A stretch of 45,533 bases of DNA, taken from positions 1-45,533 of the IMG/VR virus record IMGVR_UViG_3300024054_000024. One strand, given 5' to 3'. Under the pieces are notes generated by a model. That model did not search any database. It saw only the letters and a list, made by a program, of their open reading frames with translations, and had not been told where the DNA came from. Numbering within the stretch: the stretch's first letter is position 1; every line of letters starts with the position of its first letter. Below are positions 1 through 45,533 of the stretch, piece by piece. Position numbers and translations under genes: made by a program. Source of the stretch: a virus.

Positions 1-3000
1 AACTCATGCGAGTCGGTCGACCAGAGGCGCCAATCGGCGCCCGCCGCCGACAGATTTACGCCGCCGGCGTTCGTGCCGAAGATGGTGTAGTAGGACACGG
101 CGCTGAGCGCCTGCCCTCTCAACACAAGTGTCGAGACTGGGGTCTGAAGCAGCGCGAGCGCCGCCGGCGTCAATCGCACATCGTCGGCGATGCGAACGAC
201 GGCAGACGCGCCGGTCGGGATTGGCGAGGTGGCGACCGAGCCCGCCTCCAGCTGCCCATGCCAGAATTGCACGTCGGCTGTCGCGTTACTCGAAATGGTC
301 CCGCGCAAGCCAACATCGAACGACCCCGATGCGCCCGCCGCGACCTCGGTCTTCGTAATGCGCTGCCATGTTCCATTCAGGGTGACGACCTGATAGGAGC
401 CCCCCGCGACATGACGGAATACCAGCGTTGTTCCCGCCGCACCCTTGACGAAGAACGATCCGGTGTAGCTGGCGCCGGTGGTCAGACCTGCAACTGTCTG
501 TTGCACGAACGAAAAATCCGACGCCGACGCGCCGGCGCCGGCGTCGAACTGCACGCGCGTCGCCGTGGTGGTTCCGTCCGGCGCGACGCCGTAATTCGGC
601 GTCACGACCGGGGCGGACCCGGTTCCGCTCGCAGACTTCACCCATTGGCTCTGCGTGAAGTCGCTCGAATACTTGAGAAGGTTGGTCGCCGGCGCCGCCT
701 CGATGAGCAGCCTCTTGCGGCCCGTCGAATAATCGAACGCGGGCGCGTTCGCCGCGGCCTGCGCGTAATTTCCGTTCGCGGCGACAGCCCATTTCGAGCC
801 GCTCGAAAACGAGAGTATGTCCGCGATCGCGACGCCCGCGCCGTCGAGGATGAACTGCCCGCGCACGAAATCCGCGACCACAGACGGATGATAGCCGTCG
901 AGCAGATTGCGCTGCGCGGCGGGAGCGGCATAATATAGAGATCGCACGAACGCTCTGGTCGCGGCGTCCTGCGGCGCTGCGGGGTCGGCCAAATTTGTCG
1001 CCCGTTTCCCTGCGAACGACGTGTTTCCCGTCGATTTATCGACGACGAGAGCCTCTTTCCAGGTCGATCCGTCGGCCGAGACCTTGACATGGAAATCGTC
1101 GTCGCCGGTGAGGCCGGTCTCGGCGCGACCGGAGGAGCCCGTCTGATAGAGATGCGAGGCGGTGTCGCCGGCCGCCTCCTTGTTGAGCTTGAAGCGCAAA
1201 TCGCCGTCGCCGCCCTCGGCGGCATACTTTGCGGTCCACAACGTCGCATTGAGCTTTGCCGAGACCGGATTGCCCGCGTCGGCCGTCGTGCCGACGCCGA
1301 GCCTGATAAGACTTTGCAATTCCGTAATAACTGGCAGCGCTCCCGCCGGACCAGGTTGTCCTGCTTCGATCGAGATTGGCGTCAAACTCTGGACTGTTGC
1401 CGCACCTCCTGCTCCCGTGCCCGTTTCAAGTCGCGAGTTTGACCCTCCGGCATAGGTGAATTTTTCTCCACGCACGACGAGGCCGAACAAAGAACCGCGC
1501 CCATAGACAGCCCATTCATGGATCGTTTCGCCAGGAAGCAACCCCGCGGCGAATGTGAATGTCGAACGGTTGCTCGTGTCGCCGCAGCATAGATTGGCTT
1601 GGCCGTTGTAGCCGGCGCCATAAATTGTGTTCTGCGAGCGAAAGTAAATGGCAATTGCGCTGGCGCCGTCGCCGGCTGCGACCGCTTCGTCGACCGCCCC
1701 CTGCCACGACCCGGATGGCGTCTGAATCGTGTTGCGATTCGAGGCCGTCGATCCGACGCCGCACTGACCGGCTGAGTCGACGCCCCACGTTCGCAAGTGT
1801 CGCCCCAACCCGCCGACTGTTATGATCGCGAACGATGTTGACTGATCGCCCCCCGAACATCCGATGTCAAGGACAGCGCTTCCGAGTGATGTGATCTGCA
1901 CATGTGACGTGACGGAATTTGTTCCGGCCGCGTAGCCGTCGGCCCGATTGGCGTTCACGTTGTCGCCTGAAAACCAGACCTGGCCTGACGTAAGTAGAAG
2001 GAGACTATAGCGCTGCGTAACGACCGCTTTCGCCACATTTGTCGGCGCAATCGTTGTGGCGGATGTTCGTGCAGCGGCCGTGCCGCCAAGGCCGAACTGA
2101 CCATTATTGTCATATCCGGCAACGTGAACGCCCCCCGCCGTCGTTATCATCATGACGGAGACATTGTTGCCGCTTCCTCCTATGGCAACAGATGCAATGT
2201 TGTTGATCGACGACGATCCGAATGCGCCGCCTGCGCCGCCCCACTCGACGGGGGAATTTTGCTGCGATTGATTTCCAATCGCCGCTTCGCCAGTCGCGTT
2301 GAAGCCGCAATAGTAGACTTTGCCGTTCGAGCAACGGAAGAACACGCCGCGCAGCGTGTCGTCGTTATTGATCGTCGGAACAGGGATCACATCGACGACA
2401 GTCAATGAATTGCTGACGAAATAATCGATCCGCGTCGCGAGCGTGAGCGTTGTTGTGTTGCCGTGGCCAAGCACACCGTAGGTGTTGCCGCCCCATGACC
2501 ACACTTTCCCGGCGTCATCGAGCGCAAAGCCGGAACTCGACGCGAGCCATATTTTCGTGATCGTCGGCGGCGTCTGAGAGGCAAAGGCTACCGGCTTGTA
2601 TGAGCCGCGATTAGCCCCAGCCCCATCTCCATTGCCGGACGTTCCTCCATAGCCGCAGGCGAAGATCGCGCCGCTCGCGAACAGCGCGCCGAAAGCGCCG
2701 CCGGAAACCATCCTGCCCGCGGAAATAGCCAGCGCCGCTATACTACTAGGAGTGGCCGCGCCCAGTCGCCATTCGCCGCCGCCAAGCTGATAATCGATTG
2801 CGCCGACAAGCCAACCAGGATCTCTTTGACCGACAGAGCCGCCTTGCGAACCGAGCACGTCGTAATTCGCGCCGGGCGCTATCTTGGACGGCGGAATTGA
2901 CCCGTTGGCCAGAGTGGAGACAATCGTCGCCGAAGTGAGATCGGCCGTCGAAAGCTTGCGCTTGTACCGTCGCCCTCCAACATCGACAAGCACTTTGTCC

Positions 3001-3206
3001 CCGTCGTGCGCCGATGAAATGTCGGCTTGATCGTATTCGAAAACATAGCCGTTGAACGCGACGGCGCCGCGACCGGCGAGGTTGAGTCCGGTTATTTCGC
3101 TTGGCGACGACAATCGTAAAATTACACGAGTCTGCTCGTACGATCGAACGTCGCCTTTTCCGGGCGGAACGCCATCGACGTAAGTGGTTTTTACCGGGTC
3201 TGTCAC
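1..3206 (-). CDS. RCC1-repeat tail fibre protein, C-terminus off the left edge
   Basis: The frame is open from a GTG at 3206 to the window edge (about 1068 residues, no stop). The GTG overlaps the TGA of the upstream DUF2793 gene (GTGA), which fixes the start. The N-terminal ~150 residues resemble phage fibre attachment regions. Next come about six RCC1/beta-propeller-like repeats, recognisable by VWSWGGNTYGVLGHG, VYYCGFNATGEAAIG, VHVAGYDNNGQFGLGG and RTWGVDSAGQCGVGS. A shaft-like segment with FHVKVSADGSTWKEAL follows, then a jelly-roll-like region ending in FWHGQLEAGSVATSPIPTGA, typical of carbohydrate-binding fibre tips. Its place as the last visible tail gene suggests the receptor-binding fibre. 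Domain calls come from motif recognition; the RCC1 call is the firmest. Confidence 0.85.
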   Translation of the reverse strand, partial: MTDPVKTTYVDGVPPGKGDVRSYEQTRVILRLSSPSEITGLNLAGRGAVAFNGYVFEYDQADISSAHDGDKVLVDVGGRRYKRKLSTADLTSATIVSTLANGSIPPSKIAPGANYDVLGSQGGSVGQRDPGWLVGAIDYQLGGGEWRLGAATPSSIAALAISAGRMVSGGAFGALFASGAIFACGYGGTSGNGDGAGANRGSYKPVAFASQTPPTITKIWLASSSGFALDDAGKVWSWGGNTYGVLGHGNTTTLTLATRIDYFVSNSLTVVDVIPVPTINNDDTLRGVFFRCSNGKVYYCGFNATGEAAIGNQSQQNSPVEWGGAGGAFGSSSINNIASVAIGGSGNNVSVMMITTAGGVHVAGYDNNGQFGLGGTAAARTSATTIAPTNVAKAVVTQRYSLLLLTSGQVWFSGDNVNANRADGYAAGTNSVTSHVQITSLGSAVLDIGCSGGDQSTSFAIITVGGLGRHLRTWGVDSAGQCGVGSTASNRNTIQTPSGSWQGAVDEAVAAGDGASAIAIYFRSQNTIYGAGYNGQANLCCGDTSNRSTFTFAAGLLPGETIHEWAVYGRGSLFGLVVRGEKFTYAGGSNSRLETGTGAGGAATVQSLTPISIEAGQPGPAGALPVITELQSLIRLGVGTTADAGNPVSAKLNATLWTAKYAAEGGDGDLRFKLNKEAAGDTASHLYQTGSSGRAETGLTGDDDFHVKVSADGSTWKEALVVDKSTGNTSFAGKRATNLADPAAPQDAATRAFVRSLYYAAPAAQRNLLDGYHPSVVADFVRGQFILDGAGVAIADILSFSSGSKWAVAANGNYAQAAANAPAFDYSTGRKRLLIEAAPATNLLKYSSDFTQSQWVKSASGTGSAPVVTPNYGVAPDGTTTATRVQFDAGAGASASDFSFVQQTVAGLTTGASYTGSFFVKGAAGTTLVFRHVAGGSYQVVTLNGTWQRITKTEVAAGASGSFDVGLRGTISSNATADVQFWHGQLEAGSVATSPIPTGASAVVRIADDVRLTPAALALLQTPVSTLVLRGQALSAVSYYTIFGTNAGGVNLSAAGADWRLWSTDSHE

Positions 3207-4375
3207 AGCGAAAGTTCCTCAAGCGTCGCAAGGCGTCCGCGCAATGTCGCCGATCCAGTTGAGCGGATATAGTAGGTATGAGACAGCGCATCGCTCGACA
3301 GCACGATGCACTTAAACGCGATTGCGCCGCTCGCTTGGCCGGCATACCATCGCGGAGTTGCTTCGCCGTCCACATAGACGGCAATCTGCGTCGCTGCGCT
3401 CGCTTCGCAGTGAAATTCGATTATGAGAAGATTGCCGGATTTCTGTGCGGCGTGCACTATCGTCGCAGCGACCACGCCGTTGGCGGACGTAGGTGGAGAC
3501 GTGATTGTTCCAGACGACGTAAATGACCCTACGTCCTGGATGTGCGCGAATGCGACAAGCGTCGATGCCGTCGCCGACGACCACGAGCCGGATTTGTAAG
3601 TGAGTTTCAACGCTATCGCGAGATTGTAGACTTCCATGCCGTTGCGCGGCGCGAGGTAAGCCCATGCCGCGTTGAAGTATATGGCGACATAATTGTCCTT
3701 GCCGGACCATGCGCCTGTCGCTCCGCTCGCTATCAGATAGGCGTCGCCCGACGCAGGCGATCCAGGCGGCGCGGTTGTCGTCGCGTTGATGACGGGAATC
3801 GGACCGCCGGCGAACAGCAGCGCCGCCGGGGAAATGCTCGCGTCCGCGAACGTTGCGCCGAGGCCGGCCGTCCATGCGCCGGTCGTCGAAAAGTGGAAGA
3901 AGCCCAGCGGTGAAGCACTGTAGACAACTTGCCCGATGCGCGGGGCGGCAAAAACCCATCCCCGCTCGGTGTAGCCGGCGACGTGGTTCGCGTACGCCGC
4001 GAACGCGCCAGTCGGCGCCGCGGTGACGATCCACGCATTCCCGATGGCCGGCGACGCCGGCGGTGACGACGCGAACCCAAGCGCATGTTCGATGTTGATC
4101 GTGGAGATGGTCTTGAACCGCAGCCCATCCGACGACACGACGCACGTCACGCCGTCATGCGCGGTCGTCGTATCGGCGAGATCGACCGCGAACAAAGTCG
4201 TTCCGATCAAGATCGCCCGAATGTAGCCATCGGCTCCGTAATTGGCCTGGAGCGCCGCGACCGCCGCAGCCGAGGCCGCGACAAATGGCGTTCCTTCGAT
4301 GATCGCCTTCCTGGTTTCGGCCGCCGACTTTGCGCCGACGACCGGAAGCCCGGAAAAAATAGGGTGAGTCGTCAT
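3203..4375 (-). CDS. DUF2793-type phage tail protein
   Basis: 390 residues. Two similar modules of roughly 80-90 residues (around PASPAIGNAWIVTAAPTGAF and PGSPASGDAYLIASGATGAW) show the DUF2793 pattern in which a short product is embedded in a gel-like GxW..A.Y repeat. The C-terminal part, with VAATIVHAAQKSGNLLIIEF, is beta-rich. The ATG at 4375 overlaps the stop of the tail-tip gene (ATGA), and the stop overlaps the fibre gene start. DUF2793 proteins sit beside tail-tip and fibre genes in alphaproteobacterial phages; exact function is unknown, and a fibre adaptor or accessory fibre is the natural inference. Confidence 0.8.
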   Translation of the reverse strand: MTTHPIFSGLPVVGAKSAAETRKAIIEGTPFVAASAAAVAALQANYGADGYIRAILIGTTLFAVDLADTTTAHDGVTCVVSSDGLRFKTISTINIEHALGFASSPPASPAIGNAWIVTAAPTGAFAAYANHVAGYTERGWVFAAPRIGQVVYSASPLGFFHFSTTGAWTAGLGATFADASISPAALLFAGGPIPVINATTTAPPGSPASGDAYLIASGATGAWSGKDNYVAIYFNAAWAYLAPRNGMEVYNLAIALKLTYKSGSWSSATASTLVAFAHIQDVGSFTSSGTITSPPTSANGVVAATIVHAAQKSGNLLIIEFHCEASAATQIAVYVDGEATPRWYAGQASGAIAFKCIVLSSDALSHTYYIRSTGSATLRGRLATLEELSL

Positions 4376-5952
4376 TGCGCCACGCCCCTTTGCACGTAGG
4401 GCTTTTCTTCTATCGCCGGATCGAAATCGAACATGCTCGACGCGGTTTCGATCAACGTCGCTTCGATCATCGTCATGTTCTGGACAAGGATCGTTTTGTC
4501 GACGATGTAGGTTCCGTTGAACAACTCCATCAACTGCGAATCGAAACGAACGCAGTCGCCGCTTTCGAGTATGATCGCCGAAATGTCGAGTTGCACGGTT
4601 ATCAGCCGCCCGAGTCGAGATTCCTTCAGGTGCATCGTCCCGAGCCTCTGCGTTCGCGGCGCGCCTGGAGAAAACGCGAATTCAATCGCCTTTTCGCGGC
4701 GCGCGCCATCGAAGGCGATCAAGTCCGCGCGCTCGATCACCGGGCCATCAACAATCTGGTAGTCGCTGTCCGGTTCGGAAAACCGCGTGCGCAGGACATT
4801 GACCAGTTGGTCGCTTGGCCGCTCGCGGCGCAACGCTATATCGCCCACGATAATACGGTCATGAATCGTGAACACCGGATCGCGCCAAAGCGCCGGCCTA
4901 ATCTTGTAGGCGCCCATCGACCAGATCAGCCGGGCCATATTGGCCGTCAGCAGCCGTTCGAGAATTGTCTGCGGCGTTCCTGTCGTCTCGACGACGCCTG
5001 CCGCCGCATAGCGGGCTTCATACGCTCCAGCGCGCGTCTTGATCGCCTGATCGTCAATATTTGCGCCCTCTGCGATCGAAACCCAATCGATAAGCTCATC
5101 GCCCGCCTTAGCGCCGAACGCGTGCGTCAGATACCACGCCTGGAGCAATGTCGGCGACGCGCGGAACGTCCATGTCGACGGATCGTCCATGTTCTGCATT
5201 CTGTCGCGCGGATCGTATGGTTTCGCTCCCTCGATTTCGACCGACACATCGAACGACGACCCGAATACTTTTTCGTGCTCGTCCCGGTCGTTTCCATAGT
5301 GAGCGAGAAACACGATGCGGGCATTGCCGCGCTGTCGAAACGCGCCGCCGACCCAGGGGCACAGCGCTTGAATCAGAGGGTCTACCGTTTGGTCGTCACC
5401 GCCGAGACCAACCGATACCTGAAGCAGCCTGCGGCCGTCGCTACGCACCCACGGCTCGTTGTCTGCGAAGCCGATGTTGGACACGTTGGTTGCTGCGCTG
5501 CCCGTTCCGCCAACCGGATTGACGAGGTTCTTTCCGAGAATCACCTCGGTTCCGTTAACCCAGATGCGTTTGACAGCATTGATTTCGTGCGCAGCGAGCA
5601 ACAAGCCGATGCAGAGATAGGGCGGTTTGACTTCCAGAAAAAAATAGGCGCCGGATGTCCTCACCGTCCCCAGCACGAGCCGCGCCGGAACGACGCCGCC
5701 GCGCACGGACACAGACTGCCCAGGATCGATCACGCCGCCAGACGATGCGGCCTGCGAAAGTGGGCTTGACGCTTTCGCCGATTGCGAAAGCCCGATGAAA
5801 TGCTTTGCGACGCCAAGACCGAGCGTCGCCGTTGTCAGCAGGACGGAGCCGAGCGATAGGCTGCCGATTGCGGCTCCTACAGCGGTTGCGGCACTCGCCG
5901 CCAAGCCGATTCCGGCCGTCACCAGCGCTGCAATGCCGGAAAAGACCGCCAT
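4372..5952 (-). CDS. Tail tip / host-specificity (J-like) protein
   Basis: 526 residues from the ATG at 5952, which overlaps the preceding stop as TGATG; a longer frame to 6150 exists but would cover the upstream gene. The first ~60 residues are strongly hydrophobic and Ala/Gly-rich (VTAGIGLAASAATAVGAAIG), as in J-like and GTA tail-tip proteins. Then come a beta-rich region with VPARLVLGTVRTSGAYFF, an IWVNGTEV segment, and a hub-like C-terminal half (TPQTILERLLTANMARLIW, VNVLRTRFSEPDSDYQIVDG). Position after the tape measure and tail-tip assembly genes supports a central fibre or baseplate hub role. Shorter than lambda J (over 1100 residues); the missing fibre part is probably supplied by the next two genes. 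Confidence 0.75.
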   Translation of the reverse strand: MAVFSGIAALVTAGIGLAASAATAVGAAIGSLSLGSVLLTTATLGLGVAKHFIGLSQSAKASSPLSQAASSGGVIDPGQSVSVRGGVVPARLVLGTVRTSGAYFFLEVKPPYLCIGLLLAAHEINAVKRIWVNGTEVILGKNLVNPVGGTGSAATNVSNIGFADNEPWVRSDGRRLLQVSVGLGGDDQTVDPLIQALCPWVGGAFRQRGNARIVFLAHYGNDRDEHEKVFGSSFDVSVEIEGAKPYDPRDRMQNMDDPSTWTFRASPTLLQAWYLTHAFGAKAGDELIDWVSIAEGANIDDQAIKTRAGAYEARYAAAGVVETTGTPQTILERLLTANMARLIWSMGAYKIRPALWRDPVFTIHDRIIVGDIALRRERPSDQLVNVLRTRFSEPDSDYQIVDGPVIERADLIAFDGARREKAIEFAFSPGAPRTQRLGTMHLKESRLGRLITVQLDISAIILESGDCVRFDSQLMELFNGTYIVDKTILVQNMTMIEATLIETASSMFDFDPAIEEKPYVQRGVAQ

Positions 5953-6374
5953 CAGCCAGCCGTGTTCGGCGCGAAGATCGCCGAAGCTTTTTCGTGGGAA
6001 AGAAAGGCGACGCCGCGATCCCAGCGCACGGCAAACCGCCCATTCGCGACGACGCAACAGCCGACGCAATGGCCGGGAAGATCGTTGAGCGCCCGAAAAA
6101 AGCCAATCGAACCGAGCGGAGGGACGCCGTTCCCTCGCCAGCGTGGCCACGCGATTTCGCGCATCCGCCGTGCGCCATGAACCAGCAGCCCCAGCGGGCG
6201 GTCCTTGAGCGCAGCCTCATGGCTGGCCCAATCGGCAACGACAGCATTGCCGAGAATGTCGCGGTTCGTGATGTGCTTCGCCATCCGCGCCGCGAAAGGC
6301 ACGCAATAATCGTTCGGCATGGACATTGGACGCCCAAGTGCGCTCTCGATTATCGCGGTCAAGTCCTCGTCCAT
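5952..6374 (-). CDS. Tail assembly protein, DUF6950-like
   Basis: 140 residues from ATG 6374 (MDEDLTAIIESALGRP), overlapping the previous gene by 16 bp. The middle segment NDYCVPFAARMAKHITNRDI and the C-terminal half (GHCVGCCVVANGRFAVRW, then DRGVAFL) match the small tail proteins that occupy the NlpC/P60 position (lambda K-like) in alphaproteobacterial phages. A Cys near the start and a GHC motif are visible, but I cannot define a full Cys-His-His triad. It is translationally coupled to the J-like gene downstream. Family assignment is from memory of the pattern and is moderate. Confidence 0.6.
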   Translation of the reverse strand: MDEDLTAIIESALGRPMSMPNDYCVPFAARMAKHITNRDILGNAVVADWASHEAALKDRPLGLLVHGARRMREIAWPRWRGNGVPPLGSIGFFRALNDLPGHCVGCCVVANGRFAVRWDRGVAFLSHEKASAIFAPNTAG

Positions 6375-6925
6375 TGGACGCTCTTGGATGCAACGGTCGC
6401 CATCAGATCGAGACCGGAATCGCCGGGGAACCGCCGATGCTGCTCTTCTTGCGACCACATGACAGACGACGCCTCTTGCATCGTCGACAAGCCGCAATAG
6501 CCAACCAACGCGATGGTCGCCACGCCTTCTTTCGAGATTTGCAGCGTTTGTGTGTCCAACGTCGCTTCCGCGAGCAGAATCGGATTAGGAACGATAGACA
6601 TGTCCTCGCGCAAAGCGGCGAGATAGACGAGCGCTTTGCGGCCCTTCACGTCCGCGTCCAAAATCTGCGCCGTCTCAGGGTCGACGCCGGAGAGCGCAAA
6701 ACTCATCGCCTGCACGGCGCTGGTGCTGATTGTCTCGACATCGTCGAGCGACGCGAGACTTCCAACGCCTCGCCAAGTCGCACCGCCCCAGGAAATCAGC
6801 CCTATGCCGCCCCAGAGGCGGACGCGAGCGACGGGATGATCGACATCGAACAGCGGCGCGAGTCGGCGAACCAGACCGCGCGCCGGATCAAGCGCGGCCC
6901 GCATATCCGGCGTGATGGCGAGCAT
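6359..6925 (-). CDS. Minor tail / tail-tip protein (alphaproteobacterial phage family)
   Basis: 188 residues from ATG 6925 (MLAITPDMRAALDPARG), which overlaps the stop of the upstream gene as TGATG. The pattern WGGATWRGVGSLASLDDVE, then FALSGVDPETA, then QEEQHRRFPGDSGLDLMA near the C-terminus is typical of a conserved tail protein found between the distal tail protein and the J-like protein in rhizobial-type siphophages. Compare the recurring DEDQQARYPGDKG motif. Probably part of the tail tip complex. No enzymatic motif is visible. Confidence 0.65.
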   Translation of the reverse strand: MLAITPDMRAALDPARGLVRRLAPLFDVDHPVARVRLWGGIGLISWGGATWRGVGSLASLDDVETISTSAVQAMSFALSGVDPETAQILDADVKGRKALVYLAALREDMSIVPNPILLAEATLDTQTLQISKEGVATIALVGYCGLSTMQEASSVMWSQEEQHRRFPGDSGLDLMATVASKSVQWTRT

Positions 6926-7677
6926 CAGAAGGGCACAATTTCCATGAGCGTCGCGCCGAACGAGCCTGACAACCCGCGTGAATGATATTCGACGCCCGCC
7001 TGATCTTCGGCGAACATGAACGGGCTTGTCGCGTCCTTCAGCCGAATTTGATCGCCGGAGACAATGTCGTATCGCAGGCGTGGCCGGATTGGAACGCGGG
7101 CAAATCCCTGAGCGTCGGACGGTGCGTCGAACGTCGCTCGGTAAAGGTAGCCGCCAATCTCCAGCAGGTCGCCGGACGCGATCCCGAGCGCTTGCGATGG
7201 CGTAAGCCCGCCGATCAAGATGGTGTCGGCGCCCGCCTTTGCCGCCGCGCCGGCGGCGGCGAATATCGATCCTTCGGACCAGCCGAAGCCGTCCGAAAAC
7301 ATCGTCGAATCCGACCACGGCGAACCCTGGCCGACGTTCGACGCGCCGGTAGACGGATTCCAGTTCGACAGATTGACGCCAGCGGCGACGCCGCGAGGAA
7401 CTCGCTTCGCCGGATGAAAGATGCGAATTGCGCCAGACTGTCCGTCCGCGCGCGCGAGAATGGCCTCAATCCTGTCCATCTTGTCGCTTCTCAGATTATT
7501 CCACACCATCTTCGCCATCCACTGATGATATATCGGCCCCGTCACGAGGCGCGAGCCGGAGAATGGCGAGCCGGAAGTCAGGGACCGAGCGATCAAAGTG
7601 AATTCCGCAGTCGATGGCAAAATGTTGTCGTCGAGACGCAATTCCGCGCGCGTGCGAACCGCCGAAGTCAGCATCAT
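6925..7677 (-). CDS. Distal tail-type minor tail protein
   Basis: 250 residues. It begins at ATG 7677, overlapping the tape-measure stop by ATGA; a second ATG directly follows. A region rich in G, S and W (NLSNWNPSTGASNVG) is followed by a beta-rich C-terminus with GDLLEIGGYLYRATFDA and IPIRPRLRYDIVSG-like segments, a layout seen in tail proteins encoded immediately after the tape measure. By position it is the equivalent of a distal tail protein connecting tube to tip. No catalytic motif is visible. Confidence 0.6.
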   Translation of the reverse strand: MMLTSAVRTRAELRLDDNILPSTAEFTLIARSLTSGSPFSGSRLVTGPIYHQWMAKMVWNNLRSDKMDRIEAILARADGQSGAIRIFHPAKRVPRGVAAGVNLSNWNPSTGASNVGQGSPWSDSTMFSDGFGWSEGSIFAAAGAAAKAGADTILIGGLTPSQALGIASGDLLEIGGYLYRATFDAPSDAQGFARVPIRPRLRYDIVSGDQIRLKDATSPFMFAEDQAGVEYHSRGLSGSFGATLMEIVPF

Positions 7678-10600
7678 CGATTATACAGCCCGCGCGCTTG
7701 CCTGGCGGCCAGTATCCCCGGCATGTCGCGCTTGATGCTGCGCTCCATTTCCGCCATTTGCGCGCGCAGTCGTGCTTCGGTCGACGGATCGGCGTTGTTG
7801 AACACCGGACTCATATTAACGACGACTGTTGGCGACTGCTGGTTATTGCTGTTTGCGGCCCTTCTGGCCGCTTTGATGGCCACCGCAACATTCGCCTGCT
7901 GGGCCGCATTGAGAATGACCTCGCCGGCATGGGCGATGACCGGCACCGCGCCACCCGACGCAAAGTGCGGAGCGCCGACAAAAGCGGACAGCGGCGCGGG
8001 CGCCATGCGTCCGCCGGGCGCGCCGACAACGCCGCCATCGGCAAAACCGAAGAAGTTGCCGATCCCAGACAATAACCCGCCAAAGATTCCCGCGCCGCCT
8101 CCGGCCGCGCCACCCCCGAACAAATTGCCGAGCAAGCCCAGGTTCGCGGACCCTTGGTTTCCGAGCGCCGCCCCTATGAGCCTGTCGATTCCGTGCGACA
8201 TGAGACGGTCGCCGATGCGCGAAAGCGTCTCTCTCAACGCTTCGCCCGCGCTTTTCGCATTCATCAAGCCTGAGGCGAGGCCGCCGAGAACGTCGCGGCT
8301 CGTGCCTCGCAGCAAATCCAGGTCCGAAATATAGCGGCTCTGCGCTTCTCTGGAGCGTTCCTGCTCCACAGTTAGGCGTCCGTAATTCGCCGCAGTATCG
8401 GATATTGACGCACGAAGCTCGTCGAACTTCTGTTTGCCGAGGCTGTTTTCATTGGCGCCCTGCGCCGTGAACTGATTGTAGAGTTCCTGTTGCTTCGTCG
8501 CGCGCGCGACGGCTTCCGTCGATTGCCCGAACGTCGCGACCTGCACGCGCAGCAAGTCGCGCTGGCGCTCGATTTCCTTGTTGCTGTCTTCGAGCGGCTT
8601 CTGAAATGTCTCATAGGTATTCTGGGCGCGCTGGTCGCCGAACCCGACGGTTGTCCGCGACGACAAGGCGTTGGCGGCGGCAGTTCTGTCTCCGGGGTGA
8701 AGCTTGAATCCCTCCCACGCGCCGAGGCCCTGCTTGAGCGCGATCCAGTCCGCCATGCGGCGTTGATTGTCCGGCGAAAACATCGCGTTTTCGCCGAGAC
8801 CAAGCGCGCGCATCGCGTCGCGCTGCGTCGTGTTCGTGATCTGGAATGCGCCCTTGGCGGACGAGTTGAGCCCCTGAACGGCGCGAACGCGGTCGCCCCA
8901 GGCCAGGGATTCCCGCATCGTCATTTCGACAAGCGGCTTCGGAGAACGCATGTAGCCGAGCGACGTGTTGTAGGGGTCGCCAAAACGGCCGGTTCCCTCG
9001 GCGCGGATAATGGCGTCGTAAAGAGAACCGCCTCCAGAACCGGTCCGAGCGAAGATCGGGAGCGACCGCGCCTCGCCACCGATCCGGCCGGCCTGTTCGA
9101 GAAACGCGTCGACCAGCTTGCGCGCCGCGTCGGCCGCCGAATTGAACATTTCCGCCATAGGCGACGCAACGCTCGGCAGATTTTCTTCGCGAAACTTGCG
9201 CTCGGCGATGTCGATTTCCGCCTGTCGCCGTTCGAACGGCGACATTTTCGCGAGACGCAAATTGTCCGCCGACGTGCGAACGAGATCGTCAACCTTGCGC
9301 GCGGCCTCTGCGTGCATCTTGGCCCGCTCTGTCTCGACGGCGAGCGCTGCGCGCGTCACATCCCCCGTCTCGCGCAGCGTCTGGACCCGCGCCCGCTCCA
9401 TCGCGACGGCCTCGCGCTCGGCATAGGTGCGAGCGCCGATCTCGCGCACGGCCAGGGCGGCGTCTCCACGCTGCTTTTCGAGCGCGGACTGCCAATTCTC
9501 GATTTGAGTTGTCAAATGCGCGAGCGCGGAGCGCGCGCCGATGGCGGCGTCGCCCATCTTTCGCACAGTCTCCGGTTCGCCCAGCGCGCGCCTCAAGAGA
9601 GATTGCTGGCCCTCCAAATCACGTTTTTCGAAAGATTCCGGCGACAGCCGCCGCGCCGCAGCCGCCGCGTCTTGAGACAGCCGATTCATTTCAAGATCGC
9701 GCGCCGCGCGGCGGGCAGCTTCCCGCGGCTCTTCGATCTGCCGCTCCAGGTCGCGGACGCGCGCGGCAGCGGCGGTCTCGCCCGGATAGGCGCTTTCGCT
9801 CGCCCCGCGCCGGGCGCGAAGATTGAAGAACTCACCGCGCGCCGCTGCGATCTGCTCTTGCAGCGACGGCCCGTTCTTGAGCCGGTCGATGGTCGGACCG
9901 AGGCCAAAGAGGGGAGTCGTCGCCCAGGTTTTGATCTTTTCCCAGATTTTTTCGAGTTCCGACGAAGTCTCCTTGGCCTTGCCGATTTCCTCGGCCAGAC
10001 GCGCGACGGCGGCCGCCTGGGCCTCGGCATAGCGCCCGCTCTGCTCGAGCGACCTCACCATCTCCTTGGTCGCGAAGTCGATAGCGCCAAAGCGCTTCTC
10101 CATCGCGCCGAGACTTGAATCGCCGACGATCTGGGAGATTTCCTGCGCGGCGTCATCGAGGGAAACCCCGAATCCTCGCGCAAAGCGCTGCGTGTTCTCG
10201 ACGAGCGACTGGATATTGCCGCCGCGGATGCCGGCGCCGGCATAGCGTCCAGCGAGATCGAGGCCCTGCGATCCGCCAAAGCCGCCAGCCGCCGCGCCAG
10301 CGACGCCAATGCCGCGAAGTTGCTCGGCCGTGACACCAGCCGCGCGCCCGACGCCGTTCAGAGAGCGCTCAATAGCGCGCTGCTCGGCGTCGAATTTCAT
10401 CCATGCCAGCGTCGCCACGCCGATGGCTCCCGTCAACAGCGTCAGCGGATGAACCGCGACGCGAAGAGCGGTTACGCCGAAATCCTTGAGCGCGGCGCCG
10501 GCGCCCGCGCCGCTCGACGAAAACACATCGGCGATCTGCGCGCCTTGAGACGTGAGAATCATCATGGGCGACGCGCCCATGGCCGCCATCGTGCCGACAT

Positions 10601-11039
10601 CCTGAAGTTGGCGGCTAAGATTGACCCACTCGTGCTTTGCAAGACCGGCGGCCTTGGCGTTGTCGTTCATGTGCGACGTGGATTTACGGGTCGCCTCGAT
10701 CGCGGCTTCGTGCTTGACCCGCAGCGTTTCGAGCGCGCGAAGATTGGCGTCGGTGATCGTCACGCCTTTGGCGCGCTCGGCTGCGATCAGCGCCTCCATG
10801 CGGGATAGCCTGCCGCCGGACGCGGAAACCGCGTCATTGGCGCGCGTCATCGCCTCCAGTTTCGAGGCGCTGCGTGTCAGCGCCTTTTCGCTGATCTCGG
10901 TCTGCCGGACGAGCACCTGAGCGCCCTCGGCCGCGCCGCGTTCGGATTTGGCGAGCGCATCGAAATCCGCGGCGGCCTCGCGCACGCCGCGCGTCTCCAT
11001 TTCGGCGCGATATTTTTCGACGATTTCGCTGAGCTTCAT
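7674..11039 (-). CDS. Tail tape measure protein with internal lysozyme-like domain
   Basis: 1121 residues, the longest gene here. The N-terminal third is helical and contains the segment LSRQLQDVGTMAAMGASPMM, a signature of phage tail length tape measure proteins (TMP_2 type). A long coiled-coil Arg/Glu/Ala section follows. Residues about 665-792 (AIIRAEGTGRFGDPYN ... GLNSSAKGAFQITNTTQRDA ... NQRRMADWIALKQGLG) look like a GH104/lambda-endolysin-like muramidase with a likely catalytic Glu in RAEG. The C-terminus is Gly-rich (GGVVGAPGGRMAPAPLSAF) and ends in a basic tail. It sets tail length and probably degrades peptidoglycan during DNA entry. Translation is coupled to the downstream tail gene. 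Confidence 0.93.
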   Translation of the reverse strand: MKLSEIVEKYRAEMETRGVREAAADFDALAKSERGAAEGAQVLVRQTEISEKALTRSASKLEAMTRANDAVSASGGRLSRMEALIAAERAKGVTITDANLRALETLRVKHEAAIEATRKSTSHMNDNAKAAGLAKHEWVNLSRQLQDVGTMAAMGASPMMILTSQGAQIADVFSSSGAGAGAALKDFGVTALRVAVHPLTLLTGAIGVATLAWMKFDAEQRAIERSLNGVGRAAGVTAEQLRGIGVAGAAAGGFGGSQGLDLAGRYAGAGIRGGNIQSLVENTQRFARGFGVSLDDAAQEISQIVGDSSLGAMEKRFGAIDFATKEMVRSLEQSGRYAEAQAAAVARLAEEIGKAKETSSELEKIWEKIKTWATTPLFGLGPTIDRLKNGPSLQEQIAAARGEFFNLRARRGASESAYPGETAAAARVRDLERQIEEPREAARRAARDLEMNRLSQDAAAAARRLSPESFEKRDLEGQQSLLRRALGEPETVRKMGDAAIGARSALAHLTTQIENWQSALEKQRGDAALAVREIGARTYAEREAVAMERARVQTLRETGDVTRAALAVETERAKMHAEAARKVDDLVRTSADNLRLAKMSPFERRQAEIDIAERKFREENLPSVASPMAEMFNSAADAARKLVDAFLEQAGRIGGEARSLPIFARTGSGGGSLYDAIIRAEGTGRFGDPYNTSLGYMRSPKPLVEMTMRESLAWGDRVRAVQGLNSSAKGAFQITNTTQRDAMRALGLGENAMFSPDNQRRMADWIALKQGLGAWEGFKLHPGDRTAAANALSSRTTVGFGDQRAQNTYETFQKPLEDSNKEIERQRDLLRVQVATFGQSTEAVARATKQQELYNQFTAQGANENSLGKQKFDELRASISDTAANYGRLTVEQERSREAQSRYISDLDLLRGTSRDVLGGLASGLMNAKSAGEALRETLSRIGDRLMSHGIDRLIGAALGNQGSANLGLLGNLFGGGAAGGGAGIFGGLLSGIGNFFGFADGGVVGAPGGRMAPAPLSAFVGAPHFASGGAVPVIAHAGEVILNAAQQANVAVAIKAARRAANSNNQQSPTVVVNMSPVFNNADPSTEARLRAQMAEMERSIKRDMPGILAARQARGLYNR

Positions 11040-11046
11040 GATGGTT

Positions 11047-11727
11047 CTACGTCAGATAGACCACGATCGCCGGCTGGCGGCGATTCTTTCGAATCTGGGC
11101 GCGCTGCTTGCGCGCCGATCCATGGACCGAGGCGAAGCGCCTCGCCCAATCGTCGAGGAACGGGTAGCCGCCGGGCGTCGGACCTTCAGGCTCGGCATAG
11201 GTGAACTTGATCCTCGCCACGTTCGAAAACCGGGCATTGGCCATGGCCGCGACGGCCTCATAGACGTGTCCGGGAGCGTATTTGCCCTTGCCACGCTCGA
11301 TCTTGCGCGCGTAAGCGACGGTCGGAACAAACAACACCTCGCGCGCGCCTACGGCTTCGAGCGTGTCGTCGATCTCGCGTCCATCGGCGTAGACCTTGAA
11401 GGTCGAACGATAGCGACCCGTAAAAATCGGCCCTGAACGCGCCAGGAGATCGGCGATGTAATCGACGACGCCGACGCCGAGATCCCAGCGCGCCTCGATC
11501 GCGCCGCCATCCTTGACCGATGCCAAGTCGCTTGTCGCGCGGCCGTCGACGAATGTCCGATACTGCACATCGTGTCCGACCACGGCGTCGTTGGCGCGAT
11601 CGATTTCATCGATTCGGCCGCGAGCGACTTCGGCGAAGCGCTCGCGGCGAACCTTAGAGCTGAAGACGTGATTGGCGGAAAAAATCTCGGCGCGATCGAC
11701 GACCGGGAACTTGACGCTCGCCGCCAT
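11047..11727 (-). CDS. Phage protein upstream of tape measure, function unknown
   Basis: 226 residues from ATG 11727, which overlaps the stop of the frameshifted chaperone frame (TGATG); an overlapping GTG three bases earlier is possible. AAGG lies about 7 bases upstream. The sequence has YRSTFKVYADGREIDDTLEA and PTVAYARKIERGKGKYAPGH, ending in a basic KQRAQIRKNRRQPAIVVYLT. Conserved genes of this kind lie between chaperones and tape measure in alphaproteobacterial phages. The basic tail could contact DNA or another tail protein. I do not recognise a named family. Confidence 0.7.
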   Translation of the reverse strand: MAASVKFPVVDRAEIFSANHVFSSKVRRERFAEVARGRIDEIDRANDAVVGHDVQYRTFVDGRATSDLASVKDGGAIEARWDLGVGVVDYIADLLARSGPIFTGRYRSTFKVYADGREIDDTLEAVGAREVLFVPTVAYARKIERGKGKYAPGHVYEAVAAMANARFSNVARIKFTYAEPEGPTPGGYPFLDDWARRFASVHGSARKQRAQIRKNRRQPAIVVYLT

Positions 11728-12077
11728 CACTTTCCCTTCTTCGCTTCCTCGGCCGCCTTCTCGTTGGCCGTCGCGATGAACACCGCGTCCAGGCGTTTGA
11801 TCAGCGTGTGAAAGCGATCAAACTCGTCGCGCCCGTCGATGCCATATCGGCTTGCGTAGCGGTCAATCGCAGCGAAGGGGATCGACCCGATTCCGCCCAT
11901 CGCACCGATCGGACGGTCGCTTGAGATCGCCCAGAAGGCGTTCCAGACGAAGACCAGGTGCTCTTCGATTTCCGGCTTTTCGAGCAGCGCCCTGGGGGTG
12001 TCACCCTCTGCGGCGAGGTCGCGCAGCCATTGCTCCGACTCGCCCCACTCCAAGGCCCATTCAAGGGCCTCGATCAG
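11727..12077 (-). CDS. Tail assembly chaperone, frameshifted extension (T-like part of a G-T fusion)
   Basis: This frame has no convincing start of its own: upstream of LIEALEWALEW it reads Arg/Gly-rich nonsense through the G-like gene. It is entered by a -1 frameshift at 12077-12083, giving a 252-residue fusion (136 from the G-like gene plus 116 from here). The extension is acidic and aromatic (WGESEQWLRDLAAEGDTPRA, FVWNAFWAISSDRPIGA) and ends in a charged ATANEKAAEEAKKGK. This mirrors lambda gpG/gpGT, in which both forms recruit tail tube subunits to the tape measure. It lies between the tube and tape-measure genes, as expected. Confidence 0.85.
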   Translation of the reverse strand: MIEALEWALEWGESEQWLRDLAAEGDTPRALLEKPEIEEHLVFVWNAFWAISSDRPIGAMGGIGSIPFAAIDRYASRYGIDGRDEFDRFHTLIKRLDAVFIATANEKAAEEAKKGK

Positions 12078-12484
12078 TTTTTTGCAGACGCCTCCGCCTC
12101 GGCAAGATCGTCTTGCCCGACGACGTCGGCGGCCCATTCGACAGCCCAATGCAGCACGGCATAATTAGGATCGGCGAGCAGATCGGCCGCCTTCTCCTTG
12201 GAGAAGGCAAGGGGGGCGTCGTCATCGCCTTCGATGCCGCTCCAATCGATCAGGATCGTCTCGGAAAGCAGCTTGATGTTGATCTTGTCGAGATCCATGG
12301 GATCAACTCCCTTCACGCGCTCCGCGCGCGGGATCCCAGCGATCAGCTTGGCTCGAAGACGCCGGTAGTCCGCATTGGCGAGTCCGCGGACCTTGAATTT
12401 GACCCCCGGCAGGATATGGTCGACCGAGACCCATCGGCCGGTTTCGATCGCCGCAGCGTTGATAGCGATGTCCGACAGCTTCAA
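12074..12484 (-). CDS. Tail assembly chaperone (G-like, zero-frame product)
   Basis: 136 residues. The start is TTG at 12484, overlapping the previous stop (TTGA) and preceded by AGGAG with 7 bases of spacing. The protein is small and mixed-charge (IETGRWVSVDHILPGVKFKV, LANADYRRLRAKL), with an acidic C-terminus DLAEAEASAKN. The stop TGA follows directly on the slippery heptamer A-AAA-AAC, so the zero-frame protein ends exactly at the recoding site. Position between tube and tape measure, size and frameshift signal all match tail chaperones of long-tailed phages. Confidence 0.85.
   Translation of the reverse strand: MKLSDIAINAAAIETGRWVSVDHILPGVKFKVRGLANADYRRLRAKLIAGIPRAERVKGVDPMDLDKINIKLLSETILIDWSGIEGDDDAPLAFSKEKAADLLADPNYAVLHWAVEWAADVVGQDDLAEAEASAKN
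12077..12083 (-). other. Programmed -1 ribosomal frameshift site (A AAA AAC)
   Basis: On the minus strand the zero frame reads GCA AAA AAC TGA, so the canonical X XXY YYZ heptamer A AAA AAC sits directly before the stop codon. Slipping one base back continues as CTG ATC GAG in the frame of the 11727-12077 extension. A AAA AAC is among the best-characterised -1 slippery sequences, and a shift at this position in the operon is a hallmark of tail chaperones. Confidence 0.88.
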
Positions 12485-12675
12485 TTTGCTTCTCCTTTGT
12501 TCGCGCCTTTCTTCGCTGAAGGCTCCACTGCGACCTCGCGCGCGAGGCCCTTGCCGATGATCAGCGCGCCGAAGGCGTCTGGCGCCTCGACGACGGAGCC
12601 GGCCTGGAAGACCGTTTGTGATGCTTCCGTGTCATCCGGAAAGCCGGTGAAGGTGGTAAGGATTTCGACTTTCAT
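12481..12675 (-). CDS. Small phage protein between tail tube and chaperone
   Basis: 64 residues (MKVEILTTFTGFPDD...). ATG 12675 is chosen over one at 12690 because GGAGG lies 8 bases upstream of it. The short beta-rich N-terminus (QTVFQAGSVVEAPDAFGALI) resembles small head/tail accessory proteins with an N-terminal SH3-like strand pattern. The Lys/Ala/Asn tail is probably disordered. Its stop overlaps the chaperone start. Function unknown. Confidence 0.7.
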   Translation of the reverse strand: MKVEILTTFTGFPDDTEASQTVFQAGSVVEAPDAFGALIIGKGLAREVAVEPSAKKGANKGEAN

Positions 12676-12689
12676 GGCGCAGGCCTCCA

Positions 12690-13619
12690 TTATGCCACGG
12701 CGCGCGTGATGCGGATCGAGCCGCTAATCCCGGAGTCGTAAATCGCGCGGAACGGGACGTTGATCATAACGTCGTCATTCTTGCCGCCGAGACGCCTGGC
12801 GCCGTCGAGGAAGCGCACAACCGGCATGTTGATCGTGTATTTCTTGTCGGTCACCGCGCCGACGGTCAGGCTGATCGCGCCGCCGCCGTGGTCGAGGACA
12901 GCCTGATAAAGCGCGTTCGATTCGAAATAGGCGTCGAACGATCCCGTCACGTCGATCTGGCCAGAGCCGAAGCTGTCCGCATAGAGGGAGCCGACGATAT
13001 CGCGAATGCGGAGATTGTTGGCGATGTTGAGCGACAGATTCTTGATTTTCGGCACCGGCGAGAGGCCTGCGATCGAGAGGCTCGCGACGGACACCGAGGT
13101 CTCCGGAACATTGGTGTTCGGCGCGGTGTAGGTCGCGCCGGAGATGATCGCCGTCGCCAAGCTCTGTTGCTTGCCCATCAACTTCATCGATCCCGTCACG
13201 CCCTTGCGCGCCGGGAAGTTCAGGGCGAGCGAGTCGACATCGACGCCGGTGAACCGCGAATAGGCGAACGATCCGGAACCGAGGTCGACGGTCTCCTCGA
13301 AGGTGAAGCTCTGCTCGACGGAGCTGTTGGTCAGGACGTTAGTTGTCCAGGACCCGAAAAGTGCGCCGGCGAGGAGATCGTCGAACGTGCCGTAGGTCAG
13401 TTCGAAATCATATTGGCCGTCAACGTCTTGAGCGACCTGATATTCGTCTCTCACGTTCCGGTCGAGCCGGATTTCGTCGGAGACGACGGTCGTCTTTTTG
13501 GTGAGCATTTCGCCGCCGGTGCGGCGGATTTCGAGGAACGTCGGCGTCGCCGGCGTCGTTCCGTTTGTCGTCTCGGCGATATAGGCGACGCGCGTGCGCG
13601 ACGTGGAGGCGATTGCCAT
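12690..13619 (-). CDS. Major tail tube protein
   Basis: 309 residues starting MAIASTSRTRVAYIAETTNG. The body has TPTFLEIRRTGGEMLTKKTT followed by VSDEIRLDRNVRDEYQVAQD, a pattern typical of phage tail tube proteins in alphaproteobacterial siphophages; compare the conserved EI....R......V..G..V.G....EL. A second beta-sandwich with VKGSF-like tube motifs (GSGQIDVTGSFDAYF) follows. Position just before the chaperones and just after the tail terminator fits. It polymerises into the tail tube around the tape measure. Confidence 0.85.
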   Translation of the reverse strand: MAIASTSRTRVAYIAETTNGTTPATPTFLEIRRTGGEMLTKKTTVVSDEIRLDRNVRDEYQVAQDVDGQYDFELTYGTFDDLLAGALFGSWTTNVLTNSSVEQSFTFEETVDLGSGSFAYSRFTGVDVDSLALNFPARKGVTGSMKLMGKQQSLATAIISGATYTAPNTNVPETSVSVASLSIAGLSPVPKIKNLSLNIANNLRIRDIVGSLYADSFGSGQIDVTGSFDAYFESNALYQAVLDHGGGAISLTVGAVTDKKYTINMPVVRFLDGARRLGGKNDDVMINVPFRAIYDSGISGSIRITRAVA

Positions 13620-13637
13620 TGTCGATTCCTTTCTTCG

Positions 13638-14066
13638 TTACCCGGCCACGTCAAAGCGATAGGGCGCGGCAAAGCTCAGTTCGAAGTAAGCGCCGTCGTC
13701 GTTCTCGTCGTTCACGATGGGCGGCGACGCCTCCCAGATCACGCCGGCGCCGCCGGAGAACACATGGCTCCTCAGCGCGGCGCGCAGCGTGTCGATGCGC
13801 TGCGCCCAGGGCGCAGCGGCGGGATTAACGCCGTGACCAATCGGAACAGCGAGCGCGACACGAAAGGCGCCCTCCTCGCGATAGATGTTGGCCCCCGGCG
13901 CGCCGACGCTGATGAGAGTCTCGGTCGCGACCGGATAGGTCACGATCAGGAACGCCGATCCATCGTCGGGGACTTTTCCAGTGTCGTTGAGCGCCTTGAT
14001 TGGCGTGTGCGTCCAGTTTGCCGCGATCAAGGCCTCGATCGCGGTCATGACGGCAAGAGAGGCCAC
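13638..14066 (-). CDS. Tail terminator / tail completion protein
   Basis: 142 residues from GTG 14066; an in-frame ATG at 14048 (MTAIEALIAANWTHTPI) is an alternative with an equally weak ribosome site. The N-terminal helix followed by TPIKALNDTGKVPDDGSAFL and a beta-rich C-terminal half (GGAGVIWEASPPIV, then FELSFAAPYRFD) matches small terminator proteins that cap the tail tube. It precedes the tube gene, as in HK97-like gene order. No other family fits better. Confidence 0.7.
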   Translation of the reverse strand: MASLAVMTAIEALIAANWTHTPIKALNDTGKVPDDGSAFLIVTYPVATETLISVGAPGANIYREEGAFRVALAVPIGHGVNPAAAPWAQRIDTLRAALRSHVFSGGAGVIWEASPPIVNDENDDGAYFELSFAAPYRFDVAG

Positions 14067-14069
14067 GCG

Positions 14070-14414
14070 CTACGCCCCAGCGAGATCGAGCTCGTAGGCG
14101 ATCAGCACGCCTTGGACGCGTCGCGTCGCGTCGTCGACCGCGTGAATGACCAGCGTCTTTCCGGCCCAAACCAGCCGATCTTGCTTGGGCAGGAAGGGTG
14201 CAGGAAAGCCGCTCGCCACAACGTCCTCGGCGAGCACGATCGCCTCGCGCAAGCCCTGCTGGATAGCCCCGGTCACGTCGTCGGGCCGAAACTCTCTGAC
14301 GCGCGCGCGCACGGCGTAGTCGCCGGCGCCGGCGCCCGATAGGCGGCGCAGCGTCACAGTCTCGCCGTTGACCATCTGCCGGCGATAAGACCCCATCGCG
14401 GCGGCAGGGGTCAT
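14070..14414 (-). CDS. Head closure / head-tail joining protein
   Basis: 114 residues from ATG 14414, overlapping the connector stop (ATGA). The sequence MTPAAAMGSYRRQMVNGETV, then VTLRRLSGAGAGDYAVRARV, followed by DKTLVIHAVDD-like strands, is the small beta-barrel expected of a head-closure (stopper) protein, and the gene order connector, closure, terminator, tube is standard. The true start is set by coupling; a longer frame runs back into the connector gene and was rejected. Confidence 0.7.
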   Translation of the reverse strand: MTPAAAMGSYRRQMVNGETVTLRRLSGAGAGDYAVRARVREFRPDDVTGAIQQGLREAIVLAEDVVASGFPAPFLPKQDRLVWAGKTLVIHAVDDATRRVQGVLIAYELDLAGA

Positions 14415-15037
14415 ATGGCGACAGAGCGGTAGGGGTGGAGCATTGACGCGGCGACGCCAGATAGCGCGCTCATTGCCGAACCGCTGGAGGAATTGACCCA
14501 GAACTCCATCTCGCTCACTCCATCGACCCGTTCTCTGCGAAGAAGGGGATCCCGTGATGCCGCCGACCATTGCTCGCGCAAAACAGTGATCGCGGCGAGC
14601 TTCAACGACTCTGGAACTGTCGCGAAGCCGGCGAGATACGTGATGACGATCTTCGTTGCCGGCCAGCACACGACGCCGCCAGATGCGTCGAGTCTGTTGA
14701 TGAGACCGGCCGCTTTTTCAGCCTCGTAATCGGCGCCGGTCAGCGCAACGTCCGCCTCGACGATGCTTGTGATTGATTCGACGAAGCGACGTGCGAGACG
14801 CAGGGGGTTGACGCGGCGTTCGAGGCGGAACGTCTCGATGATCGTCTCCCGCCGCAGCGTCGGCGCGGTCACGCCATCGGCGGCGACGCTGCACTCGCGC
14901 GCGATCATATCCGATATTTGCAAGCCGAGCGTCGCAAGCGCAGCGTCGCTGCCAGAGCCGGCGATTCCAAGCGCGGCCTTCATCTCGGCGAGCGTCAGCA
15001 AATTTCGATCCGTCGCCGGCGCCGAGACGATGAACAT
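14411..15037 (-). CDS. Head-tail connector protein (HK97 gp6-like)
   Basis: 208 residues. The N-terminal helices around LLTLAEMKAALGIAGSGSDA and LGLQISDMIARECSVAADGV are the standard signature of gp6-like connectors (LxxAKxxLrI...DxxxxxLI..A...). RRETIIETFRLERRVNPLRL and DYEAEKAAGLINRLD follow, then the typical helical C-terminus with TVPESLKLAAITVLREQW. It forms the ring below the portal. Located between a small acidic gene and the head-closure gene, as expected. Confidence 0.85.
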   Translation of the reverse strand: MFIVSAPATDRNLLTLAEMKAALGIAGSGSDAALATLGLQISDMIARECSVAADGVTAPTLRRETIIETFRLERRVNPLRLARRFVESITSIVEADVALTGADYEAEKAAGLINRLDASGGVVCWPATKIVITYLAGFATVPESLKLAAITVLREQWSAASRDPLLRRERVDGVSEMEFWVNSSSGSAMSALSGVAASMLHPYRSVAI

Positions 15038-15040
15038 GCG

Positions 15041-15310
15041 TCAGGCTTTCGAAGCCGGCGAGATCGGACCGCGGGGCACAATGGGCGGCGGCTTTGACGC
15101 GCCCGAAGCCGGCGGGGATTGGGCAGGCTTTTCGTTTTTCTTCTTGTCGGCCTCTGTGTTGATCTTGTCCGCTTCCGGGTCGATCAAGCCGGCTTCGACG
15201 AGCCCCGCAAACACTCCATCCGCAATGTCGTACGCTTCGCCTTCGTTGAGACGGAGAACAGAAATGCCATCCGGAGAGTAGTCGAACGATTTTTTGACGA
15301 GAGCCTTCAT
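15041..15310 (-). CDS. Small acidic phage protein, unknown
   Basis: 89 residues with a good ribosome site (GGAGG then GCAGATGA before ATG at 15310). The first ~45 residues form a compact SH3-like beta pattern (MKALVKKSFDYSPDGISVLR, AYDIADGVFAGLVEAGLI), a type often found next to connector genes. The rest is a Lys/Glu/Pro-rich tail (PPASGASKPPPIVPRGP). Probably a minor head protein. Function unknown. Confidence 0.65.
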   Translation of the reverse strand: MKALVKKSFDYSPDGISVLRLNEGEAYDIADGVFAGLVEAGLIDPEADKINTEADKKKNEKPAQSPPASGASKPPPIVPRGPISPASKA

Positions 15311-15329
15311 TCATCTGCCTCCATGCTGG

Positions 15330-15354
15330 CCCGCGCGGTTTTTCCGCGCGGGCG
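15330..15354 (-). terminator. Strong intergenic hairpin without U-tract downstream
   Basis: Perfect 10-bp stem GCCCGCGCGG / CCGCGCGGGC with a 5-base loop, lying between the stop of the 15370-15801 gene and the next start. On the minus strand the loop is AAAAA and no T-run follows, so this is not a classical terminator. An mRNA-stabilising or attenuating hairpin is more likely. Confidence 0.55.
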
Positions 15355-15369
15355 CCGGTCACCTTACGT

Positions 15370-15801
15370 TTAGGCCGGCGGATTGCTGGTCGGAGCCGAG
15401 CGTGGGTTGCCGAGAATCCAGACTCCGGCGACGAAGGCGTTGCCGGTGTTGTTCGCGGGCGTCACGGTCACGCGGGCGTAACGCTTGCCGCCGACATAGC
15501 CGATCTTGAACGCCTTATCGTCGTCGGCGAAGGTGAATCCGGCCTGTGCCTCGGTTCCGAGCAACTGCGAGTCGGCAACCGCCGCGGCGTCCGACAGGTT
15601 GGCTGCGGCCCCGTCCTCGACCAAGACGGTGAACGTTGCGTCGGCGTCAGCCAGCGCGCCGGTCAAGATCACAAATTCAGCGGACTCATAGCCGGCCATG
15701 TCGATGATCTGCGACACGAACGGCGTGTTGTCCGCGACCGCGGCTGCGGGCGAAATGCCGCGCTTGACGTGGATGTTGTTGTGAAGATCGCGAGAGGCCA
15801 T
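15370..15801 (-). CDS. Probable head decoration or accessory head protein
   Basis: 143 residues, ATG 15801 preceded by AGGAG. MASRDLHNNIHVKRGISPAA at the start and an all-beta body with VDAVSQIIDMAGYES-like and TFTVLVEDGAAANLSDA segments, ending GNAFVAGVWILGNPRSAPTS. This family is common immediately after the capsid gene in alphaproteobacterial phages and prophages. A decoration role is inferred from position and beta content only. It is flanked on both sides by strong hairpins, which isolate it and the capsid gene within the operon. Confidence 0.65.
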   Translation of the reverse strand: MASRDLHNNIHVKRGISPAAAVADNTPFVSQIIDMAGYESAEFVILTGALADADATFTVLVEDGAAANLSDAAAVADSQLLGTEAQAGFTFADDDKAFKIGYVGGKRYARVTVTPANNTGNAFVAGVWILGNPRSAPTSNPPA

Positions 15802-15836
15802 GTCTCGGCGCTCCTGATTTGAGTGATGGAATGGAA

Positions 15837-15861
15837 GGCGGCGCGCTCGTAACGCGCCGCC
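15837..15861 (-). terminator. Hairpin just downstream of the capsid gene
   Basis: 9-bp perfect stem GGCGGCGCG / CGCGCCGCC with a 7-base loop, 13 bases after the capsid stop. The minus-strand sequence after the stem (TTCCATTCC) is only weakly T-rich, so read-through is expected. It may protect or partially terminate the abundant capsid message. Confidence 0.5.
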
Positions 15862-15873
15862 GACGATGCCGCG

Positions 15874-17151
15874 TTAGGCCGCAATCTTGAGCTTGCGCAG
15901 CGCCTCGGGGAGCACCACCTGCCCGCCGAGACGGCGGCGGAAGATGAACCGGACATTGCCGGAAGTCGCCTGCGTGTAGGGATCGCGCAGGAACTCCATG
16001 CTGATCCGGTCCGCCAGCGTGTAGCCGCGGCGCCAGTCGCCGAAAACGACCGGATAGGCGTTCGCAGCGACGTTCGGCATGTCGGGCATTTCGACATAGG
16101 GAGCGCCGAGGATCGTGTTCGGAATGCCGCTAGCGAGACCCGGCGACCAGAGATACTGGTTCGTCGTGTCCTTGAGCTTGCGGATCGCCCCGAGCGTCGT
16201 GCGGTTGAGCCCGAAGGCCGCGTTCCGAGAATAGGCGGTCTTGATCGCGTGGAAGAGGTTGATCAGACCGTCTGCTGTGACGAGATTGGCGTCACCTGAG
16301 TTAGTCTCGCCGACGCTCGCATTCACGAGCACGCCCTGCGGCTTGCCGACGCCGTTTCCGGAAATGACCGCGGCGCCTTCAGCGACGGCGAACTGCTCCT
16401 CCGCCTCCATACGCAGCTCCGCCTCGATGTCGAAGGCGGAATCCTCGAGCATCTGATTAGAGATGTCGACCAGCGCATAGAGTTCATGCAGCGGCATTTC
16501 CTCGAGGCCATAAGCCAACCCGGTCGTTTCTGTGCGGTTCCCCTGCTCGGCGACCCACTGCGCCGCGAACTGGCCGCTGCGCTTCGGAATCTGGATCGAC
16601 TTTGCCGCAGTGGTGCGCACCCGAACCAGAGCGCGCACGGGGCTCATTTCCGTCACCCCCTTGATGATCTCGCGGACGTATTCCAGGGGAGCGAGGTAGC
16701 CGCCGGCCGTGTCGTTGGAGATGTTGAGCGACTTGTATTCTGCGATCGCGTCTTCCACGGACTTCCGATGCTCGGCGCCGAGATTGACCACTCCAATAGT
16801 GTGGGCGGCGATGACGGCGCGGAGCCAATCGTTGGCCCGCTGCTTCACTTCCGCCGCATTGCCGCCGCGCGCCGCGCTGGGAATGCGCGCCATAGCGACC
16901 TCCATGCGGTCGACCGCCTCGCGGGCGGCCTTGGCCTGCTGCTCGGCGAGCGTCAGCTTCTGGTTGACGCCCTCGTAGCCGGCGAGCGTCGTCTCGATCT
17001 TCGCCAGCTTTTCGGTGACGAGCGGATCGGCCGCGCCCTTCTTTTCGATTTCCGCCAGACGCGCATCGTTCGTCTTCTTAAACTCCTCGAACGCGGTCAT
17101 GACGGGATTGACCGCAGCGTCGACTGCGGACTTGATTTCGTCGGGTTCCAT
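15874..17151 (-). CDS. HK97-family major capsid protein
   Basis: 425 residues. An N-terminal coiled-coil delta domain (IKSAVDAAVNPVMTAFEEFK to about residue 110) precedes the mature part starting near KSVEDAIAEYKSLNISND. Classic HK97 motifs are DTAGGYLAPLEYVREI, SPVRALVRVRTTAAKSIQIP, then TYAGFG-type inner segments with LEDSAFDIEAELRMEAEEQF and a terminal FRRRLGGQVVLPEALRKLKI. The delta domain is removed by the adjacent protease. Gene order portal, protease, capsid is the HK97 order. Confidence 0.96.
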   Translation of the reverse strand: MEPDEIKSAVDAAVNPVMTAFEEFKKTNDARLAEIEKKGAADPLVTEKLAKIETTLAGYEGVNQKLTLAEQQAKAAREAVDRMEVAMARIPSAARGGNAAEVKQRANDWLRAVIAAHTIGVVNLGAEHRKSVEDAIAEYKSLNISNDTAGGYLAPLEYVREIIKGVTEMSPVRALVRVRTTAAKSIQIPKRSGQFAAQWVAEQGNRTETTGLAYGLEEMPLHELYALVDISNQMLEDSAFDIEAELRMEAEEQFAVAEGAAVISGNGVGKPQGVLVNASVGETNSGDANLVTADGLINLFHAIKTAYSRNAAFGLNRTTLGAIRKLKDTTNQYLWSPGLASGIPNTILGAPYVEMPDMPNVAANAYPVVFGDWRRGYTLADRISMEFLRDPYTQATSGNVRFIFRRRLGGQVVLPEALRKLKIAA

Positions 17152-17160
17152 GATCTTTTC

Positions 17161-17898
17161 CTATCGTGCGATGGCTGCGGCCAGCGCGCCCATGCGCTTG
17201 CGCAGGTGCTCTGACAGCACTTCAGCCGGCGGCGCTTCGTCACGAAGGCTTTTGGCAACGTCCTCCGCGTCACGCGGAAGCTTCTTGCAGAGGACCGCGA
17301 CAGCCGCCTTGGCGTCGCGCCGAGAAAGTTTTGCTTCGTCGCGAAGCGCGTCCTCCAATTCCCGAGGATTGAAAATATGCGGATCGATGAGCCCCGAAGC
17401 GCTCTTGATGAAATTGACCCGTGCGAGAGGGTTCATCGGATCATCGACGATCGAGACCTCTTTCAAATCTATCTCCTTGATGGTGCGCGCCGGCTCGCCC
17501 ATTCGGCCGCTGCCCTTACGCGATCCGTGCGGGGGAACGCGGTAGCCGATCGAGAGTCCCTTGATCGCGCCCTCCTTGAGGCGCGCCATGTTCATCTTCC
17601 CCTGTTCGGTGTCGAGCCCGATCAGCCGGCCTTTCACGACCAAGCCGGTTGCGTCTTCCTCGATCGAATCCCAGACGCCGATCGTCCCCGCCTTGCGGTC
17701 GTGGTTGTAGTACATCGACGGCTTGCCGCCCGTCATCGCCTTGGTCGAAAGCGACTTAGCGAAGGCGCCGCGCTCGATCATGTCGCCGCCCTCGTCGACG
17801 TTGCCGAAGACAGCGCCATAGCCCTCGAAATAGCCGGGCGGGCACTCCACCCCCGCGAATTTCAGTTCAAGGGGGACGCTGATGCAGCCAAGTTCCAT
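17161..17898 (-). CDS. HK97-family prohead protease (U35)
   Basis: 245 residues. The serine protease core shows FEGYGAVFGNVDEGGDMIER, the catalytic His in MYYNHDRKAGTIG, and the catalytic Ser in IKGLSIGYRVPPHG. DLKEVSIVDDPMNPLARV closes the core. The C-terminal ~70 residues are a charged helical tail, longer than the minimal family and probably scaffolding-related. It cleaves the capsid delta domain and itself during maturation. Confidence 0.94.
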   Translation of the reverse strand: MELGCISVPLELKFAGVECPPGYFEGYGAVFGNVDEGGDMIERGAFAKSLSTKAMTGGKPSMYYNHDRKAGTIGVWDSIEEDATGLVVKGRLIGLDTEQGKMNMARLKEGAIKGLSIGYRVPPHGSRKGSGRMGEPARTIKEIDLKEVSIVDDPMNPLARVNFIKSASGLIDPHIFNPRELEDALRDEAKLSRRDAKAAVAVLCKKLPRDAEDVAKSLRDEAPPAEVLSEHLRKRMGALAAAIAR

Positions 17899-17900
17899 TT

Positions 17901-19691
17901 TCAGTCTGCCCTCGGTTTCCAGCTCTCGTCGATCTCTTGGAAGATTTCCGGCCCGAACCGAAGCGGCCCGCGGAACGGCTCCACTTTCGAAAGATCGACT
18001 CTGGCGGCGTCATCGGTGATCGTGACGTGAGGCTGATATTCTGGCCAATCCCACGATGCCCCGGCCTCTCGGATTTCGTGATTGCGGCGAGTCAGCGCCC
18101 ACGAAGCAAATTTCAGAGCGACGGCGCCTTCCTTCCCGATCGGCTCGACCGCGCGAGGGCCGCCGGGCGCGACTATCAACTCTCCCTTGCCATCATCGAC
18201 AGGATACTCCTCGCCGACGCGCATCCAGTCGATCGGCGAGCGGCTGTAGGCGATGGTGACATGCAGATCATCCGAGGCGAGCGTCGGTGCGAAGCCCTGC
18301 GCCATCGCCCACGCGAGGAACTCGTCGGAGTTCAGGAGCTTGCGCGAGACGTATAGTGTGCGCGGCTTGATCGATTTTTCGCCATCGGTAACTTGCCCGA
18401 CGTGACCATCAGTCGCCGTCGCGCCGGGCGAACGATCCGTCGCTGGCGCCATGGTGAGCGGCGACATGACATGATCGAGGCTCGCCTCCGGATTCCACCC
18501 GTCGTCTTCGCGAACCTCGTTCGGCGTCAGCCAGCCGGGGTTCGAATTGGTCCCGAGCGCAGCCTGGTAATAGCGCGTACGTGCTTCCAGCGACCCGCGC
18601 GTCAACTCGCTCGTGTCGATCCTGACGTGATAGCCCTCGCGGCGCTCCGCCGCCGTGAGCAGCTGCGTGTTGATCGCCGCCTTCAGGGCCTTGATCCACC
18701 GCTGAAGTGTGTAGCGGACATGGGCGTCGAAGAACGCCTCGGCGCTTGCGAACGTCGGCGATTGATCGCCGGCATGGCCAAGCATGATTGGAAATACGCC
18801 GAGCACGCGGGCGATTTCCTCAATTTGATGCTTCCTCGTTTCGAGGTGCTGGGAATCGACCCCGGTCATGGCCAGCGGCGTATATTTGAGGCCGCCGCCA
18901 GTGATGATCGTTTTCATGGCGTTGGCGACGCCGGCATAGGCTTGGTTCAGTTGCTCGCGCAGCAATTCGACTTGCGCCTTGTCAACCTTCTGCTCCGTCG
19001 AGAGTAGGCCGCTCGGCCGGACGCCATTCGAGTGGAGACGCGCCTGCGACTCTTCCGTCGCCCGCGCCAGACCGATGGCCTCGCGCCCAACAACCGCAGG
19101 ATCGAGCCCCTTGAACGGGCGCCACGACGGCCCGCAGAGGTGAAAAACATCATCGGCGCCAAGCGACGCATATCCGCCGTTCTCGAAAGTCACGTCGAAC
19201 CGCTTCCGCATCATCGGAATCGTGAGGTCGACAGCAACACTTTCCGGGCGGATGGGAATGAGCTCGCGCACCTGATCGGCGACGACCACCTTGTATGAGA
19301 CGCTGTTGCCCGTCGCCGCAGCGTGCATCAGGATCGTCGTGAAGAACTGAAACGCGTCCTGAAGCTCGCTTGGCCGATGCAACAGCACGTCATAGAGCGG
19401 ATGATCGACGGCCGGCTCCGAGCCCTTTCCCCTTGGAAGTTGCCGGTAAATCTCGACAGGAAGCTGCGAAATCCCGTCGGCGATGACCATTACGCCACGG
19501 AAAAACGACGGCACTTGCAGCGCCGCGACAGTCGAGACGTCCGTCCCGGATTTCGTCGGGATGCCCCAACCGCCGTTGATCGCGGCCCAAAGATCAGGCG
19601 ATATATCGACGGACTTCGTCTCCTCCTCGGCGCGCGCGGGAGCCGAGGCTGGCTTGTGACCGCCGCCGAAAAGCCGTCCGAACAGGCCCAT
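17901..19691 (-). CDS. Portal protein fused to a C-terminal 2H phosphoesterase domain
   Basis: 596 residues from ATG 19691, with GAGG just upstream. Residues ~1-420 are an HK97-type portal (VSTVAALQVPSFFRGVMVIA, LPVEIYRQLPRGKGSEP, LEEIARVLGV-like IEEIARVLGVFPIMLGHAGD). After a linker around GATATDGHVGQVTDG, residues ~445-596 form a 2H phosphoesterase domain with two HxT motifs 78 residues apart: LHVTIAYSRSP (His ~477) and YQPHVTITDDA (His ~555). 2H enzymes act on 2'-5' or cyclic phosphodiesters; the anti-CBASS enzyme Acb1 is one, and portal-2H fusions are known in other portal families. The anti-defence role here is inference. Confidence 0.9.
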   Translation of the reverse strand: MGLFGRLFGGGHKPASAPARAEEETKSVDISPDLWAAINGGWGIPTKSGTDVSTVAALQVPSFFRGVMVIADGISQLPVEIYRQLPRGKGSEPAVDHPLYDVLLHRPSELQDAFQFFTTILMHAAATGNSVSYKVVVADQVRELIPIRPESVAVDLTIPMMRKRFDVTFENGGYASLGADDVFHLCGPSWRPFKGLDPAVVGREAIGLARATEESQARLHSNGVRPSGLLSTEQKVDKAQVELLREQLNQAYAGVANAMKTIITGGGLKYTPLAMTGVDSQHLETRKHQIEEIARVLGVFPIMLGHAGDQSPTFASAEAFFDAHVRYTLQRWIKALKAAINTQLLTAAERREGYHVRIDTSELTRGSLEARTRYYQAALGTNSNPGWLTPNEVREDDGWNPEASLDHVMSPLTMAPATDRSPGATATDGHVGQVTDGEKSIKPRTLYVSRKLLNSDEFLAWAMAQGFAPTLASDDLHVTIAYSRSPIDWMRVGEEYPVDDGKGELIVAPGGPRAVEPIGKEGAVALKFASWALTRRNHEIREAGASWDWPEYQPHVTITDDAARVDLSKVEPFRGPLRFGPEIFQEIDESWKPRAD

Positions 19692-19697
19692 CAATCC

Positions 19698-21371
19698 TCA
19701 CAGGACAAAGATTTCAGGGGCGGGCGCAGTCGCCGGAGCAGGGTTGGCGCTCATGAGCGTCGCAGCGTCGAGCAGCGCCATCAATGGGTCGATCTTCGCC
19801 TTGCCGCTCGCCTGCTTTGTGATGACCACAGCATTGCCCTTCATTTCGAGCTTTGCATTCGTTGCCGCCCAGGACATGATCGCTTGACCGCCATGGATCA
19901 GCGTTCGGCTGAACAATCTGCGCTCGCAATCGATGATGACGCCGTTCAACTTGTAGCCTTGCGAAACCGCGAGAACGCGATCAAGGCCGATGCCGACACA
20001 AGCGAGCTTGTCTGTCAGGCTTTTTGCCCCGACTGGGTCCATGCCGACCCCGGCCAGAAGACCGGCATCGTCGATTCTGTGAACGATCTCGGCGATTTCG
20101 ATCTCCGCGTCGTCAAGATTTTCGACGACCGTCAGTTCTCCGGCCGCGACGAAATCCTGATATTTGACCTGCTCGGATTTCCGTCTTTCGAGCGCGATCT
20201 GTGCGCACCATGTGTGGTTCCATGCCAGCCAGCGGCGAAATCTTACGTCTTCTTCGCCGCGTTCGCGGCCGATGACGCAAAAACCATAAAGATCGTCGAG
20301 GCCGCCCCCATCGACGCCGACGGTCACGACATCGCATCGCGACAGGATGTCGTCCAGTGTCAGACAGCGGTCCGCCGACGCATCCCAATATTCGGCTCCG
20401 GGCCACGCGTCGCCGGCGCTGCGACTGCCGATCTGAACATTGAAGTGCTGGGAGGCGAAAAGCGCGAGCGCGTCTTTGCCGCGCTCCTCGGCTTCAACGA
20501 GCGATGTCTCGAGGAAATCCGGGCGAACAGAGCGTCCGTAATTCGGATTGATGATCGGCCAATACTTGCGGTCGCGCCAGTTATCGGCGAGCCGGGGCGG
20601 CAGCTCGTAGAGCACAGGCAAAAGCGGCAGCGCCAGCTTTCCGTCGCGCACCGCCCTCGCCTTGGCGAGTTCTTCTTTGAACACACCCTCTGGCGACGCT
20701 TTCGATTGCGTTGTGATCGTAATCAGGAAGCCGTCCGGCCGCGCCGCGAGCGCGCCACGAAGTTCGACCATGATTTCTGCGGTCTTGGGCGACAGCGCCA
20801 ACTCGTGCAACTCGTCGATGAGTGTTCCGACTTGCTTTCCGCCCGTCACGACCTTTGTGTCGGCCGCCTTGACTTTCAGCGTGGCGCCCGTTCCGCGCCG
20901 CATGATGGTGCGGATATGTCCCTGCGGTTCGTAGAACGCTTTGGCCAATTCAGGGTCGGCCCGGATTGTCCGCGCGGCCTGCCAAAACGAAATGTCTGCG
21001 ATCTCCTTTGTCGGCGCGACGATCACGAACTCGGCGGCCGGACGATCGTTGATCAAGATCGCAGTCAGCATGATCGCGGCAGCCGCGCTGCTCTTTCCGT
21101 TTTTCTTTGGAACAAGCAGGAAGAACTCGTTCAGCGCGCGCCGTTTGGCGATCGGGTCATATGACCCGAAAATCGCTTCGACAATCGGGAACAACCACGG
21201 GCCAGCCGCCTCGCCCATCGTCGGCATCCCATGCACATCGGGGATGCGGAGCCGCTTGAGCACTCTCAGCCCAAGATCGGCCTCGCTCGCGAAGAGCGGC
21301 AAGTCCGGGACGAGCGAGCGGCCGGAAAGGAGACGATCCTCCCAGTCTTTGCAGCTCGTATCCCAATTCAT
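19698..21371 (-). CDS. terL: Terminase large subunit
   Basis: 557 residues from ATG 21371, which overlaps the HNH stop (ATGA); an in-frame start at 21419 would overlap that gene and is rejected. Walker A is VPKKNGKS (residues 87-94), Walker B is in GTLIDELHEL, and TTQSKASPEGVFKEE lies in the coupling region. The C-terminal nuclease region carries VTVGVDGGGLDDLYGF and GVGMDPVGAKSLTD, consistent with the RuvC-like metal-binding aspartates. HK97/phiC31-like terminase group. It powers DNA packaging with the small subunit encoded upstream. Confidence 0.95.
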   Translation of the reverse strand: MNWDTSCKDWEDRLLSGRSLVPDLPLFASEADLGLRVLKRLRIPDVHGMPTMGEAAGPWLFPIVEAIFGSYDPIAKRRALNEFFLLVPKKNGKSSAAAAIMLTAILINDRPAAEFVIVAPTKEIADISFWQAARTIRADPELAKAFYEPQGHIRTIMRRGTGATLKVKAADTKVVTGGKQVGTLIDELHELALSPKTAEIMVELRGALAARPDGFLITITTQSKASPEGVFKEELAKARAVRDGKLALPLLPVLYELPPRLADNWRDRKYWPIINPNYGRSVRPDFLETSLVEAEERGKDALALFASQHFNVQIGSRSAGDAWPGAEYWDASADRCLTLDDILSRCDVVTVGVDGGGLDDLYGFCVIGRERGEEDVRFRRWLAWNHTWCAQIALERRKSEQVKYQDFVAAGELTVVENLDDAEIEIAEIVHRIDDAGLLAGVGMDPVGAKSLTDKLACVGIGLDRVLAVSQGYKLNGVIIDCERRLFSRTLIHGGQAIMSWAATNAKLEMKGNAVVITKQASGKAKIDPLMALLDAATLMSANPAPATAPAPEIFVL

Positions 21372-22105
21372 AGGAGAGTTAAGACTTTGGCCTGTTTTTT
21401 CTGATTTTCCAGCGCCCACATTGGCCTCAGATTTGACAGCCCCCAGCAGGCCTTGAAGTCCGGATCATCGGCCGTCACTATGTTGAACGATGAAACCGGG
21501 ACGATATGATCAATATGAATTTCTCCATTGAGCAAGCGCTCCCATGACATGCCGTGCGTGAACTGACGTTCAATATGTTTAGCGAACTGCTCCTTCGTAT
21601 ACCCGAGGATTTCTTCCGTTCGCTTCGACGGCACGCGCGTGAGCATCTGACGAAGGCGCGCCTTGATCCGCTTCTTCAACACATAGGCCGGGTCTTGCCG
21701 GCGCCGAGCATCGCATCGGCGCTGCTTTTCCCTGACCTTGTCCCGGGTGCGCTCGCGTCGCAAACGCTCGCTCTCGCGAATCTTGTCGCGATTTTCCGCC
21801 TTCCATTTGCGCTGGGTCGTTAGCGCTTTCTCTCTGTTCGCGGCCCGCCATTTTCTTCCTGCCGCAGCGGCGCGGCCGGAAGAAACGTATTCGCGTTCGT
21901 ACTTCTTGCGCTTCTCCGCAATTTCTGGGTCGCGGAGACGCACCCTGACGCCAGCGTTTCGACATTCCTTGCACTGGCCACGAAGCCCATATTTTCCCGC
22001 CGCATTACGCGAGAAATATTCGGCAGTCGCGAGCTTCTCGATCCCGCAACAAGAACACGTCTTGACGAGGTCCGGGCACGCTGTGGACCATGCCGTTTCG
22101 GTCAA
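21368..22105 (-). CDS. Free-standing HNH endonuclease between terS and terL
   Basis: 245 residues from TTG 22105, which overlaps the TerS stop (TTGA). The N-terminal zinc-ribbon has CSCCG and CKEC about 24 residues apart, with YFSRNAAGKYGLRGQC between. A long basic Arg/Lys helix follows (about residues 55-150). The C-terminal HNH core is HIDHIVPVSSFN ... WGLSNLRPMWALENQKK. Similar endonucleases are mobile in phage genomes and often sit beside terminase genes, where some stimulate packaging or terminal cutting. It shares its zinc-ribbon layout with the HNH gene at 28842-29465. Confidence 0.88.
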   Translation of the reverse strand: MTETAWSTACPDLVKTCSCCGIEKLATAEYFSRNAAGKYGLRGQCKECRNAGVRVRLRDPEIAEKRKKYEREYVSSGRAAAAGRKWRAANREKALTTQRKWKAENRDKIRESERLRRERTRDKVREKQRRCDARRRQDPAYVLKKRIKARLRQMLTRVPSKRTEEILGYTKEQFAKHIERQFTHGMSWERLLNGEIHIDHIVPVSSFNIVTADDPDFKACWGLSNLRPMWALENQKKQAKVLTLL

Positions 22106-22542
22106 TTCGGGCGCCCGCGCGGAAGGAGATCGTCACCCCAGTCGGTGCCGACGCCAGCGCTCAGCGCCGCCTCCTGCGCCGCCTCTTTCTTACCGACATT
22201 GGCCGGCTTCGGGGCGGACCGACGCGATTCCGGTGTCGCGCTGATAACCGTTTTGTCAGCGCATACGCGCCAGGTCATTTCCTCGAGCTTCTTCTGCGCC
22301 GACACGTTTCCAGCACGCGCGGACTTCCAAAGGAGCTGGATGGCCTCGGCGCGCTTTTTTGCGCGCGCACCACGGATGTTCTCGGCGAAATGTTTTCGCA
22401 ACGTCTCCGTCGAGCAACCGACAGCCCGCGCCGTATCGTCCTCGGACACCCCGGAGCCGATAAGCTCCTCTACCTTCCGGATCAGCGCCGGCGTCGCTCG
22501 GAATTGAGGGCGTCCCGGCCTTCTTCGTGCGACCAATGCCAA
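22102..22542 (-). CDS. terS: Terminase small subunit
   Basis: 146 residues from TTG 22542; a second TTG at 22536 has better spacing (7) to AGAGG and may be the real start. The N-terminal helix-turn-helix region is basic (RRRPGRPQFRATPALIRKVE), followed by GVSEDDTARAVGCSTETLRK, a clear HTH that would recognise the packaging site. The C-terminal part is charged and probably contacts TerL. Its stop overlaps the HNH start. Confidence 0.85.
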   Translation of the reverse strand: MALVARRRPGRPQFRATPALIRKVEELIGSGVSEDDTARAVGCSTETLRKHFAENIRGARAKKRAEAIQLLWKSARAGNVSAQKKLEEMTWRVCADKTVISATPESRRSAPKPANVGKKEAAQEAALSAGVGTDWGDDLLPRGRPN

Positions 22543-22650
22543 GCCTCTGTTTCTGTGCCACTTCTGCGGTTGCCCGGAATTTCTAACGGCGGCAAAAAAA
22601 TTCTGCGCGTGAGACCCAACCCGATTACCACCCCCACGCGCCCCAGAGAC
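22543..22650. other. Intergenic region between HNH and terS; candidate packaging (cos/pac) site
   Basis: 108 bases between the gp74-like HNH gene and terS hold no ORF. In HK97-like phages the cos site is near this junction, so this is the natural place to look. It is rich in C-runs on the plus strand (CCCCCACGCGCCCC, then CCCCCACCCCCTGGGG). I cannot point to a specific cohesive-end sequence. Confidence 0.3.
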
Positions 22651-22989
22651 TTAAACCCCCACCCCCTGGGGCCGGCCGAGGCGGGTGCGGCGAGAGGCTG
22701 CGGTCTTGCGATTGGAGCACGCGAGACAGAGCGTCTGACCGTTGGCGGGGTCGAGCGGCGCGCCTCCGTCTTCGAGTTCACGGATATGATCGGCGATCAG
22801 GCGGACGCCGTGACCGGTCGCCCCACATTTGACGCAGGCAAGACCGTCGCGTTTCAGGACGGCGAGACGCCACTTACGGTGCTCTTCGGTCTGGTAGTGG
22901 GCGGCGTTCTTCCCGCCTTCGGTCTTGGGGAATGAAGCCCGCGCTTGGGCTGCGGGCTTGAGACGCGAGGGCAGTGTCCGCAGCGCCAT
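22651..22989 (-). CDS. HNH endonuclease (HK97 gp74-like) next to terminase
   Basis: 112 residues from ATG 22989, overlapping the previous stop as TGATG. HNH core: a first pair CVKC, the catalytic motif LIADHIRELEDGGAPLD, then GQTLCLACSNRKTA with a second Cys pair. Small HNH proteins adjacent to TerS are needed for specific terminase cleavage in HK97-type phages. The N-terminal ~35 residues are basic. It precedes the packaging module, consistent with cos processing. Confidence 0.88.
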   Translation of the reverse strand: MALRTLPSRLKPAAQARASFPKTEGGKNAAHYQTEEHRKWRLAVLKRDGLACVKCGATGHGVRLIADHIRELEDGGAPLDPANGQTLCLACSNRKTAASRRTRLGRPQGVGV

Positions 22990-23324
22990 CAGGCGGCGTA
23001 CGGCTGGGTGGCGCTGGCGGTGGTGGCGTCGGCGGTCGCAATGAGCGACGCAATCTGCTGGCGCATGGCCGCGGCTTCAGCCTGCAGGTCGATCAGCGCC
23101 TGTTTGTCGTCGTCGGCGGCGGCAACGGCGGCGGCCGTGGCGGCGCGATAGTCGTTGAGCGCTATCTCGAGGCTGGCGATGTCGGCCTTGAGGGAGGCGA
23201 TTTCCTGCTTGGCGGCGCCAGATTCGGCGGACATTAGATGCTCCATGTGGTTGAGGAGGAAATCGGCGCATTTGCCGACGTAGCCGGCCACCTCAATCAG
23301 ATAATCGTGATGGTGGGTCGTCAT
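22989..23324 (-). CDS. Small coiled-coil protein, first gene of the late operon
   Basis: 111 residues starting MTTHHHDYLIEVAGYVGKCA. Residues ~40-95 are a heptad-like Ala/Leu/Gln-rich helix (ASLKADIASLEIALNDYRAA, DDKQALIDLQAEAAAMRQQI), so an extended dimer or trimer is expected. It overlaps the HNH gene. Function unknown; its position before the packaging genes is all that can be said. Confidence 0.65.
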   Translation of the reverse strand: MTTHHHDYLIEVAGYVGKCADFLLNHMEHLMSAESGAAKQEIASLKADIASLEIALNDYRAATAAAVAAADDDKQALIDLQAEAAAMRQQIASLIATADATTASATQPYAA

Positions 23325-23668
23325 CTCGATCCTCTGAAACCGACGACGCTCACCGCGGGCGCGCTTGAGGCGCGCCGCGTTCGCTCGGCTCGGGGGTGTG
23401 ACCGGGGATGTCGGGCTGTATCAGCAGGGCGCGAAACATTGAGCCTGCGATGCACGTGAAACTGGCGGAAAAAGTGCCACGGATCAAATGGATTTTTGAG
23501 AGGATGCCTCCGCAACGAGAAGGGGCGTCGGCGGATGGAAAGCCGGGAACGCCGCGGAAAACCCGGATAAAATCAGCGCTGGAATGGGCGCCAAAGATCC
23601 CTTCAATTAAAGTCGAAAAATTTAGTCCGTTTCGCTTGACAGAAATCTTCAAGAACATCGTTCACGAT

Positions 23669-23726
23669 TTTCTGACAGTGGCGATTCGGAAAATATCAGC
23701 GGTCTGTCAGAAAGCCGGTCAGAAAA
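23669..23726. repeat. TGTCAGAA-type inverted and direct repeats around the HTH gene start
   Basis: TTTCTGACAG (23669-23678) and CTGTCAGAAA (23704-23713) form a perfect 10-bp inverted repeat with a 25-base spacer, and GGTCAGAAAA follows at 23717-23726. A TTGACAGAAA lies just upstream at 23636-23645. The same octamer recurs six times near 24881-25029. These may be operator sites. Confidence 0.5.
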
Positions 23727-23899
23727 TTCATGAGGGTGCGGGTATGCTCGGCCTCTCGACCGGCACCATCGAACTCTACAAGCGCGGGACGCGGCGCGAC
23801 GACGGCCGCGCCGTCGTCATCCCCAAGACCGTCGAACTGGCCTGTGCCGCTCTGGCGCTCGGCATTCGCAAATACGACGGGCCTCAGGAGACGGCGTAG
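23678..23899 (+). CDS. Helix-turn-helix (XRE-type) regulator at the early/late boundary
   Basis: 73 residues if started at GTG 23678; the frame is open back to 23408 but the upstream part is not protein-like, so the start is uncertain and no strong ribosome site is seen. Residues ~21-35 (AGMLGLSTGTIELYKRG) form the HTH, followed by the very typical VIPKTVELACAALALGIRKYDG seen in small phage and chromosomal HTH proteins. It is the only plus-strand gene between the early and late minus operons, so a local regulator of this junction is a reasonable inference. Confidence 0.65.
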   Translation: MAIRKISAVCQKAGQKIHEGAGMLGLSTGTIELYKRGTRRDDGRAVVIPKTVELACAALALGIRKYDGPQETA

Positions 23900-24064
23900 G
23901 GGTTTGTGTGTGGCAAATGGCGTTTCGATACACACAACGCGGCTTGTCGCTATCCTGCCAGCCTCAAGCGTTCCCGGCCGCCGCCCATTCCGCCAATCCC
24001 CACCAGCCCTTGTCGTTCCGGCATGTGCGGCGGCAGAAAGGGACGCAGCACGGGAGGCGCTCAG

Positions 24065-24349
24065 TCATGGAATGAGCACCCTGTTTGGATCGTAATCCAT
24101 GACGCGATCAGGGATGCGATAGACCGCCGCGATCCGGCCGCCGCGCCAGAAGGTGACGGCGCGCTCTGCTGGCGCCCAACGCGCCTCGAAAGCGCTTGCA
24201 TCGGGCGGAAGCGCCCCGCGCTTGCGCAAGATGACGGCGGCATAGAGGCAGGCGTGCAGCGCCATGAGATCGCCCGCGGCCACGCGCGGGTCTCCGACCA
24301 TGCGCTCGTCGAGACGATGCTCGCGGATGATGGCCGGCTTGGTGCTCAT
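24065..24349 (-). CDS. Hypothetical protein, last gene of the early operon
   Basis: 94 residues from ATG 24349, overlapping the upstream stop (ATGA); a longer frame is shadow. The sequence has PRVAAGDLMALHACLYAAVI and RIAAVYRIPDRVMDYDPNRV. It is a small mixed alpha/beta protein without recognised motifs. Coupled to the DUF6362-like gene, so probably made with it. Confidence 0.65.
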   Translation of the reverse strand: MSTKPAIIREHRLDERMVGDPRVAAGDLMALHACLYAAVILRKRGALPPDASAFEARWAPAERAVTFWRGGRIAAVYRIPDRVMDYDPNRVLIP

Positions 24350-25038
24350 GGCAGCACCTTGTCGCGGATCACCCCCTTGAGGATGGCTTCGACGGCGGCG
24401 TCGCGGCGGCGATATGCCGTGCGGCGAGAGTAGCCGAGCGCCCTGAAGAACTCGCCGAAGGCTTCGTTCTTCGCCTCGCACCACAGCCATAATTGCAGCG
24501 CCTTGCGCGCCGGCTCGTGTTCAGCCGCGCCGAGATAGCGCAGTGGCCACTGCAGCGCCGCTTCGATGCGGCTGATTTCCCGCTCGGCGCCGCCGTTGCG
24601 CGCGTCCTGAAATCCTTTGAGCGTGCCGGCTCCGGCCATTTCGACAAGCTCTCCCCACTCGACCATCGTCTGCGGCCAGACGCCGCCCTTGGAACTCGGG
24701 CCGACGCGGCCGACGAGGCGCTCGCAGCCGCGCGCCGCTTCGCGCAGGCGCAGACGGACATGATCGGTCGACCAGCGCACTTCCTCTGTCCGAATGATGA
24801 CGCCTGCGAGCAGCCGCGCCGCTCGCGCGTCGCTGATCCGGCCCGGAATGGAAGAGTCGTCGTCGAGCAGCGCGGTTTCGCTTTCTGACAAAGCAAAACC
24901 GGCTTCTGACATTTTTTCTGAAATTGCGGAGTCAGATTTTCGCGCACCAATGCCAAGAAGTGCAGAAAATCCAGCGCGTTCATGCGCCACACCTTTTCTG
25001 ACATTTTCGAATGAGCGCCTGTCAGATTTGCGAGCCAT
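24346..25038 (-). CDS. DUF6362-like phage protein
   Basis: 230 residues from ATG 25038, preceded by GGAGG. The body matches the DUF6362 pattern I know from rhizobial phages: helix HVRLRLREAARGCERLVGRV, PQTMVEWGELVEMAG, AALQWPLRYLG and the C-terminal SRRTAYRRRDAAVEAILKGV, which looks DNA-binding. The first ~55 residues hold repeated KSD / MSEA / LSES peptides created by the TGTCAGA motif cluster. Overlaps the IS110-like gene by 17 bp. Role unknown; regulation of late genes is possible. Confidence 0.7.
   Translation of the reverse strand: MARKSDRRSFENVRKGVAHERAGFSALLGIGARKSDSAISEKMSEAGFALSESETALLDDDSSIPGRISDARAARLLAGVIIRTEEVRWSTDHVRLRLREAARGCERLVGRVGPSSKGGVWPQTMVEWGELVEMAGAGTLKGFQDARNGGAEREISRIEAALQWPLRYLGAAEHEPARKALQLWLWCEAKNEAFGEFFRALGYSRRTAYRRRDAAVEAILKGVIRDKVLP
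24881..25029. repeat. Cluster of six TCTGACA/TGTCAGA motifs
   Basis: TTTCTGACA at 24882, CTTCTGACA at 24903, TTTCTGAAA at 24915, GTCAGA at 24931, TTTTCTGACA at 24994 and CTGTCAGATTT at 25019, all inside the first 55 codons of the DUF6362-like gene and in both orientations. Same core as the repeats at 23669-23726. Confidence 0.5.
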
Positions 25039-26206
25039 CCCGCCTCCAGAACTTCCAGAGGTCGCGAATGACGGCCTTTTCCATGACGCGTAAAGCATCC
25101 GCCCGCGCGTGCGCCTTGGGCCAGTCGGGATGCGTAATCGCCGTGCGTTCGCGCCGGCGGACATAAATCTCGCCGTAAGGCCCCGCCGGCTGTCCGTATT
25201 CCGTCTCGCTCTTGGCGGCGGCCACGAGTTGCACTTTCGCCATCGGCTCACCGATGCAGGCTCTGACCTCTGCCAGCCTGGTCGCGACGTAGCCGGCTTG
25301 AGTCCACTCCTCCGCCGTCAGGCCGCCTTTGCGTCTCCACTGCGAATAGGCCATGCCGTTGAACGGCGCGAGACCGAGGCGCTTCCAGAGCTTTTCCGGC
25401 GTGCTGTAGCGAGTGCCATCCGACAGGTCGCCCGTCTCGCTGACGAGGATGGCGAACGCCTTGTCGCCGAATCCACGCACGCCAGCGACGAATTCGTGCG
25501 CGGGCAATCGGCGCGCCAGCCGCTCCATTTCTCGCTCGACGACGCGGCGACGCGCGAGGATCGGCGACAAGGCGTCGCGCAGCACGGCGCCGATAGCCTC
25601 GCAGGCGTCGTAGATTTCCCTGTCCGCATCCGGCGCGTCGCCGCCGGACAGCAATATTCTGACGATGGTGTCCTTGCGCTTTAGGATTTGCGCATCGGCT
25701 TCCCCGTCTTTTTGGTTGAACCCGAGATACCGCGCGACGCGGTGCCCAAGCCGGGTCGTGATGCCCATCTGGAGCTTGATGAGCATCTTGCGCTCTCCGC
25801 CGATCTCCTGGAGCGCGGCGCAGATGGTCGCGATTTCGGAAGACGCGGAGGCGACAGGCGCGGGAAGTCGATGGCCATTTCCGGCACGTCGAGTATGGCG
25901 CCCATCGCCTCCGTTGTCCCCCTCTTGCGAAGGGGATTCTTGAGACCCGCCGGCGGAATGGAAGCGGCGATTTTGCGCGACACGGCATCGGCCGGCGGGC
26001 CTCTCCCCGCAAGGGGATTGTTGCGGCGTCAGGGGCACCACGATCCTGGCCGTTTCCGGCGATCGACTAGCGGCCCCTGACGCCTTTCCCTTGCGGGAAA
26101 CTTTGCGGGACGGCGGCTGGGAAAAGCTGGCGCTTGCGCGCGCAGATTTACTGGCCGCCGTCCCTTTCCGCTTGCGCGGAACCTCAATCTCTCGCGACTC
26201 AGACAT
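25022..26206 (-). CDS. IS110-transposase-like (helix-hairpin-helix) phage protein
   Basis: 394 residues, ATG 26206 with GGAGG upstream. The N-terminal ~70 residues are basic and disordered. Residues ~125-200 are a helical region (ICAALQEIGGERKMLIKLQM). From ~245 there is a clear IS110/IS116 C-terminal Transposase_20-type domain: FVAGVRGFGDKAFAILVSET, YSTPEKLWKRLGLAPFNGMA, then RKGGLTAEEWTQAGYVATRL. The IS110 N-terminal DEDD catalytic part is not visible, so this is probably a domesticated DNA-binding protein. It sits in the operon with overlaps at both ends, without insertion-sequence ends. The linker at ~25865-26030 shows better codon bias in another frame; see findings. Confidence 0.7.
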   Translation of the reverse strand: MSESREIEVPRKRKGTAASKSARASASFSQPPSRKVSRKGKASGAASRSPETARIVVPLTPQQSPCGERPAGRCRVAQNRRFHSAGGSQESPSQEGDNGGDGRHTRRAGNGHRLPAPVASASSEIATICAALQEIGGERKMLIKLQMGITTRLGHRVARYLGFNQKDGEADAQILKRKDTIVRILLSGGDAPDADREIYDACEAIGAVLRDALSPILARRRVVEREMERLARRLPAHEFVAGVRGFGDKAFAILVSETGDLSDGTRYSTPEKLWKRLGLAPFNGMAYSQWRRKGGLTAEEWTQAGYVATRLAEVRACIGEPMAKVQLVAAAKSETEYGQPAGPYGEIYVRRRERTAITHPDWPKAHARADALRVMEKAVIRDLWKFWRRDGSQI

Positions 26207-26963
26207 GGGCTTCCTCCGCCGCTTTCTGGAAAATCCTCTGCATGTCTTTCAGACCAACCACGTCGCGAATGCGCGCGTTCGGATCATCCGGCCGCCCATA
26301 ATCGCGGACCAGACGCAACAGCGCCGCCTCATAGGTGTTGGCCGCGACGAACCGGTCGATCTGCGACCAGCGCAGATCGCCGATCGGCGTGCCGTCGCGC
26401 AGTTTGTGCGTGTCGAATATTGTCGTCGCGACCGTGCGGATCGCGCGAATGTCGGCGATCGAACGCGGGCGACCAGATGGCGCAGCGACTGGAGGCGAGC
26501 GCGATATGGTCGATGACGACGACGAATTACCGGCCTTCCAGTCGCTGCTTCTGGATGACGACGGCGCGGCTTGCTTCATCAGGCCGTCACTGGCGACACC
26601 GGGATGGCCGCTGCCGTCGTCAACTTCGGGGTGGGGGCTATCAACCACAGGCCGTCTCCGGCGCATTTCAACAGGCCCCTCCACCCCAGGCGCTCTCGCG
26701 CCTATCCCATCGCCGCACATGTCCGTCGCCACCATGCGCAGATATTCCAGTCCGGCGACCTCGGTGACCGCCTTCGCCAGCGCGGCCATGAGGCCGTCGC
26801 CGGCGTCTCTCAATTCTTCGACAAACCCCGCCAACGCCTGCGACGGATCGCGCCCGTTCTTGCGAAGCAAATCCGCAGCGATTGCAAAAAGCAGTGCGCC
26901 GTCTGAATCGACGCCCGCTCTTTTCATCGCCGCCTCAATCGCCGTCTCTCTTCCCTGTCTCAT
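26199..26963 (-). CDS. Hypothetical phage protein near helicase
   Basis: 254 residues. An N-terminal helical domain (MRQGRETAIEAAMKRAGVDS, ALAKAVTEVAGLEYLRMVAT), a low-complexity Pro/Ser linker (about residues 95-165), and a conserved C-terminal domain (DIRAIRTVATTIFDTHKLRD, IGDLRWSQIDRFVAANTYEA). The C-terminal part recurs next to RepA-like helicases in alphaproteobacterial prophages. No catalytic residues are seen; possibly a replication accessory. Confidence 0.65.
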   Translation of the reverse strand: MRQGRETAIEAAMKRAGVDSDGALLFAIAADLLRKNGRDPSQALAGFVEELRDAGDGLMAALAKAVTEVAGLEYLRMVATDMCGDGIGARAPGVEGPVEMRRRRPVVDSPHPEVDDGSGHPGVASDGLMKQAAPSSSRSSDWKAGNSSSSSTISRSPPVAAPSGRPRSIADIRAIRTVATTIFDTHKLRDGTPIGDLRWSQIDRFVAANTYEAALLRLVRDYGRPDDPNARIRDVVGLKDMQRIFQKAAEEAHV

Positions 26964-26979
26964 GGCCGTCTTCTCCTCG

Positions 26980-28329
26980 CTAGAATGTCAGCGCGTCCAG
27001 GTCAGACGCCGCGTCTATCCCGACATCCCGTTCGACCCGACGCTCGCCGCGGTCGGCGCCAGCGCTGTCGGCGCGACGAGAGAACCCCCGCACTTTGCGT
27101 CCGGTGAGCCAGATGTAGGGTTTTTCTCGCTCTATTATCCGCAGTTGCATCAGGCGCTCGCCGTGACGCTTCATCGCCTGCGCGAGCTTGTCCTGCGCTT
27201 TTTTAACAGCCGCATCGTCGCCATCATCGACCTCTCCAAATTCCATCGCGGCAAATATCTCCGCAAACTGCCTCCATTTCACCACGCGCGTCCCGGATGG
27301 GAGGCCGAGCGCGATCGGAGCATCTTCGCCGTGATCCGCGAGCGCCCGGTAGATCGCTCGCAGGAATACCTCGCATTGCGGCGTGAGCTTGATCCCGGCG
27401 TCGGTCGCTTTCGATGTTTCTCCAGGCTCCCCATCCGCGTTCGGCGCCCGCACGACGCAGCTGGTGATCGGATCGCCGTCGGCGTCGCGTCCGAGTTCGA
27501 CCGCCGGAAGCACAAACCGCCATTTCCGGCCCGATTCCCCGTCCTTCTGTTTGACAAGCTCAATCTCTCGGATCACGCGCCGATCGATGTCCATTTCCTC
27601 GAGCTTCTCGATCTTCAGCACGGAGTCGAGATTGGCCAGAATCGAGGTATGGCCGCGCGGCTTCTGGCCGCCCGCGTTCATGTGATGCACCAGCATCACG
27701 GCGCAGTCGCATTCGCGCGCCAGGCGCTCGCAGCGCGCCAGCACGGGCCCGATGTCCTTGCTGCTGTTTTCGTCGGCTCCCGGCGTCGCGGTGGACAGGG
27801 TATCGATCACAATGAGTTCGAGCGGGCAATCGAACGTCGTGGCCCAATGTTTGATTTCCGCGATCAGCGCCGTCGTGGCGTCATCCCCCGAATAGAGGTC
27901 CACCGTCGTCGGCAGAAGCACGAATGGCAGCGGGACAGACGGGTCGAGCCCATGCTCGAGTCTGTAGGAGCGGATGCGCTTCTTGATGCCGCGGCCGCCT
28001 TCGCCGGCCTGATAGACGACGCCGCCGCGCCGAACCTTCGCGCTGAACCACGAGACGCCTCGCGCGACCGCCAAAGCGAGATCGATCGCCAGAAAGCTCT
28101 TGCCGCTCTGAGAGGCGCCAACCATCATAGTGCGCTCGCCGCGCGTGATCACGCCCTTGACGAGCCACTCGTGCTCCGGTCCCGGCGCGTCGAGATCGAC
28201 CCATTTGACTGCATGGAATCTGGATACGTAAGGCGGCGGCTCGAAAAACGGGCGTGACTCGGTGAGAAACGCGGCCGCGGTCAGAACGCGCGGGATGTTG
28301 TTGAGATCGATGGTCGCGCGCGCTGTCAT
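26980..28329 (-). CDS. RepA/DnaB-like replicative helicase (AAA/RecA ATPase)
   Basis: 449 residues from ATG 28329, overlapping the tiny ORF upstream (ATGA). RecA-fold ATPase: Walker A GASQSGKS (71-78), Walker B in LELIVIDTLSTATPGADENS, and a sensor-like VMLVHHMNAGGQKPRGHTSI typical of RSF1010 RepA-type hexameric helicases. A C-terminal helical region (~360-449) is charged and probably protein-binding. With the CHC2/toprim primase at 30040-31311 it would make the replisome loader or helicase of the phage. Confidence 0.88.
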   Translation of the reverse strand: MTARATIDLNNIPRVLTAAAFLTESRPFFEPPPYVSRFHAVKWVDLDAPGPEHEWLVKGVITRGERTMMVGASQSGKSFLAIDLALAVARGVSWFSAKVRRGGVVYQAGEGGRGIKKRIRSYRLEHGLDPSVPLPFVLLPTTVDLYSGDDATTALIAEIKHWATTFDCPLELIVIDTLSTATPGADENSSKDIGPVLARCERLARECDCAVMLVHHMNAGGQKPRGHTSILANLDSVLKIEKLEEMDIDRRVIREIELVKQKDGESGRKWRFVLPAVELGRDADGDPITSCVVRAPNADGEPGETSKATDAGIKLTPQCEVFLRAIYRALADHGEDAPIALGLPSGTRVVKWRQFAEIFAAMEFGEVDDGDDAAVKKAQDKLAQAMKRHGERLMQLRIIEREKPYIWLTGRKVRGFSRRADSAGADRGERRVERDVGIDAASDLDALTF

Positions 28330-28397
28330 TCGGCGATTGCCCCCGCCTGATAGGACCGGGCAATGATGGCGAGCGAATCGAGGCGGCGTTGTCTCAT
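28326..28397 (-). CDS. Tiny coupled ORF between methyltransferase remnant and helicase
   Basis: 23 residues (MRQRRLDSLAIIARSYQAGA...). ATG 28397 lies 11 bases after GGAGG, and its stop overlaps the helicase ATG (ATGA). It may only serve to couple translation to the helicase after the deletion that truncated the methyltransferase gene. No family. Confidence 0.3.
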   Translation of the reverse strand: MRQRRLDSLAIIARSYQAGAIAE

Positions 28398-28400
28398 AAT

Positions 28401-28532
28401 TTAAACGCCTCCTGTTTCGCCGCCGGCGTCGGTCACCACCGCGTCGACCCTGCCCAGCGTCGGGACAATCTCGCGGCAGTCGCCGAGATGCAGCGTCACG
28501 CCCTCGGCAAGATGTTCGACGCGGGAGCTCAT
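28401..28532 (-). pseudogene. Truncated DNA methyltransferase (N6/N4-type) remnant
   Basis: 43 codons: the first ~35 residues (HLAEGVTLHLGDCREIVPTL, then GRVDAVVTD) match the beginning of phage site-specific DNA methyltransferases, which normally continue into a DPPY motif. Here the reading breaks directly after VVTD into AGGETGGV and a stop, so the catalytic DPPY and everything after it are gone. The start overlaps the previous stop (ATGA), so the operon stays coupled. Clear decay by deletion. Confidence 0.75.
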
Positions 28533-28786
28533 GGAAGTCTTTCCGATACAAGCCGCGCGTAACCGGCGATATCGTCCCAATGATCTTTGTGGTTAGCGTC
28601 GCCAGACATAATCCTCGCGATCTTGTGGAGGATCATTTCGAGAGCTTCGGTTTGGACAAACGACAGTTTCTCTTGATCTACGTTTTCGCGCACGAATAAC
28701 TTCAGCTTTTGCGCGAACCGGGCATTGTCGCTGAAATCCCCATGTTGAGCGCGCCGCTCTTTCAGGATTGTGTCGATGTCGCTCAT
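28529..28786 (-). CDS. DUF6378-like protein
   Basis: 85 residues from ATG 28786 (MSDIDTILKERRAQHGDFSD). LSFVQTEALEMILHKIARIM and DHWDDIAGYARLVSERL reproduce the conserved pattern of this short phage family (HGDF..., EALEMI.HKI.RI..GD..H.DHW.DI.GYA.L). Members are usually associated with nucleotide metabolism or replication modules, but no function is established. Overlaps the methyltransferase remnant on both sides, suggesting it survived the deletion events there. Confidence 0.8.
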   Translation of the reverse strand: MSDIDTILKERRAQHGDFSDNARFAQKLKLFVRENVDQEKLSFVQTEALEMILHKIARIMSGDANHKDHWDDIAGYARLVSERLP

Positions 28787-29649
28787 TCCGCCACCCCCCG
28801 CGCTTCGATTTCCAGCATCGCCGCGCGGATGAATTCCGCCGCTAACGGCGCGACGATGGCGTTGCCGTATCCGCGGAGCATTTTCGCGCGAGACTTGCCG
28901 TCGTAGGGGCGCTCTCGCGAAACCAATTCCCAATCATCTCGCGCAGCGCCTTTTCTCCCCAATTCCCTAGCGCCGCGTTCATACCGAAGCAAATGACCCG
29001 CATATTCCCGTATGTATAGCCCTCGGTCGGGGCTATCCTGTCCAGCGATGGCGAGTTGTATGTTATCCCGGACGAATGAAAGTCGAACGGTGTTCCGGTT
29101 AATTCGCAAACGCCTTTTTGGACGCGAGCCTCTAACTCGTCCAAATGCTCCAAAAGGTCGCACGGAATACCCTTCCGCTTCGCGCGCCGCGCCGCCTCCT
29201 TCGCCAACATCCGACCCCTGTTTAAAGCGTCGTAGACTTGGCGATATTCTTTCTCCTTGTCCTTGCGCTTCTCCCGCATGGCTTTCCGGTTTTCCGGCCG
29301 CGAAGATCGCCAAGTCTTCTCGTATTCCCTTTGGCATTCGGCGCAAAGCGGCCTTAGCCCGTCCCGCGACCGCCCCGAATATTTCCGAAAGGCGGTCGAC
29401 GGCTTGTGTCGCAAGCATTTCGTGCATTGTTTTGCGGTATTCTGTCCAACAGGCGAGGCGGTCATCGAGGTCCTTTGGGGAAATGTCGCGAATGTCGCGC
29501 TCGTCCACATGGCCGGGAGCGATCAGGTTCGCGGAGATAAGATTGCGAAGCCATTGCGCAGCGTGCGGGTCAATCTCGTTGTAGTAGGCACGCCCCATCG
29601 CCGCGCCGCCTGCCTTGCAAAAGAGATCGAGGGCGAGCGGGCGAGTCAT
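28783..29649 (-). pseudogene. Composite remnant of two cytosine-C5 methyltransferases, interrupted by an HNH gene
   Basis: The 288-codon frame begins with MTRPLALDLFCKAGGA (motif I of one Dcm-type enzyme). It switches abruptly to MGRAYYNEIDPHAAQWLRNL ... APGHVDERDIRDISPKDL (start of a second Dcm family, which has its own ATG at 29598), and ends with the Dcm C-terminus LRGYGNAIVAPLAAEFIRAA. The central region with the catalytic PCQ motif and target recognition domain is absent; it is occupied by an HNH gene in another frame. No methyltransferase activity is expected. The chain of overlaps with neighbours is preserved. Confidence 0.8.
28842..29465 (-). CDS. HNH homing-type endonuclease inside a disrupted dcm gene
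   Basis: 207 residues from ATG 29465, with AAGGA just upstream; the frame differs from the host gene. The N-terminal zinc ribbon has CTKC ... STAFRKYSGRSRDGLRPLC and a final CAEC, a basic helix follows, and the HNH-like core shows VCELTGTPFDFHS, SPSLDRIAPTEGYTYGNMRV. Layout and ribbon resemble the HNH gene at 21368-22105. The natural stop was lost at the junction, so ~20 residues at the C-terminus are read from methyltransferase sequence in the wrong frame. Insertion begins right after the KDL codons of the dcm. Confidence 0.82.
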   Translation of the reverse strand: MTASPVGQNTAKQCTKCLRHKPSTAFRKYSGRSRDGLRPLCAECQREYEKTWRSSRPENRKAMREKRKDKEKEYRQVYDALNRGRMLAKEAARRAKRKGIPCDLLEHLDELEARVQKGVCELTGTPFDFHSSGITYNSPSLDRIAPTEGYTYGNMRVICFGMNAALGNWGEKALREMIGNWFRESAPTTASLARKCSADTATPSSRR

Positions 29650-29921
29650 TCGGCGGCTTCACTACGAATTACGTTCCGCGTAGTTCTTCCGAGCGCATAC
29701 AAGATCGTCGTGTGGTCGCGATTGAAAAACGCGCCGAGATGAGTCGTTGAACTCTTCGGCCAAGCAGCGGCAACGCGCCGTATAGCCTCGTGGCGCGCCA
29801 AGACCTTTTTTTTCTCGCGAGATTTCTCAAAGATATCGCGAACGGTCACGCCATGAACCTCCGCAACGTCCTTGATAATTTTCATCGCCTGGGAGCGCGG
29901 CGTCTCAATCACTGTCATCAT
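29646..29921 (-). CDS. DnaA domain IV-like DNA-binding protein
   Basis: 91 residues, ATG 29921 preceded by GGAGAG. KIIKDVAEVHGVTVRDIFEK, RHEAIRRVAAAW and FFNRDHTTILYALGR (DHTT at 69-72) are the signature of the DnaA C-terminal domain that binds DnaA boxes. The ATPase part is absent and the protein is the right length for the domain alone. It could bind DnaA boxes at a phage or host origin, compete with or recruit host DnaA, or act as a regulator. Coupled to its neighbours in the replication operon. Confidence 0.88.
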   Translation of the reverse strand: MMTVIETPRSQAMKIIKDVAEVHGVTVRDIFEKSREKKKVLARHEAIRRVAAAWPKSSTTHLGAFFNRDHTTILYALGRTTRNVIRSEAAE

Positions 29922-30043
29922 GATACTCTCCTAGCTACTTTGGCACGCTCACGGGCGCGGCGGATCATTCGGTGAGGATTGCGCACGATCAGAACGATGC
30001 TGACCCGGCCAGATTTGAAGCGGAAAGCGCGGCGCTCGATCAT
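29918..30043 (-). CDS. Small basic protein downstream of primase
   Basis: 41 residues (MIERRAFRFKSGRVSIVLIV, then ARERAKVARRVS). ATG 30043 overlaps the primase stop and its own stop overlaps the DnaA-like start, so it is in a perfect coupling chain. Strongly basic; may bind nucleic acid. A longer frame upstream is shadow. Confidence 0.5.
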   Translation of the reverse strand: MIERRAFRFKSGRVSIVLIVRNPHRMIRRARERAKVARRVS

Positions 30044-31311
30044 GCCGCATCCCGCGCACGGACGGCGAGCAGCACGTCGTTCCAGTCGAAGCCGGGCGGA
30101 CTCATGCACACGAAGACTTCAAGGCCGAGACGCCGAAACCGCTCCGCCCCGGTGCATAAAAGCGCCCGCGTTGCGGCCGGATCGCTGTCGCCATCGCCGA
30201 GAAGCGCCAGCCTCTTGACGCCGGGCGGAATCCACATCGCCGCGCTCGTCATATCGGGCTCGCCATTTGCGATCGTTGCATTGGGCGAGCCCTTCGGCGG
30301 CTTCGGATGTGGGATCGTTCCCGTCGCGCCGCCGCACAGATTGCCGAGCGAATAGGCGGCGGCGACAGACGCCCCTGCGAAGTCGTCGCCAAACCATCCG
30401 ACCCGGGCAAGTGCGCGCCAGGAAAGCGCCGTCTCGATCCCTTCGCCGATGGCGAGCGTCTCGCTTGCCGGACCGAGCATGATCAGGCCGCCGCCCATGC
30501 GGAACGTGCCTTTCTTTGCTCGGTTCCGCGTCCGATCGCCGGGCGGCCGCAGCTTGATCGGCTGGCCGCTGGGTGGCTTGACGCCTTCAAGCGTCGTCTT
30601 GCCGGCATCGAGATAGGTTCTGTGGATCCCGGTGATGCGCCCCTGTGCGTCCCGCACCGCCGCGATCATGCAATGATAGGCCCCGAGCTCGGCCTCTGCA
30701 TCGGGCAATGGATCGCCGTTTTCGTCGCGCGCGCCGGGCTTGTGAACATGGCCACGATAGGCAAGATTCGGAACGAAGCGCAGGTCGGCGCATATTTCAG
30801 ACTCGAGAGAGATCCCACGCCGGTCGAGATAATCCTCGGCCTTCGTCCCCTCGATCGGCGCGCCCTGCTCGAACAGAGCCGTCGCGCGCTCGATCGAACG
30901 CAGGAGCTCGGCGGATTCCTTTCTTTCGCGCGCGATCTCATCGTCTTTGCGCTCTTCTCGACGCTCCCGATCAATCGCGGGGTCGCGCGGCCGCATCGCC
31001 GACTGACGCTTCGGCGGCGGTTCATCCAAAATCGTCTCACATACGCGAACGAACCCATCGCCTTTCGGCTCGACGCCCATGATGTGCGCGACCATGTCCA
31101 CGATCCCGCCTCCGCCTGCGCCACGACAATTGAAAACGCGCTGCTTGGTGTTGACCGAAAAGCGATCTGTTCCCCCGCAGACAGGACATGGGCCAACATG
31201 CTCGGCGGAGCCGGCGCGCTTTAATTGCGCGCCGAGCGCCATGGCGGTTTGAAGAATGTCTGAGTCCTTAGCTCGTTGAACCCAATCGTCGAATTCCAGA
31301 TCGTCGCTCAT
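30040..31311 (-). CDS. Phage primase with CHC2 zinc finger and toprim domain
   Basis: 423 residues. N-terminal zinc finger HVGPCPVCGGTDRFSV ... FNCRG (Cys 42, 45, 62), an Arg/Glu helical linker (~100-150), then the toprim-like part with KAEDYLDRRGI, YHCMIAAVRDAQGRITGI, then LAIGEGIETALSW (acidic EGIETA motif) and LALLGDGDSDPAATRAL (DxD). This is the P4-alpha/DnaG-like family used by temperate phages. It ends in a stop overlapping the small gene. It primes replication for the helicase at 26980-28329. Confidence 0.9.
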   Translation of the reverse strand: MSDDLEFDDWVQRAKDSDILQTAMALGAQLKRAGSAEHVGPCPVCGGTDRFSVNTKQRVFNCRGAGGGGIVDMVAHIMGVEPKGDGFVRVCETILDEPPPKRQSAMRPRDPAIDRERREERKDDEIARERKESAELLRSIERATALFEQGAPIEGTKAEDYLDRRGISLESEICADLRFVPNLAYRGHVHKPGARDENGDPLPDAEAELGAYHCMIAAVRDAQGRITGIHRTYLDAGKTTLEGVKPPSGQPIKLRPPGDRTRNRAKKGTFRMGGGLIMLGPASETLAIGEGIETALSWRALARVGWFGDDFAGASVAAAYSLGNLCGGATGTIPHPKPPKGSPNATIANGEPDMTSAAMWIPPGVKRLALLGDGDSDPAATRALLCTGAERFRRLGLEVFVCMSPPGFDWNDVLLAVRARDAA

Positions 31312-31649
31312 GGCGTCCTCACCCGTTTAACAAGTTCGCCTGCAATCGCGCGGTCACGCAGGCACTGCTCGATCACTCGCCCGATCAGCCATTGAGGATC
31401 GACTCCACGGGCCGCCGCGTGCCGTGCGGCCGCGCTCATCGCATCGCGAGAAATCACCACCGGAAAGCACGACTGGGCACGTGTTTTCGGAACCAGCCGA
31501 ATGCCGTGGCGGGAGAGGAGCGAATAGACGTTTTGCGCCTTTGCGCCGCCGCCGATCGCTTCCGCGATATCGTCCGCCGTCGCCCCTCCGCCCGCCAGAT
31601 AGGCGGCGCGGATGATGTCGCTCTGGGAATATCTGCGCATGCGCGCCAT
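31308..31649 (-). CDS. Small protein with possible HTH, unknown
   Basis: 113 residues from ATG 31649, with GAGAGG 6 bases upstream; a longer frame is shadow. The sequence YSQSDIIRAAYLAGGGATAD, then DIAEAIGGGAKAQNVYSLLSRHGI suggests an HTH of the winged or MerR-like kind, with GVDPQWLIGRVIEQCLRDRA at the C-terminus. The stop overlaps the primase start. Might regulate replication genes. Unassigned. Confidence 0.6.
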   Translation of the reverse strand: MARMRRYSQSDIIRAAYLAGGGATADDIAEAIGGGAKAQNVYSLLSRHGIRLVPKTRAQSCFPVVISRDAMSAAARHAAARGVDPQWLIGRVIEQCLRDRAIAGELVKRVRTP

Positions 31650-31663
31650 TCGCGTCCTCTCGG

Positions 31664-31906
31664 CTATCGTTCGAGTTGACGCTGCACGTCGCGAAGCACA
31701 GGCAAAATTTTCGGCTTGCCGACGTCGAACAGGATGAGGAACCGCTCGATGATCTCGATCCGTCTTTTTCGCCTTGGTCCGAGAGGAATCCTGCATTCCG
31801 ACACTTCCTCAGCGATCTTCATGAGCTCACATACAAAGTCGTCGTAAGTGAACCGCTGTGGAGATGGCGTCTCTTCCGACTGAGGGGTTTCCGCTGGGCC
31901 GCTCAA
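31664..31906 (-). CDS. Small hypothetical protein with TTG start
   Basis: 80 residues. The TTG at 31906 overlaps the GcrA-like stop (TTGA); AAGG lies 7 bases upstream. The natural part is YDDFVCELMKIAEEVSECRI ... FLILFDVGKPKILPVLRDVQ. No recognised family. An internal ATG would remove most of the protein, so coupling decided the start. Confidence 0.55.
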   Translation of the reverse strand: MSGPAETPQSEETPSPQRFTYDDFVCELMKIAEEVSECRIPLGPRRKRRIEIIERFLILFDVGKPKILPVLRDVQRQLER

Positions 31907-32469
31907 CCGCTCACCTTGCTGGCGGTGCGGACGGCGGCGCGCTCGGACGGCGTCCCTGCGCCTGTGGCGATCCTGGTGTGATGGGGACAGTATGGTCGAC
32001 CGGCGCTCATGTCGGCGTGCGGGGCGCCGCAATAACGGAAAGTCTCAAGATCGCACGGCTCTCCGATCGGCCAACGACACGAATGAATATCGAGATCGAG
32101 CAGCGTCACGAATCTGGATTGCGGCGCCGCCGCAGTGTCCACGACAAGCGTCGGTGTGGACTTCGTTCTGCTGGCGGTCTCCCCGGCGCGGAGCGGTAGT
32201 TGTCGGCCAATGCTCTTCTTCTGTGCCACCTGCGCATCACGCCATGCGTCTGCGTTACGGGCCGGCGTCGCGGTCGACGCGATCTTTTTCGAGCGCGTGG
32301 CTGGATTTGCGGAGCGTTTGACGCGTTCGGTCAGACCGAGTCGATGAATCTTGCCGATGACAGCGCTGCGCGTGCACCACGGCCCGATCTCCGTTGCAAT
32401 CTGACTGCAGCTGAATCCGTCATTCCAGAGCGCTTTCAGCTTTTCTATGTTGTCAGGCGTCCAGCTCAT
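31903..32469 (-). CDS. GcrA-like cell-cycle regulator
   Basis: 188 residues. N-terminal HTH of the GcrA family: MSWTPDNIEKLKALWNDGFS ... EIGPWCTRSAVIGKIHRLGL. A Ser/Ala/Lys linker (55-115) follows, and the C-terminal sigma-binding-like motif shows TLLDLDIHSCRWPIGEPCDL ... YCGAPHADMSAGRPYCPHH. Chromosomal GcrA acts with sigma70 at promoters carrying GANTC methylated by CcrM. Phage copies are known and may redirect host or phage transcription. It overlaps the MT-A70 gene on its start side. Confidence 0.93.
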   Translation of the reverse strand: MSWTPDNIEKLKALWNDGFSCSQIATEIGPWCTRSAVIGKIHRLGLTERVKRSANPATRSKKIASTATPARNADAWRDAQVAQKKSIGRQLPLRAGETASRTKSTPTLVVDTAAAPQSRFVTLLDLDIHSCRWPIGEPCDLETFRYCGAPHADMSAGRPYCPHHTRIATGAGTPSERAAVRTASKVSG

Positions 32470-33035
32470 GCGGCGCTCTCCCGGTCGAACTTTCCAGCCT
32501 CGTTCCCCCAGCTTTTCCAGCCGCGCCGCCGCTTGCGGGAGAACAGATCGATCCGGCGCGCGTCGGGCGCGAAGGCCTCGACGAGGCGGTAGAATTCCTC
32601 CGGTTTTCGCGAGTGCTGACGAGCCACGCCGTCGAAGAGCGAACTGATCGCGTCCATGTAGATCGGCTTGCCGATTTTCCCGATCAGCACGTCCTCGTGA
32701 TAGGAGCGGACGACAAATCCAGGCCCTGGGCGAGGATTGCCGTTACGGGTCACCTTGCGCCACGCGGTGCGCGTGCAATAGGCGAAGCCCCATGCGCGTA
32801 TCACCTCGAACCCGCGATCGAGCATTGGCGCCGACGTCCATAGGAACAGCCACGCATCGCGCGCCGCCAGGCCGCTGACCGGAAGAGCTGAAATTTCGTC
32901 GATCGACATCAAATCGTAGTGCGCGGCCGCGGACTTCGGCGAAATCTCGTCGTTGTAGCTCTCGAAAGCCCAAGGCGGATCGGCGACGATCACGTCGAAT
33001 GAACGAGGCCTGTGAGGAGAAAATGGCCACGTCAT
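32466..33035 (-). CDS. MT-A70 family adenine DNA methyltransferase
   Basis: 189 residues from ATG 33035, preceded by a neighbour with overlap. Catalytic motif IVADPPWAF (DPPW at 19-22) and the typical AAHYDLMSIDEISALPVSGL, then DAWLFLWTSAPMLDRGFEVI, REWKK-like HSRKPEEFYRLVEAFAPDAR at the C-terminus. All MT-A70 elements are present, so it is the one methyltransferase in this window that looks intact. Likely protects phage DNA from restriction or marks regulatory sites; which sequence it modifies is not visible. Confidence 0.93.
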   Translation of the reverse strand: MTWPFSPHRPRSFDVIVADPPWAFESYNDEISPKSAAAHYDLMSIDEISALPVSGLAARDAWLFLWTSAPMLDRGFEVIRAWGFAYCTRTAWRKVTRNGNPRPGPGFVVRSYHEDVLIGKIGKPIYMDAISSLFDGVARQHSRKPEEFYRLVEAFAPDARRIDLFSRKRRRGWKSWGNEAGKFDRESAA

Positions 33036-33268
33036 GCCGCGCGCTCTTCGGAATAGAGATCGAGAACATCCGCTTCTTCGGTCGTTATGAACTCGAATTC
33101 CGCCGCGCGGCGCAGGAGCGCCACGACGTGGCGCTTGTCGCACTGGCGCCGCAGGCAAATGGCGTCGACGTTGAAGCCGTCGCGCGCGTCGCTGACGATC
33201 AGGTCGTCGAGCTTCGGATTGATCCATCCCATGACCGGATGACGCCGCGATCTTGAATCATCAGCCAT
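33032..33268 (-). CDS. Small hypothetical protein, possible HTH
   Basis: 78 residues, ATG 33268 overlapping the upstream stop. WINPKLDDLIVSDARDGFNV, then DAICLRRQCDKRHVVALLRR looks like an HTH with a Cys-containing turn. Strongly acidic C-terminus. It precedes the MT-A70 gene and could regulate it. No family known. Confidence 0.55.
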   Translation of the reverse strand: MADDSRSRRHPVMGWINPKLDDLIVSDARDGFNVDAICLRRQCDKRHVVALLRRAAEFEFITTEEADVLDLYSEERAA

Positions 33269-33908
33269 CGCGTCCCCCGCGTTGCGAGAGGGCGCTGCGC
33301 GCAGGAGGAGGATCGCCCATCAGGGAAGAGCTTACGTCGCGCCTCCGGCCTTGATCCGCCGCCTTGGCGATCTTCTCGAGACCGCGCGCGGCAGTCGTGA
33401 CCGGGAACGCCGGCGCCTTCGAGGCCTGTTGCTGCTCGCAAGATTGTGACGCCGGCGGCGCATCGAAGACAGGAGTTTCACCTTGGCCCGCCTTCGCAAA
33501 GCCGTCCGGCAATGTGATCACGAGCCCGGCGGCCGATGCCGACCACTTCGCTTCGACCTTCAGACGGATTTCGTTCGGCCAGATGTTCACGACGCCGATC
33601 GAAAGACGCTGAACACCGCGCAATGCCGCCGCCTCGAATTGTCCGCGCTCCGCGTCAGGAACGATGCGGATGAGGTTGCACGACTTCCCGCCGATCTGGA
33701 CCTTGAAGCGCGGTCCATGACTTTCGATCCACGCCGCCGCGCCGCGCCTCAGACAAATCGACGCTCGCACCTTCGGCTGCGTTTTCGACTTGTGCCTCGT
33801 CGCCCAGACATTGAGCGAGACGGTGACATCTGGCATTTGCGCGGCCGCGCCCGGCGTCTGCTTTTCAAGGTCGATCCAGTCGTCATCTTCAAAATCGTCG
33901 GCGCTCAT
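33261..33908 (-). CDS. Hypothetical phage protein
   Basis: 215 residues from ATG 33908 (MSADDFEDDDWIDLEKQTPG). A middle beta-rich domain (VTVSLNVWATRHKSKTQPKV, GPRFKVQIGGKSCNLIRIVP, VVNIWPNEIRLKVEAKW) is flanked by an acidic start and a low-complexity C-terminus. The first 20 bp overlap the RuvC-like gene. It may form a DNA-binding or protein-protein module; I see no enzymatic motif. Confidence 0.65.
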   Translation of the reverse strand: MSADDFEDDDWIDLEKQTPGAAAQMPDVTVSLNVWATRHKSKTQPKVRASICLRRGAAAWIESHGPRFKVQIGGKSCNLIRIVPDAERGQFEAAALRGVQRLSIGVVNIWPNEIRLKVEAKWSASAAGLVITLPDGFAKAGQGETPVFDAPPASQSCEQQQASKAPAFPVTTAARGLEKIAKAADQGRRRDVSSSLMGDPPPARSALSQRGGRDG

Positions 33909-34479
33909 TTCTTGGGGGCTCCTCGAACAGATGCAATTCGCGCGGCGTCGTGCGCGCGACATGGTGACAGGCCCAATCGAAGATCGCGGCGGCGTCGGCG
34001 GCATTGTCGTCAGAGGCTCCGCGCGGCAAATAACCCAGCAGGATGGCGCGCTGAAGCACCATCTGTTTTGTCGCCTTCCGCGCATCGGCCTTTTGCTTTG
34101 GCGTTTTTTCGCCGCGCGTGATTTTCAGCGCGCTCTTCTTCCCGCAGAAATGCACACGCACAACGTCGGCCCTCACTGTCCGAATCGGCACGGATTTGCA
34201 GGCGGCAAGCGCGCGGACGACGCCATGGAAGTGAAGCTGCTGAATCACCACGTCAGCAGAAAGTTGAGCCAGTGGGTGGAGGAAATCTTCGACGATGATC
34301 GCATCGGGACTCTCGACCCTGAGCCAATCTCGCATGAAATTCGCCAACCGTTCGCACCCGTGCGTGAAATTCTCCCCTCGCTTGACGAAGCGCTCTGTCC
34401 AGATGCGCGGCTTGTCGTCGCCGGCGACGCCGATCGCAACGCCGGTCAAAGCCGCAATGTCGAGCGCCATCAGCTTCAT
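33889..34479 (-). CDS. RuvC-like Holliday junction resolvase / RNase H-fold nuclease
   Basis: 196 residues. RNase H-fold nuclease signature: first strand LMALDIAALTGVAIG (Asp 7), second acidic DAIIVEDFLHP (Glu 64), and a final SDDNAADAAAIFDWA (Asp 157/158 and 162). Between them a helical region with KKSALKITRGEKTPKQKADA. This matches phage RuvC-like resolvases, which process junctions during late replication and packaging. Stop overlaps the next gene. Confidence 0.88.
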   Translation of the reverse strand: MKLMALDIAALTGVAIGVAGDDKPRIWTERFVKRGENFTHGCERLANFMRDWLRVESPDAIIVEDFLHPLAQLSADVVIQQLHFHGVVRALAACKSVPIRTVRADVVRVHFCGKKSALKITRGEKTPKQKADARKATKQMVLQRAILLGYLPRGASDDNAADAAAIFDWACHHVARTTPRELHLFEEPPRNERRRF

Positions 34480-34961
34480 TCGCCGAGCCCGTCGTCTTCA
34501 TCGAGCGGAGAGATGCCTTCCTCAAGACGCGCTGCGTTCTCTCGCGCGATGCGCGCGTCTTCCGTTTCGCGCAGATGCCGCGGGCGTAGATCGCGGTTGT
34601 CATCAACCGCTTGCGCATCATGCGCCTTCACCGCATGGTCGAAGAGATCGCCGGCCTCGGCGACTGCGCGCAGCGCCTCGAACGCCTCATGATCGTCGTC
34701 ATCGCTCGGCTCTGCCTTTTTGCAAGCCCGTTCGAATTTCAGCTTCGCTATCTCGACCTTGATGTGCGCCTTGAAAGCCTTCGAATTCAGACCGGCGTTC
34801 TTGGCGGCCTCGTAAAGGTCGGGCAGCGGCTCGCGGATGGATTTGCAGACGAGCATGTTCTCCACGCGCTGATCTTCAAGCTTCTGGTGAACGGCGAGAA
34901 CTTCCTTTGTCCATCGGCCGAGCACGGTCGGGTCGACGCCGTTGTGTCCAGTAACGCTCAT
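34476..34961 (-). CDS. Conserved phage protein, coiled-coil, GapR-like pattern uncertain
   Basis: 161 residues. VHQKLEDQRVENMLVCKSIR, then LPDLYEAAKNAGLNSKAFKA and a long acidic helix with AFEALRAVAEAGDLFDHAVK. The motif of an eye-catching lysine-rich helix after a GLNSKAFKAHIK segment recurs in alphaproteobacterial phage proteins; a distant resemblance to GapR (DUF2312) is possible but not established. Overlaps the RuvC-like gene. Confidence 0.65.
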   Translation of the reverse strand: MSVTGHNGVDPTVLGRWTKEVLAVHQKLEDQRVENMLVCKSIREPLPDLYEAAKNAGLNSKAFKAHIKVEIAKLKFERACKKAEPSDDDDHEAFEALRAVAEAGDLFDHAVKAHDAQAVDDNRDLRPRHLRETEDARIARENAARLEEGISPLDEDDGLGE

Positions 34962-34977
34962 GCGAATCTCCTTTCAG

Positions 34978-35343
34978 CTACATCGTGTTGTCGCGCCGCA
35001 CGTCTCCCACTTCAGACAATGCTGGCGGCGGGCTTCCATTCGTCTCCGTCAGAAGATCGACCACGGCGCCGATGACGCCGGCTGGCGCGCCCGCCGCGCT
35101 GCGCGTCACCGCGCGACGGATGGTATCGACCGGCGTGCCGTGCTGGAGCGCGAGAGAAAGGACGAGAGCGCCATCCCGCGCGTCGTCGGCCGCGTCCGTT
35201 GACTGCTTGCACGCGTCGATGAAGACCTCGGCGAGTCGGCCATCATCAAAACGACCGACGCCGACGACGTAGGCGCGCCCTCGAAACTCGAGATCGAGGA
35301 GTTCGTGTTCGCGGCGATTCCGGAGAGCGTGACGTAGCGTCAT
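34978..35343 (-). CDS. TSCPD-domain protein
   Basis: 121 residues from ATG 35343; a GTG at 35355 is a weaker choice. VVGVGRFDDGRLAEVFIDAC, DARDGALVLSLALQHGTPVD, then TIRRAVTRSAAGAPAGVIGA reproduce the TSCPD domain known from the C-terminus of B12-dependent ribonucleotide reductase and as stand-alone phage proteins. Stand-alone members have no known enzyme activity; a role in nucleotide metabolism is inference. Part of the early operon. Confidence 0.75.
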   Translation of the reverse strand: MTLRHALRNRREHELLDLEFRGRAYVVGVGRFDDGRLAEVFIDACKQSTDAADDARDGALVLSLALQHGTPVDTIRRAVTRSAAGAPAGVIGAVVDLLTETNGSPPPALSEVGDVRRDNTM

Positions 35344-35400
35344 GGCCCCACCCACGGCGCGATGAACAGGGCAAGTCGATATGATTTTTTAAGGATCGCT

Positions 35401-35739
35401 TTAGCCGTCAGCGTCCTCACGTCGCGCCAGCATCGCCTCCAGTCTTTCAATTCGCGCCAGAAGCTCGCGAGCGTCATAACGTGCCTCTTTTTCGAGTTGC
35501 TCGGATCGAGCCGCGCGAAGTTTAGTCAGTTCGTCGGCGCTGATCTTGATGCGCGGATCGCGGTGGTAGATGTCCCGCACGCGGTTGAAACTGAATCCAT
35601 CGCCAGCGAGTCGGCGATGCGCGCGAACGAGCATCGCCTTCACGCCGTCGCCGATCCGTAATGGCCCGGCGATCTCACGCAGCAACTCGGACGCTTCGAT
35701 GACCGAACTCACGAAACGCTTCTCCAATTCCGATGACAT
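35401..35739 (-). CDS. Conserved alphaproteobacterial phage protein, function unknown
   Basis: 112 residues, ATG 35739 with AAGGAA 9 bases upstream. Helical N-terminus (ELEKRFVSSVIEASELLREI), conserved middle FSFNRVRDIYHRDPRIKISA and a coiled-coil end (LLARIERLEAMLARREDADG). The middle motif (R.RDIY..DPR..I) recurs in phage early regions of this order. It is the first gene after the terminator at ~35870. Confidence 0.65.
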   Translation of the reverse strand: MSSELEKRFVSSVIEASELLREIAGPLRIGDGVKAMLVRAHRRLAGDGFSFNRVRDIYHRDPRIKISADELTKLRAARSEQLEKEARYDARELLARIERLEAMLARREDADG

Positions 35740-35859
35740 GTCGGAAATTTCCTTCGTCTTCTGTGGTCGAATAGCGCCATGGAGACGAGGGACGATGCTT
35801 ACTCACTCACTCTATCTGACTGCGCGAGGCTGGCAGGCCGCGGCGCAACAATTCTCCCG

Positions 35860-35884
35860 AAAAAGCCGGGGCCGTAGCCCCGGC
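35860..35884 (-). terminator. Rho-independent terminator in the early operon
   Basis: On the minus strand: GCCGGGGC, loop TACG, GCCCCGGC, then TTTTT. An 8-bp perfect GC stem followed by five Ts is a textbook terminator. It separates 35996-36361 and the genes before it from the long replication operon, like lambda tR1, and would need antitermination or a downstream promoter to be passed. Confidence 0.85.
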
Positions 35885-35974
35885 AGTTCAAGGGAGGAAA
35901 CGCCCAAGGAGGGCGCAGCGCCGGTGGCTGGCCGACGCTGCATCCGCGCGGAGATGTGAGCCGCGAGGATATCG

Positions 35975-35992
35975 TTGCGGCATAAGCCGCAA
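35975..35992 (-). other. Short hairpin at the end of the 35996-36361 gene
   Basis: TTGCGGC, loop ATAA, GCCGCAA on the plus strand (7-bp stem) lies just 3 bases past the stop codon. No T-run follows on the minus strand. It may cooperate with the terminator downstream. Confidence 0.45.
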
Positions 35993-35995
35993 ATC

Positions 35996-36361
35996 TCAGA
36001 ACTGATTCGCCAGCACTCTTTCGAGGCTGACGGTCTTCCGAAGCTTGCCGATTTTCTGGAGCCACCGGGTGAGAGTCACCGTCTTGACCGGAGTCCCGTT
36101 GATCGTGAGATGGTACGCGATGTCCTTGACCTTGGCGCCGCCGTCGAACAGGCGCTCGACGAGTTCCTCGTCGAATTGCTGCGACTTCGTGCGCGCCGAT
36201 TTAACCGCAATGTCGACGCCGAGCCCGCGCAGCAACGCCGCTCCTTGGCCGATCAGCGGCCGGGCAACTCCGTATTTTTCCGCCATCGCGGCGGAACTCA
36301 TCTCGCCGAAATCGGCTACAAACCTTTCGAGATTAGAGAGTGCGTCTGAGTTGATGGGCAT
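35996..36361 (-). CDS. Small DNA-binding-like protein in the cro operon
   Basis: 121 residues, ATG 36361 preceded by AGGAAGG. It has MAEKYGVARPLIGQGAALLR and KDIAYHLTINGTPVKTVTLT, both HTH-like. Could be a second regulator (CII- or antitermination-like) encoded just ahead of the terminator. No sequence family is recognised, so this is positional inference. Confidence 0.6.
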   Translation of the reverse strand: MPINSDALSNLERFVADFGEMSSAAMAEKYGVARPLIGQGAALLRGLGVDIAVKSARTKSQQFDEELVERLFDGGAKVKDIAYHLTINGTPVKTVTLTRWLQKIGKLRKTVSLERVLANQF

Positions 36362-36376
36362 GAGTATCCTTCCTTT

Positions 36377-36643
36377 TCAAACCGGGCCTGCTCCCGGAGC
36401 GCCAACTTTATCGCGGGCGCATTCTTCGGACGTGTGGCCGCGCATTTTTGGGCGCTGGGGATCGTCGATCGGACATTCGAGCAGCGAACCGAGGTGGGCG
36501 ACGATGCGCTCTGCGTCGCGATTGGAGATCGGGACCGATTTTGCCTCGCCACGCGGCGTCGTGAACAGCAGCACGACGCCGCCGCTTGGATCATGCGGCG
36601 CGACGCCTTCGAATCGGTCAAGCGAGGTCATGCCGCTGCTCAT
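36377..36643 (-). CDS. Small hypothetical protein
   Basis: 88 residues, ATG 36643 with GGAGGG 6 bases upstream. Natural-looking beta segment GGVVLLFTTPRGEAKSVPIS followed by NRDAERIVAHLGSLLECPID. Probably real by ribosome site and composition. Function unknown. Confidence 0.6.
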   Translation of the reverse strand: MSSGMTSLDRFEGVAPHDPSGGVVLLFTTPRGEAKSVPISNRDAERIVAHLGSLLECPIDDPQRPKMRGHTSEECARDKVGAPGAGPV

Positions 36644-36655
36644 GTGTTTCCTCCC

Positions 36656-36820
36656 TCAAAACATTGCCGACGCCATCACGGCGATAGCCGACGCGACGAC
36701 GCAGGCGAATGCGATCGCCATCACCGTCGCCATCGCGGCGATTTCGCCGAATCGCTCGCGTATCTCGGTCAAATCGTCGAGACCGCCCATGCGACCGATA
36801 TCCCTGGTGAGACGCGTCAT
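36656..36820 (-). CDS. Small membrane protein
   Basis: 54 residues from ATG 36820, chosen over ATG 36826 because GGAGGG is spaced properly. N-terminal MTRLTRDIGRMGGLDD, then a strong transmembrane helix EIAAMATVMAIAFACVVASA. The first nine residues (MTRLTRDIG) resemble the start of the neighbouring ORF ending at 36918. May be an inner-membrane phage function. Confidence 0.65.
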   Translation of the reverse strand: MTRLTRDIGRMGGLDDLTEIRERFGEIAAMATVMAIAFACVVASAIAVMASAMF

Positions 36821-36918
36821 CGCCATCCCTCCACAAGCTGTGGCCCGCGGAGCATCGCGGGATGCCAATACCAGTGGCCGCGCACATGGCGGCGGAACTT
36901 GAAGCGGCGAGGGCGCAT
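36817..36918 (-). CDS. Small basic ORF coupled to both neighbours
   Basis: 33 residues (MRPRRFKFRRHVRGHWYWHP...). ATG 36918 overlaps the previous stop (TGATG) and its stop overlaps ATG 36820 (ATGA). Very basic and aromatic. Coupling argues that it is translated. No family. Confidence 0.45.
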   Translation of the reverse strand: MRPRRFKFRRHVRGHWYWHPAMLRGPQLVEGWR

Positions 36919-37286
36919 CAAATCTTGCCTTTCTTGCGCTTGGCGGCCTTAAAGACGCGCTCGGCGCGGTCCACCATCGCAACGCTCAAGAAACCGATGG
37001 AGAACATGAGATGACGGAACAATCCGAAAAGCCGCTTGACCCGATCGCCGTCGAACTTGCTGCGCTCAGATTGATGATGCGCGACGAATCCGACGCCGCC
37101 AGCGACGCCGTGATCGCAAGACTTTCCGGCATGGCCGACGCGGTGATCGCAGGATTCCAACCGCTTGCGAAGTCCCCGGCCGCGCTGAAAGCCGTGCGGG
37201 AATCCGCGATCGGCCTCATCGCCGATTTCAGATGGCGCGCCTTCATGGCGCGCTGGCGCGCCGAGGTCTTTGGTGAGGCGAGTCAT
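36918..37286 (-). CDS. ORF coupled to cro, antisense to the 37011-37376 ORF; doubtful
   Basis: 122 residues. ATG 37286 overlaps the cro stop (ATGA) and its own stop overlaps ATG 36918, exactly filling the gap in the operon; the first residues MTRLTKDLG match the start of the 36656-36820 protein. Against it, the body is His/Cys/Gly-rich and looks like antisense of the plus-strand ORF. Perhaps only the ends (MTRLTKDLG, and 29 C-terminal residues MFSIGFLSVAMVDRAERVFK...) are real, following partial replacement. Confidence 0.35.
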   Translation of the reverse strand: MTRLTKDLGAPARHEGAPSEIGDEADRGFPHGFQRGRGLRKRLESCDHRVGHAGKSCDHGVAGGVGFVAHHQSERSKFDGDRVKRLFGLFRHLMFSIGFLSVAMVDRAERVFKAAKRKKGKI

Positions 37287-37376
37287 TCTGCGGCCTCCCG
37301 GTCGCCATCGGCCGGCGCGGCGTTTTCGGCGAAAGCTGACGAAGGTGCGGCGGCATTACAAGATCGAGAAGGATAA
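37011..37376 (+). CDS. Plus-strand ORF antisense to cro-operon start; unknown
   Basis: 121 residues (MTEQSEKPLDPIAVELAALR...). GGAG lies ~9 bases upstream of ATG 37011. The translation is amphipathic and natural (ALRLMMRDESDAASDAVIAR, GLIADFRWRAFMARWRAEVF), with clear GC bias at third positions, so protein-coding evidence is fair. It would overlap the 3' end of cro convergently. No family. Either this or the minus ORF may be real. Confidence 0.5.
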   Translation: MTEQSEKPLDPIAVELAALRLMMRDESDAASDAVIARLSGMADAVIAGFQPLAKSPAALKAVRESAIGLIADFRWRAFMARWRAEVFGEASHSAASRSPSAGAAFSAKADEGAAALQDREG

Positions 37377-37561
37377 GGATAAATATCCGGGCGAAGCTCG
37401 TGCCGCGGAACGCCTGTCGCGCTTTCAACGTCGATTACGCGTTCCGCTGGGACGCGCTTCCACTGCGAAACCGCTTGCGGCGTGATGTTCGAGAGTCTGG
37501 ACGCGAGGCCGGTGTTTCCGCCCGCTATTTCCTTCGCTCTCTTGAGTGCTGCGTCATTCAT
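37283..37561 (-). CDS. cro: Cro-like (YdaS-type) repressor
   Basis: 92 residues from ATG 37561 (MNDAALKRAKEIAGGNTGLA). The HTH is NTGLASRLSNITPQAVSQWK, and RVPAERVIDVESATGVPRHE with LRPDIYP at the end of the fold is the YdaS/Cro pattern. The C-terminal ~30 residues are Ala/Pro-rich and dispensable-looking. No Shine-Dalgarno sequence precedes it, and the predicted -10 ends 6 bases before the ATG, so the transcript is probably leaderless. First gene of the minus early operon, diverging from the CI gene. Confidence 0.9.
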   Translation of the reverse strand: MNDAALKRAKEIAGGNTGLASRLSNITPQAVSQWKRVPAERVIDVESATGVPRHELRPDIYPYPSRSCNAAAPSSAFAENAAPADGDREAAE

Positions 37562-37567
37562 GGTGCT

Positions 37568-37608
37568 ATGAAAGCATACCTTTCCGGTCATGGCAAGCAA
37601 AAAAGAAA
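37568..37608 (-). promoter_or_regulatory. Early promoter and operator region for cro (copy A of the 41-bp repeat)
   Basis: Identical, in inverted orientation, to 39829-39869. Operator O1 GAAAGCATACCTTTC lies at 37570-37584 and a second, slightly degenerate operator GAAACCTACTCTTTC at 37605-37619, centres 35 bp apart. Reading minus: -35 TTGCCA (37596-37591), 17-base spacer, -10 TTTCAT (37573-37568); an alternative pair is TTGCTT with TATGCT. O1 overlaps the -10, so repressor binding should block cro. Confidence 0.85.
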
Positions 37609-37656
37609 CCTACTCTTTCATGGACTCGACGCGCCTGCTCAAGGATACTTTCGCTC

Positions 37657-38322
37657 ATGGACACAATCGCTAAACGTATCAAACACATAAGATCAAACGT
37701 GTTGGGCCTGTCTCAAGCGGGACTCGCCGAAAAGCTCGGCGTTACACGCGGCGCCGTCGGCAACTGGGAGCTTGGCGGCACCGTCGAAACCGAGAATTTG
37801 TTCAAACTTTCAAGTCTCGCAAACGTGCAGCTTGAGTGGCTGGCAAAGGGAGTAGGCCAAATACCGATTGGAAAGCCTCTTCGCTCCGAAGAATTCCGTG
37901 AAGCTTCAGACGTTGAACTCGGAGTAGCGTCGCCGCCGCCCTTGCCAGTCTTTTCCGCCGCAGAAGGCGGACCTGGCATCATGGTCGTGTCATCCGATCC
38001 CATCGATTTTGTTGATCGACCATGGTTCCTGAGATATGCGGCCGATTCCTTCGCAGTCTTAATCGTCGGCGATTCGATGGAGCCAGCGTACGAAGCTGGC
38101 GAAATGGCGCTCGTCAACAAACGTCTTCCTCCGATGCGAGGCAAAGACGCAATTTTCGTGTCCGCAGTTGACGGGGGGGATTTTCGGGCAACGATCAAGC
38201 GGTTTGTGAAGGCAACCGAGCACGAGTTCATCGTGGAACAATTCAACCCACGCAAAGAACTGCGACTTACTAGAACAAAATGGAACGCGGCGTTCCGTGT
38301 CGTTGGGAAATATTCTGGATGA
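37657..38322 (+). CDS. CI-like repressor, S24 (LexA-type) autoproteolytic
   Basis: 221 residues from ATG 37657. HTH: GLSQAGLAEKLGVTRGAVGN near the N-terminus. A linker with FSAAEGGPGIMVVSSDPIDF leads to the S24 peptidase domain: IVGDSMEPAYEAGEM (catalytic Ser 140) and ATIKRFVKATEHEF (Lys 181). Both catalytic residues are present, so the protein should self-cleave in response to RecA and induce the phage. It diverges from cro; target operators are probably the GAAAG-N5-CTTTC sites. Confidence 0.94.
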   Translation: MDTIAKRIKHIRSNVLGLSQAGLAEKLGVTRGAVGNWELGGTVETENLFKLSSLANVQLEWLAKGVGQIPIGKPLRSEEFREASDVELGVASPPPLPVFSAAEGGPGIMVVSSDPIDFVDRPWFLRYAADSFAVLIVGDSMEPAYEAGEMALVNKRLPPMRGKDAIFVSAVDGGDFRATIKRFVKATEHEFIVEQFNPRKELRLTRTKWNAAFRVVGKYSG

Positions 38323-38344
38323 TGCACTAGCCATGGAGGATGCT

Positions 38345-38977
38345 ATGCGCTTTATGTTAATTTTCGCGGCTGTATCAATTCCCCTCGCATCTTGCGCCCA
38401 TAAAGCAGAGCCGATTTCCTCTGGGTCATACGATGTAGTAACGAGCTATTCAAAGCGACTGCCAGGAAAATATCTATTATATATAGATGCGACAACGCTA
38501 AATACTACAATCAGGCCGCGCAGCGTCGAATGCGCAGCGCATTCGTTTCCGATCGAAGGCGAAAACGGATTTTCTGGATCGATCCGCGCGACGCTCGCAA
38601 ACGTCGTCGAAACCGTCGAAGTGGTCGGCGAGCCAATTCCGGCCGATCGATTGAGCGCCCGCGGCGCCCGCGGATTGATTGTGGTCCGCTCCGAAAATGC
38701 CGACGGCCGCATCAAGATCGAGCCGAATTTCTGGGGAGCGGCGATCACGTCGGAGATGCATATCGTCGCAACCGTGACTGTGGACGGAGCGGGCGGGCGG
38801 CTTTTCGGAACGACCGTCGAAGGCATAGGGCGCGGGGACGCTCCAGTTGGAATTATGTGCTCCGGCGGCGGTATTTCGCTTCAAGAGAGCACCGAAAAGG
38901 CCATCAAGGATGTCGTTCGCAAGATTGGCGAAGGCGTCGCAAATTCTGATCGTGTGCGCGGCGGGAAAGCGTCATGA
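38345..38977 (+). CDS. Phage-encoded lipoprotein
   Basis: 210 residues from ATG 38345, GGAGG upstream. Signal peptide MRFMLIFAAVSIPLASC with lipobox LASC (Cys 17). The mature part is beta-rich (YLLYIDATTLNTTIRPRSVE, VVETVEVVGEPIPADRLSAR, MHIVATVTVDGAGGRLFGTT). Position next to CI suggests a lysogenic conversion or superinfection-exclusion gene expressed from the prophage; this is inference. Confidence 0.75.
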   Translation: MRFMLIFAAVSIPLASCAHKAEPISSGSYDVVTSYSKRLPGKYLLYIDATTLNTTIRPRSVECAAHSFPIEGENGFSGSIRATLANVVETVEVVGEPIPADRLSARGARGLIVVRSENADGRIKIEPNFWGAAITSEMHIVATVTVDGAGGRLFGTTVEGIGRGDAPVGIMCSGGGISLQESTEKAIKDVVRKIGEGVANSDRVRGGKAS

Positions 38978-39026
38978 ACTCATGTTGAACCGGAAAATTT
39001 CAAAGACGTAATGGGAGAGACGGGCA

Positions 39027-39347
39027 ATGAAAAGACAGCGCAATATCATGATCGTATTTACCGCTGGGTCGGGCGATCTTCTTCGACTTCAAAAATGGGC
39101 GGGTGTTTGCCATCAAGCGGCAAAGAAAGTTCTTGTCTCAGAATTTCATCCGCTGATGAGGGGATGTTTTTCAGACTGCGCGGTCTTCTGCGGGACCAGT
39201 GACAATTCGCCGGAGGAGATTGCTGCGACCCTCCGAGGCGTTCTCGATCGTCGAGATTTCTTCGGAGAAGATCGATTCGCCGTCGCCGAAGTCGGAACCA
39301 TCTCGGTGTCCGACGCAGTCGCGGCCGGCGTGATTCGCCGAGGGTAA
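39027..39347 (+). CDS. Hypothetical protein downstream of lipoprotein
   Basis: 106 residues, ATG 39027 preceded by GGAGAG 7 bases upstream. Sequence LLRLQKWAGVCHQAAKKVLV, then DNSPEEIAATLRGVLDRRDF and VAEVGTISVSDAVAAGVIRR reads naturally. No motif recognised. The 3' end overlaps the convergent gene at 39171-39533 by ~175 bp, so only one of the two tails can be well conserved. Confidence 0.55.
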   Translation: MKRQRNIMIVFTAGSGDLLRLQKWAGVCHQAAKKVLVSEFHPLMRGCFSDCAVFCGTSDNSPEEIAATLRGVLDRRDFFGEDRFAVAEVGTISVSDAVAAGVIRRG

Positions 39348-39533
39348 TTCCCCAAAAACCTTGCGCAGTTCATATTCGTCTGCGTTCGGGAATACATAGT
39401 GAAGCACGCGTGCCGGCAAGCCGACGATCCGCGCCGCTGCCTCAAACGGAATAGCGAGAATTCCCGCAGTTGCCGTAATAATCGGAATGGGTTGGAAGAC
39501 GATTTTCCATTTTTCGGCGTGAATTCTGGTCAA
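39171..39533 (-). CDS. Small membrane-associated protein, convergent overlap
   Basis: 120 residues from TTG 39533, with GAGG 7 bases upstream. Residues 1-65 look real (WKIVFQPIPIITATAGILAI, RIVGLPARVLHYVFPNADEY) with a likely transmembrane helix. From about GRDCVGHRDG on, the frame is antisense to the plus gene and less natural, so the true end may differ. Unknown function. Confidence 0.45.
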   Translation of the reverse strand: MTRIHAEKWKIVFQPIPIITATAGILAIPFEAAARIVGLPARVLHYVFPNADEYELRKVFGELPSANHAGRDCVGHRDGSDFGDGESIFSEEISTIENASEGRSNLLRRIVTGPAEDRAV

Positions 39534-39828
39534 TTTTATCCTCGCGCGTGTCTCTCAACTACAGAGATTCCCGAACTCTGAATCGTTAACACGCTTATCC
39601 AGTACCCAGAGGCGGGCGCGCCTGAAGCGCGCCGCCGCGCTGATCGCAGCAGAAAATCTTGAAGCTGCGACATCGGTGGTAAGTACCAAGATTCTATCCA
39701 TAGATATTCCACTTAGCCGCGCCCGCGCCCGCGCGACCGGTCGCGCGCGGACCAAAGAACGCGCGGAGGCGCGTCACCCGCACATATACGCGCGCGGAAA
39801 CCTGATTGCAAGAAATTGAAAGTTACTC
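39534..39828. other. Intergenic region upstream of the plus operon
   Basis: No supported gene. Contains an 18-bp perfect palindrome CGCGCGACCGGTCGCGCG (39730-39747), a GC-rich hairpin GGCGCGC/GCGCGCC near 39610-39630, and operator O2 GAAAGTTACTCTTTC (39818-39832, reaching 4 bases into the repeat) upstream of the 41-bp promoter repeat. Could hold binding sites or an attachment site; nothing decisive. Confidence 0.4.
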
Positions 39829-39869
39829 TTTCTTTTTTGCTTGCCATGACCGGAAAGGTATGCTTTCAT
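39829..39869 (+). promoter_or_regulatory. Early promoter and operator region of the plus operon (copy B of the 41-bp repeat)
   Basis: 41 identical bases shared with 37568-37608. Operators: O2 GAAAGTTACTCTTTC (39818-39832) and O1 GAAAGGTATGCTTTC (39853-39867), both perfect GAAAG-N5-CTTTC palindromes with centres 35 bp apart. Promoter pair TTGCCA (39841-39846), 17 bp, TTTCAT (39864-39869); alternative TTGCTT (39837-39842), 16 bp, TATGCT (39859-39864). The leader to ATG 39902 is ~30 bases. Confidence 0.88.
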
Positions 39870-39901
39870 TCCTCACCCTAGCCACATCGATGGGGTTTGA
39901 A

Positions 39902-40033
39902 ATGCTCACCGACAATCAACTCGCCACGCTCATTTTCGCCGCGCCATTCCTGGCGCTGGCGCTCGCCTTCCTCGCCGGCCAGACAGCGCTCGCGCTCGTC
40001 GCCGCCCGCTCGCGCCGGGTGGCGCTGACATGA
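39902..40033 (+). CDS. Small hydrophobic protein
   Basis: 43 residues (MLTDNQLATLIFAAPFLALA...), one transmembrane helix. ATG 39902 has GGGG 7 bases upstream; ATG 39890 in frame is possible. First gene of the operon driven by copy B. The stop overlaps the next start (ATGA). Confidence 0.65.
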   Translation: MLTDNQLATLIFAAPFLALALAFLAGQTALALVAARSRRVALT

Positions 40034-40365
40034 TCGGCGATGTCCTCTCCCCCGGCGCCGTCCCCTTGGCTATCGCCACGGGCCTCTTGCTCGCCACGCT
40101 CGACGAATCTCGCCGCGCGCGCTGGACCAACCGCGCCGCGATCGAGAGATTCCAGGCCGAGCGCGATCGAGTCGAACGCGTGCGCGCCGATTCGGAGGAA
40201 GCGAGGCACCGATTTCTGCGCGAGCGCGTCCATCGTGCGATCAAAATCGCCGGAGAGACCACGGCGCGCATTGCTCGCCATCAGCGTCTCACGGACGGGA
40301 TGCATTCAGCCGGAACATGGGGGCGCTCATCGCTACGCCGCACCATGCCGTCGCTGTTCGACTGA
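40030..40365 (+). CDS. Membrane-anchored coiled-coil protein, unknown
   Basis: 111 residues. Short hydrophobic N-terminus (PGAVPLAIATGLLLATLDES) followed by a charged helical body (RAAIERFQAERDRVERVRAD, HRAIKIAGETTARIARHQRL). Coupled to the previous gene. Spanin-like or exclusion functions are conceivable, but there is no motif and the operon is early, so it is left unnamed. Confidence 0.65.
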   Translation: MIGDVLSPGAVPLAIATGLLLATLDESRRARWTNRAAIERFQAERDRVERVRADSEEARHRFLRERVHRAIKIAGETTARIARHQRLTDGMHSAGTWGRSSLRRTMPSLFD

Positions 40366-40375
40366 GGCGCCGGTC

Positions 40376-40558
40376 ATGGCCAATCGCGCCTCCCCGAAAA
40401 TCGACCGCGCGGCGGTGATGCGCCGCGCCCACGCCGATTACCGCTGGTGGAAGCGCGCCGGCGCCCCGAAACCCTTCGCCGATTGTCTCAAGGGCGCCTG
40501 GGCCGCCGCGCGCATGGCGCGGCGGATCGGCTCCACAAAATTCAAGATCGCCGCGTGA
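40376..40558 (+). CDS. Small basic protein
   Basis: 60 residues (MANRASPKIDRAAVMRRAHA...). YRWWKRAGAPKPFADCLKGA and WAAARMARRIGSTKFKIAA are basic and aromatic. Its frame begins 10 bases after the previous stop. No family known; may bind nucleic acid. Confidence 0.6.
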   Translation: MANRASPKIDRAAVMRRAHADYRWWKRAGAPKPFADCLKGAWAAARMARRIGSTKFKIAA

Positions 40559-40683
40559 CGGCGACAGCACTGGCGGTCCTCCCAGCCGTATGCCGCCCGG
40601 CCGACCGATGGCCGGGCGGCGAGGAAAGGGTTCAGATCATGCACGAATTCCAGATGCACGGCGAATTTGCGAGGCTGTCATGA
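40555..40683 (+). CDS. Short coupled ORF with internal hairpin
   Basis: 42 residues from GTG 40555, overlapping the preceding TGA (GTGA), and ending in overlap with ATG 40680. Inside lies an 11-bp hairpin (40592-40620). An ATG at 40639 would give only 14 residues. Translation may serve to couple the flanking genes. Confidence 0.35.
   Translation: MTATALAVLPAVCRPADRWPGGEERVQIMHEFQMHGEFARLS
40592..40620 (+). other. Strong hairpin
   Basis: GCCGCCCGGCC, 7-base loop GACCGAT, GGCCGGGCGGC: 11-bp perfect stem with no T-run after it. Directly precedes a purine-rich GAGGAAAGGG, so it may regulate translation of the genes downstream. Confidence 0.55.
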
Positions 40684-41075
40684 TCGCTGGAGAAATCGTC
40701 TTCGTTTTTGAAGAGCTTCCTCTTGGAGAGGAAATATCAAACGGTTTTGTTTGGACGTTCGAAGCGCGCGCTTGGGGCCGCGCGCTCGTCGAATACAGCG
40801 GCGACGGCGATTGGGCCGTCTCCGACATCGAGATCGCCACGACACGAGAGATCGCCGGCCCGGGCGGCGCCCGTCGCTGGGTCGATGGATATGCGTGGCT
40901 TGATCGCAAGAGCCATCTCTACACCCTGATCGCGATCGCTCTCCTGAAGCGCGAAAGTGAACAGATCGAGTGCAAGATCATCGCCGCGCTCGAAGCCGAC
41001 GGCATGACCCTCGGCAATCCGAACGAAGAGCATCGCCTCGGCGCCCAGCAACTCGGCCTGGGGCGCTACGCATGA
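40680..41075 (+). CDS. Hypothetical protein
   Basis: 131 residues from ATG 40680. Begins MIAGEIVFVFEELPLGEEIS, with a Trp-rich stretch (FEARAWGRALVEYSGDGDWA) and VDGYAWLDRKSHLYTLIAIA later. Mixed alpha/beta; no named family. Its stop overlaps a tiny ORF. Confidence 0.6.
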   Translation: MIAGEIVFVFEELPLGEEISNGFVWTFEARAWGRALVEYSGDGDWAVSDIEIATTREIAGPGGARRWVDGYAWLDRKSHLYTLIAIALLKRESEQIECKIIAALEADGMTLGNPNEEHRLGAQQLGLGRYA

Positions 41076-41140
41076 GTCCATTTCTCCATGGACAGCCTCT
41101 CGCTGAACGCATTCGCGCAGCGACGCGCGCAAGACCCTGA
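41072..41140 (+). CDS. Tiny coupled ORF
   Basis: 22 residues (MSPFLHGQPLAERIRAATRA...), ATG overlapping the previous stop (ATGA). Followed by 31 bases and then the DUF4116 gene with its own ribosome site. May be a translational linker only. Confidence 0.3.
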   Translation: MSPFLHGQPLAERIRAATRARP

Positions 41141-41171
41141 CAAAGCCCCCAACTCAACCAAGGAGCAGAAC

Positions 41172-41531
41172 ATGAAAATAAGGTTCATGGGAATTTTGAC
41201 GGTCGAGGCGGCCTTGAAGGCCGCCGAGAATGACCCCTACGCGCTGCGCTACGCGCCGCAGGAGTCCTTCACCGAGCAGGTCGCCCTCAAGGCCGCCGAG
41301 AAGAACCCCGACGCGCTGCAATACGCGCCGCAGGAGTCCTTCACCGAGCAGGTCGCCCTCAAGGCCGCCGAGAAGAACCCCTACGCGCTGCGCTACGCGC
41401 CGCAGGAGTCCTTCACCGAGCAGGTCGCCCTCAAGGCCGCCGAGAATGACCCCGACGCGCTGCAATACGTCCTCAACTTCGAGCTCTTCAAGAAGGTGGC
41501 TCTGCAGCTCCACATCGAAATCGAAACCTGA
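41172..41531 (+). CDS. DUF4116-like repeat protein
   Basis: 119 residues from ATG 41172, with AAGGAG 6 bases upstream. Almost entirely built from a 24-residue repeat with consensus VALKAAEKNPDALQYAPQES followed by FTEQ; three near-identical units plus a degenerate fourth ending in LNFELFKKVALQLHIEI. The pattern (ALKAAEKNP.AL.YAP..) is that of DUF4116 helical repeats. Helical repeats often mediate protein binding. Function unknown; phage copies could contact a host factor. Confidence 0.8.
   Translation: MKIRFMGILTVEAALKAAENDPYALRYAPQESFTEQVALKAAEKNPDALQYAPQESFTEQVALKAAEKNPYALRYAPQESFTEQVALKAAENDPDALQYVLNFELFKKVALQLHIEIET
41208..41423 (+). repeat. Tandem 72-bp repeats
   Basis: Units 41208-41279, 41280-41351 and 41352-41423, plus a partial fourth to ~41495. 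Units 2 and 3 differ only at the codons for KNPDALQ versus KNPYALR. They keep the reading frame, so unit number can change without breaking the gene. Confidence 0.92.
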
Positions 41532-41685
41532 CCGCTCGTCATCCAGATCAGCTCAGCAATTCCCGTGCTGGGCCGCGCGCGCCGCCTCGGCCGTTTCCTC
41601 CGATCCTCCCACGCCCGAGGCGGCGCCACCACCACATTGGAGTTTCTGACATGGACGACGAAGGCGCCTCCGAATGCCGGCAGAC

Positions 41686-41955
41686 TTGACAATCTCGCGC
41701 CTTGGGGGCAGCATCGCCAAATCAGCGGTCAATCCCGCTGTGAGGCGTGGAAACCTCTTGGCTTGGGCGCAGAAGCGCCGCGATGGCGCTATTTTTGTGC
41801 GCGAAAGCACCCCGCTCTGGCGGGAGGGCGAGGATATAAGGCCCGCAAGGGCGCGAATAACTCCGCCTGACCCTGAGCCAGGTTTCCAACCTCCCGCCGC
41901 CAGCGGGGCCGTGGAAAGTCTCGTTGTCGGTTTCAAAACCGCTCAGGAGACTATC
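41686..41955 (+). ncRNA. C4-like structured RNA / leader before the antirepressor gene
   Basis: No coding potential with a start of its own. A row of short hairpins: AGCGG/CCGCT (41724-41739), GGCGC/GCGCC (41766-41779), GTGC/GCAC (41797-41810), CCCGC/GCGGG (41811-41824), GCCC/GGGC with loop GCAA (41841-41852), CCTG/CAGG (41872-41882), CCCGC/GCGGG again (41893-41907) and CGGTTT/AAACCG (41928-41941). TGGAAACCT (41748-41756) is complementary to AGGTTTCCA (41880-41888). A TTGACA -35 lies at 41686-41691, with only a weak -10. This is how the P1/P7 C4 antisense RNA looks: it binds the icd/ant leader to block antirepressor synthesis. Naming it C4 is inference. Confidence 0.5.
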
Positions 41956-42618
41956 ATGGCCGACACGCTTGCCGCTGCGCCGTCGCGCGCGCTTTCCCTT
42001 TCCGACCTCAACACCACCGTCAACCACGAGCCACGCGTCCATGACCTGCGGCTTGCGGAAGCGCTCGGGTTTGTCCAGCCGCGCGACATTCGCAAAATCA
42101 TCGAGCGCAATTGCGCGGAGCTCAACGATTACGGGGTTTGCGCCACGGTGGCGCAAACCCCCTCCAAGGGGTCTGTCGGCGGCCGGCCATCCGCAGAATA
42201 TTGGCTGAACGAACCCCAAGCCATCCTCATCGCGATGTTCGCGCGCACGGAGCGCGCGGCGGAAGTGCGTAAGCAGATCGTCGAAGTCTTCCTGCAATGG
42301 CGACGCGCCACGACGACGCCCGTGACGATCATCCATGCGGCGTCAACTCCGCAGAAGGAAGCAAAAAAGCGCGAGAACCGCATTCTCTTTTGGCGCGGGC
42401 GGCTCGACGAGGCGCAACAGATGCTGGCGCGGATCGAGCCGTCCAAGGCTCTCGATCCGATCACGGACGCCCAGACGCGCCTCACCCTCTCTCAGCGCAT
42501 CAGTATTGCTTCCTACGCCGCCGGCCTGGTCGACGGAGAGAACGGACGCAGATACCCGCCGCGCCGCGATTTGGTGCTTGAGCGCGTCTTCACCGCTTTG
42601 GAGGGAATTTCGAAATGA
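41956..42618 (+). CDS. Antirepressor-like phage regulatory protein
   Basis: 220 residues from ATG 41956, with AGGAGA 6 bases upstream. The N-terminal DNA-binding-like domain is RVHDLRLAEALGFVQPRDIR then KIIERNCAELNDYGVCATVA, followed by GGRPSAEYWLNEPQAILIAM and EVRKQIVEVFLQWRR, as in Rha/ant-type phage regulators. A second helical domain (LFWRGRLDEAQQMLARIEPS) and a basic end follow. Located directly after the C4-like RNA, as ant is in P1. The reading frame also holds a 29-bp palindrome. Confidence 0.75.
   Translation: MADTLAAAPSRALSLSDLNTTVNHEPRVHDLRLAEALGFVQPRDIRKIIERNCAELNDYGVCATVAQTPSKGSVGGRPSAEYWLNEPQAILIAMFARTERAAEVRKQIVEVFLQWRRATTTPVTIIHAASTPQKEAKKRENRILFWRGRLDEAQQMLARIEPSKALDPITDAQTRLTLSQRISIASYAAGLVDGENGRRYPPRRDLVLERVFTALEGISK
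42133..42161 (+). repeat. 29-bp perfect palindrome inside the antirepressor gene
   Basis: Arms GGGGTTTGCGCCAC and GTGGCGCAAACCCC with a single G at the centre. It encodes the VCATVAQT segment. Would form a very stable mRNA hairpin or a symmetric protein-binding site in DNA. Confidence 0.85.
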
Positions 42619-43628
42619 CCATCGCATCCCTTCCCGTCACATCGCTCGGCGCGGCTGCCGCCGCTGTCGTTGAGAAGCTCGCCGCGCCGGGCGCCATAGA
42701 GCGCATCGAGTGCCCGAACGACACCCATTGGCGCGCTCTGCGCCATGACGACGTGACCGCCAGCGTCGCAGCGGCGTTGCTCGGCGAGCACGAATGGGAG
42801 ACGGCCTATTCGCTGTTCATCTCGAAGAGCGGCGCGCTGGAGAACGACGTTGAGGACTCCGGCCCCGTGCGGCGCGGGCGCCTGCTCGAACCCGTCGCCG
42901 TCCAAGTGCTGCGCGAAGAACATCCGGGCTGGATCATCCAGCACAACGCCGCCGCGGCCCGCGTCTATTACCGAGACCCCGAGGCGCGCATCGGCGGCAC
43001 GCCGGACGTGGAGGTGCGCGACCAGGAACGCGGCTTCGGCGTGGTGCAGATCAAGAGCGTCGAGGCGTCTGTTTTTCGCCGCAAATGGTGCGCGGACGGC
43101 GCGCCGGAGCCGCCGCTTTGGATCGCAGTGCAGGCGATCATCGAGGCGGCTCTGACAGGCGCGACATGGGCTGCCGTGGCCCCGATCGTCGTAGGGCACG
43201 GCGTGGAAATGCCGCTGATCGACATCCCGCTCACAAGCGCCCCGGCCATCATGGCGCGATTGCGCGCCGAGGTCGCCGCGTTCTGGAAGCGCGTCGCGGA
43301 GAACGATCCGCCGCCGCCGGACTACGCGCGTGACGGAGCGACGATCGCTCGGCTTTACGGCGCCGACGACGGATCGACGATCGTGCTCGACGGCTGGAAC
43401 CGCGGCCCGGAACTTGCCGCAGAAGACGAGACGCTCGCGAGCGGGATCAAAGAGCTCACCGAGCGTCGCAAGGCGATCAAGGCAGAGTTGCTTGAGAAAA
43501 TTGGCTCTGCGTCTGTCGCGACGATCGACGGCCGCGTGTTCGCGACCGCGAAGACCGTAAAGAAGAAACCCTATGCCGTCGCAGCGAGCGAATACCGCGA
43601 TGTGCGCTTTTCGAAACAGAGGGCGTGA
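42615..43628 (+). CDS. YqaJ-family viral recombinase (lambda exonuclease-type nuclease)
   Basis: 337 residues, ATG 42615 overlapping the previous stop, GGAGGG nearby. Nuclease fold: DDVTASVAAALLGEHEWETA, RRGRLLEPVAVQVL (Glu 92), RIGGTPDVEV (Asp 131), then FGVVQIKSVE (Q145-x-K147) form the D-(E/Q)xK core. C-terminal helical part with LTERRKAIKAELLEKIG. It makes 3' single-stranded ends for the annealing protein encoded next; both make a Red-like system. Confidence 0.9.
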   Translation: MTIASLPVTSLGAAAAAVVEKLAAPGAIERIECPNDTHWRALRHDDVTASVAAALLGEHEWETAYSLFISKSGALENDVEDSGPVRRGRLLEPVAVQVLREEHPGWIIQHNAAAARVYYRDPEARIGGTPDVEVRDQERGFGVVQIKSVEASVFRRKWCADGAPEPPLWIAVQAIIEAALTGATWAAVAPIVVGHGVEMPLIDIPLTSAPAIMARLRAEVAAFWKRVAENDPPPPDYARDGATIARLYGADDGSTIVLDGWNRGPELAAEDETLASGIKELTERRKAIKAELLEKIGSASVATIDGRVFATAKTVKKKPYAVAASEYRDVRFSKQRA

Positions 43629-43630
43629 AG

Positions 43631-44680
43631 ATGAACGCGATCGTGAAAAAAGACGAAGTCGAGCAACTCAAGGGCCAGATCGCGAACCGCGATAGCGATT
43701 TCCGCATGGCTCTGCCGGCGCATATTCCCGTCGAGCGGTTCAAGCGCGTCGTGACGACCGCGGTGACCAGCAACCCTGACCTCATGCGCGCCGACCGTCG
43801 CTCGCTGTTCGAGTCCGCCATGAAGGCGGCCCAGGATGGCTTGCTGCCCGACGGGCGCGATGGCGCCCTGGTCATTTTCTCCGGTAAGGTTCAGTGGATG
43901 CCGATGATCGGCGGTATCCTCAAGAAGGTCCGCAACAGCGGCGAATTGCTGTCGATCTCCGCTTACGTCGCCTACACCAACGACGTGTTCGAATACACGC
44001 TCGGCGACGACGAGCACATCAAGCATATCCCTGATCTCGACGATCGCGGCAAGCCGCGCCTCGTCTATGCGATCGCCAAAACCAAGGATGGCGGCATCTA
44101 CCGCGAGGTCATGACTGTCTCTGAGATCGAGAAGGTCCGCAATGTTTCGCGCGCGAAGAACGCCGGGCCATGGAAGGACTGGTGGGACGAGATGGCGCGT
44201 AAGACCGTGCTCAGGCGACTCGCGAAGCGTCTCCCGATGTCGAGTGACCTTGACGACCTTGTGAGGCGCGACGACGCGCTTTACGAATTTGATGGGGCTC
44301 GTGCGAGGGGGACGGATGCGGCGATTGCGCCATCAATCGGCCTCGCCTCCCGCCTGGACGCGCTCGCAGCCGCTGCGGCGCCAGCACATGATTCCGCCGC
44401 CGGCGAGATTATCGAACACGAGATAGACGCGTCAGACGCCGAACCCGGCGCGTCGCAGGCCGCAGGGGAAGACGCCGGCGCCGCGCTTGCCGCCGCCAGC
44501 GATACCCTAGCGGCCGAGCCATCTCCGGAGCAGAGGGAATGGTTCCGCGCGGGCGCGGCGGCGGCCGACAATGGCGTTTCGCGCAAGGCGCTACCGCCCG
44601 AGCTGCGCGGCGACGACCGGAAGGAAGACGCTGCCGAATGGTTGCGCGGCTACGACAGCCGGCGGGAGATCGTGAGATGA
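43631..44680 (+). CDS. recT: RecT-family single-strand annealing protein
   Basis: 349 residues from ATG 43631; GTG 43625, overlapping the previous stop, is an alternative. The N-terminal half is classic RecT: ALPAHIPVERFKRVVTTAVT, ESAMKAAQDGLLPDGRDGAL, VQWMPMIGGILKKVRNSGEL, YREVMTVSEIEKVRNVSRAK, then PWKDWWDEMARKTVLRRLAK. The C-terminal ~110 residues are Ala/Glu/Asp-rich and disordered, ending in a helical tail (APSPEQREWFRAGAAAADNG-like). It anneals the tails made by the YqaJ exonuclease. Confidence 0.95.
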   Translation: MNAIVKKDEVEQLKGQIANRDSDFRMALPAHIPVERFKRVVTTAVTSNPDLMRADRRSLFESAMKAAQDGLLPDGRDGALVIFSGKVQWMPMIGGILKKVRNSGELLSISAYVAYTNDVFEYTLGDDEHIKHIPDLDDRGKPRLVYAIAKTKDGGIYREVMTVSEIEKVRNVSRAKNAGPWKDWWDEMARKTVLRRLAKRLPMSSDLDDLVRRDDALYEFDGARARGTDAAIAPSIGLASRLDALAAAAAPAHDSAAGEIIEHEIDASDAEPGASQAAGEDAGAALAAASDTLAAEPSPEQREWFRAGAAAADNGVSRKALPPELRGDDRKEDAAEWLRGYDSRREIVR

Positions 44681-45533
44681 TCCGCCGATACACGTTCAAG
44701 ATTTACCCAACTCCCACGCAAGCTGTGGTCTTGCGCGAACAGGCGCGGCTTTGCGCAATCCTTTGGAATGCGCTTCTGGAAATGCGCGAAACGCGTTATC
44801 GGCGGGCGAAGCAGCGAGGGGACAAAAAAACGAGCCTGACGGCTTACGATCAGGGTAAGGAACTCACGAAGCTCAATCAGGCGACGAAAACGGACCCGCA
44901 GCTTGCGGAATGGCGGCTCTTGTCGAGCAAGCTCAAGGAGCGCGTAGCCGGCGATCTTGACCTCGCGTTCAAGGCGTTTTTCCGGCGCGCGAAGGGCGGG
45001 GCCGGCGCGCGATCCGGGTATCCGCGCTACAAGAGCACGCGGCACGCGGACAGTATCCCGTTGCGCGAGATGACGGGCGGTGGGTGGAAGTTTTCGGCGC
45101 ATTCCGCGCCGGCCAGAAATGGCGAAGGTCGGACCAGGAAGGTTTATGATGAGGACCGGGAGAGTTGTAGTCGTTCCATGTGGCGGCTGATTTTATTCGG
45201 TGTCCCGGGCGCCATCAAAGCGCGAGGGCGGTTCCCTGTCGAACCGAAAGCCATCAAGACGGCGGATGTGAAATTTCATGACGGCGCATGGTGGTTTTCT
45301 GTAGCCGTCGAAATCGAGCGCGCACGCGCGCACGGCCAAGAGACATTGGAGGTCGCTTTCGACCTCATAGACCAATTCGCGGTCGTGAAAACCGCGAACG
45401 GCGGATGCCCCGCCGGCCTGAGCGACCCGTTTTCGAACGGGCGCAAGGGCGAATCCCGCAGGAAGGTCAACGCGGAAACCGAGGTCCCCTGCGGGACGCC
45501 TCCAAACGGGGGGGAAGCGCAGGACGTTGCTAC
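44677..45533 (+). CDS. TnpB/OrfB-like protein, C-terminus off the right edge
   Basis: At least 285 residues, open to the edge; ATG 44677 overlaps the recT stop (ATGA). N-terminal TnpB start MIRRYTFKIYPTPTQAVVLR ... ILWNALLEMRETRYRRAKQR, helical LSSKLKERVAGDLDLAFKAF, then FRRAKGGAGARSGYPRYKS and a wedge-like KARGRFPVEPKAIKTADVKF. The first RuvC motif reads VAFDLIDQFAVVKTANG, with Asp 229 kept but the usual GIDLG degenerated to AFDLI. Later motifs lie outside the window. Coupling to recT and the lack of insertion-element ends suggest an operon member rather than a fresh insertion. Confidence 0.75.
   Translation, partial: MIRRYTFKIYPTPTQAVVLREQARLCAILWNALLEMRETRYRRAKQRGDKKTSLTAYDQGKELTKLNQATKTDPQLAEWRLLSSKLKERVAGDLDLAFKAFFRRAKGGAGARSGYPRYKSTRHADSIPLREMTGGGWKFSAHSAPARNGEGRTRKVYDEDRESCSRSMWRLILFGVPGAIKARGRFPVEPKAIKTADVKFHDGAWWFSVAVEIERARAHGQETLEVAFDLIDQFAVVKTANGGCPAGLSDPFSNGRKGESRRKVNAETEVPCGTPPNGGEAQDVA

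Follow-up and report, generated by a model that had tools for sequence, protein, structure and literature searches.

Genes and operators of the switch region

The IMG/VR virus contig analysed here (IMGVR_UViG_3300024054_000024) is 45.5 kb long (45,533 nt), and this whole stretch is referred to as the window. Its cro and cI genes are divergent across a multi-operator region (OR), and a second, inverted cluster (OL) lies beyond cI, ahead of an early operon with YqaJ/RecE-like and RecT genes. The leftward operon contains replication-type genes (RuvC-like resolvase, methyltransferases, primase, helicase). The gene order is that of lambda in mirror image: PL recombination genes, OL, accessory genes, cI, OR, cro and replication. 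The following features were assigned:

37283-37561, minus strand: cro, YdaS / P22 Cro-like HTH protein (PF15943 3.5e-15, phrog_35 9e-16)
37568-37619: right operator/promoter region, covering copy A and O2 of OR
37568-37608, minus strand: copy A, OR-side promoter/operator (PR, cro leftward), exact reverse complement of 39829-39869
37570-37584, unstranded: O1 of OR, GAAAGCATACCTTTC, exact GAAAG-N5-CTTTC, 8 bp from the cro ATG (7-10 bp in 36 relatives)
37593-37597, minus strand: GCAAG (CTTGC on the PR strand), conserved -35-like element or half site at an 8-bp offset from O1, as in relatives
37605-37619, unstranded: O2 of OR, GAAACCTACTCTTTC, at the OR2 position, its centre preceding the cI ATG by 45 bp (31 of 36 relatives: 44/45 bp)
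37621-37649, plus strand: putative PRM, TGGACT-17-GATACT, with transcription predicted to begin at the cI ATG or right beside it (read from the sequence; relatives have a CATANT-like -10 at the same place)
37657-38322, plus strand: cI repressor, HTH_3 with helix VTRGAVGNWE and Peptidase_S24 with Ser140/Lys181 (profile matches, CI alignment)
39818-39869: left operator/promoter region, copy B and O2 of OL
39818-39832, unstranded: O2 of OL, GAAAGTTACTCTTTC, 35 bp from O1 (OL spacing 33-36 bp in all 42 tabulated entries)
39829-39869, plus strand: copy B, OL-side promoter/operator (PL, rightward operon), exact reverse complement of copy A
39840-39844, plus strand: CTTGC, -35-like element of PL, conserved in relatives
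39853-39867, unstranded: O1 of OL, GAAAGGTATGCTTTC, exact GAAAG-N5-CTTTC
41674-42618, plus strand: Rha/Ant-like antirepressor-type regulator, PL operon (phrog_63 3e-12)
42615-43628, plus strand: YqaJ/RecE-like exonuclease, PL operon (PF09588 2.7e-8, phrog_434 1e-46)
43625-44680, plus strand: RecT annealing protein, PL operon (PF03837 5e-41)

The first-pass annotation had described copies A and B as identical in inverted orientation, and the identity holds over all 41 bases. Among the inverted repeats listed for the window, this pair is the longest and the sole perfect one; the runner-up has 38-nt arms with 71% identity. The motif GAAAG-N5-CTTTC has three exact matches in the record (37570-37584, 39818-39832 and 39853-39867), and the fourth site, 37605-37619, deviates from it by one mismatch. 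When up to one mismatch was allowed, six matches were found in the record versus 1.6 ± 1.2 in shuffled sequences. The motif scan also confirmed the doubled sites of the first-pass annotation, perfect in copy B and with one mismatch in copy A, which are spaced 35 bp centre to centre at both clusters. At this threshold OR and OL have two operators each, instead of the three of a lambda-type cluster, and no OR3 was detected at OR with up to one mismatch to the motif. The distance between OL and OR, measured from O1 to O1, is 2283 bp. Pfam and PHROG matches agree with the earlier proposal that the copies face the minus-strand cro operon and the plus-strand operon ending in recombination genes.

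O1 overlaps a putative -10 region in both copies, as the first-pass annotation described. A strict sigma-70 consensus scan called no promoter in the switch region, so the placement of the promoters rests on conservation. Promoters of alphaproteobacteria depart from the consensus of E. coli, which makes the -35/-10 assignments uncertain. Of 41 OLs, 29 keep the GCAAG element despite the lack of a partner half at OL, and its interpretation as an operator half-site only was set aside for this reason. In relatives, the CATANT-like -10 is located about 7 bp from the cI ATG, implying a leaderless cI, and cI in the window is probably leaderless as well. By analogy, OR2 in relatives seems to sit where lambda OR2 activates PRM.

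The window CI combines an HTH domain with an S24 domain carrying the Ser/Lys dyad, and S140 and K181 are invariant in 13 sequences; a scissile Ala-Gly is not evident in the window protein. Two plus-strand open reading frames are located between cI and OL. The one at 38345-38977, in the position of lambda rex, has a lipobox-like N-terminal signal (MRFMLIFAAVSIPLASC) and no Pfam or PHROG match, and is a candidate for a lysogeny-expressed surface lipoprotein or exclusion gene. The other, at 39027-39347 (106 aa), has no family match and may be co-expressed with cI. Elsewhere in the window, three 72-bp tandem repeats with at least 90% identity (41206-41469, plus strand) code for DUF4116 repeats, and an open reading frame in the leftward early region (25022-26206, minus strand) matches a PHROG transposase family.

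Related loci and the recognition helix of CI

With the window CI protein as the lone query, one distant locus was found in IMG/VR and none in GTDB contigs; DNA operator patterns were far more productive for finding relatives. The pattern of two palindromes at 35 bp returned nine IMG/VR loci and a Rhizobium sp. prophage (L014). The OR1-OR2 pattern GAAAG-N5-CTTTC-N8-GCAAG-N5-CTTTC returned 44 IMG/VR stretches, all 44 with a homologue of the window CI and/or Cro at the site and most also with an inverted OL pair at 33-36 bp. Altogether, the operator-pattern scans of IMG/VR yielded about 45 distinct virus loci, at each of which a homologue of CI, Cro or both is present, which answers the earlier suggestion to search related phages for such pairs near CI genes. 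An order-level pattern search of 397 genomes added one further locus (L064). The nameable hosts of the relatives are alphaproteobacteria. Two of four GTDB pattern matches, both in Bacterium UASB270 (L015, L016), were dropped as dispersed palindromic repeats without CI; this bacterium has many dispersed GAAAGCAGAGCTTTC / GGAGTGC palindromic repeats, which are not related to a phage switch.

The table of relatives has 42 entries including the window, and its family counts are approximate because one entry is mis-paired (L082, where OL was counted as OR) and the OL pair of L014 and the registers of L095, L101 and L107 are imperfect. The latter three form a CI clade in which OL operators are paired with GACAG-type sites at 33-34 bp, with O1 in opposite order in the tabulated register. 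OL pairs in the table are spaced 33-36 bp apart (34 bp in 25 entries, 35 bp in 10), and OL is located, inverted, 0.75-5.2 kb from OR1. At OR, the relatives have OR1, after 23 bp OR2 (GCAAG-N5-CTTTC) and after another 18 or 22 bp OR3, which is absent in about ten relatives (two-site OR). The spacing in the first set of relatives is partly ascertained, since these were found with operator patterns and OR1-OR2 is 23 bp by construction; the helix-based set described below corrects this in part.

The operators are placed at fixed distances from both start codons. The cro ATG lies 7-10 bp from O1 in 36 of 36 relatives, in 31 of 36 the cI ATG is separated by 67/68 bp from the centre of OR1 and by 44/45 bp from that of OR2, and OR3, if present, is mostly 26 or 22/23 bp from the same ATG. 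The corresponding values in the window are 8 bp (cro to O1), 80 bp (OR1 to cI) and 45 bp (OR2 to cI). The site at 37570 thus occupies the OR1 position, fixed to cro, and that at 37605 the OR2 position, fixed to cI, the two being 12 bp wider apart. With 35 bp, the OR spacing of the window is OL-like and differs from the 23 bp and the GCAAG-N5-CTTTC OR2 of the family; the OL pair, also at 35 bp and with O1 facing outward, is within the family range. Since its OR is atypical, the window is regarded as a variant of the family, to which it was assigned by helix, operator and gene order.

To find loci without an operator criterion, IMG/VR was scanned for the CI helix RGAVGNWE, yielding 79 stretches, of which 43 were new with respect to the operator patterns. 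At least one operator was present within 450 bp upstream of the helix in 22 of these 43 (null 6%) and at least two in 12 (null 2.6%). About half of the helix-only loci have no operator, and these are mostly one near-identical clade of short regulators of about 182 aa. Regulators of this kind with the helix and without GAAAG-N5-CTTTC upstream were found in L072, L074, L079, L080, L083, L084, L086 and L089, and further ones in L091, L093, L094, L098 and L103-L105. The control helix PQAV.NWE gave no stretch with operators. Among homologous S24 repressors with another HTH, no operator was found near cI in Rhizobium phages RHph_Y25, TM3_3_14B and I3_18, Agrobacterium phage Rivra, Aurantimonas phage AmM-1, Pseudomonas phage PS-1 and the S. 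meliloti pSymB plasmid prophage; likewise, phiLM21 has no GAAAG-N5-CTTTC operator near cI. The RGAVGNWE helix is present in Labrenzia phage vB_LagS-V1, and this phage carries a GAAAG-N5-CTTTC site and a CTTGC element 8 bp off. CI residues R31 to E38 are invariant in 13 CIs, with identity to the window protein down to 26%, and the window itself has both the helix and the operators.

That the operator follows the CI helix is good indirect evidence that CI reads GAAAG-N5-CTTTC, and we infer that it would do so through the RGAVGNWE helix. The relatives, with OR between cro and cI and an inverted OL beyond cI, support the interpretation of the two copies as an OL/OR-like pair, and together with the association of helix and operator they speak in favour of the proposal that one CI holds both regions.

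Origin of the 41-bp identity

For the sequence beyond O1, copy A was compared with profiles of OL and OR, with the figures taken over the 41-bp part. It scored +16.9 bits towards OL; the highest canonical OR reached +0.65 and the lowest OL +7.0. The "OR" segments of L065, L069, L073 and L087 were taken at non-canonical sites and are outside the canonical OR set; they are OL-like over a longer stretch, and none exceeds +0.65 bits over the 41-bp part. The longest run common to OR1 and OL1 is at most 20 bp in relatives versus 41 bp in the window, and OR and OL of relatives agree in the same register at no more than 29 of 41 positions. In the CI tree, the window groups with L013 (100/96), nested inside phages with a canonical OR, and the OR of L013 has the canonical 23-bp spacing. 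This placement, the OR of L013 and the OL-likeness of copy A make it most likely that the OR of the window is the derived region and OL the donor. No relative of the window with a CI of more than 56% identity was found.

The first-pass annotation had taken the doubled copies for a designed switch. An OL/OR switch is supported; the duplication, however, is not the norm of the family, and an OL-type OR is found in the window only. Because the OR of relatives is spaced differently (23 + 18/22 bp), the 41-bp identity is most likely the result of OL-to-OR copying in this lineage and not a standard design. The breakpoints of the copy map to O1, or the sequence flanking it, and to the GAAA half of O2, places at which OR and OL have sequence in common. 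Some 41 bp of copied OL would have replaced OR1 and the half of OR2 next to it, and the OR1-OR2 distance would have grown from 23 to 35 bp. OL was thus probably copied onto OR in the window lineage, a direction and mechanism read from the comparison of sequences. We favour, with moderate confidence, a temperate phage that overwrote its OR with a copy of OL by short gene conversion, possibly via its own RecE/RecT; this would have put two identical lytic promoters under the control of one repressor and added 12 bp between OR1 and OR2, with the anchoring to the start codons of cro and cI kept, a natural rewiring of a conserved switch. Phage Red-type systems recombine diverged sequences efficiently (PMC2327257). 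Our guess is that the phage's RecE/RecT-type proteins did the copying.

Instead of recent copying, selection for identical, synchronous PL and PR, by convergence or concerted maintenance, might have kept the 41 bp identical. In a single phage, OR and OL do often have the same O1 core (e.g., L007, L013, L055), but same-register identity in the other entries does not exceed the 29 of 41 positions given above, and the spacer between O1 and the GCAAG element, which varies freely in the family, is identical in the window. Operator selection leaves such identical spacers unexplained, and we regard this alternative as unlikely. We consider it very improbable that the repeat serves recombination, either as a substrate or as an invertible cassette that flips the cI segment, or that it arose in assembly. 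Perfect inverted arms do flank a 2.2-kb segment that homologous recombination could in principle flip; the arms, however, are short and lie exactly on conserved operators, no recombinase gene adjoins them, the orientation is canonical (cro, cI and OL in family order, with the cI-OR2 distance conserved), and relatives retain the gene order without long arms. Assembly collapse would need shared k-mers of more than 20 bp, and relatives share 20 bp at most. A chance or compositional repeat has a practically negligible probability: from the base composition, 2e-15 exact 41-nt inverted pairs are expected in the record, and the positions are conserved across about 40 phages, so the earlier statement that this is not a chance repeat stands.

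A further alternative concerns the reader of the sites. If Cro or another phage regulator were the main reader instead of CI, the repeat would mainly be a Cro-regulated early promoter pair. In nearly all loci a Cro homologue adjoins the operators, a QAVSQWK-type helix being common to many of these homologues; related Cro proteins, however, are also present in phages of unrelated hosts, and the operator tracks the CI helix, being recovered by the helix scan and missing next to S24 homologues with another HTH. CI and Cro usually share operators in lambdoid switches, and therefore the two readings are not exclusive; Cro as the main reader is nevertheless quite improbable.

Proposed switch and known systems

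Taken together, the two copies are very likely the OR and OL regions of a CI-controlled, lambda-like lysis/lysogeny switch with OL-to-OR copying, for which we infer CI and Cro binding, cooperativity, activation, looping, induction and the direction and mechanism of copying. In the lysogen, one CI would bind the GAAAG-N5-CTTTC sites at both regions via the RGAVGNWE helix, and CI dimers at each O1 would block the divergent lytic promoters: PR, serving cro and the replication genes leftward, and PL, serving Rha/RecE/RecT rightward. CI at 37605-37619, about 45 bp upstream of the probably leaderless cI start, would probably activate PRM as lambda CI does from OR2, and the OL and OR pairs, 2283 bp apart, could be joined in a loop as in lambda, HK022 and phiKO2. 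Upon cleavage or inactivation of CI, both identical promoters would be released together, and Cro would then act on the same sites. Since no OR3 was detected, the repression of CI by itself and that of PRM by Cro may both be weak or be mediated by other sites.

The helix and operator suggest a simple operator code (RGAVGNWE, GAAAG-N5-CTTTC) for a broad set of prophages, with alphaproteobacteria as nameable hosts, whose operators have been hard to find so far; phiLM21 itself falls outside this code. The rigid geometry of the family leads to testable predictions, namely that PRM is activated from OR2 and that cro and cI are leaderless, and the distances between OL and OR (0.75-5.2 kb) are compatible with looping. 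The window can be viewed as a natural experiment on the operator-spacing tolerance of a CI switch.

The closest PDB DNA-binding domains to the window CI by profile are those of the P22 c2 and 434 repressors (1adr, 2r1j, 1per), whose recognition helix and operator differ from those of the window. The C repressor of Rhizobium phage 16-3 has a homologous S24 C-terminal domain (about 45% to the L014 CI), and its tblastn match is confined to the C-terminal half; its operator, of the ACAA...TTGT type, would differ from GAAAG-N5-CTTTC. Phage 16-3 has two operators on each side (oL1, oL2, oR1, oR2), and in a recent survey of phiLM21-like prophages of S. meliloti, operators of the lambda type and of the 16-3 type were both reported to be absent (PMC12429752). 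Nothing on point about an earlier GAAAG/CTTTC phage operator was found in the literature searched, with most subscription journals outside it; to that extent, the helix/operator class and the OL-type OR appear undescribed, and the lambda-type OL/OR design is of a known kind.

The repressors of lambda, HK022 and phiKO2 loop OL to OR over 2.3 kb, about 700 bp and about 630 bp, respectively (PMC8053113). The 2283 bp of the window match the lambda distance, and the short distances of HK022 and phiKO2 are comparable to those of the family, although operators and hosts differ. Like lambda, the window has divergent cro and cI genes at OR, an inverted second cluster beyond cI driving recombination genes, and an OR2-like site some 45 bp ahead of cI, which is probably leaderless. 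It differs from lambda in its 15-bp GAAAG-N5-CTTTC operator, two sites per cluster instead of three, the 35-bp spacing, a YdaS/P22-type Cro and the identical 41 bp of PL and PR. With two sites in each cluster, a two-site OL throughout the family and several relatives without OR3, the switch would work like that of lambda without being identical to it.
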